Below are positions 1 through 64,000 of a stretch of 64,000 nucleotides of DNA, piece by piece. The DNA lies in contig MPMT01000011.1 in NCBI GenBank assembly GCA_002238645.1, positions 1-64,000 of the forward strand, written 5' to 3'. Source of the stretch: Alphaproteobacteria bacterium bin52. GTDB taxonomy: Bacteria; Pseudomonadota; Alphaproteobacteria; Thalassobaculales; Thalassobaculaceae. The notes under the pieces are model-generated. The model worked only from the letters and a program-made list of their open reading frames with translations, had not been told where the DNA came from and made no database searches. The position numbers and the translations under genes are program-made. Numbering within the stretch: the first letter of the stretch is position 1; each line of letters opens with the position of its first letter.

Positions 1-477
1 GCGCCGGGCAAGACCCCTTTCGTCGCCGCGGTCGAAACTAACGCCGAGGGCCACCCGTTGCGCGTGAAGCTCACCGTGGTCGAGGGCTTCCGACTCACCG
101 AAATCGCCGCCTGGGCGCAGCAGCACCTGAGCCCGGGGACATAGGTGCTCCGATGGGCTGGCCTGCTTCAATGGTGTGACCGCGGCAGGATGCGTTCATG
201 AGCCGGTGGTGACCGGTGGCGGGAAAGCCGCGGTAGAGCGTCCCGAGTTTCGATGGGTGAACACGATCCTCGGAAACATCAAGAGCGCGCTGCGCGGCAC
301 CTACCATGCGATCCGCCCCAAGTATGCACAGCGCTATCTTGCGGTGTTCGAGTACCGGTTCAATCGCCGCTTCGACCTGCCCGACATCATACCAAGACTG
401 GTCTACGTGGCCCTGAGGACGCCGCCAATGCCGGAACGCCTACTCAAGTTGCGCTTAGCTTGAGCGGGAATCAGGAA
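1..477 (+). mobile_element. IS1595-family (ISXO2-like) transposase, 3' part, frameshifted
   Basis: This is the C-terminal half of a DDE transposase that begins before the window. Frame 1 (1-141) reads the conserved run ending in AAWAQQHLSPGT and stops at TAG 142-144. The reading resumes in frame 2 from about 149 with SDGLACFNGV, and continues through WVNTILGNIKSALRGTYHA and YRFNRRFDLPD to a TGA at 461-463. That order is the known IS1595/ISXO2 core. A single-base frameshift near 142-150 therefore kills the gene unless it is a sequencing error. The last bases, about 464-477 (GGGAATCAGGAA), are the likely right terminal end of the element, because the same end recurs inverted at 5401. No left end is visible. 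Confidence 0.85.
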
Positions 478-969
478 TGACTTTGTCGGATTCGCGTGCA
501 GCCTGCTGACGCTGACACCCCATGCATCCTGGCGCCGGCAGCACGCGGGTCACCATGGCGTCTGGAACGATCTCGATCGTCGGCAGAGCGGCGCCGATAT
601 CTATTCCTCCTGCCTGACCGTCGGCGAATACCGGGCTTTGAGCCCAAGGCAGCGTTGGTGGTACCGCACGACGCGGCATCCTATGGTCTCTAACCTTCTG
701 CTGCGGCCCTGCAGAGTTCGACCTACCTGCGCCTGCCGGCGGTCCTGCAATGGTTCACAGACAAAATCGGGTTCCATCACGTGCATCACCTGAACCCGCG
801 CGTGCCCAATTATCGGCTTCAGGAATGCCACGAGCGGATCGCAACACATTGTGATGTTCCGATATTGTCCTTCTTGGAGGGGCTGCAGGCCTTGCGTCTC
901 GTTCTGTGGGACGAGGACCGCGACAAGATGACGACGGTTCGCGAAGCGGCACGCGGGGCCAGGCCGTGA
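476..969 (+). pseudogene. Fatty acid desaturase remnant (DesA type), 5'-truncated and internally deleted
   Basis: Membrane fatty-acid desaturases insert a double bond using a di-iron site held by histidine boxes. Frame 2 from 476 reads a typical central segment with the box QHAGHHG and the downstream text DRRQSGADIYSSCLTV and SPRQRWWYR. The homology breaks at about 697-705 and resumes in frame 1 with ALQSSTYLRLPAVLQWF, then the third box HHVHH and NYRLQECHERI, ending at TGA 967-969. Roughly 100 residues of the usual middle region are missing at the junction. The gene begins exactly where the IS1595-like end stops (477), so the N-terminal third with the first histidine box is lost. It is not expected to be functional. 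The TGA overlaps the GTG start of the next gene. Confidence 0.75.
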
Positions 970-2041
970 AGCTGTTCGAGTGCCAGCACTGCGGCCAACT
1001 GCTCTACTTCGAAAACACGCGGTGCGAGCGCTGCAGACACGTTTTGGGCTATCTGCCCGATGGCACGATTCTGAGCGGCCTGACGGCCGAGGGTGGAGAC
1101 CGCTGGCGTCCGTTGGCCGCCCCGATGAACCTTTCCGCTTCTGCGCCAATGCGGTCTATGACGCCTGCAACTGGCTGGTGCCGGCCGACGGCCCGGAGGC
1201 ATTCTGCCGCGCCTGTCGGCTCAACCGGACGATACCCAACCTCGAAGCGCCCGAAGACCTCCTGCTCTGGCAGCGCCTGGAGGCCGCCAAGCACCACCTC
1301 GTCTACGGGCTGCTGCGCCTCGGACTGCCGCTGGTGAGCAAGTTCGAGGACGCCGAAAAGGGGCTCGCCTTCGACTTCTTAGCCGGCTCGGGCGCGATGT
1401 TCCAGGAAGGCCCGCAGGTCGTCACGGGTCATGCCCAAGGGCTGATCACCATCGATATCGCCGAGGCCGATGACGCCGAACGCGAACGCCATCGCCGCGA
1501 CATGGCGGAGCCCTACCGCACGCTCCTCGGGCATTTCCGCCACGAGATCGGCCACCACTATTGGGAGCGGCTGGTCCGGGAAGGTGTGTGGCACGGAGCC
1601 TTCCGCGAGATGTTCGGTGACGAGCGTCGCGATTACGGCGCCGCCCTGGAAGCGCATTACGCGAACGGCCCGCGGCCCGGCTGGCAGGAGCACTACGTCA
1701 GCGGCTACGCCGGCGCCCACCCTTGGGAGGATTTCGCCGAGACCTGGGCGCACTACCTGCACATCGTTGATACGCTGGAGACCGCGGACGCCTTTGGCAT
1801 GCGAATCCACCCCAAGGTCGGTCGCAAACCCGTGCTTGAGATGGCGATCGATTTCGATCCCTACCGCCAAGGCAACTTCGATGCGCTGGTCGAGGCGTGG
1901 CTGCCGCTCACCTATGCGGTCAACAGCCTCAACCACAGCATGGGCCAGCCGGACCTCTACCCGTTCGTCCTGGCGCCGACAGTCTTAGGGAAGCTCCGCT
2001 TCGTGCACGGTCTCATCCACAGGGGTAGCGGAGAGAAATAG
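966..2041 (+). pseudogene. Zinc-ribbon/zinc-binding metallopeptidase (DUF2248/Peptidase_Mx-like), frameshifted
   Basis: The GTG at 966 overlaps the desaturase stop (GTGA) and opens a frame whose first 20 residues carry a zinc ribbon (CQHCG...CERC). The family text continues to RWRPLA at about 1115, then jumps to another frame with RFCANAVYDACNWLV and CRACRLNRTIPNL. The catalytic HExxH is HEIGH at about 1541-1555, followed by the conserved ETWAHYLHIVDT and NSLNHSMGQPDLYPFVL, to a TAG at 2039-2041. Apart from one frameshift at about 1112-1125 the gene is full length (about 355 residues), so it is either recently inactivated or carries a base-calling error. The family is widespread in alphaproteobacteria, but its substrate is unknown to me. 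Confidence 0.75.
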
Positions 2042-2069
2042 GCCGCGGGCGATTCAGACCACCGACCGC

Positions 2070-2315
2070 TTACACGCCGTCGGGATCGACGAACAAGCAA
2101 TCCTGTGGGTCAGCTTCGAACGGTGCCAATCGAGAGTCGTAGCGGTATCGTGTCGCGCAGTAAGGACAGAGGATCGTCTCCTGGTCGCCGATGTTGATAT
2201 AGACGTGCGGATGATCCTGCGGCGGGGATACGCCGATGCAGTTGAACTCCCTCGCCCCAATGCGGATCTCCGGGACCGCGCGGTCGTTCCGGAATTTCGG
2301 ATAGCGGCTTGCCAT
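2070..2315 (-). CDS. Zinc-finger domain protein (zf-CHCC, NDUFS6-like)
   Basis: An 81-residue protein. Its C-terminal two thirds match the zf-CHCC fold: a Cys in FNCIGVSPP, the DHPHVY segment carrying the His ligand, and CPYC with following YRYD. In mitochondria the homologous fold is the complex I accessory subunit NDUFS6; in alphaproteobacteria it is a small stand-alone protein thought to assist complex I. Two adjacent ATGs (2313-2315 and 2316-2318) are possible starts. The reading frame stays open far upstream to 2993, but that extension looks like noise. It lies on the same strand as, and downstream of, the 191-residue unknown gene and groEL. Confidence 0.75.
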   Translation of the reverse strand: MASRYPKFRNDRAVPEIRIGAREFNCIGVSPPQDHPHVYINIGDQETILCPYCATRYRYDSRLAPFEADPQDCLFVDPDGV

Positions 2316-2548
2316 CATAGTCGCTCCAGAACGGCTCGACGATATCGCGCTCGACGAGGCCACGGACCACCCTCGGGCCACTTGAGCGGATGCCCCCCGA
2401 AATGCCGGCAATGCAGCACTGCCTGCATAAGTGTGGCGAGGTAGAGCACTGCCCTCCGCTTCCCAGGAGTCAATCCCGTTTATGTCGAACTGCGAGTTGG
2501 CCGCCGTCGGACAGTCGAATTGCTCGGGCATACGGGTCGACTTCGACG
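2316..2548 (-). other. Spacer with no recognisable gene
   Basis: About 230 bases lie between the zinc-finger gene and the unknown membrane protein. All three minus frames show short open stretches, one reading VERDIVEPFWSDYDGKPL, which look coding-like but have no start and match no family I know. It may hold the remains of another gene. No hairpin or promoter stands out. Confidence 0.4.
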
Positions 2549-3124
2549 TCACACGACGTTGGAACTCAATGGTTCCAAGGTCAACGCTGACGCCGAGGGC
2601 CGCGAACTGCCCTCGCGAAAGTCCGGCTGGACGATGTCGATCGACGCGATGCCAGCCAGATGTTGTTGGTTGGACCAAAGGTTGCTCACATCTGGCTCGG
2701 AAACCTTGTCGCCGTCCAGGCGCGACATGGCAAAGAGCACTGCAGCGCCAAGTGCGAGCCAAACCAGCCAGTTCGTAGACCCCGACTTCTGCTTCTGATC
2801 CCCGGTGCTCCTGTCCTGCGCGGACTTGGCCGACTGCGAGCCGTGCCTGGGCAAGCAATTCACCAAGCGAACGGCGATCGACTGTCGATCCGACACCTTC
2901 CAATCCCCTCCGGGGAGCGCACCAATTGTTGCCGCCAGAGCATGCGTCGCAGCTTCCTTGGGCAATTCGGACAGACGAGCGGCCTCGCCCCACGGGTCGA
3001 GGCCAAGCCGCGCCAGCGCGGAGAGGACGGTGAGCTGTTGTCCGCTCTTCTCTTCGCCAACGAATGCGAAAAGAAACTCGTTAAACTCGGAATGACCGAG
3101 CGAATATTCGGGACGCAGAGCCAT
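2549..3124 (-). CDS. Hypothetical protein with one membrane segment
   Basis: A 191-residue protein I cannot assign to a named family. The first 95 residues are soluble and well composed, with FLFAFVGEEKSGQQLTVLSA and LDPWGEAARLSELPKEAAT. A basic, Gln/Ser-rich linker follows, then a single hydrophobic segment (WLVWLALGAAVLFAM, about residues 119-135) and a 55-residue tail that may face the periplasm. The start is supported by AAGGAGG a few bases before the ATG at 3124. It is codirectional with groES-groEL, about 200 bases downstream of groEL, and may be cotranscribed. The N-terminal half looks like a conserved small regulatory or adaptor domain, but no function is claimed. Confidence 0.65.
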   Translation of the reverse strand: MALRPEYSLGHSEFNEFLFAFVGEEKSGQQLTVLSALARLGLDPWGEAARLSELPKEAATHALAATIGALPGGDWKVSDRQSIAVRLVNCLPRHGSQSAKSAQDRSTGDQKQKSGSTNWLVWLALGAAVLFAMSRLDGDKVSEPDVSNLWSNQQHLAGIASIDIVQPDFREGSSRPSASALTLEPLSSNVV

Positions 3125-3327
3125 CTCATTCCTCCTTCAGGATGCGCAGCTTATACAAGACCAAGGCAAAGCAGCCGACGCCCCAGTTGAATAGGCCTGC
3201 TGTCTCCGCCGGCTCAGTGGCCGTTTGAAGACCGGTGGCAAGGCGGGCGCATTTCCTTTCAACCCGCTGCTGGCAGCGACCGCGAGTCTAAGAGTCCGCG
3301 CCACTCATGCCACCGCCCTGCACGGCC

Positions 3328-4923
<1,596 letters not shown>

Positions 4924-4937
4924 TTAGACTCCAGTCC

Positions 4938-5261
4938 CTACGCGGCCTTCGCGGCTTTGCTTTTCGTGGCGGCACGTTCGACCACGCCCATGATGTCGGA
5001 CTCCTTCATGATCATGAGGGTTGCGTCATCAAGCTTGACTTCGCTTCCCGACCACTTCCCGAACAGCACACGGTCGCCGGCCCTGACCTCAAGAGCGTGC
5101 AACGCGCCATTCGCATCGCGGGCGCCGGGCCCGGCGGCGACAACCTCACCTTCCATCGGCTTTTCCTGCGCCGTGTCAGGAATGATGATGCCGCCAGAGG
5201 TCCTCGCCTCGGGTTCGACAGGGCGGATCAGGACCCGGTCCTGCAACGGGCGCAATTTCAT
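4938..5261 (-). CDS. groS: Co-chaperonin GroES (10 kDa subunit)
   Basis: A 107-residue lid protein for GroEL. It has the family text [16 protein letters not shown], the mobile loop [18 protein letters not shown], which contacts GroEL, and [15 protein letters not shown]. The ATG at 5259-5261 is chosen because GGAGGAGG lies seven bases upstream and the family begins there; the longer open frame to 5414 runs into the leader. The C-terminus is extended by a Lys/Ala tail ([10 protein letters not shown]), longer than the usual 95-97 residues. It is first in the groES-groEL operon. Confidence 0.96.
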
Positions 5262-5299
5262 TGACGGCCTCCTCCGACCAATATTTCTGAAGAATTCGG

Positions 5300-5342
5300 T
5301 TCTATCGGAAAGAAATCGGTAGAACGCGTCTATTAGATGGGG
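5300..5342 (-). promoter_or_regulatory. groES leader: imperfect inverted repeat and sigma32-like -10
   Basis: Read on the minus strand, CCCCATCT (5335-5342) resembles the -10 element of heat-shock sigma32 promoters. Just downstream is an imperfect inverted repeat, TTCTACCGA-7 nt-CCGATAGAA (5300-5324), in the presumed leader. No CIRCE element (TTAGCACTC-N9-GAGTGCTAA) is present. The -35 partner is not convincing, so the assignment is tentative. Confidence 0.3.
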
Positions 5343-5400
5343 CGGAGCGATTCTAAATACAATCGAGCGGATGCCAGGGAAGAAATAAAAGCAAAATTTT

Positions 5401-5555
5401 TTCCTGATTCCCACTCAAGCTAAGCGCAACTTGAGTAGCCGTTCCGGCATTGGCGGCGTCCTCAGGGCCACGTAGACCAGTCTGGGGATGATGTCGGGCA
5501 GGTCGAAGCGGCGATTGAACCGGTACTCGAACACCGCAAGATAGCGCTGTGCATA
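5401..5555 (-). mobile_element. Inverted copy of the IS1595-like 3' end
   Basis: This 155-nt segment is the reverse complement of 323-477 with about four mismatches. It encodes the last 46-47 residues of the same transposase (YAQRYLAVFEYRFNRRFDL onward) and the same terminal TTCCTGATTCCC. The homology ends sharply at 5555, where an IS3 fragment begins in the other direction, so this copy is a truncated remnant. Together the two copies form inward-facing right ends around 478-5400. Confidence 0.85.
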
Positions 5556-5558
5556 TCT

Positions 5559-5697
5559 CAGACCGACTTCACCTGGCTCAGGGTGATCGGCTGGGGCTGG
5601 TTCTATCTCTCGACGATCCTGGACGACTTCTCCCGCTACGTCATCACCTGGAAGCTGTGCACCACGATGAAGGCCAGTGATGTCACTGACACGCTGA
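5559..5697 (+). mobile_element. IS3-family transposase (OrfB) fragment
   Basis: The frame reads QTDFTWLRVIGWGWFYLST followed by ILDDFSRYVITWKLCTTMK and DVTDTL. This is the start of the DDE integrase core of an IS3-family OrfB, and includes the first catalytic Asp in QTDFT. Only about 46 residues remain of roughly 280. It is abutted on the left by the IS1595-like end and on the right by the tyrS-like 46-nt repeat. No terminal repeat is recognisable. Confidence 0.75.
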
Positions 5698-5743
5698 GTC
5701 CGCTTGAACGACGAGGTGAATTCAGTCATCGGGGTGCACTCCG
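5698..5743 (-). repeat. 46-nt copy of the tyrS 5' end
   Basis: This matches 8726-8771 at 43 of 46 positions in the same orientation. It covers the tyrS ATG, the first codons (MTEFTSSF) and about 14 bases of leader. After the match the frame drifts into the IS3 fragment, so no synthetase is encoded here. It marks a rearrangement that duplicated the front of tyrS. Confidence 0.8.
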
Positions 5744-6231
5744 ACACGGTCCCCCGCAACGCCGGTGCGAAGGTCATCCGCGCCGGCCTCGCACAGCCAG
5801 GTTCGGTGCGCTCCGCAGGAGCAAGCCTCCGGGCCCTTCCGCTGCAACCGCGTGTCGGTACTCCGCACCCACGAACGGGCCCTCCGGTCCTGGCCGCCCG
5901 GCGCCACCGGGCCATGGTCCCACTACCGGATTCGGTCAGGTTCAGGCTTTCGAGAACCACCCGGCCGGCACCCTGATCACGCGTGAGGCCGAAGTGATTC
6001 CGGCCGGGCGTGCGGGTACTGTCGCACAGGTGGTCGTGACCAGTGCTGCGCAAGGGACAACGGCACCATCGATGTCGACCAAACCGTGGCGAAGCTTCGA
6101 ACCAGTGCACGGGTTGTCGTGTTCCCGAACTCCGCGATCTGCCTTCCAGTCTGTCCATGCCCACCCTGTCCCTGCGATCCTGCCATCCGGGAGAGATCCC
6201 GCGAGGACGTATCAGGCCTGCCTCTCTATAT
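5744..6231. other. Intergenic region, no recognised gene
   Basis: About 490 bases between the tyrS fragment and the ATPase operator. Open frames exist on both strands but none has family-like text or a credible start. It is probably decayed mobile or accessory DNA. Confidence 0.4.
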
Positions 6232-6272
6232 ATCCTTGCATTTATGGCATTGTGCGCCATATATACAAGGAT
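6232..6272 (+). promoter_or_regulatory. Two-arm palindrome overlapping the ATPase start codon
   Basis: ATCCTTG (6232-6238) pairs with CAAGGAT (6266-6272) and TATGGC (6243-6248) pairs with GCCATA (6256-6261); both pairs are centred on the same base, 6252. The surrounding bases are AT-rich (CTATATATCC, ATATATACAAGG) in an otherwise GC-rich sequence. The right arm covers the ATG at 6271. It could be an operator, as in autoregulated modules, or an mRNA hairpin hiding the start. Confidence 0.6.
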
Positions 6273-7434
6273 GATACCGCGTCATAAATCACAGCTCCTC
6301 CGTGACCGGCTTGACCAGTTCCCCGCCGTGGCCCTCCTCGGCCCGCGCCAGACAGGCAAGACCACCCTGGCCAAGGTTATTGCCGAAGAGCGGGCCAGCA
6401 TCTATCTCGACCTTGAGAGCCAGGCGGACCGCGAGAAGCTGAGCGATGCCGCACCTTACCTGTCCGGGCACGCAGGGGAGCTGGTGATTATCGACGAGGT
6501 GCAGCGAGCGCCGGAGCTGTTCCAGACCCTTCGCGGCCTCATCGACCAGGGGCGCCGCCGCGGCATCCGGGCCGGCCGGTTCCTGCTTCTGGGTTCCGCG
6601 TCGATCGACTTGCTCAAGCAGTCGGGAGAGTCCCTTGCCGGCCGCATCGCGTATGTCGAACTCGGTCCGCTCACCGTTCATGAAGTGGGCGCTGCCCTGC
6701 GCGACGAGCTCTGGATCCGGGGCGGTTTCCCGGACAGTTTTCTTGCCGATAGCGACGACGCCAGCGCGGTCTGGCGGGAGAACTTCGTGCGCACCTACCT
6801 GGAGCGTGACATCCCGCAGCTTGGTCCGCGCGTGCCGGCGGAAACGCTGCGCCGCTTCTGGACAATGCTGGCCCACATGCAGGGCGGCCTGCTCAACGCG
6901 GCCCGGCTCGCGCGCAGCCTTGCCGTCGACGGCAAGACGGTCGCCCGGTATCTCGACCTGCTCGTCGATCTTCTGCTGGTGCGGCGCCTGCAACCGTTTC
7001 ACGTCAACGTCGGCAAGCGCCTGGTGAAATCACCGAAGCTCCATGTCCGCGACAGCGGTATCGTTCACGCGCTGCTCGGGCTCGATGACCGGGACGCGGT
7101 ACTGGGTCATCCGGTCGCAGGCGGGAGCTGGGAAGGGTTCGTGGTGGAGAACCTCCTCGGCGCGGCTCCGGAGCGTGTGAAGCCGTGGTTCTACCGAACC
7201 GCCGCCGGCGCCGAAATCGACCTGCTGCTCGAGATGCCGGGCGGAGACCTGTGGGCGGTGGAAATCAAGCGCGGACTGGCGCCGAGACTCGACAGGGGAT
7301 TTCACCACGCACGACAGGACCTCGATCCGAACCGCTCCTTCGTCGTGTATTCGGGCGACGAACGGTACCCCGCAGGCGAGGGTGTCGAAGCGATCGGCCT
7401 GGAGGAACTGACATCCCTCCTCGCCGCTGCATGA
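6271..7434 (+). CDS. ATP-binding protein, AAA_14 plus DUF4143
   Basis: A 387-residue protein of a large family of single-gene ATPases common in bacteria and archaea; its biological role is not settled. Walker A is GPRQTGKT at residues 24-31 and Walker B is LVIIDEVQ at about 70-77. The C-terminal half (RDSGIVHALLGL, EGFVVENLL, AEIDLLLEM, WAVEIKRG) is DUF4143, which has nuclease-like acidic and Lys positions. The start at 6271 fits family members that begin MIPR; an in-frame ATG at 6244 would add nine residues. No Shine-Dalgarno of normal spacing is visible for 6271, and its ATG lies in a palindrome. It is transcribed toward tyrS. It may be part of an addiction-like or accessory module, but no partner gene is next to it. 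Confidence 0.85.
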   Translation: MIPRHKSQLLRDRLDQFPAVALLGPRQTGKTTLAKVIAEERASIYLDLESQADREKLSDAAPYLSGHAGELVIIDEVQRAPELFQTLRGLIDQGRRRGIRAGRFLLLGSASIDLLKQSGESLAGRIAYVELGPLTVHEVGAALRDELWIRGGFPDSFLADSDDASAVWRENFVRTYLERDIPQLGPRVPAETLRRFWTMLAHMQGGLLNAARLARSLAVDGKTVARYLDLLVDLLLVRRLQPFHVNVGKRLVKSPKLHVRDSGIVHALLGLDDRDAVLGHPVAGGSWEGFVVENLLGAAPERVKPWFYRTAAGAEIDLLLEMPGGDLWAVEIKRGLAPRLDRGFHHARQDLDPNRSFVVYSGDERYPAGEGVEAIGLEELTSLLAAA

Positions 7435-7439
7435 CGGCC

Positions 7440-7465
7440 GAACCCGGACGACGCGCGACGGGTTC
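7440..7465. terminator. Hairpin between convergent genes
   Basis: GAACCCG (7440-7446) and CGGGTTC (7459-7465) form a perfect 7-bp stem with a 12-nt loop. It lies between the ATPase gene and the convergent tyrS. There is no T-run on either side, so it would be a weak or Rho-assisted terminator. Confidence 0.35.
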
Positions 7466-7497
7466 CTGCGCCGACGTGGTTGGGGCCCGATCCTGGC

Positions 7498-8757
7498 CTA
7501 TGCGATGCCGGCACGCAGCAGGGCGTGGCGCTTGCGTCCCGAGGACAGCTTGACGATCCCTTCGGCGTCAAGGTCCGCCAGACCGACCCGGTACTCCTCG
7601 CTGCTCACCACCACGTCATTGATCCGCGCACCCCCGTTCCTGATCAGCTTGCGCCCCTCACCGTTGCTCGCGACCAGGCCGCTGCGCCGCAGCGCTTCCA
7701 CGACCCACAGTCCGTCCTCCAGGTCCTGACGGTCGACCGGCAGGCTCGGCAGTTCTCCGCCCCTGCCGCCTTCCTCAAACGTCCTGCGAGCGGTCTCGGC
7801 CGCGGCCTGCGCCGCCCCGGAACCGTGACACAACCCGGTTACCTCGTCCGCCAGGACCTTTTTGGCGTGGTTGAGTTCCCGGCCCTCGAGTGCCGCAAGC
7901 CGCCGGATCTCCTCGAGCGGGAGATCGGTAAACAGCTGCAGGAACCGGCCCACGTCACCGTCCTCGGTGTTTCGCCAGAACTGCCAGAAGTCGTACGGGC
8001 TCAGTCGTTCGGCGTTGAGCCAGATCGCGCCCTGGGCCGTCTTGCCCATCTTCGCGCCCGACGCCGTGGTGATCAGGGGCGACGTCAGGCCGTGGATGGC
8101 CTGCCGGTCGATTCGGCGCGCCAGTTCGACGCCGTTTACGATGTTGCCCCACTGGTCCGATCCGCCCATCTGCAGTTCGCACCCGTAGCGGCGCCGCAGT
8201 TCCAGAAAGTCGTACGCCTGCAGGATCATGTAGTTGAACTCGAGGAACGACAGCGGCTGTTCGCGCTCCAGCCTGAGCTTGACACTGTCGAACGACAGCA
8301 TGCGGTTGACGGAAAAATACCGGCCGACCTTGCGCAGAAACGGGATGTAGCGCAGCGTCGAGAGCCATTCGTCGTTGTCGCACATGACGGCACCGGTCGG
8401 ACCGTCGCCGAAGGTGACGTAGCGCTCGAAGATGCGCCGGATTCCCGCCTTGTTGCGCCCGATGTCCTCGTCGCTCAGCAGCTGTCGGGCATCGTCGCGC
8501 CCGGACGGGTCCCCGACCTTGGTGGTTCCTCCGCCCATGAGCACGATCGGGCGATGACCGCAGCGCTGCAAGTGCCGCAACATCATGATCTGGAGCAGGC
8601 TGCCGACATGCAGGCTGTCAGCGGTGCAGTCGAACCCGATATAGGCCGTCACGACCTTGTTGTTCATCAGCGTGTCAAGGCCACCGGCATCGGTTGCCTG
8701 GTGAATGAACCCGCGTTCGCTCATTGTCCGCATGAACGACGAGGTGAATTCGGTCAT
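7498..8757 (-). CDS. tyrS: Tyrosyl-tRNA synthetase
   Basis: A 419-residue class I synthetase that charges tRNA-Tyr. The HIGH motif appears as HVGS (residues 51-54) after YIGFDCTADSL, and the KMSKS loop as KMGKT. The tyrosine pocket text FLEFNYMILQAYDF and GGSDQWGNI is intact, and an S4-like RNA-binding domain forms the C-terminus (RKLIRNGGARIND). The ATG at 8755-8757 is chosen over the longer open frame because the family begins near MTEF. It is last in a leftward run anmK-LLM-LLM-tyrS. Its first 46 bases are duplicated at 5698-5743. Confidence 0.97.
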   Translation of the reverse strand: MTEFTSSFMRTMSERGFIHQATDAGGLDTLMNNKVVTAYIGFDCTADSLHVGSLLQIMMLRHLQRCGHRPIVLMGGGTTKVGDPSGRDDARQLLSDEDIGRNKAGIRRIFERYVTFGDGPTGAVMCDNDEWLSTLRYIPFLRKVGRYFSVNRMLSFDSVKLRLEREQPLSFLEFNYMILQAYDFLELRRRYGCELQMGGSDQWGNIVNGVELARRIDRQAIHGLTSPLITTASGAKMGKTAQGAIWLNAERLSPYDFWQFWRNTEDGDVGRFLQLFTDLPLEEIRRLAALEGRELNHAKKVLADEVTGLCHGSGAAQAAAETARRTFEEGGRGGELPSLPVDRQDLEDGLWVVEALRRSGLVASNGEGRKLIRNGGARINDVVVSSEEYRVGLADLDAEGIVKLSSGRKRHALLRAGIA

Positions 8758-8771
8758 CGGGATGCACTCCG
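8726..8771 (-). repeat. tyrS 5' end, parent copy of the 46-nt repeat
   Basis: This holds the tyrS start codon, early codons and leader, and is repeated at 5698-5743 with three mismatches. Homology does not extend further on either side. Confidence 0.8.
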
Positions 8772-8834
8772 GATCGCCCGGGTCTGGGAAGCCGCGGGTG
8801 TAGCATGCTCCTCCGGGCCTCTCAACAAGGCCGG

Positions 8835-9740
8835 TCACGCCGGCGCGTAGACCCCGAACACCTCCGCGAATGCCTTCATCTGGTTGCCGACGGCCGACGA
8901 GGGCACCAGGATCGGGGTCCTGACACCCGCCTCGACGAGTTCTTCCACGCCTTCCCTGATTCGCCCGGGCCGGCCAGCCAGGGTGGTGTCGTCGAGCCAG
9001 CGGTCGGACAGCCTGGCAGCGACCGCCGCGTCGTCCCGGTCAAGGACCCGCTCGACCTCGTCCATTTCCTCGGCGTACCCGGCCTCGCGCCAGTACGCCC
9101 GGTAGTACGGCAACCGGGCATAGCGTGACAGGGTCCGGCGATTGACGGCGCGGGCCGCCTCGAGGTCCTCACTCACGCAGGTCGGCGTCATGCAGGCAAC
9201 CTCGAACTTCGGGTCCGCGCGCACCGCGAAAGGCAGGGCTTCGAGCGAGGCCGCGATCCGACTCCGGCAGGCGTTGGCAAAGACGACCCCGTCCGCGATC
9301 TCGCCCGCCAGGGTGATCATCCGCGGACGCATCGCGGCAAGCACAACCGGGGGCAGGCTGCCAGTGCGCGGAACAGCGCGCAGCCGGTCGACGAAGCCGC
9401 GCATGTCCTCGAGCGGCCGTCCCGCGCTGAGCCCGAGGCGCCTGTGGGTGGACTGGTGCGAAACGCCGATGCCGAACCGGAACCGTCCGCCCGACACCTC
9501 GTGCAGGAAGCCTGCGGCCTGGGCGAACTCGTCCACCGGCTGGAAGTAGATCGGCGCGATCGAGGTGGCGAAGGTCAGGCGTTCGGTGACATGGGCGAGC
9601 GCATGGCACAGACTCAGTCCGGCAAACGGACTCGGAACCCACAGACCGGCAAAGCCGCGGCGTTCAATCTCGCCCGCCAGTTCGAGCGTCTGGCGCCGAC
9701 GGCCCGGAACCGCGGTCAGGCTGAGGGCCGGCATGGTCAT
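8835..9740 (-). CDS. LLM-class (luciferase-like) flavin-dependent oxidoreductase
   Basis: A 301-residue TIM-barrel protein of the bacterial luciferase/F420-dependent reductase superfamily. Typical text includes FAGLWVPSPFAGLS, ERLTFATSIAPIY, VSGGRFRFGIGVSH and VVLAAMRPRMITLAGEIADGVVF. Members use FMN or F420; which one, and the substrate, cannot be read here. The ATG at 9738-9740 is preferred over an earlier one at 9782, which would overlap the upstream gene. It lies 28 bases after another LLM gene and 77 bases before tyrS. Confidence 0.85.
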   Translation of the reverse strand: MTMPALSLTAVPGRRRQTLELAGEIERRGFAGLWVPSPFAGLSLCHALAHVTERLTFATSIAPIYFQPVDEFAQAAGFLHEVSGGRFRFGIGVSHQSTHRRLGLSAGRPLEDMRGFVDRLRAVPRTGSLPPVVLAAMRPRMITLAGEIADGVVFANACRSRIAASLEALPFAVRADPKFEVACMTPTCVSEDLEAARAVNRRTLSRYARLPYYRAYWREAGYAEEMDEVERVLDRDDAAVAARLSDRWLDDTTLAGRPGRIREGVEELVEAGVRTPILVPSSAVGNQMKAFAEVFGVYAPA

Positions 9741-9768
9741 GGCGTCTCTCCGGTCGTGGGTCGGCAGG

Positions 9769-10812
9769 TCAGCCCGCATCACGCAGCAGGTCGAGCAGCT
9801 GACCGAGCTGGTCGAGTTTGCCGGGAACGTCCCCGGGCACCGGGTCGAGCCGCAGGGTCGTCACACCGGCCCGGCGGTAGACAGCGAGCCTCTCGCGGAT
9901 CGCGGCCGGCGGCCCGATCAGGTTGCTCCTGAGCACGAGGTCGTCCGGAACCGCCTCGATCGCTTCCTTGCGGCGACGATCGATCCACAGGCTGCGGACC
10001 CGCTGGCATTCCTCCTCCCATCCCGCACGACGGTACGCGTCGTTGTAGAAGTTGCTGGTAGCCGATCCCATGGCGCCGAGCCGGAAGGCAAGCTCGGGCC
10101 TGAGCACCGCCACCGCACCCTCGACATCGTCGGTGATCCACAGCCGGCCGCCCGCCTGCAGGTCCAGTGCGTCGAGCGACCGGCCGGCCCGGGCCGCGCC
10201 ACGCCCGATCGAGTCCCAGAAGACGTCGGCACGCTCGGGAACGAAACAGGTGCCGAGCCAGCCCTGCGCCCGCTCGCCCGTGAGCTCGAGGCTGCGTTCG
10301 CCCAGGGTCGCAAGGTAGATCGGCAGGTCCGGCCGCGGGGGCATGGCCAGCGCGATCGCCTTGCCTTCCCCATCCGGCAAGGGAAACCGCATCTGCCGGC
10401 CCGAGAAGGATATTCTCTCGCCGCCGAGCGCCATACCCAGCACGTCGAGCGTTTCCCGCAACCGCTCGAGCGGCCGGGAAAACCGGACACCGTGCAGCCC
10501 CTCCACCACCTGCGGACCGCTCACGCCCAGTCCGAGGACGAACCTGCCCCCGGTCAGGCGGTCAAGACTGAGCGCGGTCATGGCCATCATCGCCGGCACC
10601 CGCGCCGTAACCTGCATGATGCCGGTCCCCAGGATGATGCGGGAGGTGAGCGGCGCCAGCGCGGCCAGGGGTGTCGCCGCGTCCTGTCCCCAGCCTTCGG
10701 CCGACCATACGTGATCGACACCCAGCCGCTCCGCTTCAAGCACGTAAGAGACGGTCCCTTCCCAGTCCTCCGCGGTTGACGATGCACTGCCGATCGAAAT
10801 GCTGGTCTTCAC
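9769..10812 (-). CDS. LLM-class flavin-dependent oxidoreductase
   Basis: A 347-residue luciferase-like protein. Diagnostic stretches are AERLGVDHVWSAEGWGQDA, SRIILGTGIMQVTARVPAM, LTGGRFVLGLGVSGPQVVEG and LPIYLATLGERSLELTGERAQGW, typical of the F420-dependent methylene-H4MPT-reductase-like group. It overlaps the end of anmK by four bases, so it is probably translationally coupled. It differs strongly from its downstream neighbour, so the pair is not a recent duplication. Substrate unknown. Confidence 0.88.
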   Translation of the reverse strand: MKTSISIGSASSTAEDWEGTVSYVLEAERLGVDHVWSAEGWGQDAATPLAALAPLTSRIILGTGIMQVTARVPAMMAMTALSLDRLTGGRFVLGLGVSGPQVVEGLHGVRFSRPLERLRETLDVLGMALGGERISFSGRQMRFPLPDGEGKAIALAMPPRPDLPIYLATLGERSLELTGERAQGWLGTCFVPERADVFWDSIGRGAARAGRSLDALDLQAGGRLWITDDVEGAVAVLRPELAFRLGAMGSATSNFYNDAYRRAGWEEECQRVRSLWIDRRRKEAIEAVPDDLVLRSNLIGPPAAIRERLAVYRRAGVTTLRLDPVPGDVPGKLDQLGQLLDLLRDAG

Positions 10813-11930
10813 GACGCGGTCCCTCCCGCCTGTCGGATTCCGGCGGCGGCCCTCGCGAGGATGCCGCCGGTCATGGGTTCCGGAACTCCGGTGACACCGG
10901 GATAGCTGATCGGCAGGCCGCGGAGCGAGCGAACCGCCAGGTAGGCGAAGGCCTGTGCCTCGAGGCCGTCACCATCCAGTCCCGCCGCCTCGCCGGGCAC
11001 GACCCGGACCCCGAGGCGCCGGCGCAGTTCCTTCATCAGCGTCGGGTTGCGCCTGCCGCCGCCCACCACCACCCAGGTGTCGGGCAATGACGGAAGGTGG
11101 TCGCGGGCGCGCGCAGCCGCCTCGGCCGTGATCGCGGTCAGGGTGGCAGCACCGTCTTCAGGCGAAGTCCCGTCCATCAGCGCGCGCGTCGTCACGGCGA
11201 AGGTGTTGCGGTCAAGCGACTTCGGCGGCGGGAGCGCCAGGTACGGTTCACGCATGAACCGCGCCACCAGCGCCTCGTCGACGCGCCCGCGTGCCGCCAT
11301 CCGGCCGTCCTCATCGAAGTCGGCGCCGGTCCGGGCCCGCACCCAGTCATCGATCAGCCCGTTGCCGGGACCGGTATCGAAGCCCAGCAGTTCCCCTTCG
11401 CCCGGCCCGATCCAGGTCACGTTGGCCACGCCCCCGACATTCAGCACCGCGACCGGCAGCGCCGTTCCGGCAAGCAGGGCCCGGTGGTAGACCGGGACCA
11501 GGGGTGCGCCCTGCCCGCCGGCGGCGACGTCGGCGCTGCGCAGGTCGTGAACCACATCGATCTCCGTGAGTTCCGCCAGCAGCGCCGCGTCGCCGAGTTG
11601 GTCGGTCATGCCCCTCTCGGGTGCGTGGCTGATCGTGTGACCGTGAAACCCGATCACGTCGACATCGCCCTGTGCCAGTCCGCCCGCCGCCAGCACCTGC
11701 CGGACCGCGTCGGCGTGCCGTCGGGTCAGGTCCAGTCTCACCCGGTCCCTGTCGCCGGCCCCTTCGATCAGGTCGCGAAGACGGGAGCGGAACTCCGGCG
11801 GATAGGGAACCGACACCGCCGCGCCGGGCCGCACCACGTCACGCCCGTCGGTCACGAGCAGGGCCGCGTCGACCCCATCCATCGAGGTGCCGCTCATCAG
11901 TCCGATTGCGGTGGTGACCAGCGCTGTCAT
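10809..11930 (-). CDS. anmK: Anhydro-N-acetylmuramic acid kinase
   Basis: A 373-residue kinase of the ASKHA fold that opens and phosphorylates 1,6-anhydro-MurNAc, giving MurNAc-6-phosphate in peptidoglycan recycling. The N-terminal phosphate loop GLMSGTSMDGVDAALL is at residues 10-25. The family text FHGHTISHAPE, NVGGVANVTWIG, GFDTGPGNGLIDDWV and VVVGGGRRNPTLM follows. Length is normal. It is often found beside tyrS in alphaproteobacteria; here two LLM genes lie between them. Confidence 0.96.
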   Translation of the reverse strand: MTALVTTAIGLMSGTSMDGVDAALLVTDGRDVVRPGAAVSVPYPPEFRSRLRDLIEGAGDRDRVRLDLTRRHADAVRQVLAAGGLAQGDVDVIGFHGHTISHAPERGMTDQLGDAALLAELTEIDVVHDLRSADVAAGGQGAPLVPVYHRALLAGTALPVAVLNVGGVANVTWIGPGEGELLGFDTGPGNGLIDDWVRARTGADFDEDGRMAARGRVDEALVARFMREPYLALPPPKSLDRNTFAVTTRALMDGTSPEDGAATLTAITAEAAARARDHLPSLPDTWVVVGGGRRNPTLMKELRRRLGVRVVPGEAAGLDGDGLEAQAFAYLAVRSLRGLPISYPGVTGVPEPMTGGILARAAAGIRQAGGTAS

Positions 11931-12011
11931 CGAGTCCGCCGAAGGGTGAATGAAGCGGGTGCGAGCCTATGGCATCGGACCCCGCATGCACAGCATCGAA
12001 GGGAGGTCACA

Positions 12012-13403
12012 ATGCGCTTGTCTCAGGCGGGTTCCGGCGCGCAGCATGAAGGACGGAGCGCACCGGCCCGCCGACGGCGTGCGCCCTCTTTCCGACCGGT
12101 GGTTGTCATGCACACCCTCGTGTTTCTCGAGCCCGGCCACTTTCACGCCGCGCTGACCCTGCGAACGCAGAACCCGCGCATCGACCCGACCGTGCATCTC
12201 TACGCCGGCGCGGGTAAGGAGCGCGATGCCTTCCTCGACCTGGTTGCCTCGTTCAACCGGCGCGCAGAACACCCCACCGCCTGGACCGTGAAGGTGCACG
12301 AATCGGCCGACCCGGAACGGGCTTTGGTCGAGGAGCGGCCAGGCGGGGTCGTCATTCTCGCCGGGCGCACCCGGCCCAAGCTCGGCACCATCGCGCGACT
12401 GCACGCAGCAGGGCTGCACGTGCTGGCCGACAAGCCCTGGATCACGGAAAGCGGCGCACTCGGTCACCTCGGGCAGGTGACGGCCGGCTGGCCGCTCGCG
12501 ATCGACATCATGACCTTTCGCCACGAGGTGGTGGCACGGCTTGCACACGAAATCGCAACCGACCCGGACCTGTTCGGCACCCTCGACGGCAGTGCCGGCC
12601 GGCCCGCGATCGACATTCAGTCGGTCCACCACCTGCTGAAGCTGGTCAACGGCGCGCCGCTGCGCCGACCTGCCTGGTACTACGATACCCGCATCCAGGG
12701 TGACGGCCTCGTCGACATCCAGTCGCACATGGCCGACCAGGCCCAGTGGATCATCGGTGACGGCGACGGCCTCGCGTTCGACCGCGACTACGCGATCGAG
12801 AGTGCACGGCGCTGGAGCACACCGGTACCGTTGGAACTCTTCCGCGCCAGTACCGGGCTCGATGCGTTCCCGCAGGAACTCCTGCCACGGATCGGGAACG
12901 GGGTGCTAGAATTTGCCTGCAATGGCGAGATCCGCTACCGGCTGCGGGGCGTGACGGTGTGCCAGCGTGCCGAGTGGGGCCAGCGCGAGCCGGACGGAGG
13001 CGGCGACGCCCACCGCACGACAATCAGGGGCAGCGAAGCGACAGTCGTTGCAAGGCGCGGACCCGAGACCGGATTCCGGGGCGAACTCCACCTCTCCCCG
13101 CGCACTCCGGGAGCGGGTTTCACGCGCCGGCTTACCGAATGGCTTGCCTCCCGGAAGGCCGGGATGCCCGGGCTGTCGCAGCGCCCGTCCGAATTCGGTT
13201 GCGAGATCGTCATTCCGCACCGGTTCCACACGCCGCACGAAGCCCACTTCGCGATGGTGCTCGACGAGTTCCTCGACCAGCTCGAGGCGGGTGCATGGCC
13301 GCGGGTTCACGCCGCGCGCATACGCGCGCGCTACACCCTGCTTGCACGGGCGCGCGAACACTGCACCGACGACGGGACCAGCCAGTCACGGCAACCGGCA
13401 TGA
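12012..13403 (+). CDS. Gfo/Idh/MocA-like putative oxidoreductase
   Basis: A 463-residue protein. The region from residue 33 (HTLVFLEPGHFHAALTL) resembles the putative oxidoreductase group with a Rossmann-like N-domain (VVILAGRTRPKLGTI, GLHVLADKPW) and a C-terminal substrate domain (SVHHLLKLVNGAPLRRPAWYYD, GLVDIQSHMADQAQW). The DKPW segment is the nucleotide-site Lys region of Gfo/Idh enzymes. GGGAGGT five bases before the ATG at 12012 supports this start; a second in-frame ATG at 12108 marks where family conservation begins and is the alternative. It is transcribed away from anmK. Substrate unknown, perhaps a sugar or polyol. Confidence 0.75.
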   Translation: MRLSQAGSGAQHEGRSAPARRRRAPSFRPVVVMHTLVFLEPGHFHAALTLRTQNPRIDPTVHLYAGAGKERDAFLDLVASFNRRAEHPTAWTVKVHESADPERALVEERPGGVVILAGRTRPKLGTIARLHAAGLHVLADKPWITESGALGHLGQVTAGWPLAIDIMTFRHEVVARLAHEIATDPDLFGTLDGSAGRPAIDIQSVHHLLKLVNGAPLRRPAWYYDTRIQGDGLVDIQSHMADQAQWIIGDGDGLAFDRDYAIESARRWSTPVPLELFRASTGLDAFPQELLPRIGNGVLEFACNGEIRYRLRGVTVCQRAEWGQREPDGGGDAHRTTIRGSEATVVARRGPETGFRGELHLSPRTPGAGFTRRLTEWLASRKAGMPGLSQRPSEFGCEIVIPHRFHTPHEAHFAMVLDEFLDQLEAGAWPRVHAARIRARYTLLARAREHCTDDGTSQSRQPA

Positions 13404-13514
13404 ACCCGCGGGAGACGGGACGAGGACCGTTCACGGCAATCGCCCGGGAACGGGCGCACCCCACCCGGTGCGATTGCACCCGAATTGCCGTGCAGATAGG
13501 CTGAAACCGGCTTC

Positions 13515-15158
13515 ATGTCTGGAGATGTCGGAGTGACTGATAACCCCTTCGAGACCGGTCTCGACAGGAACGCGGCCAACCATGTTCCGCTCTCCCCGCT
13601 GTCCTTCCTCGAGCGGACCGCCGCGGTGTTCCCGACCCGGACATCGGTGATCCATGGTGCCGGGCGCTGGACCTGGGCGGAGACCGCGCAGCGCTGCCGG
13701 AACCTGGCGTCGGCACTCGCGAATCACGGCATCGGCGCCGGAGATACCGTGTCGGTCATGCTGCCCAACGTACCGCCGGCCTTCGAGGCAACCTTCGGCG
13801 TGCCGATGACCGGGGCGATCCTCAACGCGCTCAACACCCGGCTCGACGCCGCGACCATCGCCTTCATCCTGGAACACGGCGGTGCCAGGGTCCTGATCAC
13901 CGATACCGAGTACGCACCGGTGATCCGCGAGGCCCTTGCACAGCTCGGACGCGAGATCCTGGTCGTCGACTACGATGATTCGGAAGGCCCCGGCGGCGAC
14001 CGGCTCGGGACCATGAACTACGAGGAATTCCTGGCATCGGCGGACCCCGGCTACGTGCCGCGGCCGGTCGCCGACGAGTGGGAATCACTGGCGTTGAACT
14101 ACACCTCGGGCACCACCGGGAACCCGAAGGGCGTGGTCTACCACCATCGCGGGGCATACCTGAATGCGCTGGCCAACATCCTGACCTGGGGGATGAAGAA
14201 GCACCCGGTCTACCTGTGGACCCTGCCGATGTTCCACTGCAACGGCTGGTGTTTCCCGTGGACCGTAACCTCGCTCGGCGGCACCCACGTCTGCCTGCGT
14301 CGGGTCGAGGCCGGGGCGATCTATGCGGCGATCGCCGAGCACAGGGTCACCCACATGTGCGGGGCGCCGGTGGTGATGACCATGCTGCTGAATGCCCCGG
14401 CCCCGGATGTGCGCGCCTTCGATCACGAACTTGCGATGATGACCGCCGGAGCCGCGCCTCCGGCCGCGGTGATCGAGGGAATGGAGCAGCGCGGCGTGTC
14501 CATCACCCACGTCTACGGACTGACCGAGGTCTACGGGCCGGTCACGGTGTGCGAATGGCACGACGAATGGAACGACCTGCCGATGGCGGAACAGGCCAGG
14601 CTCAAGGCGCGCCAGGGGGTCCGCTACCCGGTACTCGAGGGCCTGATGGTGGCGGACCCCGAAACCCTGGAACCGGTTCCGTCCGACGGTGAGACCATGG
14701 GCGAGATCTTCATGCGCGGCAACGTGGTGATGAAGGGATACCTCAGGAACCCGTCGGCCACCGAGGAGGCGTTCCGCGGCGGCTGGTTCCACACCGGTGA
14801 TCTCGCGGTGATGCACCCGTCCGGCTACATCGAGGTCCGGGACCGCTCGAAGGATATCATCATTTCCGGCGGCGAGAACATCAGCACCATCGAGGTGGAG
14901 GACGTGCTGTTCCGTCACCCGGCGGTCCTGGAGGCCGCGGTGGTGGCCCGGCCCGACCCGAAGTGGGGCGAGACACCCTGCGCGTTCGTCACCCTCAAAC
15001 CCGACACGGCGGCGAGCGAGGATGACATCATCCGTCACTGCCGCGCCGGGCTTGCGGGGTTCAAGGTGCCGCGAACGGTGGTGTTCGGCCCGCTGCCGAA
15101 GACGTCGACCGGCAAGGTGCAGAAGTTCGCCCTGCGCGACCGCGCACGGGCGCTGTAG
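13515..15158 (+). CDS. Acyl-CoA synthetase (AMP-binding; DmdB/medium-chain type)
   Basis: A 547-residue ligase that adenylates a carboxylic acid and transfers it to CoA. The P-loop YTSGTTGNPKGV is at about residue 195, the A5 core is HVYGLTEVYGPV, the A7 core is FHTGDLAVMHPSGYIEVRDR, and the catalytic Lys near the end is in KTSTGKVQK. The layout matches the group containing 3-methylmercaptopropionyl-CoA ligase DmdB and short/medium-chain ligases; the acid cannot be decided from sequence alone. A GTG at 13533 is an alternative start with a better upstream GGAG. The stop is three bases from a convergent FAH-family gene. Confidence 0.9.
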   Translation: MSGDVGVTDNPFETGLDRNAANHVPLSPLSFLERTAAVFPTRTSVIHGAGRWTWAETAQRCRNLASALANHGIGAGDTVSVMLPNVPPAFEATFGVPMTGAILNALNTRLDAATIAFILEHGGARVLITDTEYAPVIREALAQLGREILVVDYDDSEGPGGDRLGTMNYEEFLASADPGYVPRPVADEWESLALNYTSGTTGNPKGVVYHHRGAYLNALANILTWGMKKHPVYLWTLPMFHCNGWCFPWTVTSLGGTHVCLRRVEAGAIYAAIAEHRVTHMCGAPVVMTMLLNAPAPDVRAFDHELAMMTAGAAPPAAVIEGMEQRGVSITHVYGLTEVYGPVTVCEWHDEWNDLPMAEQARLKARQGVRYPVLEGLMVADPETLEPVPSDGETMGEIFMRGNVVMKGYLRNPSATEEAFRGGWFHTGDLAVMHPSGYIEVRDRSKDIIISGGENISTIEVEDVLFRHPAVLEAAVVARPDPKWGETPCAFVTLKPDTAASEDDIIRHCRAGLAGFKVPRTVVFGPLPKTSTGKVQKFALRDRARAL

Positions 15159-15161
15159 CGC

Positions 15162-16340
15162 CTACAGCAGTCCGCGTTCCGCCAGGTTGCGCATCAGCGC
15201 GCCGGTGCCGAACGTCCACGGCGCGACCGCCTCGCTGTGGTTGACGCGGTTGGCAAGCGCGCCCAGCCTCGGCGTCGAGATCCGGACCACGTCACCCACC
15301 TTGTGGGTAAATCCGCCTCCCGGCGCGTCCCGGTCCTTCGTCGGCGAGAACAGCGTGCCGGTCATCAGACACACCCCGTCCGGGTACTGGTGATGCGCCC
15401 CGATGGTCTCGGCCACCAGCGCCAGCGGGTCGCGGCTGATCCGCGACATCGAGCTTGCGCCGTCGAGCACGAACCCGTCCGGACCGCTGACCCGCAACGC
15501 GAGCTCCGCCGATCGCACGTCGTCGATGCCGTAGTCGTCATCGAACAGCCGGATGAACGGTCCGATCGCGGCCGAGGCGTTGTTGTCCTTCGCCTTGCCG
15601 AGCAACAGGGCACTGCGCCCCTCGACATCGCGAAGGTTGACGTCGTTGCCGAGCGTTGCCCCCACTGTCTCGCCCCGGGCGTTGACCACGAGCACGATCT
15701 CGGGTTCCGGGTTGTTCCACGAAGACGCAGAGTGGATGCCGATCTCGGCACCGGTGCCGACGGCCGACATCGGTTGCGCCTTGGTAAAGACCTCGGCGTC
15801 CGGACCGATCCCCACCTCCAGATACTGTGACCACATGCCCCGCTCGATCAGCATGTCCTTGAGCCGCGCCGCCTCGGGAGAACCCGGGACCACGGCCCCG
15901 AGATCGACCCCGATCGCCAGTCGCAGCTCCGAGCGGATTCCGTCCGCCGCCGACGCATCGCCCTTGGCCCGCTCCTCGATCACGCGTTCCAGCATGCTCT
16001 CGGCGAAGGTAACGCCGCAGGCCTTCACCGCTTGCAGGTCGACGGGAGCAAGCAGGAACGGCATCGCCCCGTCTGCCGCAGGCAGGATGGACGCCGCGAG
16101 GACGTCGGCGAGGCCGCCGATGTCACGGCCCGCGGCACTCCGGACCCCGGCACAGGCCGACGGCCGGTTCAGCAGCTCCGAGCAGGTGGGTGCCAGGCCG
16201 GTGATGTCGACCAGGCGGTCGCCGCGAACGGTGACGACCGCCGGGCCGCCCGGTGCGCCGGGAAGCCAAGCCCGCCCGACCAGGACCGCACGGTCGCGGT
16301 CCTCGGGCAGGGTGTCGGCAACCGTCAGTTCAAGCGACAT
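15162..16340 (-). CDS. Fumarylacetoacetate hydrolase family protein (long form)
   Basis: A 392-residue FAH-fold enzyme. The catalytic domain occupies the C-terminal 270 residues and shows the metal-site text NNPEPEIVLVVN, the ATLGNDVNLRDVEGR segment and late CLMTGTLFSPT. A family-specific N-domain of about 110 residues precedes it (GRAWLPGAPGGPAVVTV). Members of this longer form act as sugar-acid dehydratases or acylpyruvate-type hydrolases on 2-keto-3-deoxy acids. It starts six bases after the stop of a second FAH gene, so the two are almost certainly cotranscribed. Confidence 0.88.
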   Translation of the reverse strand: MSLELTVADTLPEDRDRAVLVGRAWLPGAPGGPAVVTVRGDRLVDITGLAPTCSELLNRPSACAGVRSAAGRDIGGLADVLAASILPAADGAMPFLLAPVDLQAVKACGVTFAESMLERVIEERAKGDASAADGIRSELRLAIGVDLGAVVPGSPEAARLKDMLIERGMWSQYLEVGIGPDAEVFTKAQPMSAVGTGAEIGIHSASSWNNPEPEIVLVVNARGETVGATLGNDVNLRDVEGRSALLLGKAKDNNASAAIGPFIRLFDDDYGIDDVRSAELALRVSGPDGFVLDGASSMSRISRDPLALVAETIGAHHQYPDGVCLMTGTLFSPTKDRDAPGGGFTHKVGDVVRISTPRLGALANRVNHSEAVAPWTFGTGALMRNLAERGLL

Positions 16341-16346
16341 CGCCGG

Positions 16347-17192
16347 TCAGTCGGCCACGCATTTCTGGCGCTGTTCGCCCAGCCCCTCGATGGCAAGGCG
16401 CATTTCGTCACCGGGCTTCAGGAATACCGGTTCCGGCTTGACCCCGAGCCCGACACCAGGGGGCGTTCCGGTCGAGATCACGTCGCCCGGATGCAGGGTG
16501 AAGAAGTGCGAGAGATAGTGCACGAGGTGGCGGACACCGAAGATCATGGTGCTGGTGTTGCCGTCCTGGAACCGCGTGCCGTTGACGTCGAGCGTCATCT
16601 TCAGGTCCTGCGGATCCGCAACCTCGTCGGCGGTCACCAGCCATGGCCCGGTGGGACCGAAGGTGTCGCAGCTCTTGCCCTTGGTCCACTGCCCGGCCCG
16701 CTCGGCCTGGAACTCCCGCTCGGAGACATCATTGCAGATGCAGTAGCCGGCCACGTGGTCGAGGGCATCGGCTTCGGAAACGTACTTCGCCTCGGTGCCG
16801 ATGATCACGCCGAGCTCGACCTCCCAGTCGGTCTTGACCGACCCGCGCGGGATGCGCACGTCGTCGTTCGGGCCACTGATCGCGGAGTTGGCCTTCATGA
16901 AGATGATCGGCTCGGGTGGCGGCTTGGAACCGGTCTCGGCGGCATGGTCGGAATAGTTGAGCCCGATGCAGACCAGCTTGCCGATATTGCCGACGCAGGG
17001 CCCGAGGCGCGTCGACCCCGGGACCGCCGGTAGAGCGCCCGCATCCAGTGCCCTGAGCATGTCGATGGTTGCGGGACCCAGGGTCTGCGGAGCGATATCG
17101 TCGATGACGCCGGAGAGATCGCGGATCACGCCGTCCCCGTCGAGCAACCCGGGTTTCTCTTCGCCCGCCGGTCCGTGGCGCAGCAGTTTCAT
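16347..17192 (-). CDS. Fumarylacetoacetate hydrolase family protein (281 aa)
   Basis: A typical 281-residue FAH-fold hydrolase/isomerase of the ureidoglycolate lyase, 2-hydroxyhepta-2,4-diene-dioate isomerase and 2,4-diketo-3-deoxy-L-fuconate hydrolase group. The core begins CIGLNYSDHAAETG, with metal-binding acids in KTDWEVELGVIIG, then GYCICNDVSEREFQ, KSCDTFGPTGPWLVT and DVISTGTPPGVGLG. The ATG at 17190-17192 is preceded by GGGAGGGATAGGGG. It is third in a leftward group of four genes. Confidence 0.93.
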   Translation of the reverse strand: MKLLRHGPAGEEKPGLLDGDGVIRDLSGVIDDIAPQTLGPATIDMLRALDAGALPAVPGSTRLGPCVGNIGKLVCIGLNYSDHAAETGSKPPPEPIIFMKANSAISGPNDDVRIPRGSVKTDWEVELGVIIGTEAKYVSEADALDHVAGYCICNDVSEREFQAERAGQWTKGKSCDTFGPTGPWLVTADEVADPQDLKMTLDVNGTRFQDGNTSTMIFGVRHLVHYLSHFFTLHPGDVISTGTPPGVGLGVKPEPVFLKPGDEMRLAIEGLGEQRQKCVAD

Positions 17193-17293
17193 CCCCTATC
17201 CCTCCCGTCCGACGTCCGGTCGGCATCGCCGGTCCGGACCTGTTGCTGTGTGAGTGCGAATGCGCCGGAGCATCCGTCCGGCACAGGACCCTG

Positions 17294-17776
17294 TCAAGCG
17301 GCCGGACCGCTGCCGCCCGTACCCTGTCCGTCGTCGATCCGGGGACCGAAACTGCGCGGCGGCGTTCCCGGATAGAGCGAGAAGTGGGTGTGGATGCACG
17401 ACCAGTCCGCACCGGGATCAGGGCGCGACAGGATGGCGGTGGTGCGCCCTGGCCGGTGAAAGCTGCCGCCATCCTCGTGGTAGCCCACCGAGGTCCAGGT
17501 GGTGGCAAGGAACGCAAGCAGGCGGTCGGGCGAGAAGCCGACATGCATGGCGTCGAAGTCCCAGGCGAACCCGTCGATCCTGCCCCAGACATTGCGCCAC
17601 TGGCCCTGCTCCAGCGCGTCGAGCCCGCTCACCACGTCCCGGTGGGTTCCGAAGGAGACCACCCCCTCGTCGAACAGCGCCCGCGCCGCCTCGTAGTCGG
17701 CGGCGCGCACACTGGGTTGCCAGCGGGCGAGCCAGTCCTTGACCGATCGCACGTCGTCGGCGTCGGCCGCCGGCAC
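17294..17776 (-). CDS. SnoaL/NTF2-like protein
   Basis: A 160-residue small alpha+beta barrel protein. The pattern DWLARWQPSVRAADYEAARA, LFDEGVVSFGTH and WRNVWGRIDGFAWDFDAM is that of SnoaL-like domains, which act as isomerases, dehydratases or ligand binders. It also resembles the nuclear-transport-factor-2 fold, with C-terminal sheets (WSCIHTHFSLYPG). The GTG at 17774-17776 lies eight bases after the upstream stop and just after GGAGTAGGG, so it is preferred; a GTG at 17752 is possible. The upstream gene is an unknown protein and the downstream ones are FAH-fold enzymes. Confidence 0.7.
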   Translation of the reverse strand: MPAADADDVRSVKDWLARWQPSVRAADYEAARALFDEGVVSFGTHRDVVSGLDALEQGQWRNVWGRIDGFAWDFDAMHVGFSPDRLLAFLATTWTSVGYHEDGGSFHRPGRTTAILSRPDPGADWSCIHTHFSLYPGTPPRSFGPRIDDGQGTGGSGPAA

Positions 17777-17783
17777 CGGCGCC

Positions 17784-18629
17784 CTACTCCGCCGCCGCCA
17801 GGTCGGCGCTCTCGCGGGGCTGCAGCTCGCGCGCCTTCTCCTCCAGTGCCGGGAGGACGCAGCGGACCAGGTCCGGATCGAGGTCCCGGGCAATGTCGGG
17901 ATAGCCGGCCGCCTCGATCATGGCGCCGAGCTTGCCCGCCTTCAGCACGTCGAGCGTCCACTCCAGCGTATCCGGGACCACGGTCTTGTCCCAGTAGTAG
18001 CGGAGGTTCTTGTTGCGCGGACCGTAGTGGTAGTGCGGCTCGAGCCGGAAGCAGTCGAAGGCGATGATCTCGGTTTCCTCGGCGTACTCGTGCTCCGGCC
18101 CGCCGCAGACGTCGGAGAGGACGTGGATCGCGAGACCGCCGTCCTGGCCCAGCACCCGTTTCTCGAGCCCGAAGCGGATGTTCCCGGCCTCGATGATGTG
18201 GTCACCCCTGTTGTGCTTGACCAGGCTGATCGCGCTGCGGAACAGGTGCCGTGCCACCCGTTCGACCTCGTCGGCCGCCGCCGCAGTCACCGTGCTGTCA
18301 AGCGATGCCGCGATCCCGGGAAAGCCGGCCGCCGTCAGCATCTCGGGCAAGCGCTCGCGGATCTGGCGCGCCGACCAGCCGATCGGGTTTCCGTCGGTCA
18401 CCGGATCGATCTGGCAGATCCGGGCCTTGCCCTCCGGCGCGTATGTATAGCTGCGTTCGGCATGCATGCAGGTAAACTGCAGCAGGCTGGTCTCGCGTCC
18501 GTCAACCTCCCCGCGCACCTCGATGAGGACACCCTGGTCGGCATGGTGATCGATGTTGGCATCCCACTGCTCGTGCCAGACGGCAAGAAACACCGCTCCC
18601 GCTTCGATCCTGTTGTAGTTGGAACGCAT
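17784..18629 (-). CDS. Unknown conserved-looking protein, 281 aa
   Basis: I do not recognise a named family. The protein is soluble, acidic and rich in His, Trp and Tyr. It has an N-terminal section with EAGAVFLAVWHEQWDANID and a central LEKRVLGQDGGLAIHVLSD. An aromatic/His cluster follows (LEPHYHYGPRNKNLRYYWD), then a helical C-terminus. No signal peptide or membrane segment is seen. GGGAGGCC before the ATG at 18627-18629 supports the start. It leads a leftward group with a SnoaL-like protein and two FAH-fold enzymes, which suggests a role in breakdown of an oxygenated organic acid; this is inference from context only. The His/Tyr cluster could bind metal. Confidence 0.6.
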   Translation of the reverse strand: MRSNYNRIEAGAVFLAVWHEQWDANIDHHADQGVLIEVRGEVDGRETSLLQFTCMHAERSYTYAPEGKARICQIDPVTDGNPIGWSARQIRERLPEMLTAAGFPGIAASLDSTVTAAAADEVERVARHLFRSAISLVKHNRGDHIIEAGNIRFGLEKRVLGQDGGLAIHVLSDVCGGPEHEYAEETEIIAFDCFRLEPHYHYGPRNKNLRYYWDKTVVPDTLEWTLDVLKAGKLGAMIEAAGYPDIARDLDPDLVRCVLPALEEKARELQPRESADLAAAE

Positions 18630-18732
18630 GTTGGCCTCCCTCGCCCGGTGCGTGTCAGGGTGGCAGGATACCAGTCCGGCAGGGGCGGGAACAGACACTG
18701 GATGCGACGGGGTCGGGACGGACGGGAGGGAG

Positions 18733-18808
<76 letters not shown>

Positions 18809-18892
18809 ATCGCGCGGCGGCGGTGCGCACCGCGAGCCCGTGTCCATTACCGGGCACCCCCGCGCGTGTCAACCGACGCCCGGCGAGGACAG

Positions 18893-20395
18893 TCAGTCGC
18901 ACTCAGGAACCGTGGCCTTCCGGCGCCGGAACCAGCCGACGATATAGGGCTGCATGATGCCGAGGACCGCAAGCACCAGGAACAATGCCGCCAGCGGCTG
19001 CGTCCCGATCTCCCACCACGCGCCGTCGAACATCTTGAGCGAGTTCTGCAGGTTGGTCTCGACCATTTCACCGAGGATGAGACCGATCGCGACCGGTGCA
19101 ACCGCGAAGCCGAAACGGCGGAACAGGTAGCCGATGACACCGAAGATCAGTGCGACGTAGACATCGAGCATCGACTGGGCAAGCGCGTAGGAACCGAGAA
19201 CGCTGAACGCGAAGACGACCGGCCACAGGATGTTGCGCGGCACCAGGGTGACGCGGGCGAACAGCTTTGCCGCGAACAGGCCAAGGACGAAGAACAACGC
19301 GTTGGCGACAAACATGGTGCCGAAGATGGCGTAGACCTTGTCGAGCTGCTCGGTGAACAGGTACGGGCCCGGACGCAGCCCGTGCACCATCAGCCCGACG
19401 AGGATCACCGCCGTGGTTCCGCTGCCGGGAATGCCCAGGACCAGGGTCGGCACCATTGCGCCGCCGGTTGCCGCGTTGTTGGCGGTTTCCGCCCCGGCGA
19501 TGCCCTCGACCGCCCCCTTGCCGAACTCCTCGGGCGTGCGCGACCAGCGCTTGGCTTCCGCGTAGCCGATCATCGAGGCAACCGTGGCGCCCTCTGCCGG
19601 CAGGATGCCGATGAATGTCCCGATGCCGCATGAACGCAGCACCGTGCGCCAGATTTTCCTGTAGTCGGCCATGCTCGGTAACTGCACCGCCTTCATCGCG
19701 ATGTGTTCCATCGCGAGCTTCAGCGTCGTCGACTGCACCAGGAGCTCACTGATCGCAAACAGGCCCACCAGGACCGGGATGAAGTTCAGCCCCTCATAGA
19801 GCTCGTAGTTGCCGAACATGAACCGCTCGACACCGGTGCTGGCATCCGCCCCGATGGTGGCAAGCCAGACGCCGAACAGGCCCCCCATCAGGTTCTTGAC
19901 CGCCCCGCCCTCCGATATCGAGGCCAGCATCGAGAGGCCGAAGACGGTGAGCGCGAAGTACTCCGGCGGCCGGAACTCGTAGGCCACCCTGGCCAGCAGC
20001 GGGGCGGCAATCGAGAGCACGATCACCGAGAAGATGCCGCCGACGGTGCTGGCGACCACCGCGATGCCGAGGGCGCGGCCGGCCTCGCCGCGCTGGGCAA
20101 GCGGAAAGCCGTCGAGACACGTCGCCGCCGCCGCGGAAGTTCCCGGCGTGTTGATCAGGATCGCGGTAATCGCGCCGGCGAAGGTCGCGGAGACGTAGAT
20201 GGTGGTCAGCACCGCGATCGCCGGCACTGGGTCCATGGTCAGGGTGAACGGCAGCAGCAGCGCCGCCCCCGTGGTCGCGCCGAGACCTGGCAGAGCGCCG
20301 ATCACGACCCCTCCCACCGTAGTGATCAGGATCAGCCCCATCAGATAGGGGTCGCTCAGGACGGAGAGCATCGAGATCAGCGCATCGGCAACCAT
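18893..20395 (-). CDS. tctA: Tripartite tricarboxylate transporter permease TctA
   Basis: A 500-residue inner-membrane protein with about 11-12 hydrophobic segments. It is the large permease of TTT systems, which take up citrate or other carboxylates using a periplasmic binding protein. Family text includes GALPGLGATTGAALLLPFT, YVSATFAGAITAILINTPGT, GTFIGILPAEGATVASMIGY and LGIPGSGTTAVILVGLM. It is last in tctC-tctB-tctA, 13 bases after tctB. Substrate unknown. Confidence 0.95.
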   Translation of the reverse strand: MVADALISMLSVLSDPYLMGLILITTVGGVVIGALPGLGATTGAALLLPFTLTMDPVPAIAVLTTIYVSATFAGAITAILINTPGTSAAAATCLDGFPLAQRGEAGRALGIAVVASTVGGIFSVIVLSIAAPLLARVAYEFRPPEYFALTVFGLSMLASISEGGAVKNLMGGLFGVWLATIGADASTGVERFMFGNYELYEGLNFIPVLVGLFAISELLVQSTTLKLAMEHIAMKAVQLPSMADYRKIWRTVLRSCGIGTFIGILPAEGATVASMIGYAEAKRWSRTPEEFGKGAVEGIAGAETANNAATGGAMVPTLVLGIPGSGTTAVILVGLMVHGLRPGPYLFTEQLDKVYAIFGTMFVANALFFVLGLFAAKLFARVTLVPRNILWPVVFAFSVLGSYALAQSMLDVYVALIFGVIGYLFRRFGFAVAPVAIGLILGEMVETNLQNSLKMFDGAWWEIGTQPLAALFLVLAVLGIMQPYIVGWFRRRKATVPECD

Positions 20396-20408
20396 CGCTC
20401 CGCCCGTT

Positions 20409-20918
20409 CTATCCGTAGTAGATGTTTGTCAGGACGCCGCGTGGGAAACGGACTTCCAGCACGAGATCGAAACTGAAGAATATGGCGCAGGTGGTGATCA
20501 CCGCAGTCAGTGCCGCGACCCACAGGCGAGTTTCGCCCCACAGCCTGCACATGCAGAAGATCACGGCCGGCAGGGCCAGCATCATGTCGACATGTTCGGC
20601 GAGGATGTAGAAGGCAACCATCAGCACGACGCTGAACCAGGTGGCCTTCGGTTCCAGTTCCAGCCGCTTCGGGGGGTTCCTGGTGATCTGCAGAATCAGG
20701 GCGATGTTGAGCAGCCCCATCACCACCATCAGGAAGATGGGGAATACGCGCGGCTGCATCGAGTCCCCGACGATGATCTCCGGCACTTCTTCGAAGGTCA
20801 TGCTCAGATGGATCACGGCGGCACAGAACACGAAGACCGTGCCGGGAAGACCCAGGTCAAACCAGCGAAGCCGGCCGGGCGCCTGCGCCCGGCCGGTCAC
20901 GTCATCGGGTTGCATCAT
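20409..20918 (-). CDS. tctB: Tripartite tricarboxylate transporter small permease TctB
   Basis: A 169-residue membrane protein with four hydrophobic segments (for example FVFCAAVIHLSMTF, FPIFLMVVMGLLNIALIL, WFSVVLMVAFYILAEHV). Its length and position between tctC and tctA identify it as TctB, since sequence conservation in this subunit is low. It lies 28 bases after tctC. It contributes the small transmembrane subunit of the transporter. Confidence 0.85.
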   Translation of the reverse strand: MMQPDDVTGRAQAPGRLRWFDLGLPGTVFVFCAAVIHLSMTFEEVPEIIVGDSMQPRVFPIFLMVVMGLLNIALILQITRNPPKRLELEPKATWFSVVLMVAFYILAEHVDMMLALPAVIFCMCRLWGETRLWVAALTAVITTCAIFFSFDLVLEVRFPRGVLTNIYYG

Positions 20919-20946
20919 TCCGGATCCGGCGAACCGGTCCGGATCG

Positions 20947-21942
20947 TCACTTCACCAGGCCCATTTCCTTTGCGGCCGGGATCAGGTCCTGCAGCAGCTG
21001 TTTGATCTGGGCACCCCACTCGTCGGAACCGAGCACCGAGGTGTTGTCCAGACCCGACGTGGTCAGATAGGCCTGATAGATGCTGTGGCCCATGGCCTTC
21101 AGCATGCCCTTCTCGAGTGTCTCAGCCTTGGCGTCGTCGACACCGGCGTGGGTGACGAACCCGCGCACCGTGGCGAAGACGACGTCGACACCCATCTCGC
21201 GGGCGGTCTTGACGTCGGGGATCGGCTTCATCCGCTCGGTGTGCAGGACCACCATCGGGCAGATGTCGCCCGCCTCGATCTGAGCGGATGCCTCGGAAAG
21301 ATTGAGCACGCCGACATCGATCGAGCCGGCGACCAGCTGGGTGGCGAGTTCCCCGCCGCCCTTGAACGGAACGATGGTCGGCTGCACCGCGCCGGCCCGC
21401 TTGGCGAAGACGAAGGCGGTGATGTGGTCAAGACCACCGATGTTCGTGGTCCCGAACTTCAGCTTGGTCTCGCGCACGCCGGCCAGGAACTCGTCGGAGC
21501 TCTTGTAGGGCGAGGTCTTGCAGTTGACCATCAGGACCTGCGGGTCGTTGGTGCCGCGTGCGATCGGTCGCATGTCCTCGACCTTCAGATCCGACTTGCC
21601 AAGCGCCATGGTGAGCGCGTGACCGTTGGTGAAGGTCATGATCGTGTAGCCGTCGTCAGGCCGGCTCTGGAAGTACGACATCGCGAGCGCACCGTTGCCG
21701 CCGCGCTTGTTGACCACCACCATGTCGGTCTTCAGCGTGCGCCGCGCCCGCAGCATCATCATGCGCGAGTTCACGTCGGTGCCACCGCCGGCACCGGCGT
21801 GGGTCACCACCTCGATGGTCTTGGACGGGTAGTCGTCGGCAACAGCCTGGTTCGCCGCCAGCCCCAGGGCGGCAACGGCCAGCGCCGAGACCCCGGCCAT
21901 GACCAGTCGGCCGGTTGTCCGGCCAGTCTTCCGTTCTTGCAT
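20947..21942 (-). CDS. tctC: Tripartite tricarboxylate transporter substrate-binding protein (Bug family)
   Basis: A 331-residue periplasmic binding protein. A signal peptide is visible (RLVMAGVSALAVAALGLAA, cleavage near NQAVA-DDYP). The mature start DDYPSKTIEVVTHAGAGGG is the Bug/TctC family opening. VVNKRGGNGALAMSYFQ and VPFKGGGELATQLVAGSID are the substrate-pocket loops. It is first in the operon. The ligand, probably a di- or tricarboxylate or aromatic acid, cannot be read from sequence. Confidence 0.93.
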   Translation of the reverse strand: MQERKTGRTTGRLVMAGVSALAVAALGLAANQAVADDYPSKTIEVVTHAGAGGGTDVNSRMMMLRARRTLKTDMVVVNKRGGNGALAMSYFQSRPDDGYTIMTFTNGHALTMALGKSDLKVEDMRPIARGTNDPQVLMVNCKTSPYKSSDEFLAGVRETKLKFGTTNIGGLDHITAFVFAKRAGAVQPTIVPFKGGGELATQLVAGSIDVGVLNLSEASAQIEAGDICPMVVLHTERMKPIPDVKTAREMGVDVVFATVRGFVTHAGVDDAKAETLEKGMLKAMGHSIYQAYLTTSGLDNTSVLGSDEWGAQIKQLLQDLIPAAKEMGLVK

Positions 21943-22281
21943 GTCAGTCCTCTCTGTTCTCGTTGTCAGCGCCGCAGCGGATCCGGCATCCCGCTTCGTC
22001 CCCGGTTTCCTTCCGGGCCCGGTATGCAGGAAGGGCGACGTTCCGCCGCTAGGACCCCCCGGTGTGCGGGACTGCCCTGTCGGTCCGGATGCGATCGCCC
22101 CGGCGCGGCAGTCTAGTCAGCAAGCGGACGGTGGCAAGCGTGGCGAAGCTCCCCCCGGCGCAGCAGCCAGAACAGGGTCGACAGCGCACGCCTCTTCATG
22201 GATGTTCCCCACGATCGCGGTCCCCGCCCGGGTCGGGCGGCCGCCTGCCGCACGTGGTCTGATCCTGTTTCGGGGCTCCCG
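21943..22281. other. Divergent intergenic region tctC/pmbA
   Basis: A 339-base spacer between genes transcribed away from each other, so it should hold both promoters. I see no clear -35/-10 pair, operator palindrome or small gene. Confidence 0.5.
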
Positions 22282-23628
22282 ATGGACACGCACCAGAAAG
22301 CCGAGTTGCTGAACGACCTGATCAGCAGGGCTCGCAGGGCGGGCGCCGACGCCGCCGATGCCGTCTTCGCCGAGTTTCGGTCGCTGTCCGCGCACCAGCG
22401 CCTCGGCAGGCCGGAGGCGGTGGAGCGGTCCGAGGGCGGTGACCTCGGCCTGCGGGTGATGGTCGGACGCAGGCAGGCGGTGGTCTCCTCGACCGACCTG
22501 TCGGCCCCGGCACTCGAGGAACTCGTCGAACGCTGCATCGGCATGGCCCGGGCGGTCCCGGAGGATCCGTGGGCGGGACTTGCCGATCCCGACCAGGTCG
22601 CCGGTGAACTGGCCCAGATCGACAGCGTCGACCCCGTCGAGCCCGCACCCGACGACCTGGTCCGGCGGGCGGCCGAGGCCGAGGAGGCCGCGATGGCGGT
22701 CGCCGGCGTGACCAATTCGGAAGGGGGCGAGGCCGACTGGTCGCTGTCGCGCTACCTGCTTGCAGCCAGCAACGGGTTCTTCGGCGAGTTCTCGCAGTCC
22801 AGTCACGGCGTGAGCGCGGTGGTCCTCGCCGGCGATGGCCAGGACAGGGAACGCGACTACGAGTTTTCCGCCGCCACCCACCTCGCCGACCTCGCCGACC
22901 CCGCCGAGGTCGGTCGGCGGGCCGGCGAACGGGCGGTCCGCCGGCTCAACCCGCGCCGGCCGGCCAGCGCCGCCGTACCCGTTGTCTACGATCCACGGGT
23001 GTCATCCAGCCTGGTCCGTCACCTTGCCTCGGCGATCAACGGCACGGCGGTCGCGCGCAGGACCAGTTTCCTCCAGGACGCGTTGGGCCGACAGATCTTC
23101 GCCCCCGGCATCACCATCACCGACGATCCGCACCGACAGCGGGGACTGGCGTCGCGGCCGTTTGACGGCGAGGGGCTGGCGACATGCCGGCGCAATCTGG
23201 TCGAGGACGGCCATCTGCGCTCGTGGGTCCTTGATCTCGCCTCGGCGCGGCAGCTTGGTCTGGAGAGCACCGGGAACGCCAGCCGCTCGTCCGGGGGCAC
23301 ACCGCACCCGGGAGTGACCAATCTGCACTTGGCCGCGGGCAGCGTGGGCCCCGACGAGCTGATGGCGGACATCGAGGACGGACTCTATGTCACCGAGCTC
23401 ATGGGCAGCAGCGTCAACATGGTGACAGGGGACTACAGCCGCGGTGCCGGTGGTTTCTGGATCGAGAACGGCCGTATCGCCTGGCCGGTCAGCGATGTGA
23501 CGGTCGCGGGCAACCTGCTGGAGATGTTCGCGCGACTGGTACCGGCGAACGACCTGGAGTTCCGCACCAGCGTCAACGCCCCGACGCTCAGGATCGACGG
23601 CATGACCGTGGCGGGTCCCGGCGGCTGA
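22282..23628 (+). CDS. pmbA: TldD/PmbA family metalloprotease component (TldE)
   Basis: A 448-residue protein of the PmbA/TldE type, the non-catalytic partner of TldD in the TldD/E protease that matures microcins and degrades CcdA-like substrates. Features are DLGLRVMVGRRQAVVSSTDL, the central PVVYDPRVSSSLVRHLASAINGTA split by short loops, FLQDALGRQIFAPGITI, and the conserved C-terminal segment with ELMGSSVNMVTGDYSRGAGG and IAWPVSDVTVAGNLLEMF. No HExxH is present, as expected for TldE. The start at 22282 fits the family. A TldD partner is not in the window. Confidence 0.92.
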   Translation: MDTHQKAELLNDLISRARRAGADAADAVFAEFRSLSAHQRLGRPEAVERSEGGDLGLRVMVGRRQAVVSSTDLSAPALEELVERCIGMARAVPEDPWAGLADPDQVAGELAQIDSVDPVEPAPDDLVRRAAEAEEAAMAVAGVTNSEGGEADWSLSRYLLAASNGFFGEFSQSSHGVSAVVLAGDGQDRERDYEFSAATHLADLADPAEVGRRAGERAVRRLNPRRPASAAVPVVYDPRVSSSLVRHLASAINGTAVARRTSFLQDALGRQIFAPGITITDDPHRQRGLASRPFDGEGLATCRRNLVEDGHLRSWVLDLASARQLGLESTGNASRSSGGTPHPGVTNLHLAAGSVGPDELMADIEDGLYVTELMGSSVNMVTGDYSRGAGGFWIENGRIAWPVSDVTVAGNLLEMFARLVPANDLEFRTSVNAPTLRIDGMTVAGPGG

Positions 23629-23638
23629 CCGGCGCGAC

Positions 23639-24631
23639 TCAGAGGCCGCGGTATCCGCGGTACCAGTCCACGAACTCCGGAACTCCGGTCTCGATCGGAA
23701 TCGACGGGACGAAGCCGAGCTCGGCGGTGCTCAGCGAGATGTCGGCCCAGGTCTCGAGCACGTCGCCGGGCTGAAGCGGATGCCCTTCGATGATCGCGGC
23801 GTGCCCGCATGCCTGCTCGATCACCCGGACATAGTCGGTGAGAGAAACCGGCCTGTCATTGCCAAGATTGTAGATCCGGTGGGGCGCATCGGCCTCCCCG
23901 TGCCTTGGCGGGCGGTCGAGTGCGGAAACCACGCCGCGCACGATGTCGGCGATGTGGGTGAAGTCCCGCTTCATCCTGCCGTGGTTGAACAGGCGGATGG
24001 GCTCTCCGGCGAGGATGCGGGAGGTGAAGATCCACGGTGACATGTCCGGCCGGCCCCAAGGTCCGTAGACGGTGAAAAACCGGAGCCCGATGGTCGGGAT
24101 CCGGTAGAGGTGGGCATAGGACTGCGCCATGACCTCGCACGACTTCTTGGTTGCTCCGTACAACGAGACCGGGTGGTCGGTCCGCTGACCGGGCGAACAG
24201 GGCATGACCGGACTGGCACCGTAAACGGACGAGGAACTCGCGTAGACGAGGCCGCGGCAGCCCCCGTGCCGTTCCTGCAGCCGGCGGCAGACCTCCAGCA
24301 TCACCAGCTGGCCGGCGAGGTTCGCCTGCAGGTAGTCGAACGGTCGCTCGATCGAATGCCGCACCCCGGGCTGGGCTGCGAGGTGCACGACGCGGTCCAG
24401 GTCCGCGTTCGAGTCCACCAGGTCGAACAGCGTCGCCCGGTCGGCAACGTCACATTCGTGAAACTCGAACCCTGCAATGCCGGACATGGTGGCGAGCCGG
24501 TCGCGCTTGAGCGTCGGATCGTAGTAGTCGTTGACCGAGTCGACACCGACCACCTGCTCGCCCCGGTCGAGGAGGGAGCGCGCGACATGCATGCCGATGA
24601 ACCCGGCGACACCGGTCAGCAGTATGGACAT
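23639..24631 (-). CDS. NAD-dependent epimerase/dehydratase (UDP-glucuronate 4-epimerase-like)
   Basis: A 330-residue extended SDR acting on nucleotide sugars. The N-terminal Rossmann motif is GVAGFIG. HLAAQPGVRHSIERPFDY is characteristic of UDP-glucuronate/UDP-galacturonate epimerases. The catalytic set is SSSSVYG with YGATKK further on, then FTVYGPWGRPDM and the FNHGRMKRDFTHIADIV loop. It would supply galacturonate for surface polysaccharide. It is convergent with pmbA and divergent from the IOR gene, with no glycosyltransferase neighbours. Confidence 0.9.
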   Translation of the reverse strand: MSILLTGVAGFIGMHVARSLLDRGEQVVGVDSVNDYYDPTLKRDRLATMSGIAGFEFHECDVADRATLFDLVDSNADLDRVVHLAAQPGVRHSIERPFDYLQANLAGQLVMLEVCRRLQERHGGCRGLVYASSSSVYGASPVMPCSPGQRTDHPVSLYGATKKSCEVMAQSYAHLYRIPTIGLRFFTVYGPWGRPDMSPWIFTSRILAGEPIRLFNHGRMKRDFTHIADIVRGVVSALDRPPRHGEADAPHRIYNLGNDRPVSLTDYVRVIEQACGHAAIIEGHPLQPGDVLETWADISLSTAELGFVPSIPIETGVPEFVDWYRGYRGL

Positions 24632-24887
24632 GCATCACTCCGCGGCGGCTCACGATGACCGGATAGGCCGGACGCCCGGCAATGTCAAAACCGCCCGCCG
24701 TACTTGCGATCCCGTACCCGTCACCCCGGACCGGTAGGGCCGGGCCTTGCACTGTGCGCGCCAGGTACGATGATGGCACCCGCCGACGGTCCATGCGGGA
24801 CCGGCCCGGCCGGCCGGCGCTTCGCGTTGCCACCAAACCGGCATAATTCTATGCTTCCCGCTGGGTCGCGGGCAGGGAGAACTCGCC

Positions 24888-27800
24888 ATGGCGTCACCTG
24901 CCGTCACGCTGGATGACAAGTACACGCTGGAATCGGGGCGCGTCTACCTGACGGGCATCCAGGCGCTGGTGCGCCTGCCCATGGTCCAGCGTCAGCGCGA
25001 TGTTGCCGCCGGCCTCGATACCGGGTGCTTCATCTCCGGCTACCGGGGATCCCCGGTCGGGGGCTACGATCAGCAGCTGTGGCGCGCCCGCGGCTTCCTC
25101 GCCAAGAACCGCATCCATTTCCAGCCCGGCGTCAACGAGGACCTGGCGGCAACCGCGGTCTGGGGCAGCCAGCAGACCACCCTGTTCGAGGGTGCGACCT
25201 GCGACGGCGTGTTCGCCATCTGGTACGCCAAGGGCCCGGGTGTCGACCGCAGCGGAGACGCGATCAAGCACGGCAACATGGCCGGATCGTCTCCCGACGG
25301 CGGTGTGCTGCTGGTCGCAGGCGACGATCACGTCGCGAAGTCATCGACCGTACCGCACCAGAGCGAATTCGCCTTCATGGACGCCAACGTACCGGTGCTG
25401 AACCCGGCGGGTGTCCAGGAAATTCTCGACTTTGGCCTGCACGGGTTCGCCCTGTCGCGGTTTTCCGGGTGCTGGATCGCGTTCAAGACCACTCCGGAGA
25501 ACATGGACAGCTCGGCATCGATCAGTGTCGACCCGGCGCGGCTGCAGATCGTCCTGCCGCCCTTCGACATGCCGGCCGGCGGGCTCAACATCCGCTGGCC
25601 CGACGACTGGCTGGAACAGGAAACCCGGCTGCACCACCACAAGCTCCCCGCCGCGAGGGCGTACGCGCGTGCCAACGGGCTCGACCGCATCATGCTCGAC
25701 AGCTCACGGGCCCGACTCGGCATCGTGACCGCGGGCAAGTCCTATCTCGACGTCCGCCAGGCGCTCGATGACCTTGGCATCGGCGAGGCCGAGGCCGAGG
25801 CGATCGGGCTTCGTCTCTACAAGGTGGGCATGCCGTGGCCGCTGGAGCCCGAGGGGCTGGCGGAGTGTGCCGCCGGACTGGAAGAGCTGCTGGTCATCGA
25901 GGAGAAGCGCCCGCTGATGGAGCAGCAGGTGAAGGACCTGCTCTACAACGCACCGGCTTCGGCGCGCCCGCGCGTCGTCGGCAAGTTCGACGAGACGGGG
26001 CGTCGGCTTCAGGATCCGGACGGCGAACTGCTGCCTGCACACATCGCGCGCGTGATCGCCGAACGGATCGGCCGCTTCCACGACGACCCGGCCATCGACC
26101 GGCGGATTCGAGCGCTCGACGAGAGGGAAGCCGCGGTCCATCACGGTGGGACCGGCTTCGCCCGGACCCCCTACTTCTGTTCCGGGTGCCCGCACAATAC
26201 CTCGACCAGGGTCCCCGACGGCTCCCGGGCCATGGCGGGGATCGGGTGTCACTTCATGTCGGTGTGGATGGACCGTAACACCGAGACCTTCACCCACATG
26301 GGTGGCGAGGGTGCCACCTGGATCGGACAGGCGCCGTTTACCGACACGCGGCATGTCTTTGTCAACCTGGGTGACGGGACCTACACCCACTCGGGCCTGC
26401 TGGCCATCCGCGCCGCCGCCGCCGCGGGCGTCAACATCACCTACAAGATCCTGTTCAATGACGCGGTCGCCATGACCGGTGGCCAGCCTGCGGACGGCGG
26501 CTTCACCGTTCCCCAGATCGCAGCACAGGTCGCGGCCGAAGGCGCGCGGTCGGTCCGTATCGTGACCGACGAGCCCGACAAGTACCCGATCGGGACCCGG
26601 TGGCCGGACGGGGCGGCGGTGCACCATCGCGACGAGCTCGACACGGTCCAGCGCGAACTCCGCGAGGTCGAGGGATTGTCGGTCCTGATCTACGACCAGA
26701 CCTGTGCCGCCGAGAAGCGCCGGCGACGCAAGCGCGGCACCATGGTCGACCCGCCTCGGCGCATCTTCATCAACGAACTGGTCTGTGAGGGCTGCGGAGA
26801 CTGCGGCACGGCGTCCAACTGCGTATCGGTGGTCCCGGTGGAAACCGAGTTTGGCCGCAAGCGCGCGATCGACCAGTCCAGCTGCAACAAGGACTACTCC
26901 TGTGCCAAGGGGTTCTGCCCGAGCTTCGTCTCGGTGATCGGCGGCGTCCCGCGCCGGTCGGGTGCGGCCGGATCCGCGGACCTGTTCGAGACCCTGCCGG
27001 AGCCCGGTCAGCCGAGGCTTGACCGGCCGTGGGACATCGTCGTCACCGGTATCGGCGGGACCGGCGTGGTCACGATCGGGGCGCTCATCGGAATGGCGGC
27101 CCACATCGAAGGCAAGGGCGTCACCGTTCTGGACATGACCGGACTGGCCCAGAAGGGCGGAGCCGTCATCAGCCACGTGCGGATCGCGGAACGACCGGAC
27201 GACCTGCACAGCGTGCGCATCGCCACCGGCGGCGCGCGGTTGCTGCTCGCGTGCGACATGGTGACCGCGGCGGGTCCGGACGGACTGTCCAGGGTCTCGC
27301 GCGGGGAGACCACCGCGATCGTGAACACCCGGGAAACCATGACCGGGGCATTCACCCGTGACCCGGACCTCGCCTTCCCCGGCGCCGAGTTCCGCGAGGC
27401 TCTGCGTACCGCGGCCGGCGAGAACTCGACCTGGTTCGTCGATGCCACCCGGATCGCGACCCGTCTGCTCGGCGATTCGATCGCAACCAACCTGTTCATG
27501 CTTGGCTATGCCGTGCAGAAGGGTCAGGTCCCGATCGGCCTGGAGGCGATCGAACGCGCGATCGAGCTCAACGGCGTGGCGGTCGAGTTCAACCGCCAGG
27601 CGCTGCTGTGGGGGCGTCGGGCGGCGCACGACCCGGAAGAGGTCGAACGGCGAGCCGCACCTGCCGCGCCCGAACCGGTACACCGCGACAGGGCAACGAC
27701 GCTCGAGGAGATGGTCGAACGCCGCGTCCGGTACCTTGAGGCATACCAGGATCAGGCCTGGGCCGGGCGCTACCTCGAACTGGTCCGCGAGGTGGAAACT

Positions 27801-28358
27801 GCCGAGGCGAACCGGACACCGGGCATGTCGGGGCTCGCCGAGGCGGTCGCGCGCTACGCCTTCAAGCTGATGGCCTACAAGGACGAGTACGAGGTCGCGC
27901 GCCTGTTCAGCGACGGAACATTCCGCGATGCGCTCGCAGAACAGTTCGAGGGCGACTTCCGCATCGAGTTCAACCTGGCGCCGCCGCTGATCGCCAGACC
28001 CGACCCTGAAACCGGCGAGGTGCGCAAGCGGACCTACGGGCCGTGGATGATGACGGTGTTCCGGTTGCTGGCAGCGCTGCGCCGCCTGCGCGGCACCCCG
28101 TTCGACATCTTCGGGCGGACCGCGGAACGACGCATGGAACGCGAGCTGATCGAGACCTACTTCGAACAGGTGCGCGAAGTGACCGGCGCGCTGGACCAGG
28201 ACAATCACGCGGCGGCCATCGAACTCGCCCGGGTGCCTGAGTTCATCCGCGGCTACGGTCACGTCAAGCAGCGCCATGTCGTCAGGGCCAGGGCCCTGCA
28301 GCATCAGGCCCTGGCGGCGTTCCGGGATCCCGATACCGCCCGGGCAGCCGCCGAGTAG
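24888..28358 (+). CDS. Indolepyruvate ferredoxin oxidoreductase, fused alpha-gamma type
   Basis: A 1156-residue single-chain 2-oxoacid oxidoreductase that decarboxylates aryl- or branched-chain pyruvates to acyl-CoA with reduction of ferredoxin. Domains in order are a pyrimidine-binding N-domain (about 1-400) and a ThDP-binding domain with CSGCPHN at about 430, GDGTYTHSG at about 494 and NDAVAMTGGQ at about 522. Then come Fe-S cysteines (CEGCGDCG and SCNKDYSCAKGFCPS, about 630-690), a gamma domain beginning TGIGGTGVVTIG at about 720, and a C-terminal domain (about 930-1156). The length fits the fused aerobic alphaproteobacterial/betaproteobacterial form. The ATG follows GGGAGAACTCGCC. Confidence 0.95.
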   Translation: MASPAVTLDDKYTLESGRVYLTGIQALVRLPMVQRQRDVAAGLDTGCFISGYRGSPVGGYDQQLWRARGFLAKNRIHFQPGVNEDLAATAVWGSQQTTLFEGATCDGVFAIWYAKGPGVDRSGDAIKHGNMAGSSPDGGVLLVAGDDHVAKSSTVPHQSEFAFMDANVPVLNPAGVQEILDFGLHGFALSRFSGCWIAFKTTPENMDSSASISVDPARLQIVLPPFDMPAGGLNIRWPDDWLEQETRLHHHKLPAARAYARANGLDRIMLDSSRARLGIVTAGKSYLDVRQALDDLGIGEAEAEAIGLRLYKVGMPWPLEPEGLAECAAGLEELLVIEEKRPLMEQQVKDLLYNAPASARPRVVGKFDETGRRLQDPDGELLPAHIARVIAERIGRFHDDPAIDRRIRALDEREAAVHHGGTGFARTPYFCSGCPHNTSTRVPDGSRAMAGIGCHFMSVWMDRNTETFTHMGGEGATWIGQAPFTDTRHVFVNLGDGTYTHSGLLAIRAAAAAGVNITYKILFNDAVAMTGGQPADGGFTVPQIAAQVAAEGARSVRIVTDEPDKYPIGTRWPDGAAVHHRDELDTVQRELREVEGLSVLIYDQTCAAEKRRRRKRGTMVDPPRRIFINELVCEGCGDCGTASNCVSVVPVETEFGRKRAIDQSSCNKDYSCAKGFCPSFVSVIGGVPRRSGAAGSADLFETLPEPGQPRLDRPWDIVVTGIGGTGVVTIGALIGMAAHIEGKGVTVLDMTGLAQKGGAVISHVRIAERPDDLHSVRIATGGARLLLACDMVTAAGPDGLSRVSRGETTAIVNTRETMTGAFTRDPDLAFPGAEFREALRTAAGENSTWFVDATRIATRLLGDSIATNLFMLGYAVQKGQVPIGLEAIERAIELNGVAVEFNRQALLWGRRAAHDPEEVERRAAPAAPEPVHRDRATTLEEMVERRVRYLEAYQDQAWAGRYLELVREVETAEANRTPGMSGLAEAVARYAFKLMAYKDEYEVARLFSDGTFRDALAEQFEGDFRIEFNLAPPLIARPDPETGEVRKRTYGPWMMTVFRLLAALRRLRGTPFDIFGRTAERRMERELIETYFEQVREVTGALDQDNHAAAIELARVPEFIRGYGHVKQRHVVRARALQHQALAAFRDPDTARAAAE

Positions 28359-28364
28359 CATCCG

Positions 28365-29117
28365 GTGCGGCGCTGGAGCAGGTGGCTGCTGGTCGCCGTC
28401 CTGCTGCTGGCACCACTTCCCGTCAGCCTGGGCGTGCATGGAACCGCCGGTTCGCACTGGAGCCAGGCCCGACGCGACAGCAGCGGTCTTGCTCCGAACC
28501 CGGCCAGCGAGCCCGGTCCTGTCGTCCAGGTCTATTCCGGGCGGGCCTGGGGGTGGCGCCGCGCGTTCGGGGTGCACACCTGGATCGCCGCGAAACCACG
28601 AAACGGCGATCACTACACCCGCTACGAAGTCCTCGGCTGGCGGGCGCGGTACGGCGGTGACGCAGTGCGGGTCTCGACAGGCACGCCCGACGGCTACTGG
28701 TACGGCGCCCGCCCGACACTGCTGGCCGACATCCGGGGCAGCAGAGCCGAGCGCATCATCGGCCAGCTGGGGCCGGCCGTCGCCGCCTACCCGGCCCGGT
28801 CCCACTACCGGATCTGGCCGGGCCCCAACAGCAACAGCTTCACCGCCTGGCTCGCGCGGACCATCGACGGACTGGGCGTCGACCTGCCGCCGACGGCGGT
28901 TGGCAAGGACTACCTGGTCGGCGGCGGCGCGATGGCGCCAAGCCCGAGCGGGACCGGCTGGCAAGTCTCGCTCGGTGGGCTGGCGGGCGTGCTCGTCGGG
29001 CTGGACGAGGGGCTTGAAGTCTCGCTGCTCGGCCTGACATGGGGGATCGACTTCGATCCTCCGGCACTGAAACTCCCCGGCCTCGGTCGGCTCGGCATGG
29101 CCTCAATCGCACCATAG
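28365..29117 (+). CDS. DUF3750 domain protein
   Basis: A 250-residue exported or membrane-anchored protein. The N-terminus (MRRWSRWLLVAVLLLAPLPVSLG) is a signal peptide or anchor. The body carries the DUF3750 pattern with VVQVYSGRAWGWRRAFGVHTWIA, YWYGARPTLLADIRG, YRIWPGPNSNSFTAWLAR and the Gly-rich C-terminal LGGLAGVLVGLDEGLEVSLLGL. Conserved His, Trp, Asn and Ser suggest an NlpC/P60- or LRAT-like enzyme fold, but the activity is unknown. The GTG start is seven bases after the IOR stop, so it is probably cotranscribed. Confidence 0.85.
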   Translation: MRRWSRWLLVAVLLLAPLPVSLGVHGTAGSHWSQARRDSSGLAPNPASEPGPVVQVYSGRAWGWRRAFGVHTWIAAKPRNGDHYTRYEVLGWRARYGGDAVRVSTGTPDGYWYGARPTLLADIRGSRAERIIGQLGPAVAAYPARSHYRIWPGPNSNSFTAWLARTIDGLGVDLPPTAVGKDYLVGGGAMAPSPSGTGWQVSLGGLAGVLVGLDEGLEVSLLGLTWGIDFDPPALKLPGLGRLGMASIAP

Positions 29118-29455
29118 CCGGGATGCGCCCGAACGGCGGGGCATACCCTACCCGGCAGAACGCCATGCGTCGGGCGCACGCGCCCTGATCGGGACGGATC
29201 CCCGCGGCGGGATACAGGTGATGGCCTCGCCCGCGTTTCCCGCCCTTCCCCGGGCCGGGCACCGGCGCGCGGCTGGCCTTGTCTCGCCGGGAGCTGCGGG
29301 CACCAGCAATGGTCATGAAGAGCGGCGTGACGGTCCGCCCGGCCCACGCACCGGGTATCGAGCCGGTTGCCGACGCATCATGTATCCGATACCGTCTACC
29401 ATGCGAGTGCATTCGCGTGGGCGGTGCACGACACGAATAGGGGAGGCCTAAAGTA
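29118..29455. other. Intergenic region upstream of dctP
   Basis: A 338-base spacer. Open frames on the minus strand are Arg/Pro-rich shadows. The last 20 bases hold GGGGAGGCCTAAAGTA, a strong ribosome binding site for the TRAP protein. A promoter is expected but I cannot place it. Confidence 0.45.
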
Positions 29456-30532
29456 ATGAATTTGAGAACACTCACACGGGGCGCGATGATCCTGCCCCTT
29501 GCCCTGGCCGTTACGGTCGCGGTCTCCACCGACTCCGAGGCCCAGAAACGGCTCAGATGGAAGATGCAGAGCGCATTCGGCAGCAAGATCCTGCATCTTG
29601 GCCCGAGCGCGATACGGTTCTCCGACAAGGTCTACAGCATGTCGGGCGAGAAGTTCCGGATCAAGTTCCACGAGCCGGGCGCCCTGGTTCCCGCGCTTGA
29701 GACCTTCGATGCGGTCTCGAAGGGAGCGATCGAGTCGTCCTGGACCAGTCCTGGCTACCACGCCGGGCGTTATCCGGGGCTGGCGTTTATGACCGCGGTC
29801 CCGTTCGGTCCGGGTCTGGGTGAATACATGGCATGGAAGTGGTTCGGCGGCGGCAACGAGATCCGTGACCGCGTCTACGCCGACCATGACCTGCTGGGAT
29901 TTGACAGTTTCGGCATCGGCCCGGAGACGTCGGGCTGGTTCAAGGAGCCGATCGTGTCACTCGATCAGATGAAGGGCCTGAAGATGCGGTTCTTCGGCCT
30001 GGGTGGCCGGGTCCTGAGCAAGATCGGCGTGTCTACCCAGCTGCTGGCGGGTGGCGACATCTATCCGGCACTCGAACGGGGCGTGATTGACGCCACCGAG
30101 TTCTCGTTGCCGACCATCGATATCGGTTACGGCTTCTACCAGATCGCCAAGCACAACTACTTCCCGGGATGGCATCAGCAGGTGTCGATCGGCGAGTTCC
30201 TCGTCAACAAGACCCTGTTCGAGGGATTGCCGCAGGCATACCAGGACATGATCGATGCCGCCCTGGGTTGGCAGATTCTGTACACCTACGCCGAGACCGA
30301 AGGCCTGAACCCCGATGCCATGATGGAAATGCAGACGAAGTACGGGGTGACCAACTACCGGTGGACAGACGAACAGCTCGGGGTCTTCGAGCAGGCATGG
30401 CGTGACCTGCTTGAAGAGGAGTCGGCGAAGGATCCGTTGTTCAAGGAGTTTGCCGACAGCTATCTCGGGTTCCGCGAGAAATACAAGATCTGGGGTGATG
30501 CCCAGGCTCTCAAGGGCACCTATCTGGACTGA
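29456..30532 (+). CDS. dctP: TRAP transporter solute-binding protein (DctP)
   Basis: A 358-residue periplasmic binding protein. A signal peptide ends near STDSEAQ-KRLRW. The family body includes the C4-dicarboxylate-type segments ETFDAVSKGAIESSWTSPGY, GLKMRFFGLGGRVLSKIG and GGDIYPALERGVIDATEFS. The VIDATE motif marks the subgroup binding organic acids such as 2-oxo acids. No DctQ or DctM is adjacent, so this is an orphan binding protein. A hairpin follows the stop. Confidence 0.93.
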   Translation: MNLRTLTRGAMILPLALAVTVAVSTDSEAQKRLRWKMQSAFGSKILHLGPSAIRFSDKVYSMSGEKFRIKFHEPGALVPALETFDAVSKGAIESSWTSPGYHAGRYPGLAFMTAVPFGPGLGEYMAWKWFGGGNEIRDRVYADHDLLGFDSFGIGPETSGWFKEPIVSLDQMKGLKMRFFGLGGRVLSKIGVSTQLLAGGDIYPALERGVIDATEFSLPTIDIGYGFYQIAKHNYFPGWHQQVSIGEFLVNKTLFEGLPQAYQDMIDAALGWQILYTYAETEGLNPDAMMEMQTKYGVTNYRWTDEQLGVFEQAWRDLLEEESAKDPLFKEFADSYLGFREKYKIWGDAQALKGTYLD

Positions 30533-30544
30533 CACCCGGTTCCT

Positions 30545-30570
30545 CCGGTCGCAGTTCCGCGACCGGGTTT
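30545..30570 (+). terminator. Hairpin downstream of dctP
   Basis: CCGGTCGC (30545-30552) and GCGACCGG (30559-30566) form a perfect 8-bp stem with a 6-nt loop, followed by GTTT. It starts 13 bases after the dctP stop. The T-run is short. Confidence 0.6.
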
Positions 30571-30860
30571 GACCGAAGGGCAGTTCGCCCAGGGATGCGC
30601 CGGTGCGGGACCCGGCACGGTTTCGGGATCCTGCACCGGCACTTCCGCCTCACGCCGAAAGCGACCGGTCGGACAGGAGCGGCACAGCCGATGCCGCCAC
30701 TCCGGCGCGCCCCGACAGGGAGCGTGCCGCGCGGGCACCGCGACCGGCTCACCCGCAGTCCCGAATGCGGTGCTTCCCCCCTCTCACCATCACGAGATAC
30801 CTGTGCGGGCATGCACCGACGCCGTCGCCCGTGTGGTCAGGGTCGGAGTGGTTCAGGCCC
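30571..30860. other. Intergenic, no gene seen
   Basis: About 290 bases between convergent dctP and the VOC gene. Open frames on the plus strand are compositionally biased (Arg, Pro, Ala) and lack ribosome binding sites. Nothing else was seen. Confidence 0.5.
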
Positions 30861-31265
30861 TCAGACCTGCTTGAGTTCGAGCCCGTTGCCCTCGGGATCC
30901 GACAGGTAGATCGACAGCCCTTCGCCGTGCGCGCCGAAGCGGACGACCGCATCGCCGGTCTCGATGCCGTGGGAGTGCAACCAGCTCCGGATCGCATCGG
31001 CATCGAACGGAGAGACCTTGAGTGCGACGTGATCTACGTTGCGTCCCTCCGCACCCGGTCCCGCACCGCCGGCGGCGCCAAGCTCGCCGTCGATGGTCAC
31101 GAGATCGATCAGGGAACTGCCGGCCGAGAGATGCCACAGCCCCAGCGGTTCGTTGTGACGCACCAGCGTGCATCCGAGGACATCGCGGTAGAACGCCAGC
31201 ATCCGGTCGATGTCGCGGACCCGGAGCACCACGTGGTCGATCCCGGCAAGTTCAAAGCTGCGCAT
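30861..31265 (-). CDS. VOC/glyoxalase family protein
   Basis: A 134-residue vicinal-oxygen-chelate protein made of two babbab modules. GIDHVVLRVRDIDRMLAFY with following FYRDVLGC is the first module, with a metal-ligand His; NVDHVALKVSPFDADAI is the second; DPEGNGLELKQV carries the C-terminal Glu ligand. Possible activities include glyoxalase, extradiol dioxygenase or fosfomycin-resistance-type transfer; none can be chosen. The start at 31263-31265 has GGAGAAG upstream and follows the flavoprotein gene by 58 bases on the same strand. Confidence 0.9.
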   Translation of the reverse strand: MRSFELAGIDHVVLRVRDIDRMLAFYRDVLGCTLVRHNEPLGLWHLSAGSSLIDLVTIDGELGAAGGAGPGAEGRNVDHVALKVSPFDADAIRSWLHSHGIETGDAVVRFGAHGEGLSIYLSDPEGNGLELKQV

Positions 31266-31323
31266 TGCACTTCTCCAGCCAGCCACCGGACCAGAGGATA
31301 GCGGACCTTCCGATCGGCGCATA

Positions 31324-32751
31324 TCACCCGAGTCGGGCAAGCATGCGCACCACGCGCCGGGTCCGGTCGCTGAACAGCCGCGGCGTGTAGAAGCCGCCGG
31401 CGGCGCGCTTGCTGGCTTCGCCGAAGGTCGGGTACGGCAGGATGGTCTGGGCGACCGCGCCGATGCCGACGCGCTTCTGGATCGCCAGACACCACAACTG
31501 CACCATCTCGCCGGCATGGGTGGCGAGGACTGACGCGCCGAGGATGTGCCCGCGCGAGGTCACGATCACCTTGACGCACCCTTCGGTATCGCGTTCGGCC
31601 ACGGCCCGGTCGTTTTCCGCCAGGTGCCAGCGAAGCACCTCGACCCGGCCGTGCCGGGCCCGGGCCTCGGCCTCCCCGAGCCCGACCGACGCCAGTTCCG
31701 GATCGCAGTACGTCACCCTCGGAACCGCGCTGTCGTCCACCCTGGCCGGCAGGCGGAACAGCACATTGCGTACCACGACTCCGGCCTCGTAGCCGGCCAC
31801 GTGGGTCAGCTGCCATCGACCCGCGGCATCGCCGATGGCGTAGACCCGGCGATTGCTGCTGCGCAGCGACCGGTTCACGGTCACGCCCCGAGGGGTGGCC
31901 TTGATACCGGCCGTATCCAGATCAAGGTCGGCAAGCGAGGGCACCCGTCCTGTCGCCACCAGCAGGTGACTTCCCTCGATGGTACGGGGCTCACCGCCGC
32001 CTTCGTCGACCTGGAGCACCACGCGTCCCTCACGACCGCCCGCCGACACGACCCGGGCGTTCTCCACAAGCTCGATCCCGTCGCCGCGAAGGCGGGTACG
32101 CAGCAGGTCGACCAGTTCCGGATCGTCGCGCACGAGGATGGTTGCCATCTCGATCACAGTGACCCGGGCACCGAGGTTGCGAAAGGCCTGAGCGAGCTCG
32201 ATGCCGATCGGCCCGCCCCCGATCACCAGCAGGTGCTCGGGCAGCCGGTCGGCATCGAAGATGGTCTCGTTGGTCAGGTACGGCACTTCGGCCAGGCCCG
32301 GGATCGGCGGAATGGCGGGCATCGATCCGGTCGCGATCACGAAGCGGCGGGCACGGACCTCGGTCGAGCCGCCCCGGACCCGGTCGGGAGCCACGAACCG
32401 GGCCCGCTCCCTGACGACCCGAACACCCAGACCCTCGAACCGCTCCACTGAATCATGCGGCGCAATCTGCGCGATGACGCCGCGAATGTGCGCCTTCACC
32501 GCCTCGAAGTCGGTTTCTCCGGGCTCCGAGCGGATGCCGAACACTTCGTCACGCCGCTGCCGGGCACGGGCGCGGCCGGCGGCGAGGATCGACTTCGAAG
32601 GAACGCAGCCGTGGTTCAGGCAGTCTCCGCCCATGGCCCCGGACTCGAACAGCACCACCCGGGCACCCATCTGGCTGGCGCCGGCGGCGACTGACAGCCC
32701 CCCCGCCCCGCCACCAATCACGCACAGGTCTGCACGAAGCAATTCCGACAT
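31324..32751 (-). CDS. FAD-dependent disulfide oxidoreductase (mercuric reductase/lipoamide dehydrogenase-like)
   Basis: A 475-residue flavoprotein of the pyridine nucleotide-disulfide family. It has the FAD motif CVIGGGAGGLSVAAGASQMG, the redox pair in GGDCLNHGCVPSK, the NAD(P) motif VIGGGPIGIELAQAF and the dimerisation domain VTYCDPELASVGLGE with a C-terminal PTFGEASK. The usual HPT of lipoamide dehydrogenase is replaced by YPTFGEA, as in the mercuric-reductase-like proteins that often sit with membrane TVP38 proteins. No merR, merT or merP neighbour is present, so mercury reduction is not implied. Its substrate is unknown. Confidence 0.88.
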   Translation of the reverse strand: MSELLRADLCVIGGGAGGLSVAAGASQMGARVVLFESGAMGGDCLNHGCVPSKSILAAGRARARQRRDEVFGIRSEPGETDFEAVKAHIRGVIAQIAPHDSVERFEGLGVRVVRERARFVAPDRVRGGSTEVRARRFVIATGSMPAIPPIPGLAEVPYLTNETIFDADRLPEHLLVIGGGPIGIELAQAFRNLGARVTVIEMATILVRDDPELVDLLRTRLRGDGIELVENARVVSAGGREGRVVLQVDEGGGEPRTIEGSHLLVATGRVPSLADLDLDTAGIKATPRGVTVNRSLRSSNRRVYAIGDAAGRWQLTHVAGYEAGVVVRNVLFRLPARVDDSAVPRVTYCDPELASVGLGEAEARARHGRVEVLRWHLAENDRAVAERDTEGCVKVIVTSRGHILGASVLATHAGEMVQLWCLAIQKRVGIGAVAQTILPYPTFGEASKRAAGGFYTPRLFSDRTRRVVRMLARLG

Positions 32752-32876
32752 GATTTTCTCCCGTTTCCGCCTCGGGCTTTTCCGCGGCCGTCATTGACGT
32801 GTCATCACCAAGTCGATATACACCCCTCCGGCCCGCCCGCGGTGGGCAATCACTGTCCGTTGCCGGGGGCTTGCTT

Positions 32877-33011
32877 GTGAAACGCACGTATCAACCCAGC
32901 GTTCTGGTACGCAAGCGCAGGCACGGTTTTCGTGCGCGCATGGCCACCGTCGGAGGTCGCCGAATCCTGAGGGCGCGGAGACGGAAGAGTCGCACAAGGC
33001 TTTCCGCCTGA
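32877..33011 (+). CDS. rpmH: 50S ribosomal protein L34
   Basis: A 44-residue ribosomal protein, [17 protein letters not shown] followed by [11 protein letters not shown] and a basic tail ending RTRLSA, all canonical. The GTG at 32877-32879 is the start, since the family begins at that residue. It heads the conserved rpmH-rnpA-yidD-yidC block. Confidence 0.97.
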
Positions 33012-33050
33012 GGCCGCTGCGGCCGGACGCCATCGCAAGATGGAACATCG

Positions 33051-33428
33051 ATGCGGGGGAGTGGAATTTCGCGTCTCGGACGGCTGACCCGGCGTCCGGA
33101 ATTTCTCCGAGTCGCGAGGACACGACGCAAGGCGGTCATGCCAGGACTGGTGCTTCAGGCATCCCCGATGCCGGCCGGCACGGAAGGTCCGGCACCGAGG
33201 ATCGGACTGACCGCGAGCCGCAAGGTCGGCAACGCCGTCATGCGCAATCGGGCACGCCGGCGATTGCGTGCGGCGGCGCATGACGTGCTGCTGCCACGCA
33301 TGGGAGAACCGATGGACTATGTGCTGATCGCACGGGCCGCGACGGTCTCCCGTCCCTTCGATCAGCTCGTCGGCGACCTCAGGACCTGTCTTGCCCGCGT
33401 GTCCGGGCAGCGGGAGCCCCGACAGTGA
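33051..33428 (+). CDS. rnpA: Ribonuclease P protein component
   Basis: A 125-residue basic protein that assists the RNase P RNA in removing tRNA 5' leaders. Family marks are [18 protein letters not shown] and [20 protein letters not shown], which contains the RNR box, followed by RRLRAA. It lies 39 bases after rpmH and its stop overlaps the yidD start (GTGA at 33425-33428). Confidence 0.95.
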
Positions 33429-33688
33429 CGCCGGGCCGCCTCGCAGTCGCGCTCCTCAAGATGCCAGTCATCGCCTACAGGCTTACACTCTCGGCCTGGC
33501 TCGGACATGCCTGCCGGTTTCAGCCGACCTGCTCGGCCTATGCGCTCGAAGCGTTGGAGACCCACGGCGCATGGGTCGGCACCCGGATGGCCGTTGCGCG
33601 CATTCTGCGTTGCCATCCCTGGGGCGGATCCGGTGTCGATCCGGTTCCGCCGGCCGGTGAGCACGAGAACGGACGGGCCGCCACATGA
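33425..33688 (+). CDS. yidD: Membrane protein insertion efficiency factor YidD
   Basis: An 87-residue protein with the YidD signature: [20 protein letters not shown], then [14 protein letters not shown] and [17 protein letters not shown], including the conserved cysteines and amphipathic N-terminal helix. It helps YidC insert proteins into the inner membrane. The GTG start overlaps rnpA and its stop overlaps the yidC ATG, so translation of the three is coupled. Confidence 0.95.
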
Positions 33689-35514
33689 GCGACCAAAAGA
33701 ACATGCTGATCGCCATCGCGCTGTCCCTGGCGATCCTGCTCGGGTTCCAGTTCCTCTACGAGTTCCCGAAGGTGGAACAGGAACGCGCGCGCCAGGCCCA
33801 GATCGAGGCCCAGCGCCCCGCGGAGCAGCTGGCGCCCGCCGACGCGCCGGCGGCGGCCCCGCCGGCCGACGTCGCCGCCCCCGGAGCGCCGGCGGCCGCG
33901 GGCTCCGCCGGCACCCGCCCCCCCCCGCCCGCCGCCGCGCCGGCGGCGGCCCCGCCGGCCGACGTCGCCGCCCCGGGAGCGCCGGCGGCCGTGGTCTCGG
34001 CGGAACAGCGCTCCCAGGCGCTGCAGTCCTCGCCACGGGTCGGTATCGATACCCCGACGCTCTCCGGCAGCATCGACCTGCTCGGCGCCAGGATCGACGA
34101 CCTGGTCCTCAGGAACTACCGCCAGACCACCGACCCCGAATCCGGCCTGATCAGGCTGTTCAGTCCCGTGGGCGCGCCGCGACCCTACTACGCCGAGTTC
34201 GGATGGGTCGGGGCCGGCACCGGGACCGCCCTGCCAGGCGCCGACACGCTGTGGACCGCGGACCGCAGCACCCTGACCCCGCAGAAACCGGTCACGCTTT
34301 CCTGGAACAACGGCGCCGGCCTCGTCTTCGAACGGACCTACGCGATCGACCCGAACTACCTGATCACCGTCACCCAACGGGTGCGCAACGCCGGCGCCTC
34401 CGACCAGACGCTGTTCCCCTACGGCCTGGTGGCGCGCAGCGGTACCCCGGAGACCCTCGGCTTCTACATCCTGCACGAGGGACCGCTCGGCGTGTTCGAC
34501 GGCACGCTCAGCGAAATCGACTACGACGACATGCAGGACGAGCCGCGGATCGAGAAGACCACCACTGGCGGCTGGATCGGGATCACCGACAAGTACTGGC
34601 TCGCCGCCCTCGTTCCCGACCAGAACACCAGGGTGACAGCCCGGTTCGTCCACTCCATCCGCGACCAGGACGACCGCTACCAGGTGGACTATCTCGGTGG
34701 CAGCATCACGCTGGCCGCCGGTTCCTCGATCGAGGTGACGAACCGGCTGTTCGCCGGTGCCAAGGAAGTCAAGCTTCTGGATCGCTACAGCGAGGAACAC
34801 CGTATCCCGAACTTCGACCTGGCGGTCGATTTCGGATGGTTCTACTTCCTGACCAAGCCGTTCTTCTACGTGATCTCCTGGATGTACGGGTTCCTCGGCA
34901 ACTTCGGACTCGCCATCCTCGGGTTCACTGTGATCGTGAAGATCATCTTCTTCCCGCTTGCCAACAAGTCCTACCGCTCGATGGCCAAGATGCGGGAGCT
35001 CACGCCGAAACTGCAGGCGCTGCGGGAACAGTACGGCGACGACAAGATGCGCCTCAACCAGGAGATGATGGCGATCTACAAGCAGGAACGGGTCAATCCC
35101 GCCTCGGGATGCCTGCCGATCCTGATACAGATCCCGGTCTTTTTTGCCCTCTACAAGGTGCTGTTCGTCAACATCGAAATGCGCCATGCGCCGTTCTATG
35201 GCTGGATCAAGGACCTGTCGGTCGCCGACCCGACGTCGCTCTTCAATGCCTTCGGCCTGATCCCCTGGGAGCCGCCCTACTTCCTGATGATCGGCGTCTG
35301 GCCGGTGTTCATGGGCCTGACCATGTGGCTGCAGCAGCGGCTCAACCCGCAACCCACCGACCCGGTCCAGGCCAAGATCTTCGCCTTCCTGCCGCTGTTC
35401 TTCACCTTCCTGCTGGGGACCTTTCCCGCGGGCCTGGTGATCTACTGGACCTGGAACAACCTGCTGTCGATCGCGCAGCAGAAGCTCATCATGTGGCGCA
35501 TGGGCGTGAAGTAG
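33685..35514 (+). CDS. yidC: Membrane protein insertase YidC
   Basis: A 609-residue Oxa1/Alb3/YidC insertase. The N-terminal anchor is [19 protein letters not shown]; an unusually long Ala/Pro linker (about residues 50-115) precedes the periplasmic beta domain (about 118-370); the conserved insertase core holds [20 protein letters not shown], then [20 protein letters not shown] and the later [13 protein letters not shown] and [20 protein letters not shown]. The linker contains a 93-nt tandem duplication. It follows yidD with a 4-base overlap and precedes engB by 30 bases. Confidence 0.97.
33844..34000 (+). repeat. 93-nt-period tandem repeat in the yidC linker
   Basis: The segment from 33844 recurs at 33937 over about 55 nt with nearly no change; both copies encode [13 protein letters not shown]. 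The period of 93 nt is 31 codons, so the frame is kept. The region between copies contains a long C-run (CCCGCCCCCCCCCGCCC). Confidence 0.75.
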
Positions 35515-35544
35515 CGCACCCACCGGGAAGACGAAGGTGGCGCG

Positions 35545-36189
35545 GTGACCGAAACGGCCGGGACCGACGAGCAGGATATCGAGGCCGGACGGCTGCTGTT
35601 TGCGCGTGAATGCCGTTTCATGCGCGGGGTCGCGTCTCTCGACCAACTGCCTCCGGCCGGCATGCCCGAGATCGCCTTTGCCGGCCGGTCGAATGTCGGC
35701 AAGTCCAGCCTGCTCAACGCCCTGACCGGGCGCAGGGCGCTCGCGCGCACGTCGCGCACGCCGGGGCGCACCCAGCAACTCAACTTCTTCGACCTCGGGG
35801 GCCGGCTGGTCCTGGTCGACCTGCCCGGCTACGGCTGGGCTCGCGTCTCCCGCAGCCTGGTCGACGCCTGGACCAGGCTGCTGCGCGACTACCTGCGCGG
35901 ACGCCCGACCCTGCACCGGGTCTGCCTGCTCGTGGACTCCCGTCACGGTTTCAAGCCGTCGGACCGCGAATTCATGGACATGCTGGACACGGCCGCCGTC
36001 GCCTACCAGGTCGTGCTGACCAAGATCGACAAGGTAAAGCCGCACACGCTCGAGTCCCGTGCCGGGGAAATGGGCCGCGAGATTGCGCGCCGGGGTGCCG
36101 CCCACCCGTCTCTCGCCCGAACCAGCGCGCAGGAGTCGTTCGGCATCGCCGAGTTGCGGGCCGAACTCGCCGGAATCGCCGGGAGTTGA
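35545..36189 (+). CDS. engB: Ribosome biogenesis GTP-binding protein EngB/YsxC
   Basis: A 214-residue small GTPase needed for large-subunit assembly. The G1 loop is GRSNVGKS at about residue 48, followed by SLLNALTGR. The switch region is TSRTPGRTQQLNFF, G3 is DLPGYG and G4 is TKID, then KVKPHTL. The start is GTG at 35545, 30 bases after yidC. The typical alphaproteobacterial order yidC-engB-argB is kept. Confidence 0.95.
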   Translation: MTETAGTDEQDIEAGRLLFARECRFMRGVASLDQLPPAGMPEIAFAGRSNVGKSSLLNALTGRRALARTSRTPGRTQQLNFFDLGGRLVLVDLPGYGWARVSRSLVDAWTRLLRDYLRGRPTLHRVCLLVDSRHGFKPSDREFMDMLDTAAVAYQVVLTKIDKVKPHTLESRAGEMGREIARRGAAHPSLARTSAQESFGIAELRAELAGIAGS

Positions 36190-36254
36190 CGTCACCCTTG
36201 CGCAGCGAGACGCGCGGGGTATAAGCCCCGGGGCGGGCAACGGGAGCGCAGACC

Positions 36255-37169
36255 ATGAGCACCTCCGAGGCGGCTGCAGGGCCGAGGGCGGCGTGGCTGT
36301 CAAAGGCCGAGATCCTGGCCGAGGCCCTGCCCTTCATGCGCCGCTACAGCGGTCGCGCGGTCGTGATCAAGTTCGGGGGCCACGCGATGGGTGATCCGTC
36401 GCTGTTCCGCAGCTTTGCATCCGACATGGTCCTGCTGCGCCAGGTCGGGGCCAACCCGCTGGTGGTGCACGGCGGCGGACCGCAGATCGGCGACATGCTC
36501 AAGCGACTGGCGATCCGCAGTACCTTCGTCGACGGGTTACGGGTCACTGACGAGGCCACGGTCGAAATCGTCGAGATGGTGCTCGCCGGTTCCATCAACA
36601 AGTCGATCGTTGCCGCGATCAACACGGCCGGCGGCCGGGGTGTCGGGATTTCGGGCAAGGATGCCAGCCTGATCACGGCCGAACGGCTCACTCGCACCCG
36701 CGTCGACCCGGACAGCAGGGTGGAGCAGGTTCTTGACCTGGGCCTGGTCGGCGAACCCCGCAAGATCGATACCGCGCTGCTCGATACCCTGACGCAAGCG
36801 GGTTTCATCCCCGTGATCGCCCCTGTCGGCCAGGGACCGGATGACAGGACCTACAACATCAACGCCGACACCGTGGCCGGCGCCATTGCCGGTGCGTGCG
36901 ACGCCCGGCGCATGCTGATGCTGACCGACGTCGAGGGGGTACTCGACGAGACCGGAACACTGATCGAGGAACTTACCGTCGGCGAGGCGCAACGACTGAT
37001 GCGGACCGGCACCATTTCAGGCGGGATGATCCCGAAGGTCGAGACCTGTATCGAGGCGGTCTCGCGCGGCGCCGGCGCCGCGGTTATCCTCGACGGCCGG
37101 ATCCCGCACGCCGTGTTGCTCGAACTGTTCACCTCCCAGGGTGCGGGCACCATCATCCGCGCGAGCTGA
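36255..37169 (+). CDS. argB: Acetylglutamate kinase
   Basis: A 304-residue amino-acid kinase that phosphorylates N-acetylglutamate in arginine synthesis. It has [12 protein letters not shown] near residue 35, [13 protein letters not shown], the substrate segment [20 protein letters not shown], and the late [35 protein letters not shown] is the family linker. It follows engB by 65 bases. Confidence 0.96.
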
Positions 37170-37201
37170 GGCGGACCGAACGCACCGTGCCGGGGACAGA
37201 G

Positions 37202-37894
37202 ATGGACCAGCAACCCACCACCTGCCCGACGCTTGACGCCGGTGTCGTCACCAGCTGGGTGTTCGACCTCGACAATACGCTCTACCCGGCGGCGTCGAAC
37301 CTGTTTGCCCGGGTCTCGGTACGGATGACCCGGTTCATCTGCGCGGAATACGGCCTTGGTGAAGACGAGGCCCGGACGCTTCAGCGCCAGCTGTTCCGAG
37401 CCCACGGCACCACGTTGCGCGGCCTGATGGTGGAACGCGACCTCGATCCCGAACGGTTCCTCGACTACGTGCACGACATCGACCTTTCCGACCTCGAGCC
37501 CGATCCCAGGCTGGCCGACCTGATCGCCCGCCTGCCGGGTCGCAAGGTCATCTTCACCAACGGATCGGTTCCGCACGCCGAGCGGATCACGAGCCGGCTC
37601 GGCCTCGTCTCCCTGTTCGAGGGCACCTTCGACATCGTGGCCAGCAACTACATTCCCAAGCCCGACCCGCGGCCGTATGACGTCATGATCGCACGGTACG
37701 GGATCGAACCGGCCTCCTCGGTCATGATCGAGGACATGGCGGCGAACCTGCGGCCCGCGGCCGCGCGCGGGATGACCACCGTCTGGCTGCGGCACGATGC
37801 CGAGTGGGCGCGCGCGGGCGCCGGCGACGACCACATCCACCATCGCATCACCGACCTGTCGGCGTGGCTCGAACATCTGCTGGACAACGGGTAA
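37202..37894 (+). CDS. Pyrimidine 5'-nucleotidase (HAD family)
   Basis: A 230-residue HAD hydrolase. The nucleophile motif is VFDLDNTLYPA (residues about 21-31). This DLDNTLYP form is that of the alphaproteobacterial pyrimidine 5'-nucleotidases, SDT1-like. Motif II is FTNGS, then KPDPRPYDVMI and motif III IEDMAANL. The start is ATG 37202. It lies 32 bases after argB and before dapD, the order found in many alphaproteobacteria. Confidence 0.9.
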   Translation: MDQQPTTCPTLDAGVVTSWVFDLDNTLYPAASNLFARVSVRMTRFICAEYGLGEDEARTLQRQLFRAHGTTLRGLMVERDLDPERFLDYVHDIDLSDLEPDPRLADLIARLPGRKVIFTNGSVPHAERITSRLGLVSLFEGTFDIVASNYIPKPDPRPYDVMIARYGIEPASSVMIEDMAANLRPAAARGMTTVWLRHDAEWARAGAGDDHIHHRITDLSAWLEHLLDNG

Positions 37895-38044
37895 CGCGCC
37901 CGGCGCAGTCCCGAGAATTCACGTGGCCGGATCGCGCGGGTTCGTCTATACAAGCGCTGACCGGTCCGGCGACGTGACGGCACGGGTGACCGGTCGCATC
38001 GTTCAGTGAACAGATGCACGGGTCCACGCCGCGGAAGTCCGGTC

Positions 38045-38905
38045 ATGAATGCAGCCGAACTCGAAGCCATCATCGAACGTGCGTGGGAGGACCGCGCCGC
38101 AATCAGCCGAGACACGACGGGGGAAACCAGGGAAGCGGTCGAGACTGCGCTCGCCGCGCTCGATTCCGGCGAGGCCCGGGTCGCCACTCCGCTTGGCGAC
38201 CACCGCTGGCAGGTCAACCAGTGGCTCAAGAAGGCGGTGCTGCTGTCGTTTCAACTGAACGACATGGACCTGGTGTCCGGAGGTCCCGCGGATCCCGGAC
38301 GTGGGGTGTCGGGCTGGTGGGACAAGGTGCCGTCGAAGTTCTCCGGCTGGGATGCCGGACGCTTCCGCGAGGCCGGGTTGCGCGCGGTTCCGAACTGCGT
38401 CGTGCGCCACTCGGCCTACGTGGCGCCGGGAGTGGTGCTGATGCCGAGCTTCGTCAACCTCGGCGCCTACGTGGACAGCGGCACCATGGTCGACACCTGG
38501 GCCACCATCGGTTCCTGCGCCCAGGTCGGCAGGAACTGCCACATCTCGGGCGGCGCCGGCATCGCCGGGGTCCTGGAACCGATGCAGGCCAACCCGGTGA
38601 TCATCGAGGACGACTGTTTCATCGGTGCCCGCTCGGAGGTGGCGGAGGGCGTGATCGTGGAGACCGGATCGGTTCTCAGCATGGGTGTCTACATCGGAGC
38701 CTCGACGCGTATCGTCAACCGGGAGACCGGCAAGATCACCACCGGACGGGTACCGGCCTATTCGGTCGTGGTTCCCGGTTCGCTGCCGGGCAGGCCGCTG
38801 CCGGACGGGTCTGCCGGCCCGTCACTCTACTGCGCGGTCATCGTCAAGCAGGTCGACGCCCAGACCAGGTCAAAGACCTCGATCAACGAACTGCTGCGCG
38901 ACTGA
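38045..38905 (+). CDS. dapD: 2,3,4,5-tetrahydropyridine-2,6-dicarboxylate N-succinyltransferase
   Basis: A 286-residue left-handed beta-helix acyltransferase of the succinylase branch of lysine/diaminopimelate synthesis. The N-terminal cap reads [19 protein letters not shown]. Hexapeptide repeats follow: [53 protein letters not shown] and [20 protein letters not shown]. The ATG at 38045 fits the family start; an upstream in-frame start at 38006 is rejected. It is followed by dapE seven bases later. Confidence 0.97.
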
Positions 38906-38911
38906 ACCGCC

Positions 38912-40099
38912 ATGTCCTCGCACGCGGAGACCGTGACCCGTCCGGCGCCGGACCCGGTCGAGATCTCCCGGCGGCTGATCCGGTGTGCGAGCGTCACCCC
39001 GGCGGATGAAGGTGCGCTCGACGTGGTGCAGCGGGCCCTCGAGGAGATCGGGTTTACCTGCCATCGCCTGCTGTTCTCCAATGAGGGAACGGCCGACGTC
39101 GACAACCTGTACGCGCGCATCGGCACCGAAAGCCCCAATTTCTGCTTCGCGGGCCACACCGACGTGGTTCCTCCCGGTGATACCGCGCTGTGGCAGGTCG
39201 ACCCGTTCGGAGGCGACATCGTCGACGACCGGCTCTACGGCCGCGGCGCCTCGGACATGAAGTCCTCGATCGGCGCGTTCATCGCCGCTGCCGACCGGTT
39301 CCTCACGGCATCGGAAGACGACCTGGCGGGATCGATCAGCCTGCTGATCACAGGGGACGAGGAAGGCCCGGCCGTGAACGGCACCGCGCGGGTGCTCGAC
39401 TGGATGCACGAGAACGGGGAGACGATCGACGCCTGCATCGTCGGTGAACCGACCAGCGCCGAGGTCCTGGGCGACATGGCCAAGATCGGCAGGCGCGGCA
39501 GCCTGACCGGAACCCTGGTGGTGCACGGGATCCAGGGGCATGCGGCCTATCCGCAGCGCGCCGACAACCCGCTGTCGCGAATGGTCAGGATGCTGGCGCC
39601 GCTCGCAGACGAGCAGCTCGATCAGGGCAGCGTCCACTTTCCGCCAACCACCGTCGCAATCGCCTCGATCGACACCGGAAACCCCGCAACCAACGTGATC
39701 CCGGCGCGTGCGCGCGCGACCTTCAACATCCGCTTCAACGACCTGCACACCGACCGGAGCCTCGAGGCGTGGCTGCGGGAGATCTTCGACCAGGCCGGCG
39801 GGCGCTACGAACTCGAGACCAGCTGTTCGTCGAACGCCTTCGTGACCGAACCGGGGCCGTTGTCCGACGACCTGAGTGCGGCGGTGGAGGTGGTCACCGG
39901 CCGCATCCCCGAACTCAGCACCACCGGCGGAACGTCGGATGCGCGGTTTATTCGCGCCTGGTGCCCGGTCATCGAGTTCGGTGGCGTCGGCGCGACCATG
40001 CACAAGGTCGATGAGAACGTGCCTGTCGCCGACATCCCGGCACTGAGCCGGATCTACGAGCTGCTTCTCGCGCGCTACTTCGCCCGCGCGCCCGGATAG
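38912..40099 (+). CDS. dapE: Succinyl-diaminopimelate desuccinylase
   Basis: A 395-residue M20 metallohydrolase that removes succinate from N-succinyl-LL-DAP. Metal-site motifs are FAGHTDVVPPGD, GRGASDMKSSIGAF, TGDEEGPAVNGT and CIVGEPTS. The dimerisation domain begins RRGSLTGTLVVHGIQGHAAY. The late TGGTSDARFIRAWCPVIEFG and the C-terminal His region (MHKVDENV) are present. It forms a pair with dapD. Confidence 0.97.
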   Translation: MSSHAETVTRPAPDPVEISRRLIRCASVTPADEGALDVVQRALEEIGFTCHRLLFSNEGTADVDNLYARIGTESPNFCFAGHTDVVPPGDTALWQVDPFGGDIVDDRLYGRGASDMKSSIGAFIAAADRFLTASEDDLAGSISLLITGDEEGPAVNGTARVLDWMHENGETIDACIVGEPTSAEVLGDMAKIGRRGSLTGTLVVHGIQGHAAYPQRADNPLSRMVRMLAPLADEQLDQGSVHFPPTTVAIASIDTGNPATNVIPARARATFNIRFNDLHTDRSLEAWLREIFDQAGGRYELETSCSSNAFVTEPGPLSDDLSAAVEVVTGRIPELSTTGGTSDARFIRAWCPVIEFGGVGATMHKVDENVPVADIPALSRIYELLLARYFARAPG

Positions 40100-40103
40100 G
40101 GCA

Positions 40104-40682
40104 ATGCTGCCGTCGGTCGCGGACATCGTCAGGGCCTGCTACGGGATGGCATACTTGATCCGCCGCCACCCCGATGCGGAACAGATGTTCGACGCCACGC
40201 CGGCCGGGTTCTGGCGCTCGATGTTCGCCGCCGTGATCTGCCTGCCTGCGCATGCGATCATCGTCGTACACGGCGTGGTCTACACCGGGGAACGCGACTA
40301 CGGGTTCCGTGACGGGACTTCGGACCTGATGGTCTACGTGATCATCTGGCTCGCCTACCCGGTGCTGATCGCGAACGTGGCCCCCGCCCTCGGACGCCGC
40401 GACCGCTTCCTGCCCTACATCGTTCCCTACAACTGGCTTGCGATCCCGATCTCCTATCTGTTCGCCCTGATCAGCGGACTTGCGCTCCAGGACACTCTCC
40501 CTGCGGGAATCCAGGCCGGCCTGACCATCGCGGTCTACATCGCCACCACGCTGCTACTGATCGAGGTGGCCCGACGCCTGCTCGATATCGGCACCGGGCT
40601 CGCGTTTGGAGTGGTGGTGCTCGACATGCTGTTTACCGCCGCGATCGCCCGGATCCTGGGATCACTGTTCGGACGCGGATAG
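40104..40682 (+). CDS. Hypothetical inner-membrane protein
   Basis: A 192-residue protein with four or five hydrophobic segments: FAAVICLPAHAIIVVHGVV, LMVYVIIWLAYPVLIANV, NWLAIPISYLFALISGLAL, AGLTIAVYIATTLLLIEV and GVVVLDMLFTAAIARIL. The N-terminal cytosolic helix precedes FDATPAGFWRSMFAA. Small proteins of this shape are commonly found beside dapE and truA in alphaproteobacteria. Function unknown. It starts four bases after dapE and is convergent with truA two bases away. Confidence 0.8.
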   Translation: MLPSVADIVRACYGMAYLIRRHPDAEQMFDATPAGFWRSMFAAVICLPAHAIIVVHGVVYTGERDYGFRDGTSDLMVYVIIWLAYPVLIANVAPALGRRDRFLPYIVPYNWLAIPISYLFALISGLALQDTLPAGIQAGLTIAVYIATTLLLIEVARRLLDIGTGLAFGVVVLDMLFTAAIARILGSLFGRG

Positions 40683-40684
40683 CG

Positions 40685-41437
40685 TCACCACCCGTCGGCG
40701 TAGAGGGCCGCCTCGAAACACAGCCCGGCAGCCGGTGCGGTCGGACCGGCGGCGGAACGGTCACGGGCGCGGAGCGCGGCCGCAAGGTCGTCGCACTGCC
40801 ACCTGCCGTCACCCACCAGCCTGAGCGAACCGACCATGGTCCGCACCTGGCGGTGCAGGAAGGACCGGGCCTCGGCCGTTACCCGCACCTCGTCACCGGC
40901 ACGGCAGACCTCGAGGCGGTCAAGGGTCCGGCAGGGGCTCGCTGCCTGGCACCCCGCGGCACGAAAGCTGGTGAAGTCATGTCGACCGACCAGGACCGCC
41001 GCCGCCTCGGCCATCGCCTCCGCGTCGAGGGGAACCGGAACGTGCCAGACCCGGTTTCGATCGAGCGTCGGCGGTGCCGGGCGGTTCAGGATCCGGTAGA
41101 GGTAGCGCCGGCCCAGGGCGGAGAACCGGGCGTGGAACCCGGGATCGACGATGCCGGCCGTGACCAGGGCGACAGGGGCCGGGCGCAGGTGGAAGTTCAC
41201 CGCCCTGCACAGGGTCCGGCCGTCGAACCTGCCGGTTGCAAGGTCGACATGCGCCACCATGCCCCGGGCATGGACCCCGGCGTCGGTACGCCCGGCCCCC
41301 ACCACGGCGGGATGCTCACCCGTGACCGCGGCAATCGCCGCCTCGACGGCCTCCTGCACCGAAGGGCCGTTCGCCTGGCGCTGCCAGCCGACGAAACCGG
41401 TCCCCTCGTACTCGACAGTCATCCTGAAGCGCGGCAT
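40685..41437 (-). CDS. truA: tRNA pseudouridine(38-40) synthase TruA
   Basis: A 250-residue enzyme that isomerises uridines 38-40 of the tRNA anticodon arm. The catalytic Asp is in GAGRTDAGVHARG (about residue 52). Family marks are VEYEGTGFVGWQRQ, AVNFHLRP, RYLYRILNRP, HDFTSFRAAGCQAASPCRT and FLHRQVRTMVG. The ATG at 41435-41437 is chosen over the longer open frame because the family begins PRFRMTVEYEG. Confidence 0.97.
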   Translation of the reverse strand: MPRFRMTVEYEGTGFVGWQRQANGPSVQEAVEAAIAAVTGEHPAVVGAGRTDAGVHARGMVAHVDLATGRFDGRTLCRAVNFHLRPAPVALVTAGIVDPGFHARFSALGRRYLYRILNRPAPPTLDRNRVWHVPVPLDAEAMAEAAAVLVGRHDFTSFRAAGCQAASPCRTLDRLEVCRAGDEVRVTAEARSFLHRQVRTMVGSLRLVGDGRWQCDDLAAALRARDRSAAGPTAPAAGLCFEAALYADGW

Positions 41438-41471
41438 GTCCCGTCTTCCAGACCCGCCTGCCGATAGCGGG

Positions 41472-42104
41472 TCAGCTTGAATTCTTGGGTCGGTAGTCCC
41501 GCAAATCCAGGCAAGCATCGTAAAATGTCTGATCCATCCGATACCATTCCGCGCCGTTGACCCCGCGTTGGGCCGTGGCCGCGGGACCTGTGGGGAATGC
41601 AGAGACGACCTTGATCCACCTGTTGGTGTCGCGCGCGATCTCCTTGACCTCAGTGACGACTTCAGCCAGGTCCTGATCCTGACTGAAGACGACCGCAACG
41701 TCCAACTGACAGACACGCGCCAGCCGGACCACGTCCAGCCCTAAACGCAGATCGATTCCCTTTTCCTGTGGAACGTACCTGGTTTCAACGGTTCCATCAG
41801 CGAGTGTGACGTCATGCGCTCGATAGCGGATGGGCCTGCTCTCGACGATGATCCCTGCACGGCGCATCAAGAGCAGCCGGGTGGCCCAATAGCCGTGCCA
41901 CATTGGACTCTGCGCGTGCGCGGGCGTGCCCGTGTAGAATCGAACACCGTGGTTTACCCAGCGCTTGTCTGCACAGACTGCATCGAACAGCTTCTTCGGA
42001 TCATAGTTGGGGTGATGGTGTCCGAAGGCATCCTTGGCGTGTCGGTACAGGTTCTGCCCATCGAAGAACGCGATAGCGCGTTTAACGGCGGGTTCATCGG
42101 CCAT
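41472..42104 (-). CDS. NYN (PIN-like) domain protein
   Basis: A 210-residue protein of the NYN/DUF88 (LabA-like) group with a PIN-type RNase fold. AIAFFDGQNLYRHAKDAFG carries the first acid, the middle EKGIDLRLGLDVVRLA a second, and VVFSQDQDLAEVVTEVKEI a third; together they form a probable metal-dependent nuclease site. It lies between truA and leuA, an unusual spot, with its own palindromic promoter about 100 bases upstream and a lower-GC leader, so lateral gain is likely. Substrate RNA unknown. Confidence 0.88.
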   Translation of the reverse strand: MADEPAVKRAIAFFDGQNLYRHAKDAFGHHHPNYDPKKLFDAVCADKRWVNHGVRFYTGTPAHAQSPMWHGYWATRLLLMRRAGIIVESRPIRYRAHDVTLADGTVETRYVPQEKGIDLRLGLDVVRLARVCQLDVAVVFSQDQDLAEVVTEVKEIARDTNRWIKVVSAFPTGPAATAQRGVNGAEWYRMDQTFYDACLDLRDYRPKNSS

Positions 42105-42204
42105 GGGGTCTCACGCAAATAACCCCTCGGGGGCCTTCCGAGATGCTCTCAGCTTGAGTGCGGAGATCCCGAACAGGCAAGTCCCGAGGGGGATAAGTGG
42201 GCAA

Positions 42205-42241
42205 AATGTCAGGGGTCACATCACGAATGTCAACCCCTGAC
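42205..42241 (-). promoter_or_regulatory. Palindromic promoter of the NYN gene
   Basis: Read leftward, TTGACA (42228-42233) is a perfect -35, followed 17 bases later by GACATT (42205-42210), a weak -10. The -35 and spacer are embedded in a perfect 9-bp inverted repeat, GTCAGGGGT (42208-42216) and ACCCCTGAC (42233-42241), with an inner ACAT/ATGT pair. It may be an operator or a cruciform/hairpin element. Confidence 0.55.
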
Positions 42242-42384
42242 GCGCCGGGCGGAGAAGCCGTTGGCGATGTCGTATGGGCAGACCGCATGCCGGCATGGCG
42301 GACCCCAGGCATTTTCAAGCTGAACCACTACGCGCCTGCCCGGATGCTTGACGGCTCCGGCAGGACCACACTATGGTCACCGCC

Positions 42385-42451
42385 ATGGCGACCCTCACGG
42401 CACGCGGCCACGGCCTTCGACTTACGAACCCGGCTCCCTAGGGAGTCCGGG
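42385..42451 (+). promoter_or_regulatory. Possible leuA leader peptide and hairpin
   Basis: An 18-codon frame (ATG 42385 to TAG 42439-42441) with three Leu codons ends inside a GC-rich stem, CCCGGCTCCC-TA-GGGAGTCCGGG (42429-42451), about 145 bases before leuA. This resembles a transcription-attenuation layout, but Leu codons are not clustered, there is no T-run, and I see no competing antiterminator. Tentative. Confidence 0.25.
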
Positions 42452-42594
42452 ACAGACCTGTTAACCGGCCGTACGCGTTTCCGCAGGGTACCACTTCCCC
42501 ATGACATCACCGTTCGACCATGCACGCGGAACCGCAATGCGCCTGAAGCGACCCGATCCGGGCCGTCCCGGCCCGGTCCAGGAGTGACACCGCC

Positions 42595-44295
42595 ATGAGC
42601 CGAATGCCGATCGATAAATACCAGCCGTTTCCCACCATCGACAGACCTGTCCGACGATGGCCCGGCCAGGAGATTACCCGGGCCCCCGTCTGGTGCAGTG
42701 TGGACCTGCGCGACGGGAACCAGGCCCTGGTCGATCCGATGGACGGGCCACGCAAGCACCGCATGTTCGCAACCCTGGTGAAGATGGGGTTCAAGGAAAT
42801 CGAGGTCGGGTTCCCGGCCGCCTCCGAGACCGACTTCAACTTCGTGCGCGAGATCATCGAGCAGGACCGGATTCCGCAGGACGTGACGATCCAGGTCCTC
42901 ACGCAGGCACGCGAGGAACTGATCCAGCGGACCTTCGAGAGCCTCGTCGGCGCCGCCAACTGCATCGTGCACCTGTACAACTCCACCAGCACCCTGCAGC
43001 GCCGCGTGGTGTTCGAATCGGACCGCGCCGGCGTGAAGGCAATTGCAGCCGACGGCGCCCGGATGGTCCGCGACCGGATCGACATGCTGACCCGCGGCGG
43101 ATCGAACGTCCGCCTGCAGTACTCGCCGGAGAGCTTTACCGGAACCGAACTCGACTACGCGATGGAGGTGTGCGAGGCGGTGATGGACATCTGGATGCCG
43201 ACACCGCAGTCGCCCACCATCATCAACCTGCCGTCGACGGTTGAGATGTCCACGCCCAACATCTACGCCGACCAGATCGAGTGGATGAACGACAATTTCC
43301 GCCAGCGCGACCACGTGGTCCTGTCGGTCCATCCACACAACGACCGCGGCACCGCGGTCGCGGCCGCGGAGCTCGCGCAGATGGCCGGAGCGGACCGGGT
43401 AGAGGGGACGCTGTTCGGCAACGGGGAGCGCACCGGCAATGTCGATCTCGTCACCCTGGGGCTCAACCTCTTTACCCAGGGCGTTGATCCCGGCCTCGAT
43501 TTCACGCGCATCAACGGGCTGATGGAAACAGCCGAGCACTGCACCGGCCTGCCGATCCACCCGCGCCACCCCTATGCCGGCGAACTGGTCCACACCGCGT
43601 TCTCGGGTTCGCACCAGGACGCGATCAACAAGGGCATGAAGGCCATGGAGGCGGCGAACGATCCGCTGTTCCAGGTCCCCTACCTGCCGATCGACCCCAA
43701 GGACATCGGGCGCACCTACGAGGCGATCATCCGGGTCAACAGCCAGTCCGGCAAGGGTGGACTGGCCTACATCCTGGAAGCCGACTACGCCATCCGGCTG
43801 CCCAAGGGGGCCCAGTCCCAGTTCAGCCAGGTGATCCAGCGCATCACCGACGCGACCAGCCGGGAAATCCCGGCGGCCGAGATCTGGGACACTTTCCGCG
43901 CGGAATTCCTCGAGCAGGACGGCCCGTTCCGCCTGGTCTCGTTCCAGGCGATCCCGGCATCACGCAGGAACGAGTTCGAGCGGGTCACGGCGGTGATGGT
44001 GCACGGGGAGCGGGAACACACGATCACCGCGACCGGCAACGGACCCATCGCCGCCTTCGTGAAGGCGGTGCGCGAGGAGTTCGGTCTCTCGTTCCGTCTC
44101 GCCGACTACACGGAGCACACCCGCAACACCGGGTCGGAGGCCGAGGCGGCCGCCTACATCGAGCTGCTGGTGCCGGACGAGAACGGGCAGAGCGTGTTCG
44201 GTGTCGGTATCGACACCTCGATCACCATGGCCCCGATCCGCGCGGTGGTCAGCGCCATGAACAGGATGCCACAGCACCGCTCCGCCGGCACCTGA
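42595..44295 (+). CDS. leuA: 2-isopropylmalate synthase (long form)
   Basis: A 566-residue enzyme that condenses acetyl-CoA with 2-oxoisovalerate, the first step of leucine synthesis. The N-terminal catalytic barrel shows WCSVDLRDGNQALVDPM, EIEVGFPAASETDFNFV, LSVHPHNDRGTAVAAAEL and GTLFGNGERTGNVDL. A C-terminal LeuA dimer domain with the regulatory leucine site follows (TATGNGPIAAFVKAV, YIELLVPDENGQSVFGVGID). Length and SVDLRDGNQ mark the long actinobacterial/alphaproteobacterial type. It is monocistronic here. Confidence 0.97.
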   Translation: MSRMPIDKYQPFPTIDRPVRRWPGQEITRAPVWCSVDLRDGNQALVDPMDGPRKHRMFATLVKMGFKEIEVGFPAASETDFNFVREIIEQDRIPQDVTIQVLTQAREELIQRTFESLVGAANCIVHLYNSTSTLQRRVVFESDRAGVKAIAADGARMVRDRIDMLTRGGSNVRLQYSPESFTGTELDYAMEVCEAVMDIWMPTPQSPTIINLPSTVEMSTPNIYADQIEWMNDNFRQRDHVVLSVHPHNDRGTAVAAAELAQMAGADRVEGTLFGNGERTGNVDLVTLGLNLFTQGVDPGLDFTRINGLMETAEHCTGLPIHPRHPYAGELVHTAFSGSHQDAINKGMKAMEAANDPLFQVPYLPIDPKDIGRTYEAIIRVNSQSGKGGLAYILEADYAIRLPKGAQSQFSQVIQRITDATSREIPAAEIWDTFRAEFLEQDGPFRLVSFQAIPASRRNEFERVTAVMVHGEREHTITATGNGPIAAFVKAVREEFGLSFRLADYTEHTRNTGSEAEAAAYIELLVPDENGQSVFGVGIDTSITMAPIRAVVSAMNRMPQHRSAGT

Positions 44296-44320
44296 CCGTT
44301 TCCCGGTTCCGGCCGCCCGC

Positions 44321-45112
44321 TCAGACCTCGCGGGTCGGCCGGCCCGGGATATGCGAGTAGAGCGAGTCCACGAACCCGCCGTCGGTCAGGATGTTCTGCC
44401 CGGTCACGTACTCCGCATCGGGCGAGAGCAGAAAGCAGATCACCCTGGCGATGTCCTCCGGCTCACCGACCCGGCCCCAGGGAACCAGGGCGGCACGGTC
44501 GCGGGCAATCCGGTTGTTCTCGTAGACCTGCCAGGTCAGCGGCGTGCGGATCATGCCGGGCGAGACCGTGTTGACGTTGATGTGATCACCCGCCCACTCC
44601 TGGGCCAGCACCTGGCAGAGCGAGATCAACGCCGCTTTGCTCGGACTGTAGGCACCCATCCCGGGGTGCGCTCCCATTCCCGACATCGAGGCGATGGCGA
44701 CCAGTGCGCCCTCGGAGTCGCGCAGCGCCGGCCAGGCCGCCTGGGCAAGCAGCAGGGTGGCGCGGGTATTGACCGCCATCAACCGGTCCCACTGGGCGAC
44801 GTCGAGATCGTTGATCGGGGACGGCGCCGTGATCCCGGCATTGCTCACTACCGCGTCGAGGCCGCCGAACTGGTCCACCGCGTCGGCGACCAGGCGGGCG
44901 GGAACCGACGGATCGGCGAGGTCCCCGGCGAGAACGATCACCCTGGCGCCTGCATCACCGAGTTCGGCCGCCAGCGCCTCGACCTCCGGTGTTCGCCGGA
45001 TCTCGCACGCGGCGATGCACGGCACTTCTCCGCGCCCAAGTGCGCGCTCGGCCAGCATGCGGCAGGTGGTCCCGCCGATACCCGGACTCGCCCCTGTCAC
45101 CAGGATGCGCAT
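44321..45112 (-). CDS. SDR-family oxidoreductase
   Basis: A 263-residue classical short-chain dehydrogenase. The NAD(P) motif is TGASPGIG, the NNAG-equivalent is SNAG (AVVSNAGITAP), and the active site is intact: Ser in IASMSGMGAHPG and YSPSK. The C-terminus carries SPGMIRTPLTW and GQNILTDGGF. It is third in a leftward group with an LLM oxygenase and a hydrolase, probably a catabolic operon. Confidence 0.92.
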   Translation of the reverse strand: MRILVTGASPGIGGTTCRMLAERALGRGEVPCIAACEIRRTPEVEALAAELGDAGARVIVLAGDLADPSVPARLVADAVDQFGGLDAVVSNAGITAPSPINDLDVAQWDRLMAVNTRATLLLAQAAWPALRDSEGALVAIASMSGMGAHPGMGAYSPSKAALISLCQVLAQEWAGDHINVNTVSPGMIRTPLTWQVYENNRIARDRAALVPWGRVGEPEDIARVICFLLSPDAEYVTGQNILTDGGFVDSLYSHIPGRPTREV

Positions 45113-45124
45113 CGCTCCTTCTCC

Positions 45125-46345
45125 CTACTGCGCCGCTGCGCTACGCTCGGCATGTTCGCCCCAGCGGTTTTCGGGCACCTCCAGGGTGTCGAGCCGCGGC
45201 ATCACCTCCTCGGCGAACAGCCGCAGGTTGGCGCAGGTCTCGTCGTGGGACAGGGTTCCGCCCTGGGCCATGATGAGCAGGTGTCCGAAGCCGCCGACCT
45301 CCCTGTGGAAGGTCCTGATCTGTTCGAACACCTGGTCGGGCGTGCCGGCAAAGACCGTGCGGGCGTCGATGAACTCCTGCACCGTGGCCCTGGTCGGGTC
45401 GATGGTCCTGCCGTCGACCGTCTGCACCCTGGCTCCGAAGGCGGTCGGCCCCATCTTCAGCAGGGCGACGTTGGCGGCGATCGGGTTGTATCCGGGCGGG
45501 TTCGTGAACGGTTCCGCCACAATCGGCGAGGTCCTCACGTAGCCCGCCACCTCGTCGGCGCGTCGGCGCCCCTCCTCCTCGGTGTGGCCGACCCCCACCA
45601 GTCCGCAGTAGGCGAACCGGTCCGGCGGCGCGGCCCAGCCGAGTTCTGCGGCCCGTTCGCGGTAGCCGTCAAACATCGCGCCGGCGATGCCGCCGGACAG
45701 CAACGCTGCCGCCACGTGCCGGCGCTCCGCGATCGCCCGGCCGCTGCGGGGACTGAGCGCGGTGATCCAGACCGGAGGATGCGGCTGCTGCCACGGACGC
45801 GGCCAGATGTTGACCTGCCGGTAGTGGTAGTTCTCGCTTTCCCAGTTGAACGGGCCGTCCTGGGTGCTCATGGCCTTCAGGATCAGGTCATGTGCCTCCC
45901 AGAACCGGTCCATCAGCCGGGCGGGATTCATGTTGGCGGGCGCAACCTCGTAGGGCGCCCCCTTGACTAGCCCCATCTCGAGGCGGCCGCGCGAGATCAC
46001 GTCGATCATCGCCATTTCTTCCGCCACCCTCACCGGGTCCGGCCGGTTGGCGATCGGCGAGCCGAGCAGCAGCAGCCGCGACCTGCTGGTGGTCCGGGCC
46101 AGCACCGCGCCAGCCAGCGGCACGGCGGCGTTGGTGCAGGTGAGCGTGCTGTGGTGCTCGTTGAGCATGATGTCGATGCCGAGTTCGTCGCACAACTCGT
46201 ACTCGGCGAAGTGGCGCTCGTAGATGTCGGCGCCGATCACCGGGTCGTAGTGGCTGTTGGGGACGGTCACGCGGAAGGTTCCCATCCGGTGGCCGATGTC
46301 CCACGCCTGGGGATAGGCCATCTCGGAAAAATGCCAGACCCTCAT
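45125..46345 (-). CDS. LLM-class flavin-dependent monooxygenase
   Basis: A 406-residue luciferase-like protein with the bacterial-luciferase/alkanal-monooxygenase layout: YERHFAEYELCDELGIDIML with following NEHHST, then VLARTTSRSRLLLLGSPIAN, AEEMAMIDVISRGRLEMGLV and PHPPVWITALSPRSGRAIA. NEHH is typical of FMN-dependent oxygenases of this class. The ATG at 46343-46345 overlaps the upstream hydrolase stop by four bases, so the two are coupled. Substrate unknown; the neighbours suggest an aromatic or cyclic compound. Confidence 0.9.
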   Translation of the reverse strand: MRVWHFSEMAYPQAWDIGHRMGTFRVTVPNSHYDPVIGADIYERHFAEYELCDELGIDIMLNEHHSTLTCTNAAVPLAGAVLARTTSRSRLLLLGSPIANRPDPVRVAEEMAMIDVISRGRLEMGLVKGAPYEVAPANMNPARLMDRFWEAHDLILKAMSTQDGPFNWESENYHYRQVNIWPRPWQQPHPPVWITALSPRSGRAIAERRHVAAALLSGGIAGAMFDGYRERAAELGWAAPPDRFAYCGLVGVGHTEEEGRRRADEVAGYVRTSPIVAEPFTNPPGYNPIAANVALLKMGPTAFGARVQTVDGRTIDPTRATVQEFIDARTVFAGTPDQVFEQIRTFHREVGGFGHLLIMAQGGTLSHDETCANLRLFAEEVMPRLDTLEVPENRWGEHAERSAAAQ

Positions 46346-47136
46346 GACACCGTCTCCTCGCTCCAGCTGATGATCCTGTTCGCGCTCGCGCCGGGCTGTT
46401 CGACCGCCGGATAGTGTCCGGCATCGCGAACGAGTTCGAAGGTGGCATCCGGCAGTGCCGCGGCCCAGTTTCGGCCATAGTCGGTTGTTACCATGCGGTC
46501 CTGCTCGCCCCACAGCACCAGTGCCGGCACGTCGATCCGGTGCACCCAGCGCCGCAACACGGGGTTATGCATGTAGGGCTTCCAGCCGAACAGCGCGAAA
46601 CTCTCGCGGTTTCGCACCAGTGCCGCGAGTTCCTGATCGCTCATCGCGGCGGTGTCCCGCCGTGCCCGGGACGGATCGGCATACAGGGTTTCGACCTGTT
46701 CCCCCTCGCCCATCGCGTGGATGTCGGTGATCTCGCGGGTGAGGTGATCACCGAATTTCAGTCCCGTCGCGTCAATCAGCACCAGCCCGCGGAGCCGTCC
46801 CGTCGAGCGCACCGCCATTTCCGCGGCAACCCAGCCGCCCAGACACGAGCCGGCCAGCAGGGCATCGTCGAGGCCGAACTCCGCCAGCAGGTCCAGGCCG
46901 AAACAGGCAAGGTCGTCCACCACGTTCCAGCTGCGGGGAAGTTCCGTCGCGCCGAACCCCGGCAGATCCGGGGCGATCACCCGGAACCGTTCGGCCAGAT
47001 GCCCGATGAAGGCCTCGTGACCGGTCAGTCCGAACCCGCCATGAAGGTAGACCAGCGGCCGACCCCTTCCCGCTTCGAGGAAGGCGACGGTCACGTCCCG
47101 GATCACGCGCTGCTTCAATTCCATGGGCTCACTCAT
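46342..47136 (-). CDS. Alpha/beta hydrolase with Cys nucleophile
   Basis: A 264-residue alpha/beta-hydrolase. The oxyanion region is YLHGGFGLTGHEAF and the nucleophile elbow is AGSCLGGW, where the usual Ser is Cys. The acid is in LVLWGEQDRMVTT and the His in RDAGHYPAVEQP. Cys nucleophiles occur in dienelactone hydrolases and some ring-cleavage C-C hydrolases. GGGGAGG before the ATG at 47134-47136 decides the start. It is first gene of the leftward group and divergent from the Rieske genes. Confidence 0.9.
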   Translation of the reverse strand: MSEPMELKQRVIRDVTVAFLEAGRGRPLVYLHGGFGLTGHEAFIGHLAERFRVIAPDLPGFGATELPRSWNVVDDLACFGLDLLAEFGLDDALLAGSCLGGWVAAEMAVRSTGRLRGLVLIDATGLKFGDHLTREITDIHAMGEGEQVETLYADPSRARRDTAAMSDQELAALVRNRESFALFGWKPYMHNPVLRRWVHRIDVPALVLWGEQDRMVTTDYGRNWAAALPDATFELVRDAGHYPAVEQPGASANRIISWSEETVS

Positions 47137-47371
47137 CGACCTCCCCGCGGTCCGGCTCGGGGGCGGGCGCACCGTACCCCGCCGAACCTCGCCGCATTGG
47201 TTCGCCTTCCGGGCGGCCTGTCAAGCCGCCGGCCATCCGGATCCCGGTGCCGGCGGCCCCGCCGTTCCACAGGCATCAGCTACGTGATTGCCCCCAAGGC
47301 TGCGACTTGATCGCGCCACGGCTTTGCGGTCTGATCGGGGCATGTGAAACGGACAGTCCGGAAGGATCGCG

Positions 47372-48643
47372 ATGTCGGCCGACTCAGCACAGACCAGCGC
47401 CGGAACGGTGCCGATTTCCTGGCCAGAGGAAGGGGTGACCAGGGTTCCCTACCAGTTGTTTTCCGACCCGCAAATCTACGCGATGGAGCAGGAGCGCATC
47501 TTTCGCGGTCCGGTCTGGCACTTCCTGTGCCTCGAACTCGAAGTCGCCAACCCCGGGGACTACCGCACCGGGTTCGTGGGTGAGACTCCCGTCATCGTGA
47601 CCCGCAACCGGACCGGCGACATCCATGCCATGGTCAACCGATGTGCCCACAAGGGCGCGCTGGTCTGTCACAAGGAGCGCGGCAACGCGAAGACGCTGTC
47701 CTGCGTCTACCACTCCTGGACCTACGACCTGGAGGGCCGGCTCATGGGGCTGGCGTTCCGCGACGGGCTCAAGGGCAAGGGCGGAATGCCGAAGACCTTC
47801 CGGACCAGCGACCACCGGTTGCAGCCGATTCGCACCGAGGTCTACGCCGGCATCGTCTTCGGGACCTTTCATGCGGACACGCCCGGCGTCGAGACCTTTT
47901 TCGGCCCGGCCATGTGCCGCATCCTGCAGCGCAACCTGTCGAGGCCGCTGAAATTGCTCGGCTTTCACAGCCAGATGATCCACAACAACTGGAAGCTCTA
48001 CGCCGAGAACGTGCGCGATTCCTACCACGCCACGCTGCTCCATACCTTCTACACCACCTTCAGGATCAACCGGCTCGACATGGACGGCGGCATCCGCATC
48101 GCCGACGCGCCACAGCCCTGGCACCACCTGTCGTTCGCCCGGCGCGCCAACTTCGAGGCGGCGGAGGAATACACCACCGCCCAGGTGCACTCGGCCAACT
48201 ACGGGTCGCGACTGAATGGTCCCGAACTGTTGGAGACCTGGGAGGAGTTCGACGACGGCATCACCCACGCGATCCAGGCGCTGTTCCCGACGCTCACCAT
48301 CCAGTTCACCCTGAACTCGCTTGCGGTGCGCTGGTTCACCCCGCGCGGCGTGGACCGGACCGAACTGTTCTGGATGTACCTCGGCTATGCGGACGACGAG
48401 GACGACGAGCAGCAGATGCGGGTCATGCAGGCCAACCTCACCGGGGCCGCCGGCCTGGTCAGCCTCGAGGACGGCTGCATCAACGAGTTCGTGCAACGCG
48501 GAACCCGCGGCAGCACGCCGGACGACAGGGCATTCATGGAAATGGGCGGGACCACGGTCGAGTCAAGCGAGGGATCGCGCGCCACCGAGGTGGCGATCCG
48601 CGGTTTCTGGCAGGGGTACAGGGAGATCATGGGTCTTGGCTGA
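47372..48643 (+). CDS. Rieske aromatic-ring-hydroxylating dioxygenase, alpha subunit
   Basis: A 423-residue large subunit. The Rieske cluster ligands are in CAHKGALVCH (about 90-99) and CVYHSW (about 110-115). The mononuclear iron facial triad begins ENVRDSYHATLLH (about 213-225) with the bridging Asp (RD) in place. The anthranilate/salicylate/benzoate group is the closest by order of motifs. Its beta subunit follows directly; no ferredoxin or reductase component is in the window. Confidence 0.95.
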   Translation: MSADSAQTSAGTVPISWPEEGVTRVPYQLFSDPQIYAMEQERIFRGPVWHFLCLELEVANPGDYRTGFVGETPVIVTRNRTGDIHAMVNRCAHKGALVCHKERGNAKTLSCVYHSWTYDLEGRLMGLAFRDGLKGKGGMPKTFRTSDHRLQPIRTEVYAGIVFGTFHADTPGVETFFGPAMCRILQRNLSRPLKLLGFHSQMIHNNWKLYAENVRDSYHATLLHTFYTTFRINRLDMDGGIRIADAPQPWHHLSFARRANFEAAEEYTTAQVHSANYGSRLNGPELLETWEEFDDGITHAIQALFPTLTIQFTLNSLAVRWFTPRGVDRTELFWMYLGYADDEDDEQQMRVMQANLTGAAGLVSLEDGCINEFVQRGTRGSTPDDRAFMEMGGTTVESSEGSRATEVAIRGFWQGYREIMGLG

Positions 48644-49145
48644 GCAGGACAATCCGGACAGGGAAGAACTGCCGGTCGACCCGGCGCTGCGTGCGCGGAT
48701 CGGTGACTTCCTGCTTGATGTCGCGCATGCGATCGATGACGACCGGCTCGAGGCCTGGCCGCAGTTCTTCACCGAACGGGCGACCTACCGCATCACCACC
48801 CGGGAAAACGAGGAAGCCGGCCTGCCGGTCGGCATCATGGCCTGCGCCAGCCGGGGCATGCTCGAGGACCGGATCAATGCATTGCGGACCGCAAACATCT
48901 TCGAGCCGCACACCTACTGCCACCTGCTGGGACCATCGAGGCTTCGTCTCGTGGCCCCGGATCTGGTGGCCGCACGCACCAACTTTTCCGTCATCCGCAC
49001 CATGCAGAACGGCGAGTCGATCCTATTTGCCGCCGGCCGGTACCAGGACGAGATCGTGATCGGACGCGAGCAGCCGCTGCTTCGCTCTCGCACGGTGGTG
49101 CTCGAATCACGCCGCATCGACGTCCTGCTCGTCATTCCGATCTGA
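48636..49145 (+). CDS. Aromatic-ring-hydroxylating dioxygenase, beta subunit
   Basis: A 169-residue small subunit with the NTF2-like fold: DFLLDVAHAIDDDRLEAWPQ then FFTERATYRITTRENEEAG, and HLLGPSRLR with NFSVIRTMQNGES. The only start that keeps the family N-terminus is TTG at 48636-48638, overlapping the alpha stop by eight bases, so translation is coupled. It stabilises the alpha3beta3 oxygenase. The C-terminal half (RSRTVVLESRRIDVLLVIPI) is normal. Confidence 0.9.
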   Translation: MAEQDNPDREELPVDPALRARIGDFLLDVAHAIDDDRLEAWPQFFTERATYRITTRENEEAGLPVGIMACASRGMLEDRINALRTANIFEPHTYCHLLGPSRLRLVAPDLVAARTNFSVIRTMQNGESILFAAGRYQDEIVIGREQPLLRSRTVVLESRRIDVLLVIPI

Positions 49146-49231
49146 TGGCCGGCGGTAACGGCGTGTGACAGCACCCGGTCGCTACTGATATTGTCTGGGC
49201 CGGTTACGACCTGCCTGGTGCGATTGTGCCG

Positions 49232-49900
49232 ATGCCGATCCTGTATCACCTTCCCTTCGACCCGTTCAGCCGCAAGGTCCGGATAATCCTGGCGGAAAAG
49301 CAGTTCGAGGCCGAACTGGTCACCGAGCAGCCGTGGCTCAAGCGACAGGAGTTCCTGCACATCAATCCGGCGGGCGAGGTACCGGTCCTGCATGAACCCG
49401 GCAAGTTGGCGCTCTCTCCTTCCCAGGTCATTGCCGAGTACCTTGAAGAGACCCTGACCAAGGTACCGCTCCTGCCCTCGCACCCGGCGGCGCGTGCAGA
49501 GATCAGGCGCCTGTGCGCCTGGTTCGATCGCAAGTTCCATGAAGAGGTCACCAGCCGGCTGGTCGGAGAGAAGCTCAGTCGCCACCTCACCGGCAGGACC
49601 GAGCCCGACAGTGCAAGGATCCGGACCGGATACACCAACATCGACCTGCATCTGTCCTACATCAACCTGCTGGCCGAGGAGCGGAACTGGCTCGGCGGCA
49701 ACCAGTTCTCGCTCGCCGACATCTCGGCAGCCGCCCACCTGTCGTGTCTCGACTACCTCGGTGACGTGCCGTGGCATGATCACCTCGACGCCAAGAACTG
49801 GTATTCCCGCGTCAAGTCGCGGCCGAGTTTCCAGTCGCTGCTGCGTGATGTCATCCCAGGGCAGCGACCGCCTCCCCATTACGCCGACATCGACTTCTGA
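49232..49900 (+). CDS. Glutathione S-transferase family protein
   Basis: A 222-residue thioredoxin-fold plus helical protein. The N-domain reads LYHLPFDPFSRKVRIILAEK and NPAGEVPVLHEPGKLALSPS, with the conserved cis-Pro VPVL and Ser following. The C-domain ends NQFSLADISAAAHLSCLDYL. GTG at 49226 is an alternative start two codons earlier. It follows the Rieske genes by about 85 bases and precedes an MFS gene by nine. A role in conjugating or isomerising catabolic intermediates is possible. Confidence 0.9.
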   Translation: MPILYHLPFDPFSRKVRIILAEKQFEAELVTEQPWLKRQEFLHINPAGEVPVLHEPGKLALSPSQVIAEYLEETLTKVPLLPSHPAARAEIRRLCAWFDRKFHEEVTSRLVGEKLSRHLTGRTEPDSARIRTGYTNIDLHLSYINLLAEERNWLGGNQFSLADISAAAHLSCLDYLGDVPWHDHLDAKNWYSRVKSRPSFQSLLRDVIPGQRPPPHYADIDF

Positions 49901-49908
49901 CCCGCCGC

Positions 49909-51039
49909 ATGGAGCGGCGCTCCGGGTTCTGGCGCCTGTCGGCGGTCTACGCCGCCTACTTCCTCGCCATCGGCATCCTGCTGCCGTTCTGGCCACTCTG
50001 GCTCGACGCCCGGGGCCTCGATCCGGCCCAGATCGGCCTGGTCCTTGCCGCGGCCTTCTGGATCAAGGTCGCCGCCGAACCGGTGATGGCGCGCCTCGTC
50101 GACCGGACCGGCCGCACCCGCCTTCCCACCGCCCTGCTCGGCATCCTTGCCGCGGCCGGTTACCTCGCGCTCACCGGAGTGCACGGGTTCTGGCCGATCC
50201 TCGTGACCAGTGCCGCCATCGCCGCCTGCATGCACCCGATTCTCCCGGTCATGGAGAGTGTTGCCCTGTCGCACGCCGCCCGGTCCGGCTACGACTACGG
50301 CCGCATGCGCCTTTGGGGCTCGGTCAGCTTCATCTGCGCGACCATGGGGGTGGGTGGGATTCTCGGGATCTGGCAAGCGGAGTCCGTGGTCTGGATGATG
50401 GCGGTTGCAAGCGGGCTGGTGGCACTCGGCTGCTGGTGTGCACCGGAACGGGTGCGGTCACCGGGGATCGCGCGGCCGGGACGCCGCGAGTGGGTGCGGC
50501 TCGCCCGCCGGCTCGCGGTTCTGGTCCTGGTGGCCGGACTGATCCAGGCCAGTCACACCGTGCTCTACGGCTTTGCCTCGCTGCACTGGCGCTCGATCGG
50601 CATCAGCGAATTCACCATCGGCCTGTTCTGGACCGCCGGTGTGCTTGCCGAGATCGTCCTGTTCGCGGTCATGGGCAGGTTGAGGCTGGGTGCGCACCAC
50701 CTGCTGGCGCTGGCCGCACTCGCCGGTGTGATTCGCTGGCCGCTGCTGGCGCTCGCGGACACGGTCGCCGTCATTCTCGCCGCCCAATTGCTGCACGCCG
50801 CCACCTTCGCCGCCGCCCATCTCGGCGCCATGATCTTCCTGACCCGGGTGGTTCCGCCCGAGCGCGCGGCGACCGGGCAGGCGCTGTACTACGCGCTGGT
50901 CGGCGGGGCCATCGGGGGCTGCATGATGCCGGTCGCGGGCATGCTGTTCGACCGGTTCGGCGCCGACGCGTTCTGGGTGATGGCGGTCCTGTGCGTCGCC
51001 GCCCTTCCCGCCTCGGCTCTGCTGCGACAACGCAACTGA
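49909..51039 (+). CDS. MFS transporter (3-phenylpropionate-permease-like)
   Basis: A 376-residue inner-membrane transporter with about 12 hydrophobic segments. The opening FWRLSAVYAAYFLAIGILLP, then WPLWLDARGLDPAQIGLVLA and DYGRMRLWGSVSFICAT are typical of the MFS_1_like/HcaT group. That group is associated with aromatic acid uptake, which fits the adjacent Rieske oxygenase, though this is inference. It is nine bases after the GST gene. Confidence 0.88.
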   Translation: MERRSGFWRLSAVYAAYFLAIGILLPFWPLWLDARGLDPAQIGLVLAAAFWIKVAAEPVMARLVDRTGRTRLPTALLGILAAAGYLALTGVHGFWPILVTSAAIAACMHPILPVMESVALSHAARSGYDYGRMRLWGSVSFICATMGVGGILGIWQAESVVWMMAVASGLVALGCWCAPERVRSPGIARPGRREWVRLARRLAVLVLVAGLIQASHTVLYGFASLHWRSIGISEFTIGLFWTAGVLAEIVLFAVMGRLRLGAHHLLALAALAGVIRWPLLALADTVAVILAAQLLHAATFAAAHLGAMIFLTRVVPPERAATGQALYYALVGGAIGGCMMPVAGMLFDRFGADAFWVMAVLCVAALPASALLRQRN

Positions 51040-51108
51040 CCGCACGGGTTGCCCGGCCGGACCCGTTCGCGTGACACTCGCACCGAAGAGGACAGGAGGA
51101 GCGGGAAC

Positions 51109-51834
51109 ATGCGGCTTGATGGACGGATCGCTGTGGTCACCGGCGCAGCCGGCGGGATCGGGGCGGCGATTGCAACCCGGTTCATGGCCGAGGGGGCAAC
51201 GGTCGTGCCGAGCGACCTCGACACGTCGGCGCTGGGGGACGACGCGATCGGGGCCGACGTCGGCGACCCCGGGGCCGCGCGCCGGCTGGTCGAGGAAACG
51301 GTTCGCCGGCACGGGCGACTCGACATCGCGGTCAATGCCGCCGGCATTGCCGCCTCCACCAATTTCCTCGACGTGACCGCGGAGGAGTTTGACCACGTTC
51401 TCCGGGTCAACCTGCACGGAACGCTGTGGATTTCCCAGGCGGCGGCACGGGTCATGGCCACGCAGCGATACGGACGCATCGTGAACGTGGCCTCGATCTC
51501 AGGTGAGCGGGCGGGTGTGGGCCGCACTTCCTACGGCACCTCGAAGGCCGGTGTGATCCATCTGACCCGGCACGCGGCGCACGAACTGGCACCACTGGGG
51601 ATCACCGTCAACGCGCTGGCGCCAGGGCCGGTTGAAACCGAGCTCACGCGCATCCACCACACCGAGGCCACCCGGTCGAACTACTGCCGGATGATCCCGG
51701 CGGGCCGCTACGGCACGCCGGAGGAAATGGCCGATGCCGCCACGTTCCTGGCCGGGGAGGAGGCGCGATACGTAACCGGCCACATCCTGTTCGTCGACGG
51801 GGGCTACATTGCGGCGGGCGTTCGCGAGGACTGA
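51109..51834 (+). CDS. SDR-family oxidoreductase
   Basis: A 241-residue classical short-chain dehydrogenase. TGAAGGIG binds NAD(P); NAAG is the central loop; Ser in VASISGERAG and YGTSKAG complete the active site. The tail PGPVETELTRIH and GHILFVDGGY are standard. AGGAGGAGC upstream of the ATG at 51109 decides the start. The protein could be a 3-oxoacyl-(acyl-carrier) or dihydrodiol-type dehydrogenase; context favours a catabolic role. Confidence 0.92.
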   Translation: MRLDGRIAVVTGAAGGIGAAIATRFMAEGATVVPSDLDTSALGDDAIGADVGDPGAARRLVEETVRRHGRLDIAVNAAGIAASTNFLDVTAEEFDHVLRVNLHGTLWISQAAARVMATQRYGRIVNVASISGERAGVGRTSYGTSKAGVIHLTRHAAHELAPLGITVNALAPGPVETELTRIHHTEATRSNYCRMIPAGRYGTPEEMADAATFLAGEEARYVTGHILFVDGGYIAAGVRED

Positions 51835-51890
51835 CCGGGTCGCGCGGCTGCCCCTTCAATCCGACGACGGTTTCGCCTAGGTTGCGCGCC

Positions 51891-52886
51891 ATGATCGATC
51901 TCGCCTCGCCCTACCGGTTTTGCGTCGCGCCGATGATGGACTGGACGGATCGGCACGACCGGTACTTCCTGCGACGGATCTCGCGGTCGGCGCGGCTCTA
52001 CACCCAGATGATCACCGCCGGCGCCATCCTGCACGGCGACCGGCGCCGGCTGCTCGACTTCGACGCGTCGGAACATCCGCTGGCGGTGCAGGTCGGGGGA
52101 TCGGATGCGCGGGCGCTGGCGGATTGCGCGCGCATCGCCGAGGACTGGGGGTACGACGAAATCAACCTGAATGTCGGGTGTCCGAGCGACCGGGTCCAGT
52201 CCGGGACCTTCGGCGCCTGCCTGATGCGCGATCCGGCCCGGGTTGCCGACTGCATCGACGCCATGCGGCGCGCGGTCGCCATCCCGGTCACCGTCAAGTG
52301 CCGGATCGGCGTCGACGACCAGCAGCCGCACGAGATACTGCCGGGGTTCATCGACACCGTCGCCGCCGCAGGCTGCGCGGTCTTCATCATCCATGCCCGC
52401 AAGGCGTGGCTTTCGGGACTGTCCCCGGCGGAGAACCGGACCGTTCCCCCACTCGACTACCCACTGGTGCACGCGATGAAGCGGCGCCGGCCGGACCTCG
52501 TGATCGTGCTCAACGGCGGGCTTGCCACGCTCGGGGACGCGGCCGGACACCTCGGGCTGGTTGACGGGGTGATGATGGGCCGGGCGGCATACCGCACGCC
52601 GTGGGTCCTGGCCGATGTCGATCGCCTGTTCTTCCATCCCTCGGCACCGGTTCCCAACCGCTGGGAGGTGGCGGACGCGATGAGCCGGTACGCCGAGCGG
52701 CGAATGGCGGAGGGCACCCCGCTGAAGGCCATCGCCCGGCACCTGACCGGGCTGTTCCAGGGCCTGCCGGGCGCGCGGTCGTGGCGGCGGGCCCTCAGCG
52801 AGGAGGTCCGCGGCCCCGACGTCACCGCGGACCTGATCAGTCGGGCGGCCCTGATGGTGAGCCGCCGCGTCGAGCCCGTGTCATGA
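51891..52886 (+). CDS. dusA: tRNA dihydrouridine synthase DusA
   Basis: A 331-residue FMN enzyme that reduces uridine 20/20a in the tRNA D-loop. FCVAPMMDWTDRHDRYFLRR is the FMN-site start; the catalytic Cys is in NLNVGCPSDRVQSGTFGAC (about residue 97); KCRIGVDD, FIIHARKAWLSGLSPAENR and GVMMGRAAYRTPW follow. The DusA-type length and terminal RRVEPV fit. Its stop overlaps the yciB start (ATGA at 52883-52886). Confidence 0.95.
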   Translation: MIDLASPYRFCVAPMMDWTDRHDRYFLRRISRSARLYTQMITAGAILHGDRRRLLDFDASEHPLAVQVGGSDARALADCARIAEDWGYDEINLNVGCPSDRVQSGTFGACLMRDPARVADCIDAMRRAVAIPVTVKCRIGVDDQQPHEILPGFIDTVAAAGCAVFIIHARKAWLSGLSPAENRTVPPLDYPLVHAMKRRRPDLVIVLNGGLATLGDAAGHLGLVDGVMMGRAAYRTPWVLADVDRLFFHPSAPVPNRWEVADAMSRYAERRMAEGTPLKAIARHLTGLFQGLPGARSWRRALSEEVRGPDVTADLISRAALMVSRRVEPVS

Positions 52887-53452
52887 CGACACGCGCGCCA
52901 CCGTCACAGGGCATGCGGACCGCAATCGACCTCGGGCCGCTTGCGGTGTTCTTCGTGACCAACTGGCTGCATGACATCATGACCGCAACGGCAGCCCTCA
53001 TGGTCGCGACGGTGGTCGCGATCGCGGCCTCCTACAGCCTCGAGCGCAGGGTTCCGCCGATGCCGGCGGTCACCTGCGCCTTCGTGCTGGTGTTCGGCGG
53101 GCTGACCCTGCTGTTCGACGACGAACTGTTCATCAAGATCAAGCCCACCCTGGTCAATTCCCTGTTCGCACTGGCCCTGCTCGTCGGACTGCTGCTGCGC
53201 CTGAACCTGCCGCGCATCCTGCTCGGCCATGTGCTCATGCTCAGCGATCGCGGCTGGTACCTGGTCACCTGGATCTGGATCTCGGTATTCGTCGTCCTCG
53301 CGATTCTGAACGAGATCGTCTGGCGGCTGTTCGATACCGATACCTGGGTGAGCTACAAGGTGTTCAGCGCACCGGTGGTCGCCGTGGTCTTCGCCGTCGC
53401 ACTGTTCCTGGTCGCGCGCCACCATTCCACCGCGGACGATACCGGGGCCTGA
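52883..53452 (+). CDS. yciB: Inner membrane-spanning protein YciB (septation protein A family)
   Basis: A 189-residue polytopic membrane protein with five or six hydrophobic segments. IDLGPLAVFFVTNWLHDIMT, then VFGGLTLLFDDELFIKIKPT and RGWYLVTWIWISVFVVLA with LNEIVWRLF are the family text. YciB proteins affect septation and envelope integrity and were first described as intracellular septation proteins. Translation is coupled to dusA. Confidence 0.92.
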   Translation: MTTRAPPSQGMRTAIDLGPLAVFFVTNWLHDIMTATAALMVATVVAIAASYSLERRVPPMPAVTCAFVLVFGGLTLLFDDELFIKIKPTLVNSLFALALLVGLLLRLNLPRILLGHVLMLSDRGWYLVTWIWISVFVVLAILNEIVWRLFDTDTWVSYKVFSAPVVAVVFAVALFLVARHHSTADDTGA

Positions 53453-53503
53453 CCACGGCCTCTTCGCCCGGACAGACCCGCATCACCTGCAGGGAGCTTC
53501 ACC

Positions 53504-54429
53504 ATGGCCGGCATCGGCAGCCTGTTTCGTCCCGGACACCTGGTGACGGCACCGGGGATCTTCGACGGCATCTCGGCCCGCCTCGCCGATCGGGCCGGGT
53601 TCGACCTGCTGTACATGACCGGCTACGGAACCGTCGCCTCGTATCTCGGCCTGCCCGATGCCGGGCTGGCCAGCTACACCGACATGGTCTGCCGGGTCCG
53701 CATGATGGCCTCGATCCTGTCAACCCCGTTCATCGCCGACGCCGATACCGGCTACGGCGGCCTGCTCAATGTCGAGCACACGGTACGCGGCTACGAGGCC
53801 GCGGGAGCCGCGGGGATCCAGATCGAGGACCAGGAGTTCCCGAAGAAGTGCGGTCCCAACCCGGGGGCGCGGGGGGGATCCAGATGGAGACCCAGGAGTC
53901 CCCGAAGAGGTGCGGTCACCCCCGGGGGCGGCGGTTCACCCCCGCCGCGGACATGGCGCGCAAGATCCGGGTCGCGGCCGAAACGCGCGCAAGCCGCGAC
54001 TTCGCGATCGTTGCCCGGACCGACGCGCGCACCAGCCTCGGCCTCGACGAGGCGCTGCGCCGGGCCCAGTGCTACCTCGAGGCCGGCGCCGACATCCTGT
54101 TCGTCGAGTCACCCGAGAGCGAAGAGGAGATGCGCGCCATCTGTTCCCGGTTCGACGTGCCGATGCTGGTCAATGTGGTCGAGGGCGGCCGCACACCGGT
54201 GCTGCGCGCCAGCGACTACGCCGAAATCGGCTACCAGCTCGCCATCTTTCCCGGCACCGGGTTCATGGCAACCGCCCACGCGCTGAATTCGGTCTACACC
54301 ACGCTGAAGCGGACCGGGGCCTCGGTGGAGGCGGAGGTACCGCTGGAGGACTTCATGACCCTGTCCCGCGCGCTGGGTTTCGAGGAGGTGTGGGCGTTCG
54401 AGCGGCGGCACGCCGAGCGCGACGATTGA
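53504..54429 (+). pseudogene. Isocitrate lyase/PEP mutase family protein, broken by a 62-nt duplication
   Basis: Intact family members are about 285-290 residues. The first part (53504-53870) reads LVTAPGIFDGISARLADRAG, FIADADTGYGG with the Mg-site acids, and GIQIEDQEFPKKCG, where KKCG holds the catalytic loop Cys. The rest (from about 53900, a different frame) reads RRFTPAADMARKIRVAAETR, FAIVARTDARTSLGLDEAL, MLVNVVEGG and ends at 54429. Removing one 62-nt copy restores a single frame, so the gene is whole except for this insert. The ATG has GGGAG upstream. Activity could be methylisocitrate, oxaloacetate or phosphonopyruvate chemistry. A thioesterase-like gene follows 14 bases later. Confidence 0.85.
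53812..53935 (+). repeat. Near-tandem 62-nt duplication
   Basis: Copy one is 53812-53873 and copy two 53874-53935; both open GGGGATCCAGAT. They agree at roughly 50-52 of 62 positions, so they are not a fresh exact duplication. 62 is not a multiple of three, which causes the frameshift. Confidence 0.75.
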
Positions 54430-54443
54430 GGAGGAGACGTGCG

Positions 54444-55256
54444 GTGAGCGGATATTCGCAGACCTTCCTGGGCGACATCTGGCCGTGGGAGGTCGATTCG
54501 ACGGAACACTTCACCGTGTCCCGGTATTACCAGAAGTTCCAGTCCGCCTCGTGGCGCTACCTGCACCAGCACGGTGTTGATCCCGCCGGTGCCAGGACCA
54601 CCGCGGCACTGACGCTGTACAAGTCGGAGCTCAGGGTCCGCGACGTGTTCCGGGTCGAGACCGGCCTGGTGGAGGCCGGCAACCGGCCGGTGCTCGGGCA
54701 CCGGGTCGTCAACGTCGACAACGGCGCCGTGTGCACCGAGATGCTGCAGTATCTCGAAGGCGTCACGCTCGACGGTCCCACACTGCCCTGGGACGGCGGC
54801 ACCTGGGAAACCCGGCCCGCTCCCGACCCCGACACCCGCTGGATGCGCTCGGCGATGACGGTGGTCAGGATGGACGAGGCCGACTGGAACGGCGCGATGT
54901 CGTTCGAATGCCTGATCCAGAACTTCTCCTCGGCCAATACCCAGGTCATGGCTACCTTCGGCCTCACTCCGGACTACCTCACCAGGGAACGCGTCGGGCT
55001 TTCGACCTTCGAATTCCAGCTCGAGGTGGGCACGCTCGCGCGCCCGGGCGACCCGATCGACATCGATTCCTGCCTCGCACACCTCGGTGGCTCCTCGATG
55101 CGTTTCTGTCACCGCATGACCAATGCCCGGACCGGCGAACACATCGCCGACCTCAGCCAGTTCGGCGTCCATCTCGACCTCGACGCCCGCCGGCCCTCAC
55201 GCATCCCCGACCACCTGCGCGAACGCGCCCGCAACATACTGGCCGGCCCGGACTGA
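54444..55256 (+). CDS. Thioesterase-like (hotdog) protein
   Basis: A 270-residue protein that appears to hold two hotdog modules. The first has DIWPWEVDSTEHFTVSRYY, like acyl-CoA thioesterases where a similarly placed acid activates water. The second, from about residue 120, has MSFECLIQNFSSANTQVMAT and IDIDSCLAHLGGSSMRFCHR. GGAGGAG and a GTG at 54444-54446 give the start. It is 14 bases after the broken lyase gene and may form an operon with it. The acyl substrate is unknown. Confidence 0.7.
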   Translation: MSGYSQTFLGDIWPWEVDSTEHFTVSRYYQKFQSASWRYLHQHGVDPAGARTTAALTLYKSELRVRDVFRVETGLVEAGNRPVLGHRVVNVDNGAVCTEMLQYLEGVTLDGPTLPWDGGTWETRPAPDPDTRWMRSAMTVVRMDEADWNGAMSFECLIQNFSSANTQVMATFGLTPDYLTRERVGLSTFEFQLEVGTLARPGDPIDIDSCLAHLGGSSMRFCHRMTNARTGEHIADLSQFGVHLDLDARRPSRIPDHLRERARNILAGPD

Positions 55257-55609
55257 CGCCCCGGCCGAATTCCGTCACCGTTTCGGACGCACGCGTCCGA
55301 GGAGGCATTCGAGACGGTTGAGACGGGCTGTGAGATGCCATGAACGGCCTGGGCCGCACGCTGCTTCGCGCCTGGAGCGCAAGCCGGGCCGAGGGTACGA
55401 GCCGGATCGATCGTGACGGGCTGAGTCGCTTCCGGGTGGCGGCGATACCGAAGTACGTCATGACGACGCCTGGACCGGCGACCTTTCGGCATGCGCGCCA
55501 CCACACCGGCAGCCGGAGAGCAACAGTTCCAGCAGATCTCGGTCGTCAACCGCCTGCCGCCCGGCGCGCAGGATGCGGGCCCGGGAAGTTTTCGCAAGGC
55601 GGGCGGCGC
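55257..55609. other. Intergenic region, possible decayed DNA
   Basis: About 350 bases without a credible gene. A hairpin, CGGACGC-AC-GCGTCCG (55284-55299), sits just after the thioesterase stop and may slow transcription. Further right the sequence probably contains the eroded front of the hydrolase pseudogene at 55610. Confidence 0.4.
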
Positions 55610-56037
55610 TGGTATCATGCCTTCCACCTCACGCCGGAGGCGCCGGGCGGGAGCGCACCTGTCTCGGCTGTTTCTGCCCGGCCCATGCCGCGCGCCCGGA
55701 CGCCATAGACGCCAAGGCCATGGAACATTATCTCCGCACCTGCACCAGCCCCGAGGCGCTTCGCGCGGGCTTCGCCTTCTACCGCAACCTGCCACGGGAC
55801 GCGGCCGACAACGAGGCGCTGCTTGCCAGCGGGTTCCGGCTGACCGTCCCGATGCTCGCCATCGGCGGCGGAAGGACGGACGGTTTCGGGCGGACCGGCG
55901 AGGTCGAGACATCGATGCATCGCGTGGTAACCGACGTCTGCAGGTCGATCGCGGAGGAAAGCCGCCATTTCATTCCGGAGGAAGACCCTGAGCTCACTGC
56001 CCGCGCCATTCCCGAGCATGTCGAGCGGCGCGCATGA
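55610..56037 (+). pseudogene. Alpha/beta hydrolase (epoxide-hydrolase-like) C-terminal remnant
   Basis: Frame 2 at 55610 reads WYHAFHLTPEAPGG, then frame 1 from about 55642 reads GRERTCLGCF, RPDAIDAKAMEHYLRT, ALRAGFAFYRNL, VPMLAIGGGR and HFIPEEDPELTARAI. This is the second half of a roughly 290-residue epoxide-hydrolase-type alpha/beta hydrolase, including the terminal His-Phe-Ile-Pro-Glu-Glu segment that carries the catalytic His. The nucleophile half is not recognisable and a frameshift lies near 55640-55650. Its stop overlaps the start of the next gene. Confidence 0.65.
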
Positions 56038-56642
56038 ACGGGCAGGCAGACGGCGCCTGGGTGTTCGGCTACGGCTCGCTCATATGGCGGCCGGACATCC
56101 CGTTCCTCGAATCGCGGGTTGCGCGGGTGCGCGGCTGGAAGCGTCGTTTCTGGCAGGGCTCGCACGACCATCGCGGTGTGCCGCACGCGCCCGGCCGGGT
56201 GGCGACGCTCATCCCGGATGCGGACGCATCCTGCGAAGGCGTGGCTTATTTTGTCGACGGGTTTCAGTTGCAGAAGACCTGGGCCGACCTGGACCACCGC
56301 GAGAAGAACGGCTACCGGCGCGAGTCTGTTGGACTCGAGTTCCGTGACGGCACGGCGGCCGACGGCGTACTCTATGTCGCGCCGGTCGGAAACAGCGCTT
56401 ATCTGGGCCCGGCGCCGCTGCCCGAGATGGCCGCGCTCATTGCCCGCTCGGCGGGGCCGAGCGGCACCAACATCGACTATCTGCGAAGACTCGCGGGAGA
56501 ATTGCGGCGCCTGGAGATCGACGATCCGCATGTGTTCGTGCTGGAGCGCTGCGTCGAGGTCCTGGTCCGCGGGGACAAGCCCTCGCCGGCGGTCCGACCC
56601 ACGCCGGAGATCGACGGCGTCGAAACGAAACGCGAATCGTAG
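56034..56642 (+). CDS. Gamma-glutamylcyclotransferase (ChaC family)
   Basis: A 202-residue ChaC-type enzyme that cleaves the gamma-glutamyl bond of glutathione to 5-oxoproline and Cys-Gly. VFGYGSLIWRPD is the signature; RGWKRRFWQGSHDHRG, VAYFV and KNGYRRE with the catalytic Glu nearby, then NIDYLRRLAGELRRLEID, follow. The ATG overlaps the hydrolase remnant's stop. GSTs nearby suggest a glutathione-linked context. Confidence 0.93.
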   Translation: MNGQADGAWVFGYGSLIWRPDIPFLESRVARVRGWKRRFWQGSHDHRGVPHAPGRVATLIPDADASCEGVAYFVDGFQLQKTWADLDHREKNGYRRESVGLEFRDGTAADGVLYVAPVGNSAYLGPAPLPEMAALIARSAGPSGTNIDYLRRLAGELRRLEIDDPHVFVLERCVEVLVRGDKPSPAVRPTPEIDGVETKRES

Positions 56643-56660
56643 CAAGACGGGAGGCAACCC

Positions 56661-57539
56661 ATGTGCGACGAGAGAACGATCCGCGACGCGGAGGACCGCT
56701 TGCGCCGTCCGGGAGGGCTGAGCCGGCGCGAAGTCGGAGCTCTTTCGGCCGGTGCGGGAGTTGCCATGCTCCTGCCGGGAGCCGCAGCCGCGCTCGAGGT
56801 GACAGCCGGGAATGTCGAGGTGCCGACGCCCGACGGCACGGCGGACTGCCATTTCGTGCATCCGTCGAGCGGCGCCCATCCGGGTATGTTGATCTGGCCC
56901 GATGCGCTCGGCCTCAGGCCCGCCTTCGAGCAGATGGCGCGACGGCTGGCCGAATCAGGCTATTCGGTGCTCGTCGTCAATCCCTACTACCGCACCGAAC
57001 CGGCACCGGTCGTGCCGGAGGGCGCCTCATTCCGGGACGAGGCGGTGCGCAAGAAGGTCTTTCCCCTGATGCGCTCCCTGACCCCCGAGAGGACGGTGAC
57101 GGACGCAACCGCCTTCGTTGACTTCCTCGACAGCCACGACGCGGTGGCGCGCGACCGCCGCATGGGGACAACGGGATATTGCATGGGCGGCTCCATGACC
57201 ATGCGGACCGCGGCGGCGTTCCCCGACAGGATCGGCGCCGGCGCCTCGTTCCACGGCGGCAGGCTCGTGACCGACAAGCCAGACAGCCCCCACCTGCTGG
57301 TCGGGAAGATGCGCGCACACTATCTGTTCGCGATCGCGGAGAACGACGACGCGAAGGACCCCGGCGCCAAGACCGCGCTGCGGGCGGCATTCGATGCGGC
57401 GGGACTGCTGGCGGAGATCGAGGTCTATGCCGGCACGCTGCACGGCTGGTGCCCACCCGATTCTGCCGTGTACAACGAAGCGCAGGCGGAGCGGGCCTGG
57501 AGCCGGATGTTGTCGCTGTTCCAGACCGCGCTCGCCTGA
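56661..57539 (+). CDS. Dienelactone hydrolase family protein, probably exported
   Basis: A 292-residue alpha/beta hydrolase. The N-terminus LSRREVGALSAGAGVAMLL resembles a Tat signal with a cleavage site near GAAAALE. The DLH core has LIWPDALGLRPAFEQMARRL, the Cys nucleophile in GTTGYCMGGSM, FAIAENDDAKDP with the Asp, and LHGWCPPD with the His. It could hydrolyse lactones from aromatic breakdown in the periplasm. It lies 18 bases after the ChaC gene. Confidence 0.9.
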   Translation: MCDERTIRDAEDRLRRPGGLSRREVGALSAGAGVAMLLPGAAAALEVTAGNVEVPTPDGTADCHFVHPSSGAHPGMLIWPDALGLRPAFEQMARRLAESGYSVLVVNPYYRTEPAPVVPEGASFRDEAVRKKVFPLMRSLTPERTVTDATAFVDFLDSHDAVARDRRMGTTGYCMGGSMTMRTAAAFPDRIGAGASFHGGRLVTDKPDSPHLLVGKMRAHYLFAIAENDDAKDPGAKTALRAAFDAAGLLAEIEVYAGTLHGWCPPDSAVYNEAQAERAWSRMLSLFQTALA

Positions 57540-57733
57540 CGCGGCGGGGCTCGGCGGAACGGGAGACTCGTGGGGGCGGGTCCTTCGATGAGCGTGGCGA
57601 GCCTGCACAGCGCTGCCAGGCGCCCGAGGTGAACAGCGCCGGCGCCGAACCGGCCGATCGGCTGGAGGGGCCGGCGGCTTTCATGGCAGAGTGCCGGCGG
57701 TCCCGGAAACCCGAGCCGAAGGGAGCGTCGGCC

Positions 57734-58525
57734 ATGGCGGTGCTCAGGATTTTCTCCTACCTCCCCAATCCGCGCGTCTGGAAGGCGACGATCGCCGCGC
57801 GTCTGCTCGGCGTCGAGGTCGAGGTCGTGGGCGACCGCCCGAATGCCCTTCCGGGCTGGCTCTGGGACTTCGACGCGAGGCCGCTCGAAGAGGCCGAGAA
57901 GACGCCCGACAGCCCGCATGCACGCGCGAGCAAGCGCGGCTTCGACGTTGCCAGGCTCTACAAGACCGACGCTTTCCTCGCCGCCCATCCGTTCGGCACG
58001 GTGCCGGCGGCCTTCGACCCGGAGGGCGCGACCGGTGTGTTCGAATCGAACAGCATCCTGCGCGCCGTTGCGCGTGCGGCAAACGGGCTCTACGGCGACG
58101 GGCCTTACGAGGCCGCGCGGATCGACAGCTTCCTCGATGCAGGGCTCATCTTCGCGCGCGAGGCGCAGGCCTATCTGCTGGCGCTTGTGCCCCGCAAGGC
58201 TTCGCGGGAACTCTCGGACCGCATGAGCGAGGCCTACGCCTTCTACCTGGACGGCATCGACAATTCCGCGAAGCTCGGCGGAGAAGGCCTGGCGGGCCCG
58301 TTCTCCATCGCCGACATTGCCTTCATCTGCGACTTCGCACAGTTCCGCCGTGAGCAGCGTATGGCGGACCGGCTGGCGGATTGCGGCCTCGAGCCCATTT
58401 ACCGGCCCGGTGACCACCCCCATGCGCACGCCCATTTCGACCGCCTGCGCCGCCTGCCCGCTTTCGCCGCCGACCTGGGCGGCTATGTGCTCGAAACCCA
58501 GTCCGAAGAGAGGAAAAACGCATGA
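57734..58525 (+). CDS. Glutathione S-transferase family protein
   Basis: A 263-residue GST-like protein. The N-domain has LRIFSYLPNPRVWKATIAAR and PFGTVPAAFDPEGATGVFES with cis-Pro (TVPA) and the ES pair that binds glutathione. The C-domain has GPFSIADIAFICDFAQF. It has an acidic/basic insertion (residues 48-82) not usual in small GSTs. Its stop overlaps the start of the next SDR gene (ATGA at 58522-58525). An in-frame ATG at 57683 is a less likely start. Confidence 0.88.
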   Translation: MAVLRIFSYLPNPRVWKATIAARLLGVEVEVVGDRPNALPGWLWDFDARPLEEAEKTPDSPHARASKRGFDVARLYKTDAFLAAHPFGTVPAAFDPEGATGVFESNSILRAVARAANGLYGDGPYEAARIDSFLDAGLIFAREAQAYLLALVPRKASRELSDRMSEAYAFYLDGIDNSAKLGGEGLAGPFSIADIAFICDFAQFRREQRMADRLADCGLEPIYRPGDHPHAHAHFDRLRRLPAFAADLGGYVLETQSEERKNA

Positions 58526-59232
58526 GTCAGTCGGTTGCGCTCGTCACCGGCGTCGGCCCCGACAGGGGCACCGGTGCCGAAATCGCCAGGCGATTCGCCG
58601 ATGGCGGCTACCGGACCGCGATGCTCGCCCGCGACGCCGGGCGACTGGCCGCGCTGGAGGCCGATATCGAGAACGCCACCGCCTTTCCATGCGATGTCGG
58701 CGATCTCGACGCGCTCAAGGCGACCGTCGCAGCCGTGCGCGAGCAATTGGGCCCGCCGACGGTCGTCGTGCACAACGCGCTCAGGAGCACGCGTGGGCCG
58801 TTTCTGGAGCAGGACCCGGAGGACCTCGAGCGCAATTTCCGCGTGAATGCGACGGCGCTGCTGCATCTCGCCCGCGAGACGATTCCGGGCATGCTGGAGG
58901 CGGGCGGCGGTGCGCTGCTCGTCACCGGCAACACCTCGGCCACTCGCGGCAAGGCACATTGGGGCTTCTTCGCTTCCACCAAGGCGGCGCAGCGTATCCT
59001 GGCTGAGTCCATCGCGCGGGAGTTCGGTCCCCAGGGCATCCATGTCGCCTATTTCATCATCGACGCTGCCATCGACACGCCGCGCACGCGGCCCGTCCTC
59101 GCACCGGATGCGCCCGACGACTTCTTCGCCAGACCCGTCGCCATCGCCGAGGAAATGTATCGCGTCGCCCACCAGGACCGCTCGACCTGGTCCTTCACCG
59201 TCGAACTCCGCCCCTTCGGCGAGACCTGGTAA
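58522..59232 (+). CDS. SDR-family protein with Phe at the catalytic Tyr position
   Basis: A 236-residue short-chain dehydrogenase-fold protein. TGVGPDRGTG is the cofactor loop, and the Asn/His region is VVHNALRSTRG. In classical SDRs the motif is YxxxK; here the segment is WGFFASTKAAQ, so the Lys remains and Phe stands for Tyr. The C-terminal HVAYFIIDAAIDTPR belongs to the subgroup with this change. Whether it is still an enzyme is open. It is coupled to the GST gene upstream. Confidence 0.88.
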   Translation: MSQSVALVTGVGPDRGTGAEIARRFADGGYRTAMLARDAGRLAALEADIENATAFPCDVGDLDALKATVAAVREQLGPPTVVVHNALRSTRGPFLEQDPEDLERNFRVNATALLHLARETIPGMLEAGGGALLVTGNTSATRGKAHWGFFASTKAAQRILAESIAREFGPQGIHVAYFIIDAAIDTPRTRPVLAPDAPDDFFARPVAIAEEMYRVAHQDRSTWSFTVELRPFGETW

Positions 59233-59234
59233 GC

Positions 59235-59609
59235 CTACACGGGGGCGATGTCGGTCCGCGAGAAGTCGTCGCCCTTGAACAGCAGCGGATCGTAACGCGT
59301 ACAAGCGCACAGGCGAAACAGTCACCGAAATCCGGAGCGATCCGATGGTTGTCGTTGCCGAAGCGCCGCCGGGCCTGACGCGTGGTTTCCATCTGCTCCA
59401 CCGTCACCGGCACGGGCTCGATCCCGGCAGGCGCCGGAACACCATCGAGTTCACGCCCGGCCGCCGCGGCGCTCCACCACCGTGGATGTCTCAAGGATGT
59501 CGACGCCCGACATGTGGCATTGAGGGGCAGTGAGAACTGCCTGCTATCAGCGACCGGCATCTCTTTCGCGGTTCACAACCGCAAACAGGGTCGAGCTATA
59601 GACGATCAC
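59235..59609 (-). pseudogene. VapC-type PIN toxin remnant
   Basis: Three pieces in different frames on the minus strand match a VapC ribonuclease in order. They are a GTG start at 59607-59609 with VIVYSSTLFAVVNRERDA; MSGVDILETSTVVERRGG from 59513 and then ELDGVPAPAGIEPVPVT; and FGDCFACAL followed by YDPLLFKGDDFSRTDIAPV ending at TAG 59235-59237. The PIN acidic residues (Glu in ILET, Asp in GDCF, Asp in GDDF) are mostly present. At least three frameshifts make it nonfunctional. Its GTG overlaps the vapB stop. Confidence 0.75.
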
Positions 59610-59860
59610 CTCGGCAGTCCCAGCTCGTCATGGATGAAATCGCCATGCTCGACCGCCGAAGGACCGGGGCTTATCAGCTTTGCACACCGTTCCGCCTCGG
59701 CGCGCAGATCCCGGCGCCGCCCTCGATGTCACGCGCGCCTTTTCCGCTCCAGACGCTCCCGCAGCGCCACAGTTATCTCGCCGGTCCTGGTCTCGCCGGT
59801 CAGCCGGACCAGTTCGGCAGCGAGCCGGCAGGTTTCCTCGTTCTTGATACTGAGGCTCAT
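59606..59860 (-). pseudogene. VapB-type antitoxin remnant
   Basis: The ATG at 59858-59860 opens SLSIKNEETCRLAAELVRLT followed by GETRTGEITVALRERLERKR, which is the Rv0623/VapB family start, then a TGA at codon 44. Reading resumes in shifted frames as RDLRAEAERCAKL, then PGPSAVEHGDFIHDELGLPR, stopping at 59606-59608. Two frameshifts in the middle break it. It precedes vapC with a GTGA overlap, the normal operon layout. Confidence 0.75.
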
Positions 59861-59895
59861 CGCAATCGCTCTGGGTAGAACACCGGTTCTCCTTT

Positions 59896-60021
59896 CTACC
59901 CCAACCGTGGCCCAACTCCTCGCAAAAATGGGCGTTTCAGGACCTTGCCGGAGGGGTCGCGCGGCAGGCCGGCTCTCAGGTGGAGTTCCTTAGGCACACC
60001 GACACACACTCGCCCGCGGAA
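59896..60021 (-). pseudogene. AMP-dependent acyl-CoA ligase, C-terminal tail remnant
   Basis: The minus-strand frame ends VPKELHLRAGLPRDPSGKVL followed by KRPFLR. This is the terminal segment of AMP-forming ligases, including the catalytic Lys of SGKVLKR. About 40 of some 520 residues remain and the sequence upstream no longer reads as a ligase. Confidence 0.6.
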
Positions 60022-60208
60022 CCTCGGCCTGGCACGGACCCCGTGCTGTTCATCGGCACCGGCGACATGACGGCGGACCACGGCACCGTCCTGGTGCGCT
60101 GTTGTGATTGGCGTTGACGGTCGTGCCGGGCGCGTGGCACGTCATGGCGGTCATACCGGTGGTCCTGGCGACTGCCGCGAGAACACGTGCCGGAAAGGAC
60201 CGAAGAGC

Positions 60209-60994
60209 ATGAAACCTGTCTGTCTGGTGATCGGTGCCGGAGCCGGCATCGGTGGAACCGTGGGCGCACGGTTTGCCGCCGAAGGCTATCACGCGGTCCT
60301 GTGCCGCCGGCAGAACCGAGAGGGGCTCGACACCCTGGTCGCCCGGATTACCGAGAACGGCGGGACTGCGTCCGGCTTCCTGCTCAATGCCGTCGAACCG
60401 GACGCGCTCGAGGAACGCATCGCGGCAACCGAGCGCGACATCGGGCCGATCGAGGTGGTGATCTACAATCTCGGTGCGCAGATCGGTAACCGGGACCTGA
60501 CGGAAACCACCGAGAAGCAGTTCGAACGCTGCTGGCGCATGGCGACCTTCGGGCTGTTTCGCACCGCCCGCGCCGTCCTGCCGGTGATGGCGGAACGCGC
60601 CACGGGCTCGATGATTGTCACCTCGGCGACCGCGGCCATGCGCGGCAACCCCGGTCAGCATGCCCATGCTGCCGCCATGGCCGGCCGCCGCATGCTGTGC
60701 CAGACCCTGGGCGCCGAGTACGCCTCCCGGGGCGTGCACGTCTGCCATGTCCTGATCGACGGCCCGGTCGATGCTCCCGACACCGTCGGACTGCTTCTCG
60801 GCAAGGAACGGTTCCAGGCTCTGCGGGAAGCCCGCGGGCTTGGCAAGGACGGCCTCCTGCTCCCGGAACAGATCGCCGAGACCTACCTTCATCTCCACCG
60901 CCAGCACCGCTCGGCGTGGAGCAACGAGATCGATCTGCGGCCCTGGACCGACCTGCCGTGGTGGAACAGTCGAAACGAGTCCCGGGGCTACTAG
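60209..60994 (+). CDS. SDR-fold protein lacking the Tyr-Lys pair
   Basis: A 261-residue Rossmann-fold protein, intact in frame. GAGAGIGG is the cofactor loop and VIYNLGAQIGNRDL the NNAG-equivalent. Where SDRs carry YxxxK the protein has HAHAAAMAGRR after SATAAMRGNPG, so both Tyr and Lys are absent. The rest, RGVHVCHVLIDGPVDAPD, keeps the same subgroup pattern as the SDR at 58522. It may be a binding or structural protein. GGACCGAAGAGC precedes the ATG at 60209. Confidence 0.85.
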   Translation: MKPVCLVIGAGAGIGGTVGARFAAEGYHAVLCRRQNREGLDTLVARITENGGTASGFLLNAVEPDALEERIAATERDIGPIEVVIYNLGAQIGNRDLTETTEKQFERCWRMATFGLFRTARAVLPVMAERATGSMIVTSATAAMRGNPGQHAHAAAMAGRRMLCQTLGAEYASRGVHVCHVLIDGPVDAPDTVGLLLGKERFQALREARGLGKDGLLLPEQIAETYLHLHRQHRSAWSNEIDLRPWTDLPWWNSRNESRGY

Positions 60995-61053
60995 GATCGA
61001 TCCCGAACGTCGTTCGTGATGTGACGCCGTGTTTCGGACTGTCCCCGAAGACA
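60995..61053. other. Short spacer before ABC remnant
   Basis: Untranslated bases after the SDR stop; no signal seen. Confidence 0.3.
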
Positions 61054-61395
61054 GGCTTCGGTTTGCGGTTTGCGGGCCACGATCTCACGACAGCCTCGTT
61101 GATCGTCGTTCTGGTGGCGGTCATGCATGCCGGCAGGATCGTCGATGCCGGCTACACCAACGATGCGTTCGCGCCACCGCATCATCCCGTCAATTCCGTG
61201 CCGGCGCTGCGCCAGGGGCGGTTCGAGGAAGTCATCACCAGCCGCGACGCGGAAGCGGGCATGCGTTCGAATGTCAGGCTTCACGACCGCCCGTGCCCCT
61301 TTCGAATGCCCTGCCCCCTTGTCATTTCCGGAACCTGCGACCTGGAGACGGGACACGGGTACATCATCACGTGCGGGCGCGATGACGAGGCGACC
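61054..61395 (+). pseudogene. Oligopeptide ABC transporter ATPase, C-terminal remnant
   Basis: The frame reads GFGLRFAGHDLTTAS, then VAVMHAGRIVDAG, FAPPHHPVNSVPAL and later CPFRMPCPL with ITCGRDDEA. This follows the end of DppD/DppF/OppD-type ATPases: the switch His in HDL, VMYxGRIVE, PxHPYT and the Cys-rich C-terminal extension. The Walker A and signature regions are missing, and the reading runs on into the antisense of the amidase gene. It is a remnant. Confidence 0.6.
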
Positions 61396-61425
61396 GTCCT
61401 CGCAGCGCAGGGTGGAGCCTGGTCC

Positions 61426-62874
61426 CTACCGGTCGAGCGGCGGCCTCGTTGCGGTATCGCCGTAGAGCGGCATGGCGGATCCGATCGCATGGGCCACCCG
61501 GAACACGGTCTCCTCGTCGAAGGGATTGCCGACGATCTGAATGCCGGTGGGAACCCCGTTGGTGTCGAAACCCGAGGGGACTGACAGCACCGGCAAACGG
61601 CTGAACGCGTTGAATGCCCGGGTCATGATGACACTCTGGACGTCACGGTCGACACCGTCGACGTTGACCGGCTGTTCCCAGTCCCTCAGGTCTGCCGGGA
61701 TCGCGGTGGTTCCCACCGTCGGGCAGATGAAGACGTCGTAGCGCGCCAGGTCGGGCACGAACTTCAGCCAGGCGTCGCCGATTGCCTTCATGCAGTCGTG
61801 GAACATGCGGGGCGTGTAGCGTTCATTGTGCCGTGCGAAGGTGACCGTGTAGTCGCAGACGAGGTCGGGATGGCGATCCACGGCATCTCTGAATTCATCG
61901 GCATAGATCATGCCCCCCCAGGCCGGGAAGGCTTCCAGCAGGTCCCCGGCCCACGGAGTGGCGATCTCTTCCACACAGGCTCCGCCAAGGGCCGTTTCAA
62001 CGATCTGCCGGGTGTTCCTCCTCACCGCGTCCGAGACGGCGTGGCCGCCGAGATCCTCCGACCAGGCCACCTTCAGTCCCTCCACGCTAACAGGACACTC
62101 GGGCAGCAGAGGGGCACCTGGAACATGTGCCGGATCCCTTGCCCCGTGGGGGCTGTTTGCAATGGCGTTCTGCACGAGTGCGGCATCACCGCTGGTACGG
62201 GTCATGGGGCCAATGTGAAAGAAGGGATCCATCGCCACTTCGGGACTTCCGGGATTGCGGCCGTAGGGTGGCTTGTAGCCGATGATGCCGCACATCGCGG
62301 CCGGCATCCTGATACTGCCGGCACTGTCGGAACCGGTGGCAAGCGTCGTTGTCCCGGCAGCGACGGCGGCGGCAGAGCCGCCGGACGAGGCGCCGCACGT
62401 GATCGCCGTGTTCCATGGATTGCGCGTTACCCCATGCAAACGCGACGTGCAGGTCCAGGGCCAGACAAATTCCGGGCATGTGGTGAGGGCATGGATGATC
62501 GCTCCCTCATCGACAAGGCCGGCAACGGTGGGATTGGTATGATCCGCCAGATTGTCGGCGAAGATGAGGGATCCAAATGTTCGGGGCTTGCCGAGGACAG
62601 CCGTATCTTCCTTGACCGCCAGCGTCAGACCCTCAAGCCGTCTGGGACCGCCATCCTTCCCGCCGTAGCGCGCTTCCGACCGCCGTGCCGCTTCCAGGGC
62701 TTCATCGAAGAAGGTCGAGGCGAGGGCATTGACACGGCCCTCGACCACGCCGGCGCGGGCGATCTGCGCCTCGAGAATGTCCACGGGCGAAAGTTCGCGC
62801 GTCCTGAACAGGCACAAGGCCTCCCTGGCCTCAAGAAAGCAGAGGTCGGTGTCGATCATGGATGGATGATCCAA
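61426..62874 (-). CDS. Amidase (amidase-signature family)
   Basis: A 482-residue amidase. The catalytic Lys is in LTLAVKEDTAV (about residue 90), and the Ser pair of the Ser-cisSer-Lys triad is in TCGASSGGSAAAVAAG. The family core SDSAGSIRMPAAMCGIIGYK and the late FICPTVGTTAIP and GIQIVGNPFDEETVFRVAHA are intact. Substrate unknown; amides from pesticide-like compounds or Glu-tRNA-amidase-like activity cannot be told apart, but no gatB/C is near. ATG at 62859 is an alternative start. Confidence 0.92.
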   Translation of the reverse strand: MDHPSMIDTDLCFLEAREALCLFRTRELSPVDILEAQIARAGVVEGRVNALASTFFDEALEAARRSEARYGGKDGGPRRLEGLTLAVKEDTAVLGKPRTFGSLIFADNLADHTNPTVAGLVDEGAIIHALTTCPEFVWPWTCTSRLHGVTRNPWNTAITCGASSGGSAAAVAAGTTTLATGSDSAGSIRMPAAMCGIIGYKPPYGRNPGSPEVAMDPFFHIGPMTRTSGDAALVQNAIANSPHGARDPAHVPGAPLLPECPVSVEGLKVAWSEDLGGHAVSDAVRRNTRQIVETALGGACVEEIATPWAGDLLEAFPAWGGMIYADEFRDAVDRHPDLVCDYTVTFARHNERYTPRMFHDCMKAIGDAWLKFVPDLARYDVFICPTVGTTAIPADLRDWEQPVNVDGVDRDVQSVIMTRAFNAFSRLPVLSVPSGFDTNGVPTGIQIVGNPFDEETVFRVAHAIGSAMPLYGDTATRPPLDR

Positions 62875-62894
62875 AGTCGGAATGTCACAACGAA

Positions 62895-63113
62895 ACCGCG
62901 TGCCGCAAGCGCGACAGTCCGGTCAAGGATCCCGGGCGTTGCCCCGTCGCCGAATTCATCGGTATGGCCTTCCTTCCGGCGACCGCTGTCGGTTCGGACA
63001 TCACGGCAGAGAAGTTGTCACCGGACAATGTCGCCACGGCGACCGGACAACCGCGCTTGCTGAAGCGTTTCGCGGCCCCCGGGTCCGACGCCGGTGACGA
63101 GGCGGACGGGTCT
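62895..63113 (-). pseudogene. SDR N-terminal remnant
   Basis: From 63113 leftward one frame reads VRLVTGVGPGGRETL, a Rossmann glycine loop like that of the SDR at 58522. A second frame continues RFSKRGCPVAVATLSGDNFS to TGA. Only the first 50-60 residues are recognisable. It follows a GST gene, as the intact SDR at 58522 does, so a GST-SDR pair may once have existed here too. Confidence 0.45.
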
Positions 63114-63127
63114 GCCCGTGCGCCCGC

Positions 63128-63766
63128 TCACTGGGCCTGGAAGGCCGGCCGCGCCGTCACCTTCTGGAACCAGGCATGGGTTGCCGGCCAGGACGTGGCG
63201 ATATCCATTTCCAGGGCGTAGGCAAGGCGGAGCGTGAAGACGCCGGTGATGTCGGCCACGGTGAAGTCCGAGCCGGCAACAAACGCGTTCTTCGCCATGT
63301 GCGGTTCGGCACGGTCGAACAGGACCTTCGCCATCTCCTTGCCGCGGCCGACCATGGCCTCCGATTGCGCCAGGTCCGTGCCGCGCGTGCCCGGCACGAC
63401 CCTGCCGGCGAAGTTCGGCGCATGGTTGCGCAGAGCGTGCAGCAGCGGCAGAAACCCGTCCAGTTCGAAGCGGCGTCCCCACATGTCGACGACGGCACGC
63501 TCTGCCGCCGTACGCCCGAACAGCGGCGGATCCGGGTGCAGTTCCTCCACGTAGCGGCAGATCGAAACCGACTCGGCAATCACCACGCCATCGTCCAGCA
63601 CCAGGAACGGCACGCAGTGGAAGGGGTTCATGGTCGTATACGGCTCGGCGAAATGGGCGGCCTCACGCACGTTCAACTGTTCGGTCGGGAGCTCCAGCCC
63701 CTTCTCGGCCAGATAGACGCGGACACGCTGGGAACTCGGCGCAAGCGCAAAATCGTAGAACTTCAT
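63128..63766 (-). CDS. Glutathione S-transferase family protein
   Basis: A 212-residue GST. The N-domain has MKFYDFALAPSSQRVRVYLA, MNPFHCVPFLVLDDGVVIAE and SVSICRYVEE, with the VP cis-Pro and the ES pair; the C-domain has SDFTVADITGVFTLRLAYAL and PAFQAQ. The ATG at 63764-63766 fits the family. It lies 54 bases after the aldolase-like gene on the same strand. Confidence 0.93.
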   Translation of the reverse strand: MKFYDFALAPSSQRVRVYLAEKGLELPTEQLNVREAAHFAEPYTTMNPFHCVPFLVLDDGVVIAESVSICRYVEELHPDPPLFGRTAAERAVVDMWGRRFELDGFLPLLHALRNHAPNFAGRVVPGTRGTDLAQSEAMVGRGKEMAKVLFDRAEPHMAKNAFVAGSDFTVADITGVFTLRLAYALEMDIATSWPATHAWFQKVTARPAFQAQ

Positions 63767-63820
63767 TGTCGTTTCCTCTCGCTCCGGACGGGACGCCGGT
63801 GGTTTCTCCTGCGCAAGGTG

Positions 63821-64000
63821 TCAGTCGAACATGTCGGGCTCGCTGCACACGATGTGCTCGTAGTCTGTCTGAAAACAGAGCCACGCGGTGTAGTCGCTGC
63901 CGACATGCCGGCGGCTGTAGCGGGCCTTTTCAGGCGAAATCTCGATCGGCTTGTGACCCGAGGCCTCCACCATGAGCTGCTGCTGGCAGCAGCGCTCCAG
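63821..64000 (-). CDS. C-terminal end of a class II aldolase-like protein (partial)
   Basis: The frame is open from the window edge to TGA 63821-63823, giving 59 residues beginning LERCCQQQLMVEASG and containing RHVGSDYTAWLCF. The pattern LERxCQxQL with an acidic/aromatic tail resembles the end of class II aldolase/adducin proteins, but the zinc-site part is outside the window. It is codirectional with the GST gene. Confidence 0.45.
   Translation of the reverse strand: MERCCQQQLMVEASGHKPIEISPEKARYSRRHVGSDYTAWLCFQTDYEHIVCSEPDMFD

Follow-up and report, generated by a model that had tools for sequence, protein, structure and literature searches.

Fragments of IS1595 and IS3 elements and a 46-nt copy of the tyrS start abut beside groES

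We found that positions 5401 to 5743 of the window, by which we mean the whole 64,000-nucleotide stretch analyzed here, very probably form an ordinary rearrangement scar, nonfunctional and with no sign of a role for the sequence. Read from groES toward tyrS, the end of an IS1595-family element, a piece of an IS3-family transposase gene, and a copy of the tyrS start abut one another within ~340 bases beside groES (Table 1). The preliminary description of this DNA, which had these three pieces fused end to end, is borne out by DNA and protein matches, and all three are decayed relics. The window, with a GC content of 66.8%, is contig 91 of a draft genome (4.2 Mb, 120 contigs), and the relatives compared with it were one same-genus genome (the sister species G001), 36 family genomes, and a class-wide sample.

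Table 1. Features at and around the junctions in the window
Feature	Position	Strand	Remarks
IS1595-family (ISXO2-like) outer end and last 46 transposase codons	5401..5555	-	Truncated at 5555; outer base shared with complete copies; the full copy matches PF12762
Edge of the IS3 piece, ATCTCAGACC	5555..5564	+	Non-IS3 ATCT, then IS3 CAGACC; edge common to the contig 69 IS3 fragment
Internal IS3-family OrfB fragment (integrase core around the first catalytic Asp)	5556..5697	+	PF00665; both element ends missing
46-nt tyrS-start copy (spans 14 nt of upstream DNA with GGAG, the start codon, and first codons)	5698..5743	-	43/46 to 8726-8771
Stretch without a recognized gene	5744..6164	.	5964-6017 resembles a 54-bp genus-only repeat
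Border with the conserved backbone	6165	.	Sister-species colinearity starts here
AAA_14/DUF4143 ATPase gene, intact backbone neighbor	6274..7434	+	PF13173, PF13635; beside tyrS in the sister species too
tyrS, intact, source of the 46-nt copy	7498..8760	-	PF00579, E=2.3e-74

The 155-bp IS1595 end is 97% identical to an inverted copy at 323-477, and besides that copy it occurs at six other places in the genome (90-98% identity), one of which is cut by a contig end. Since the homology of the complete copies starts at one constant outer base (TTCCTGATT in most) and their flanks are unrelated, the element genuinely ends at 5400/5401. The homology of the window fragment ends at 5555, and the other copies run on past that point. 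Searched alone against Pfam, the 46 residues encoded at 5418-5555 on the reverse strand gave no family match; they are the C terminus of the transposase of a full-length copy on contig 87 (44/46 identical), which matches PF12762 (DDE_Tnp_IS1595, E=1.2e-36). The element is thus broken off within its transposase gene. It resembles the ISXO2 group of the IS1595 family in the PF12762 transposase of the full copy and in having several copies scattered over the genome that share one outer end, but the window copy is cut to 155 bp and its opposite end is missing. As a separate observation, the two inverted copies (323-477 and 5401-5555) enclose 478-5400, which holds the groESL pair, and the groES/groEL-start DNA within this block is only ~70% identical to the nearest sister-species copies. 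This block may have been acquired as a unit resembling a composite transposon.

The adjoining piece had been described as a fragment of an IS3 OrfB, and this family assignment holds. Positions 5556-5699 on the forward strand translate to 48 residues of an integrase core (PF00665, E=6e-11 in Pfam), and the DNA matches in relatives and plasmids (80-86% identity, 83-86% in plasmids) fall on features annotated as IS3-family transposases. What required correction is that the piece is internal, includes neither IS3 end, and starts after ATCT. The window fragment has neither the two overlapping frames of the family nor its TG..CA terminal repeats and is a relic rather than an element. Other copies in this genome are a longer fragment on contig 69 (94%) and a copy on contig 36 (93%); the latter is an internally deleted IS3 derivative in which 109 bp of OrfB are fused straight onto the element's 3' end (L010, L091). 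An intact related IS3 element of ~1.5 kb with TGT..ACA ends is present in another genome of the class. The window piece shares the OrfB integrase core and ~84% DNA identity with ISMex16, the nearest named IS3 element in plasmids, but at only 142 bp it has no OrfA and no ends.

The third piece matches tyrS far above chance, as first described (E=4e-12 in a self-search of the window). Because the runner-up 46-mer in the window reaches only 27/46, against 43/46 for the tyrS start, a chance match is excluded. The match stops at 5698 and 5743, with no extension past the 46 bp on either side. The GTCCGC earlier placed at the border is simply the six bases with which the match to tyrS opens. The copy differs from tyrS at 5704, 5724, and 5734; since our tyrS and that of the sister species are identical over the 46 copied bases, all three changes lie on the copy, which has probably been free of constraint and did not arise very recently. 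tyrS itself is single copy in nearly all relatives. We found no third place with tyrS-start sequence in our genome, no copy apart from tyrS itself in the 36 family genomes, and none in phages and viral contigs, and we rejected on these grounds the idea that the copy is part of a mobile element present elsewhere. A search for the exact junction in the genome_contigs database, from which our own genome was possibly left out, returned no match.

The sister-species tyrS is 97% identical in protein, and the two genomes are colinear over window positions 6165-12798 at 91.5% DNA identity. Searching the sister species with 4800-6200 recovered only distant groESL paralogues (~70%), the tyrS gene itself, and weakly matching copies of the 54-bp repeat, with no tyrS copy at the site, and 5744-6164 matched nothing except this short repeat in a DNA search of the 36 family genomes. 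Since the sister species has no homology immediately left of 6165 and the family search with 5744-6164 gave only the short repeat, the site sits in a genome-specific block that meets the conserved backbone at 6164/6165. The repeat is dispersed, has imperfect inverted ends (CCGGCACCCTG..CAGGGCGTGCCGG), and was genus-only among the genomes searched, with two places in our genome and three in the sister species; its copies include 5964-6017 in the window, contig 19:39342-39395, G001 contig 16:36264-36316, and G001 contig 56:660-719, and the others are 78-81% identical to the window piece.

This comparison speaks against the earlier proposal of a deletion or transposition between tyrS and the site, as tyrS is intact, the sister species is colinear across 6165-12798, and no IS end lies beside the copy. 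Nor was tyrS found beside the 5.7-kb site in a relative, a check that was run on one same-genus genome (G001). tyrS and its neighbors have neither moved nor been deleted, and the copy is an extra duplicate. We also rejected integration of an element into the 5' end of tyrS, since tyrS itself lies in the segment between the two copies and the sister species has the tyrS-ATPase order without the repeat. It is improbable, too, that an IS or another mobile element brought the tyrS piece by transduction or one-ended transposition: IS fragments do adjoin the copy, but the ends of neither IS1595 nor IS3 touch it, the IS3 piece is internal, and other copies of both elements carry no tyrS DNA.

Since the copy is in direct orientation and lies 3,028 bp from its source, against a chance of ~0.15% that a random genomic fragment comes from within 3 kb, a local mechanism is favored. 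We consider a duplication followed by a deletion the best-fitting route to the tyrS copy, about as likely as not. An IS1595-family element would have inserted upstream of groES and been truncated against an already broken IS3 fragment, and the segment 5744-8771 would have been tandemly duplicated locally. A later deletion, running from the IS3 fragment to 8726, would then have stripped the left copy to its last 46 bp, abutting 5744. A collapsed tandem duplication of 5744-8771 predicts precisely such an orphan 8726-8771 piece abutting 5744, and local duplication is supported by the sister species, where tyrS and the ATPase gene are undisturbed and no copy is present. Against this route, no intermediate carrying a second tyrS gene is known, the DNA left of the proposed duplication has been lost, the 8771/5744 joint shows no microhomology, and only one close relative was available for comparison. 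The pieces and their borders, the intact tyrS, and the absence of the copy from the sister species are observed directly; the route and the order of events are inferred.

The element end diverges by 2% from its closest copy, the IS3 piece by 6% from its best copy, and the tyrS copy by 6.5% from tyrS. Although the error is wide on such short pieces, these values suggest that the IS1595 truncation would be the youngest event. Their inequality, together with the abrupt internal borders, upholds the part of the preliminary description that called for successive events, while the transposition or deletion between tyrS and the site that it attached to them is not supported as stated.

A templated (filler) insertion, in which repair or replication at the end of the IS3 fragment switches to the nearby tyrS, copies 46 nt, and switches back, would account for a short piece with two abrupt borders and a template nearby. 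We found no Ku gene in the genome and therefore rejected Ku-dependent end joining, which leaves a template switch or alternative end joining. This insertion requires two switches, however, and neither border of the copy shows microhomology, so we regard it as rather unlikely. The scar recalls the small variable segments of bacterial genomes, which are proposed to stem in large part from short-homology and illegitimate recombination (Touzain et al. 2010, PMC2884548). It shares with them short genome-specific pieces in a conserved backbone and no site-specific mechanism, but differs in including a copy of a chromosomal gene start.

That the junctions are an assembly chimera, with reads wrongly joined at repeats, is very improbable. 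The genome is a draft of 120 contigs, contig 91 starts beside another IS1595 copy, and 5401-5555 has a 110-base exact run in common with the IS1595 copy on contig 19. On the other hand, the longest exact runs are 19 bases between the copy and tyrS and 32 bases between the IS3 piece and any of its copies, which is too short for usual assembly overlaps, and the tyrS copy and the IS3 piece each have private differences. It is thus unlikely that assembly created the inner junctions; only the groES/IS1595 joint might be affected, and it is less certain.

Least credible of all is that the fusion is a working chimeric gene, in which the ribosome-binding site and start of tyrS drive an open frame at 5418-5731 on the reverse strand that ends with the transposase C terminus. 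This frame of ~105 codons is open across all borders, and GGAG lies ~10 nt before its ATG. Antisense open frames are, however, frequent in GC-rich DNA; the 105-residue product has no Pfam family, its middle is antisense IS3, a consensus scan upstream shows no promoter-like site, and the relative lacks the copy.

The left edge of the IS3 piece offers a lead of a different kind. Native IS3 copies in relatives have TGTGG or similar before CAGACC, where the window has ATCT, and all of the plasmid matches listed begin at CAGACC. On contig 69 (L006:1479-1510), the same edge recurs within the right arm of a perfect hairpin, GGTCTG-AGATGTTATGTAGAACATCT-CAGACC, located at a truncated IS3 OrfB. The 20-bp core of this hairpin has one occurrence each in our genome and the sister species, and it was not found in 39 other relatives and 384 other class-wide genomes; one match in viral contigs, on an AT-rich contig where the flanking palindrome is absent, was taken as chance. 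In the sister species, the hairpin reads GGCGTG-AGATGTTATGTAGAACATCT-CACGCC (contig 64, L182:2645-6100) and borders a three-recombinase (RIT) element within an IS481-like transposase gene, with the left flank TGGCACGCC before TTATGTGG and a trio of tandem tyrosine recombinase genes at L182:2784-5969. At both loci, the six outermost hairpin bases repeat the target in inverted form, and both sit at codons around the first catalytic Asp. The arms differ in step with the target across the two loci, and the window may keep four bases (ATCT at 5555-5558), a match expected by chance at ~1/256, where contig 69 has the full hairpin. No recombinase trio was found in the window stretch or beside the contig 69 fragment.

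On this comparison we would propose, with considerable doubt, that the window IS3 fragment descends from a copy hit by an RIT-type tyrosine-recombinase element, which in this genus would insert at the first catalytic Asp region of DDE transposases (TGG-CACGCC-GA and TGG-CAGACC-GA) and have at its border a hairpin with the inverted target as its outer six bases. Two loci and a four-base remnant make this a lead, not a result. RIT elements have been reported to insert within transposase genes, to vary at their ends, and to carry a palindrome close to those ends (PMC3414803). The loci described here resemble those elements in the contig 64 trio of the sister species, which lies inside an IS481-like gene, and in the hairpin core that recurs at the contig 69 IS3 fragment; they differ in that the window stretch and contig 69 are without a trio and the window keeps at most the hairpin edge ATCT. 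We did not retain the target-copy idea in a generalized form, as the closest plasmid trios show other hairpin-like sequences that are not clearly at the trio borders. On plasmid NZ_CP035515.1 (48224-56855, L188), two identical toprim-domain genes in inverted orientation enclose a recombinase trio together with urease genes, which suggests a larger mobile unit.

If it proves true in more copies, the hairpin observation might help explain the reported variation of RIT ends. The scar at 5401-5743 itself requires no new biology. It documents how fragments of insertion sequences and short stretches of genes pile up where a genome-specific block ends.
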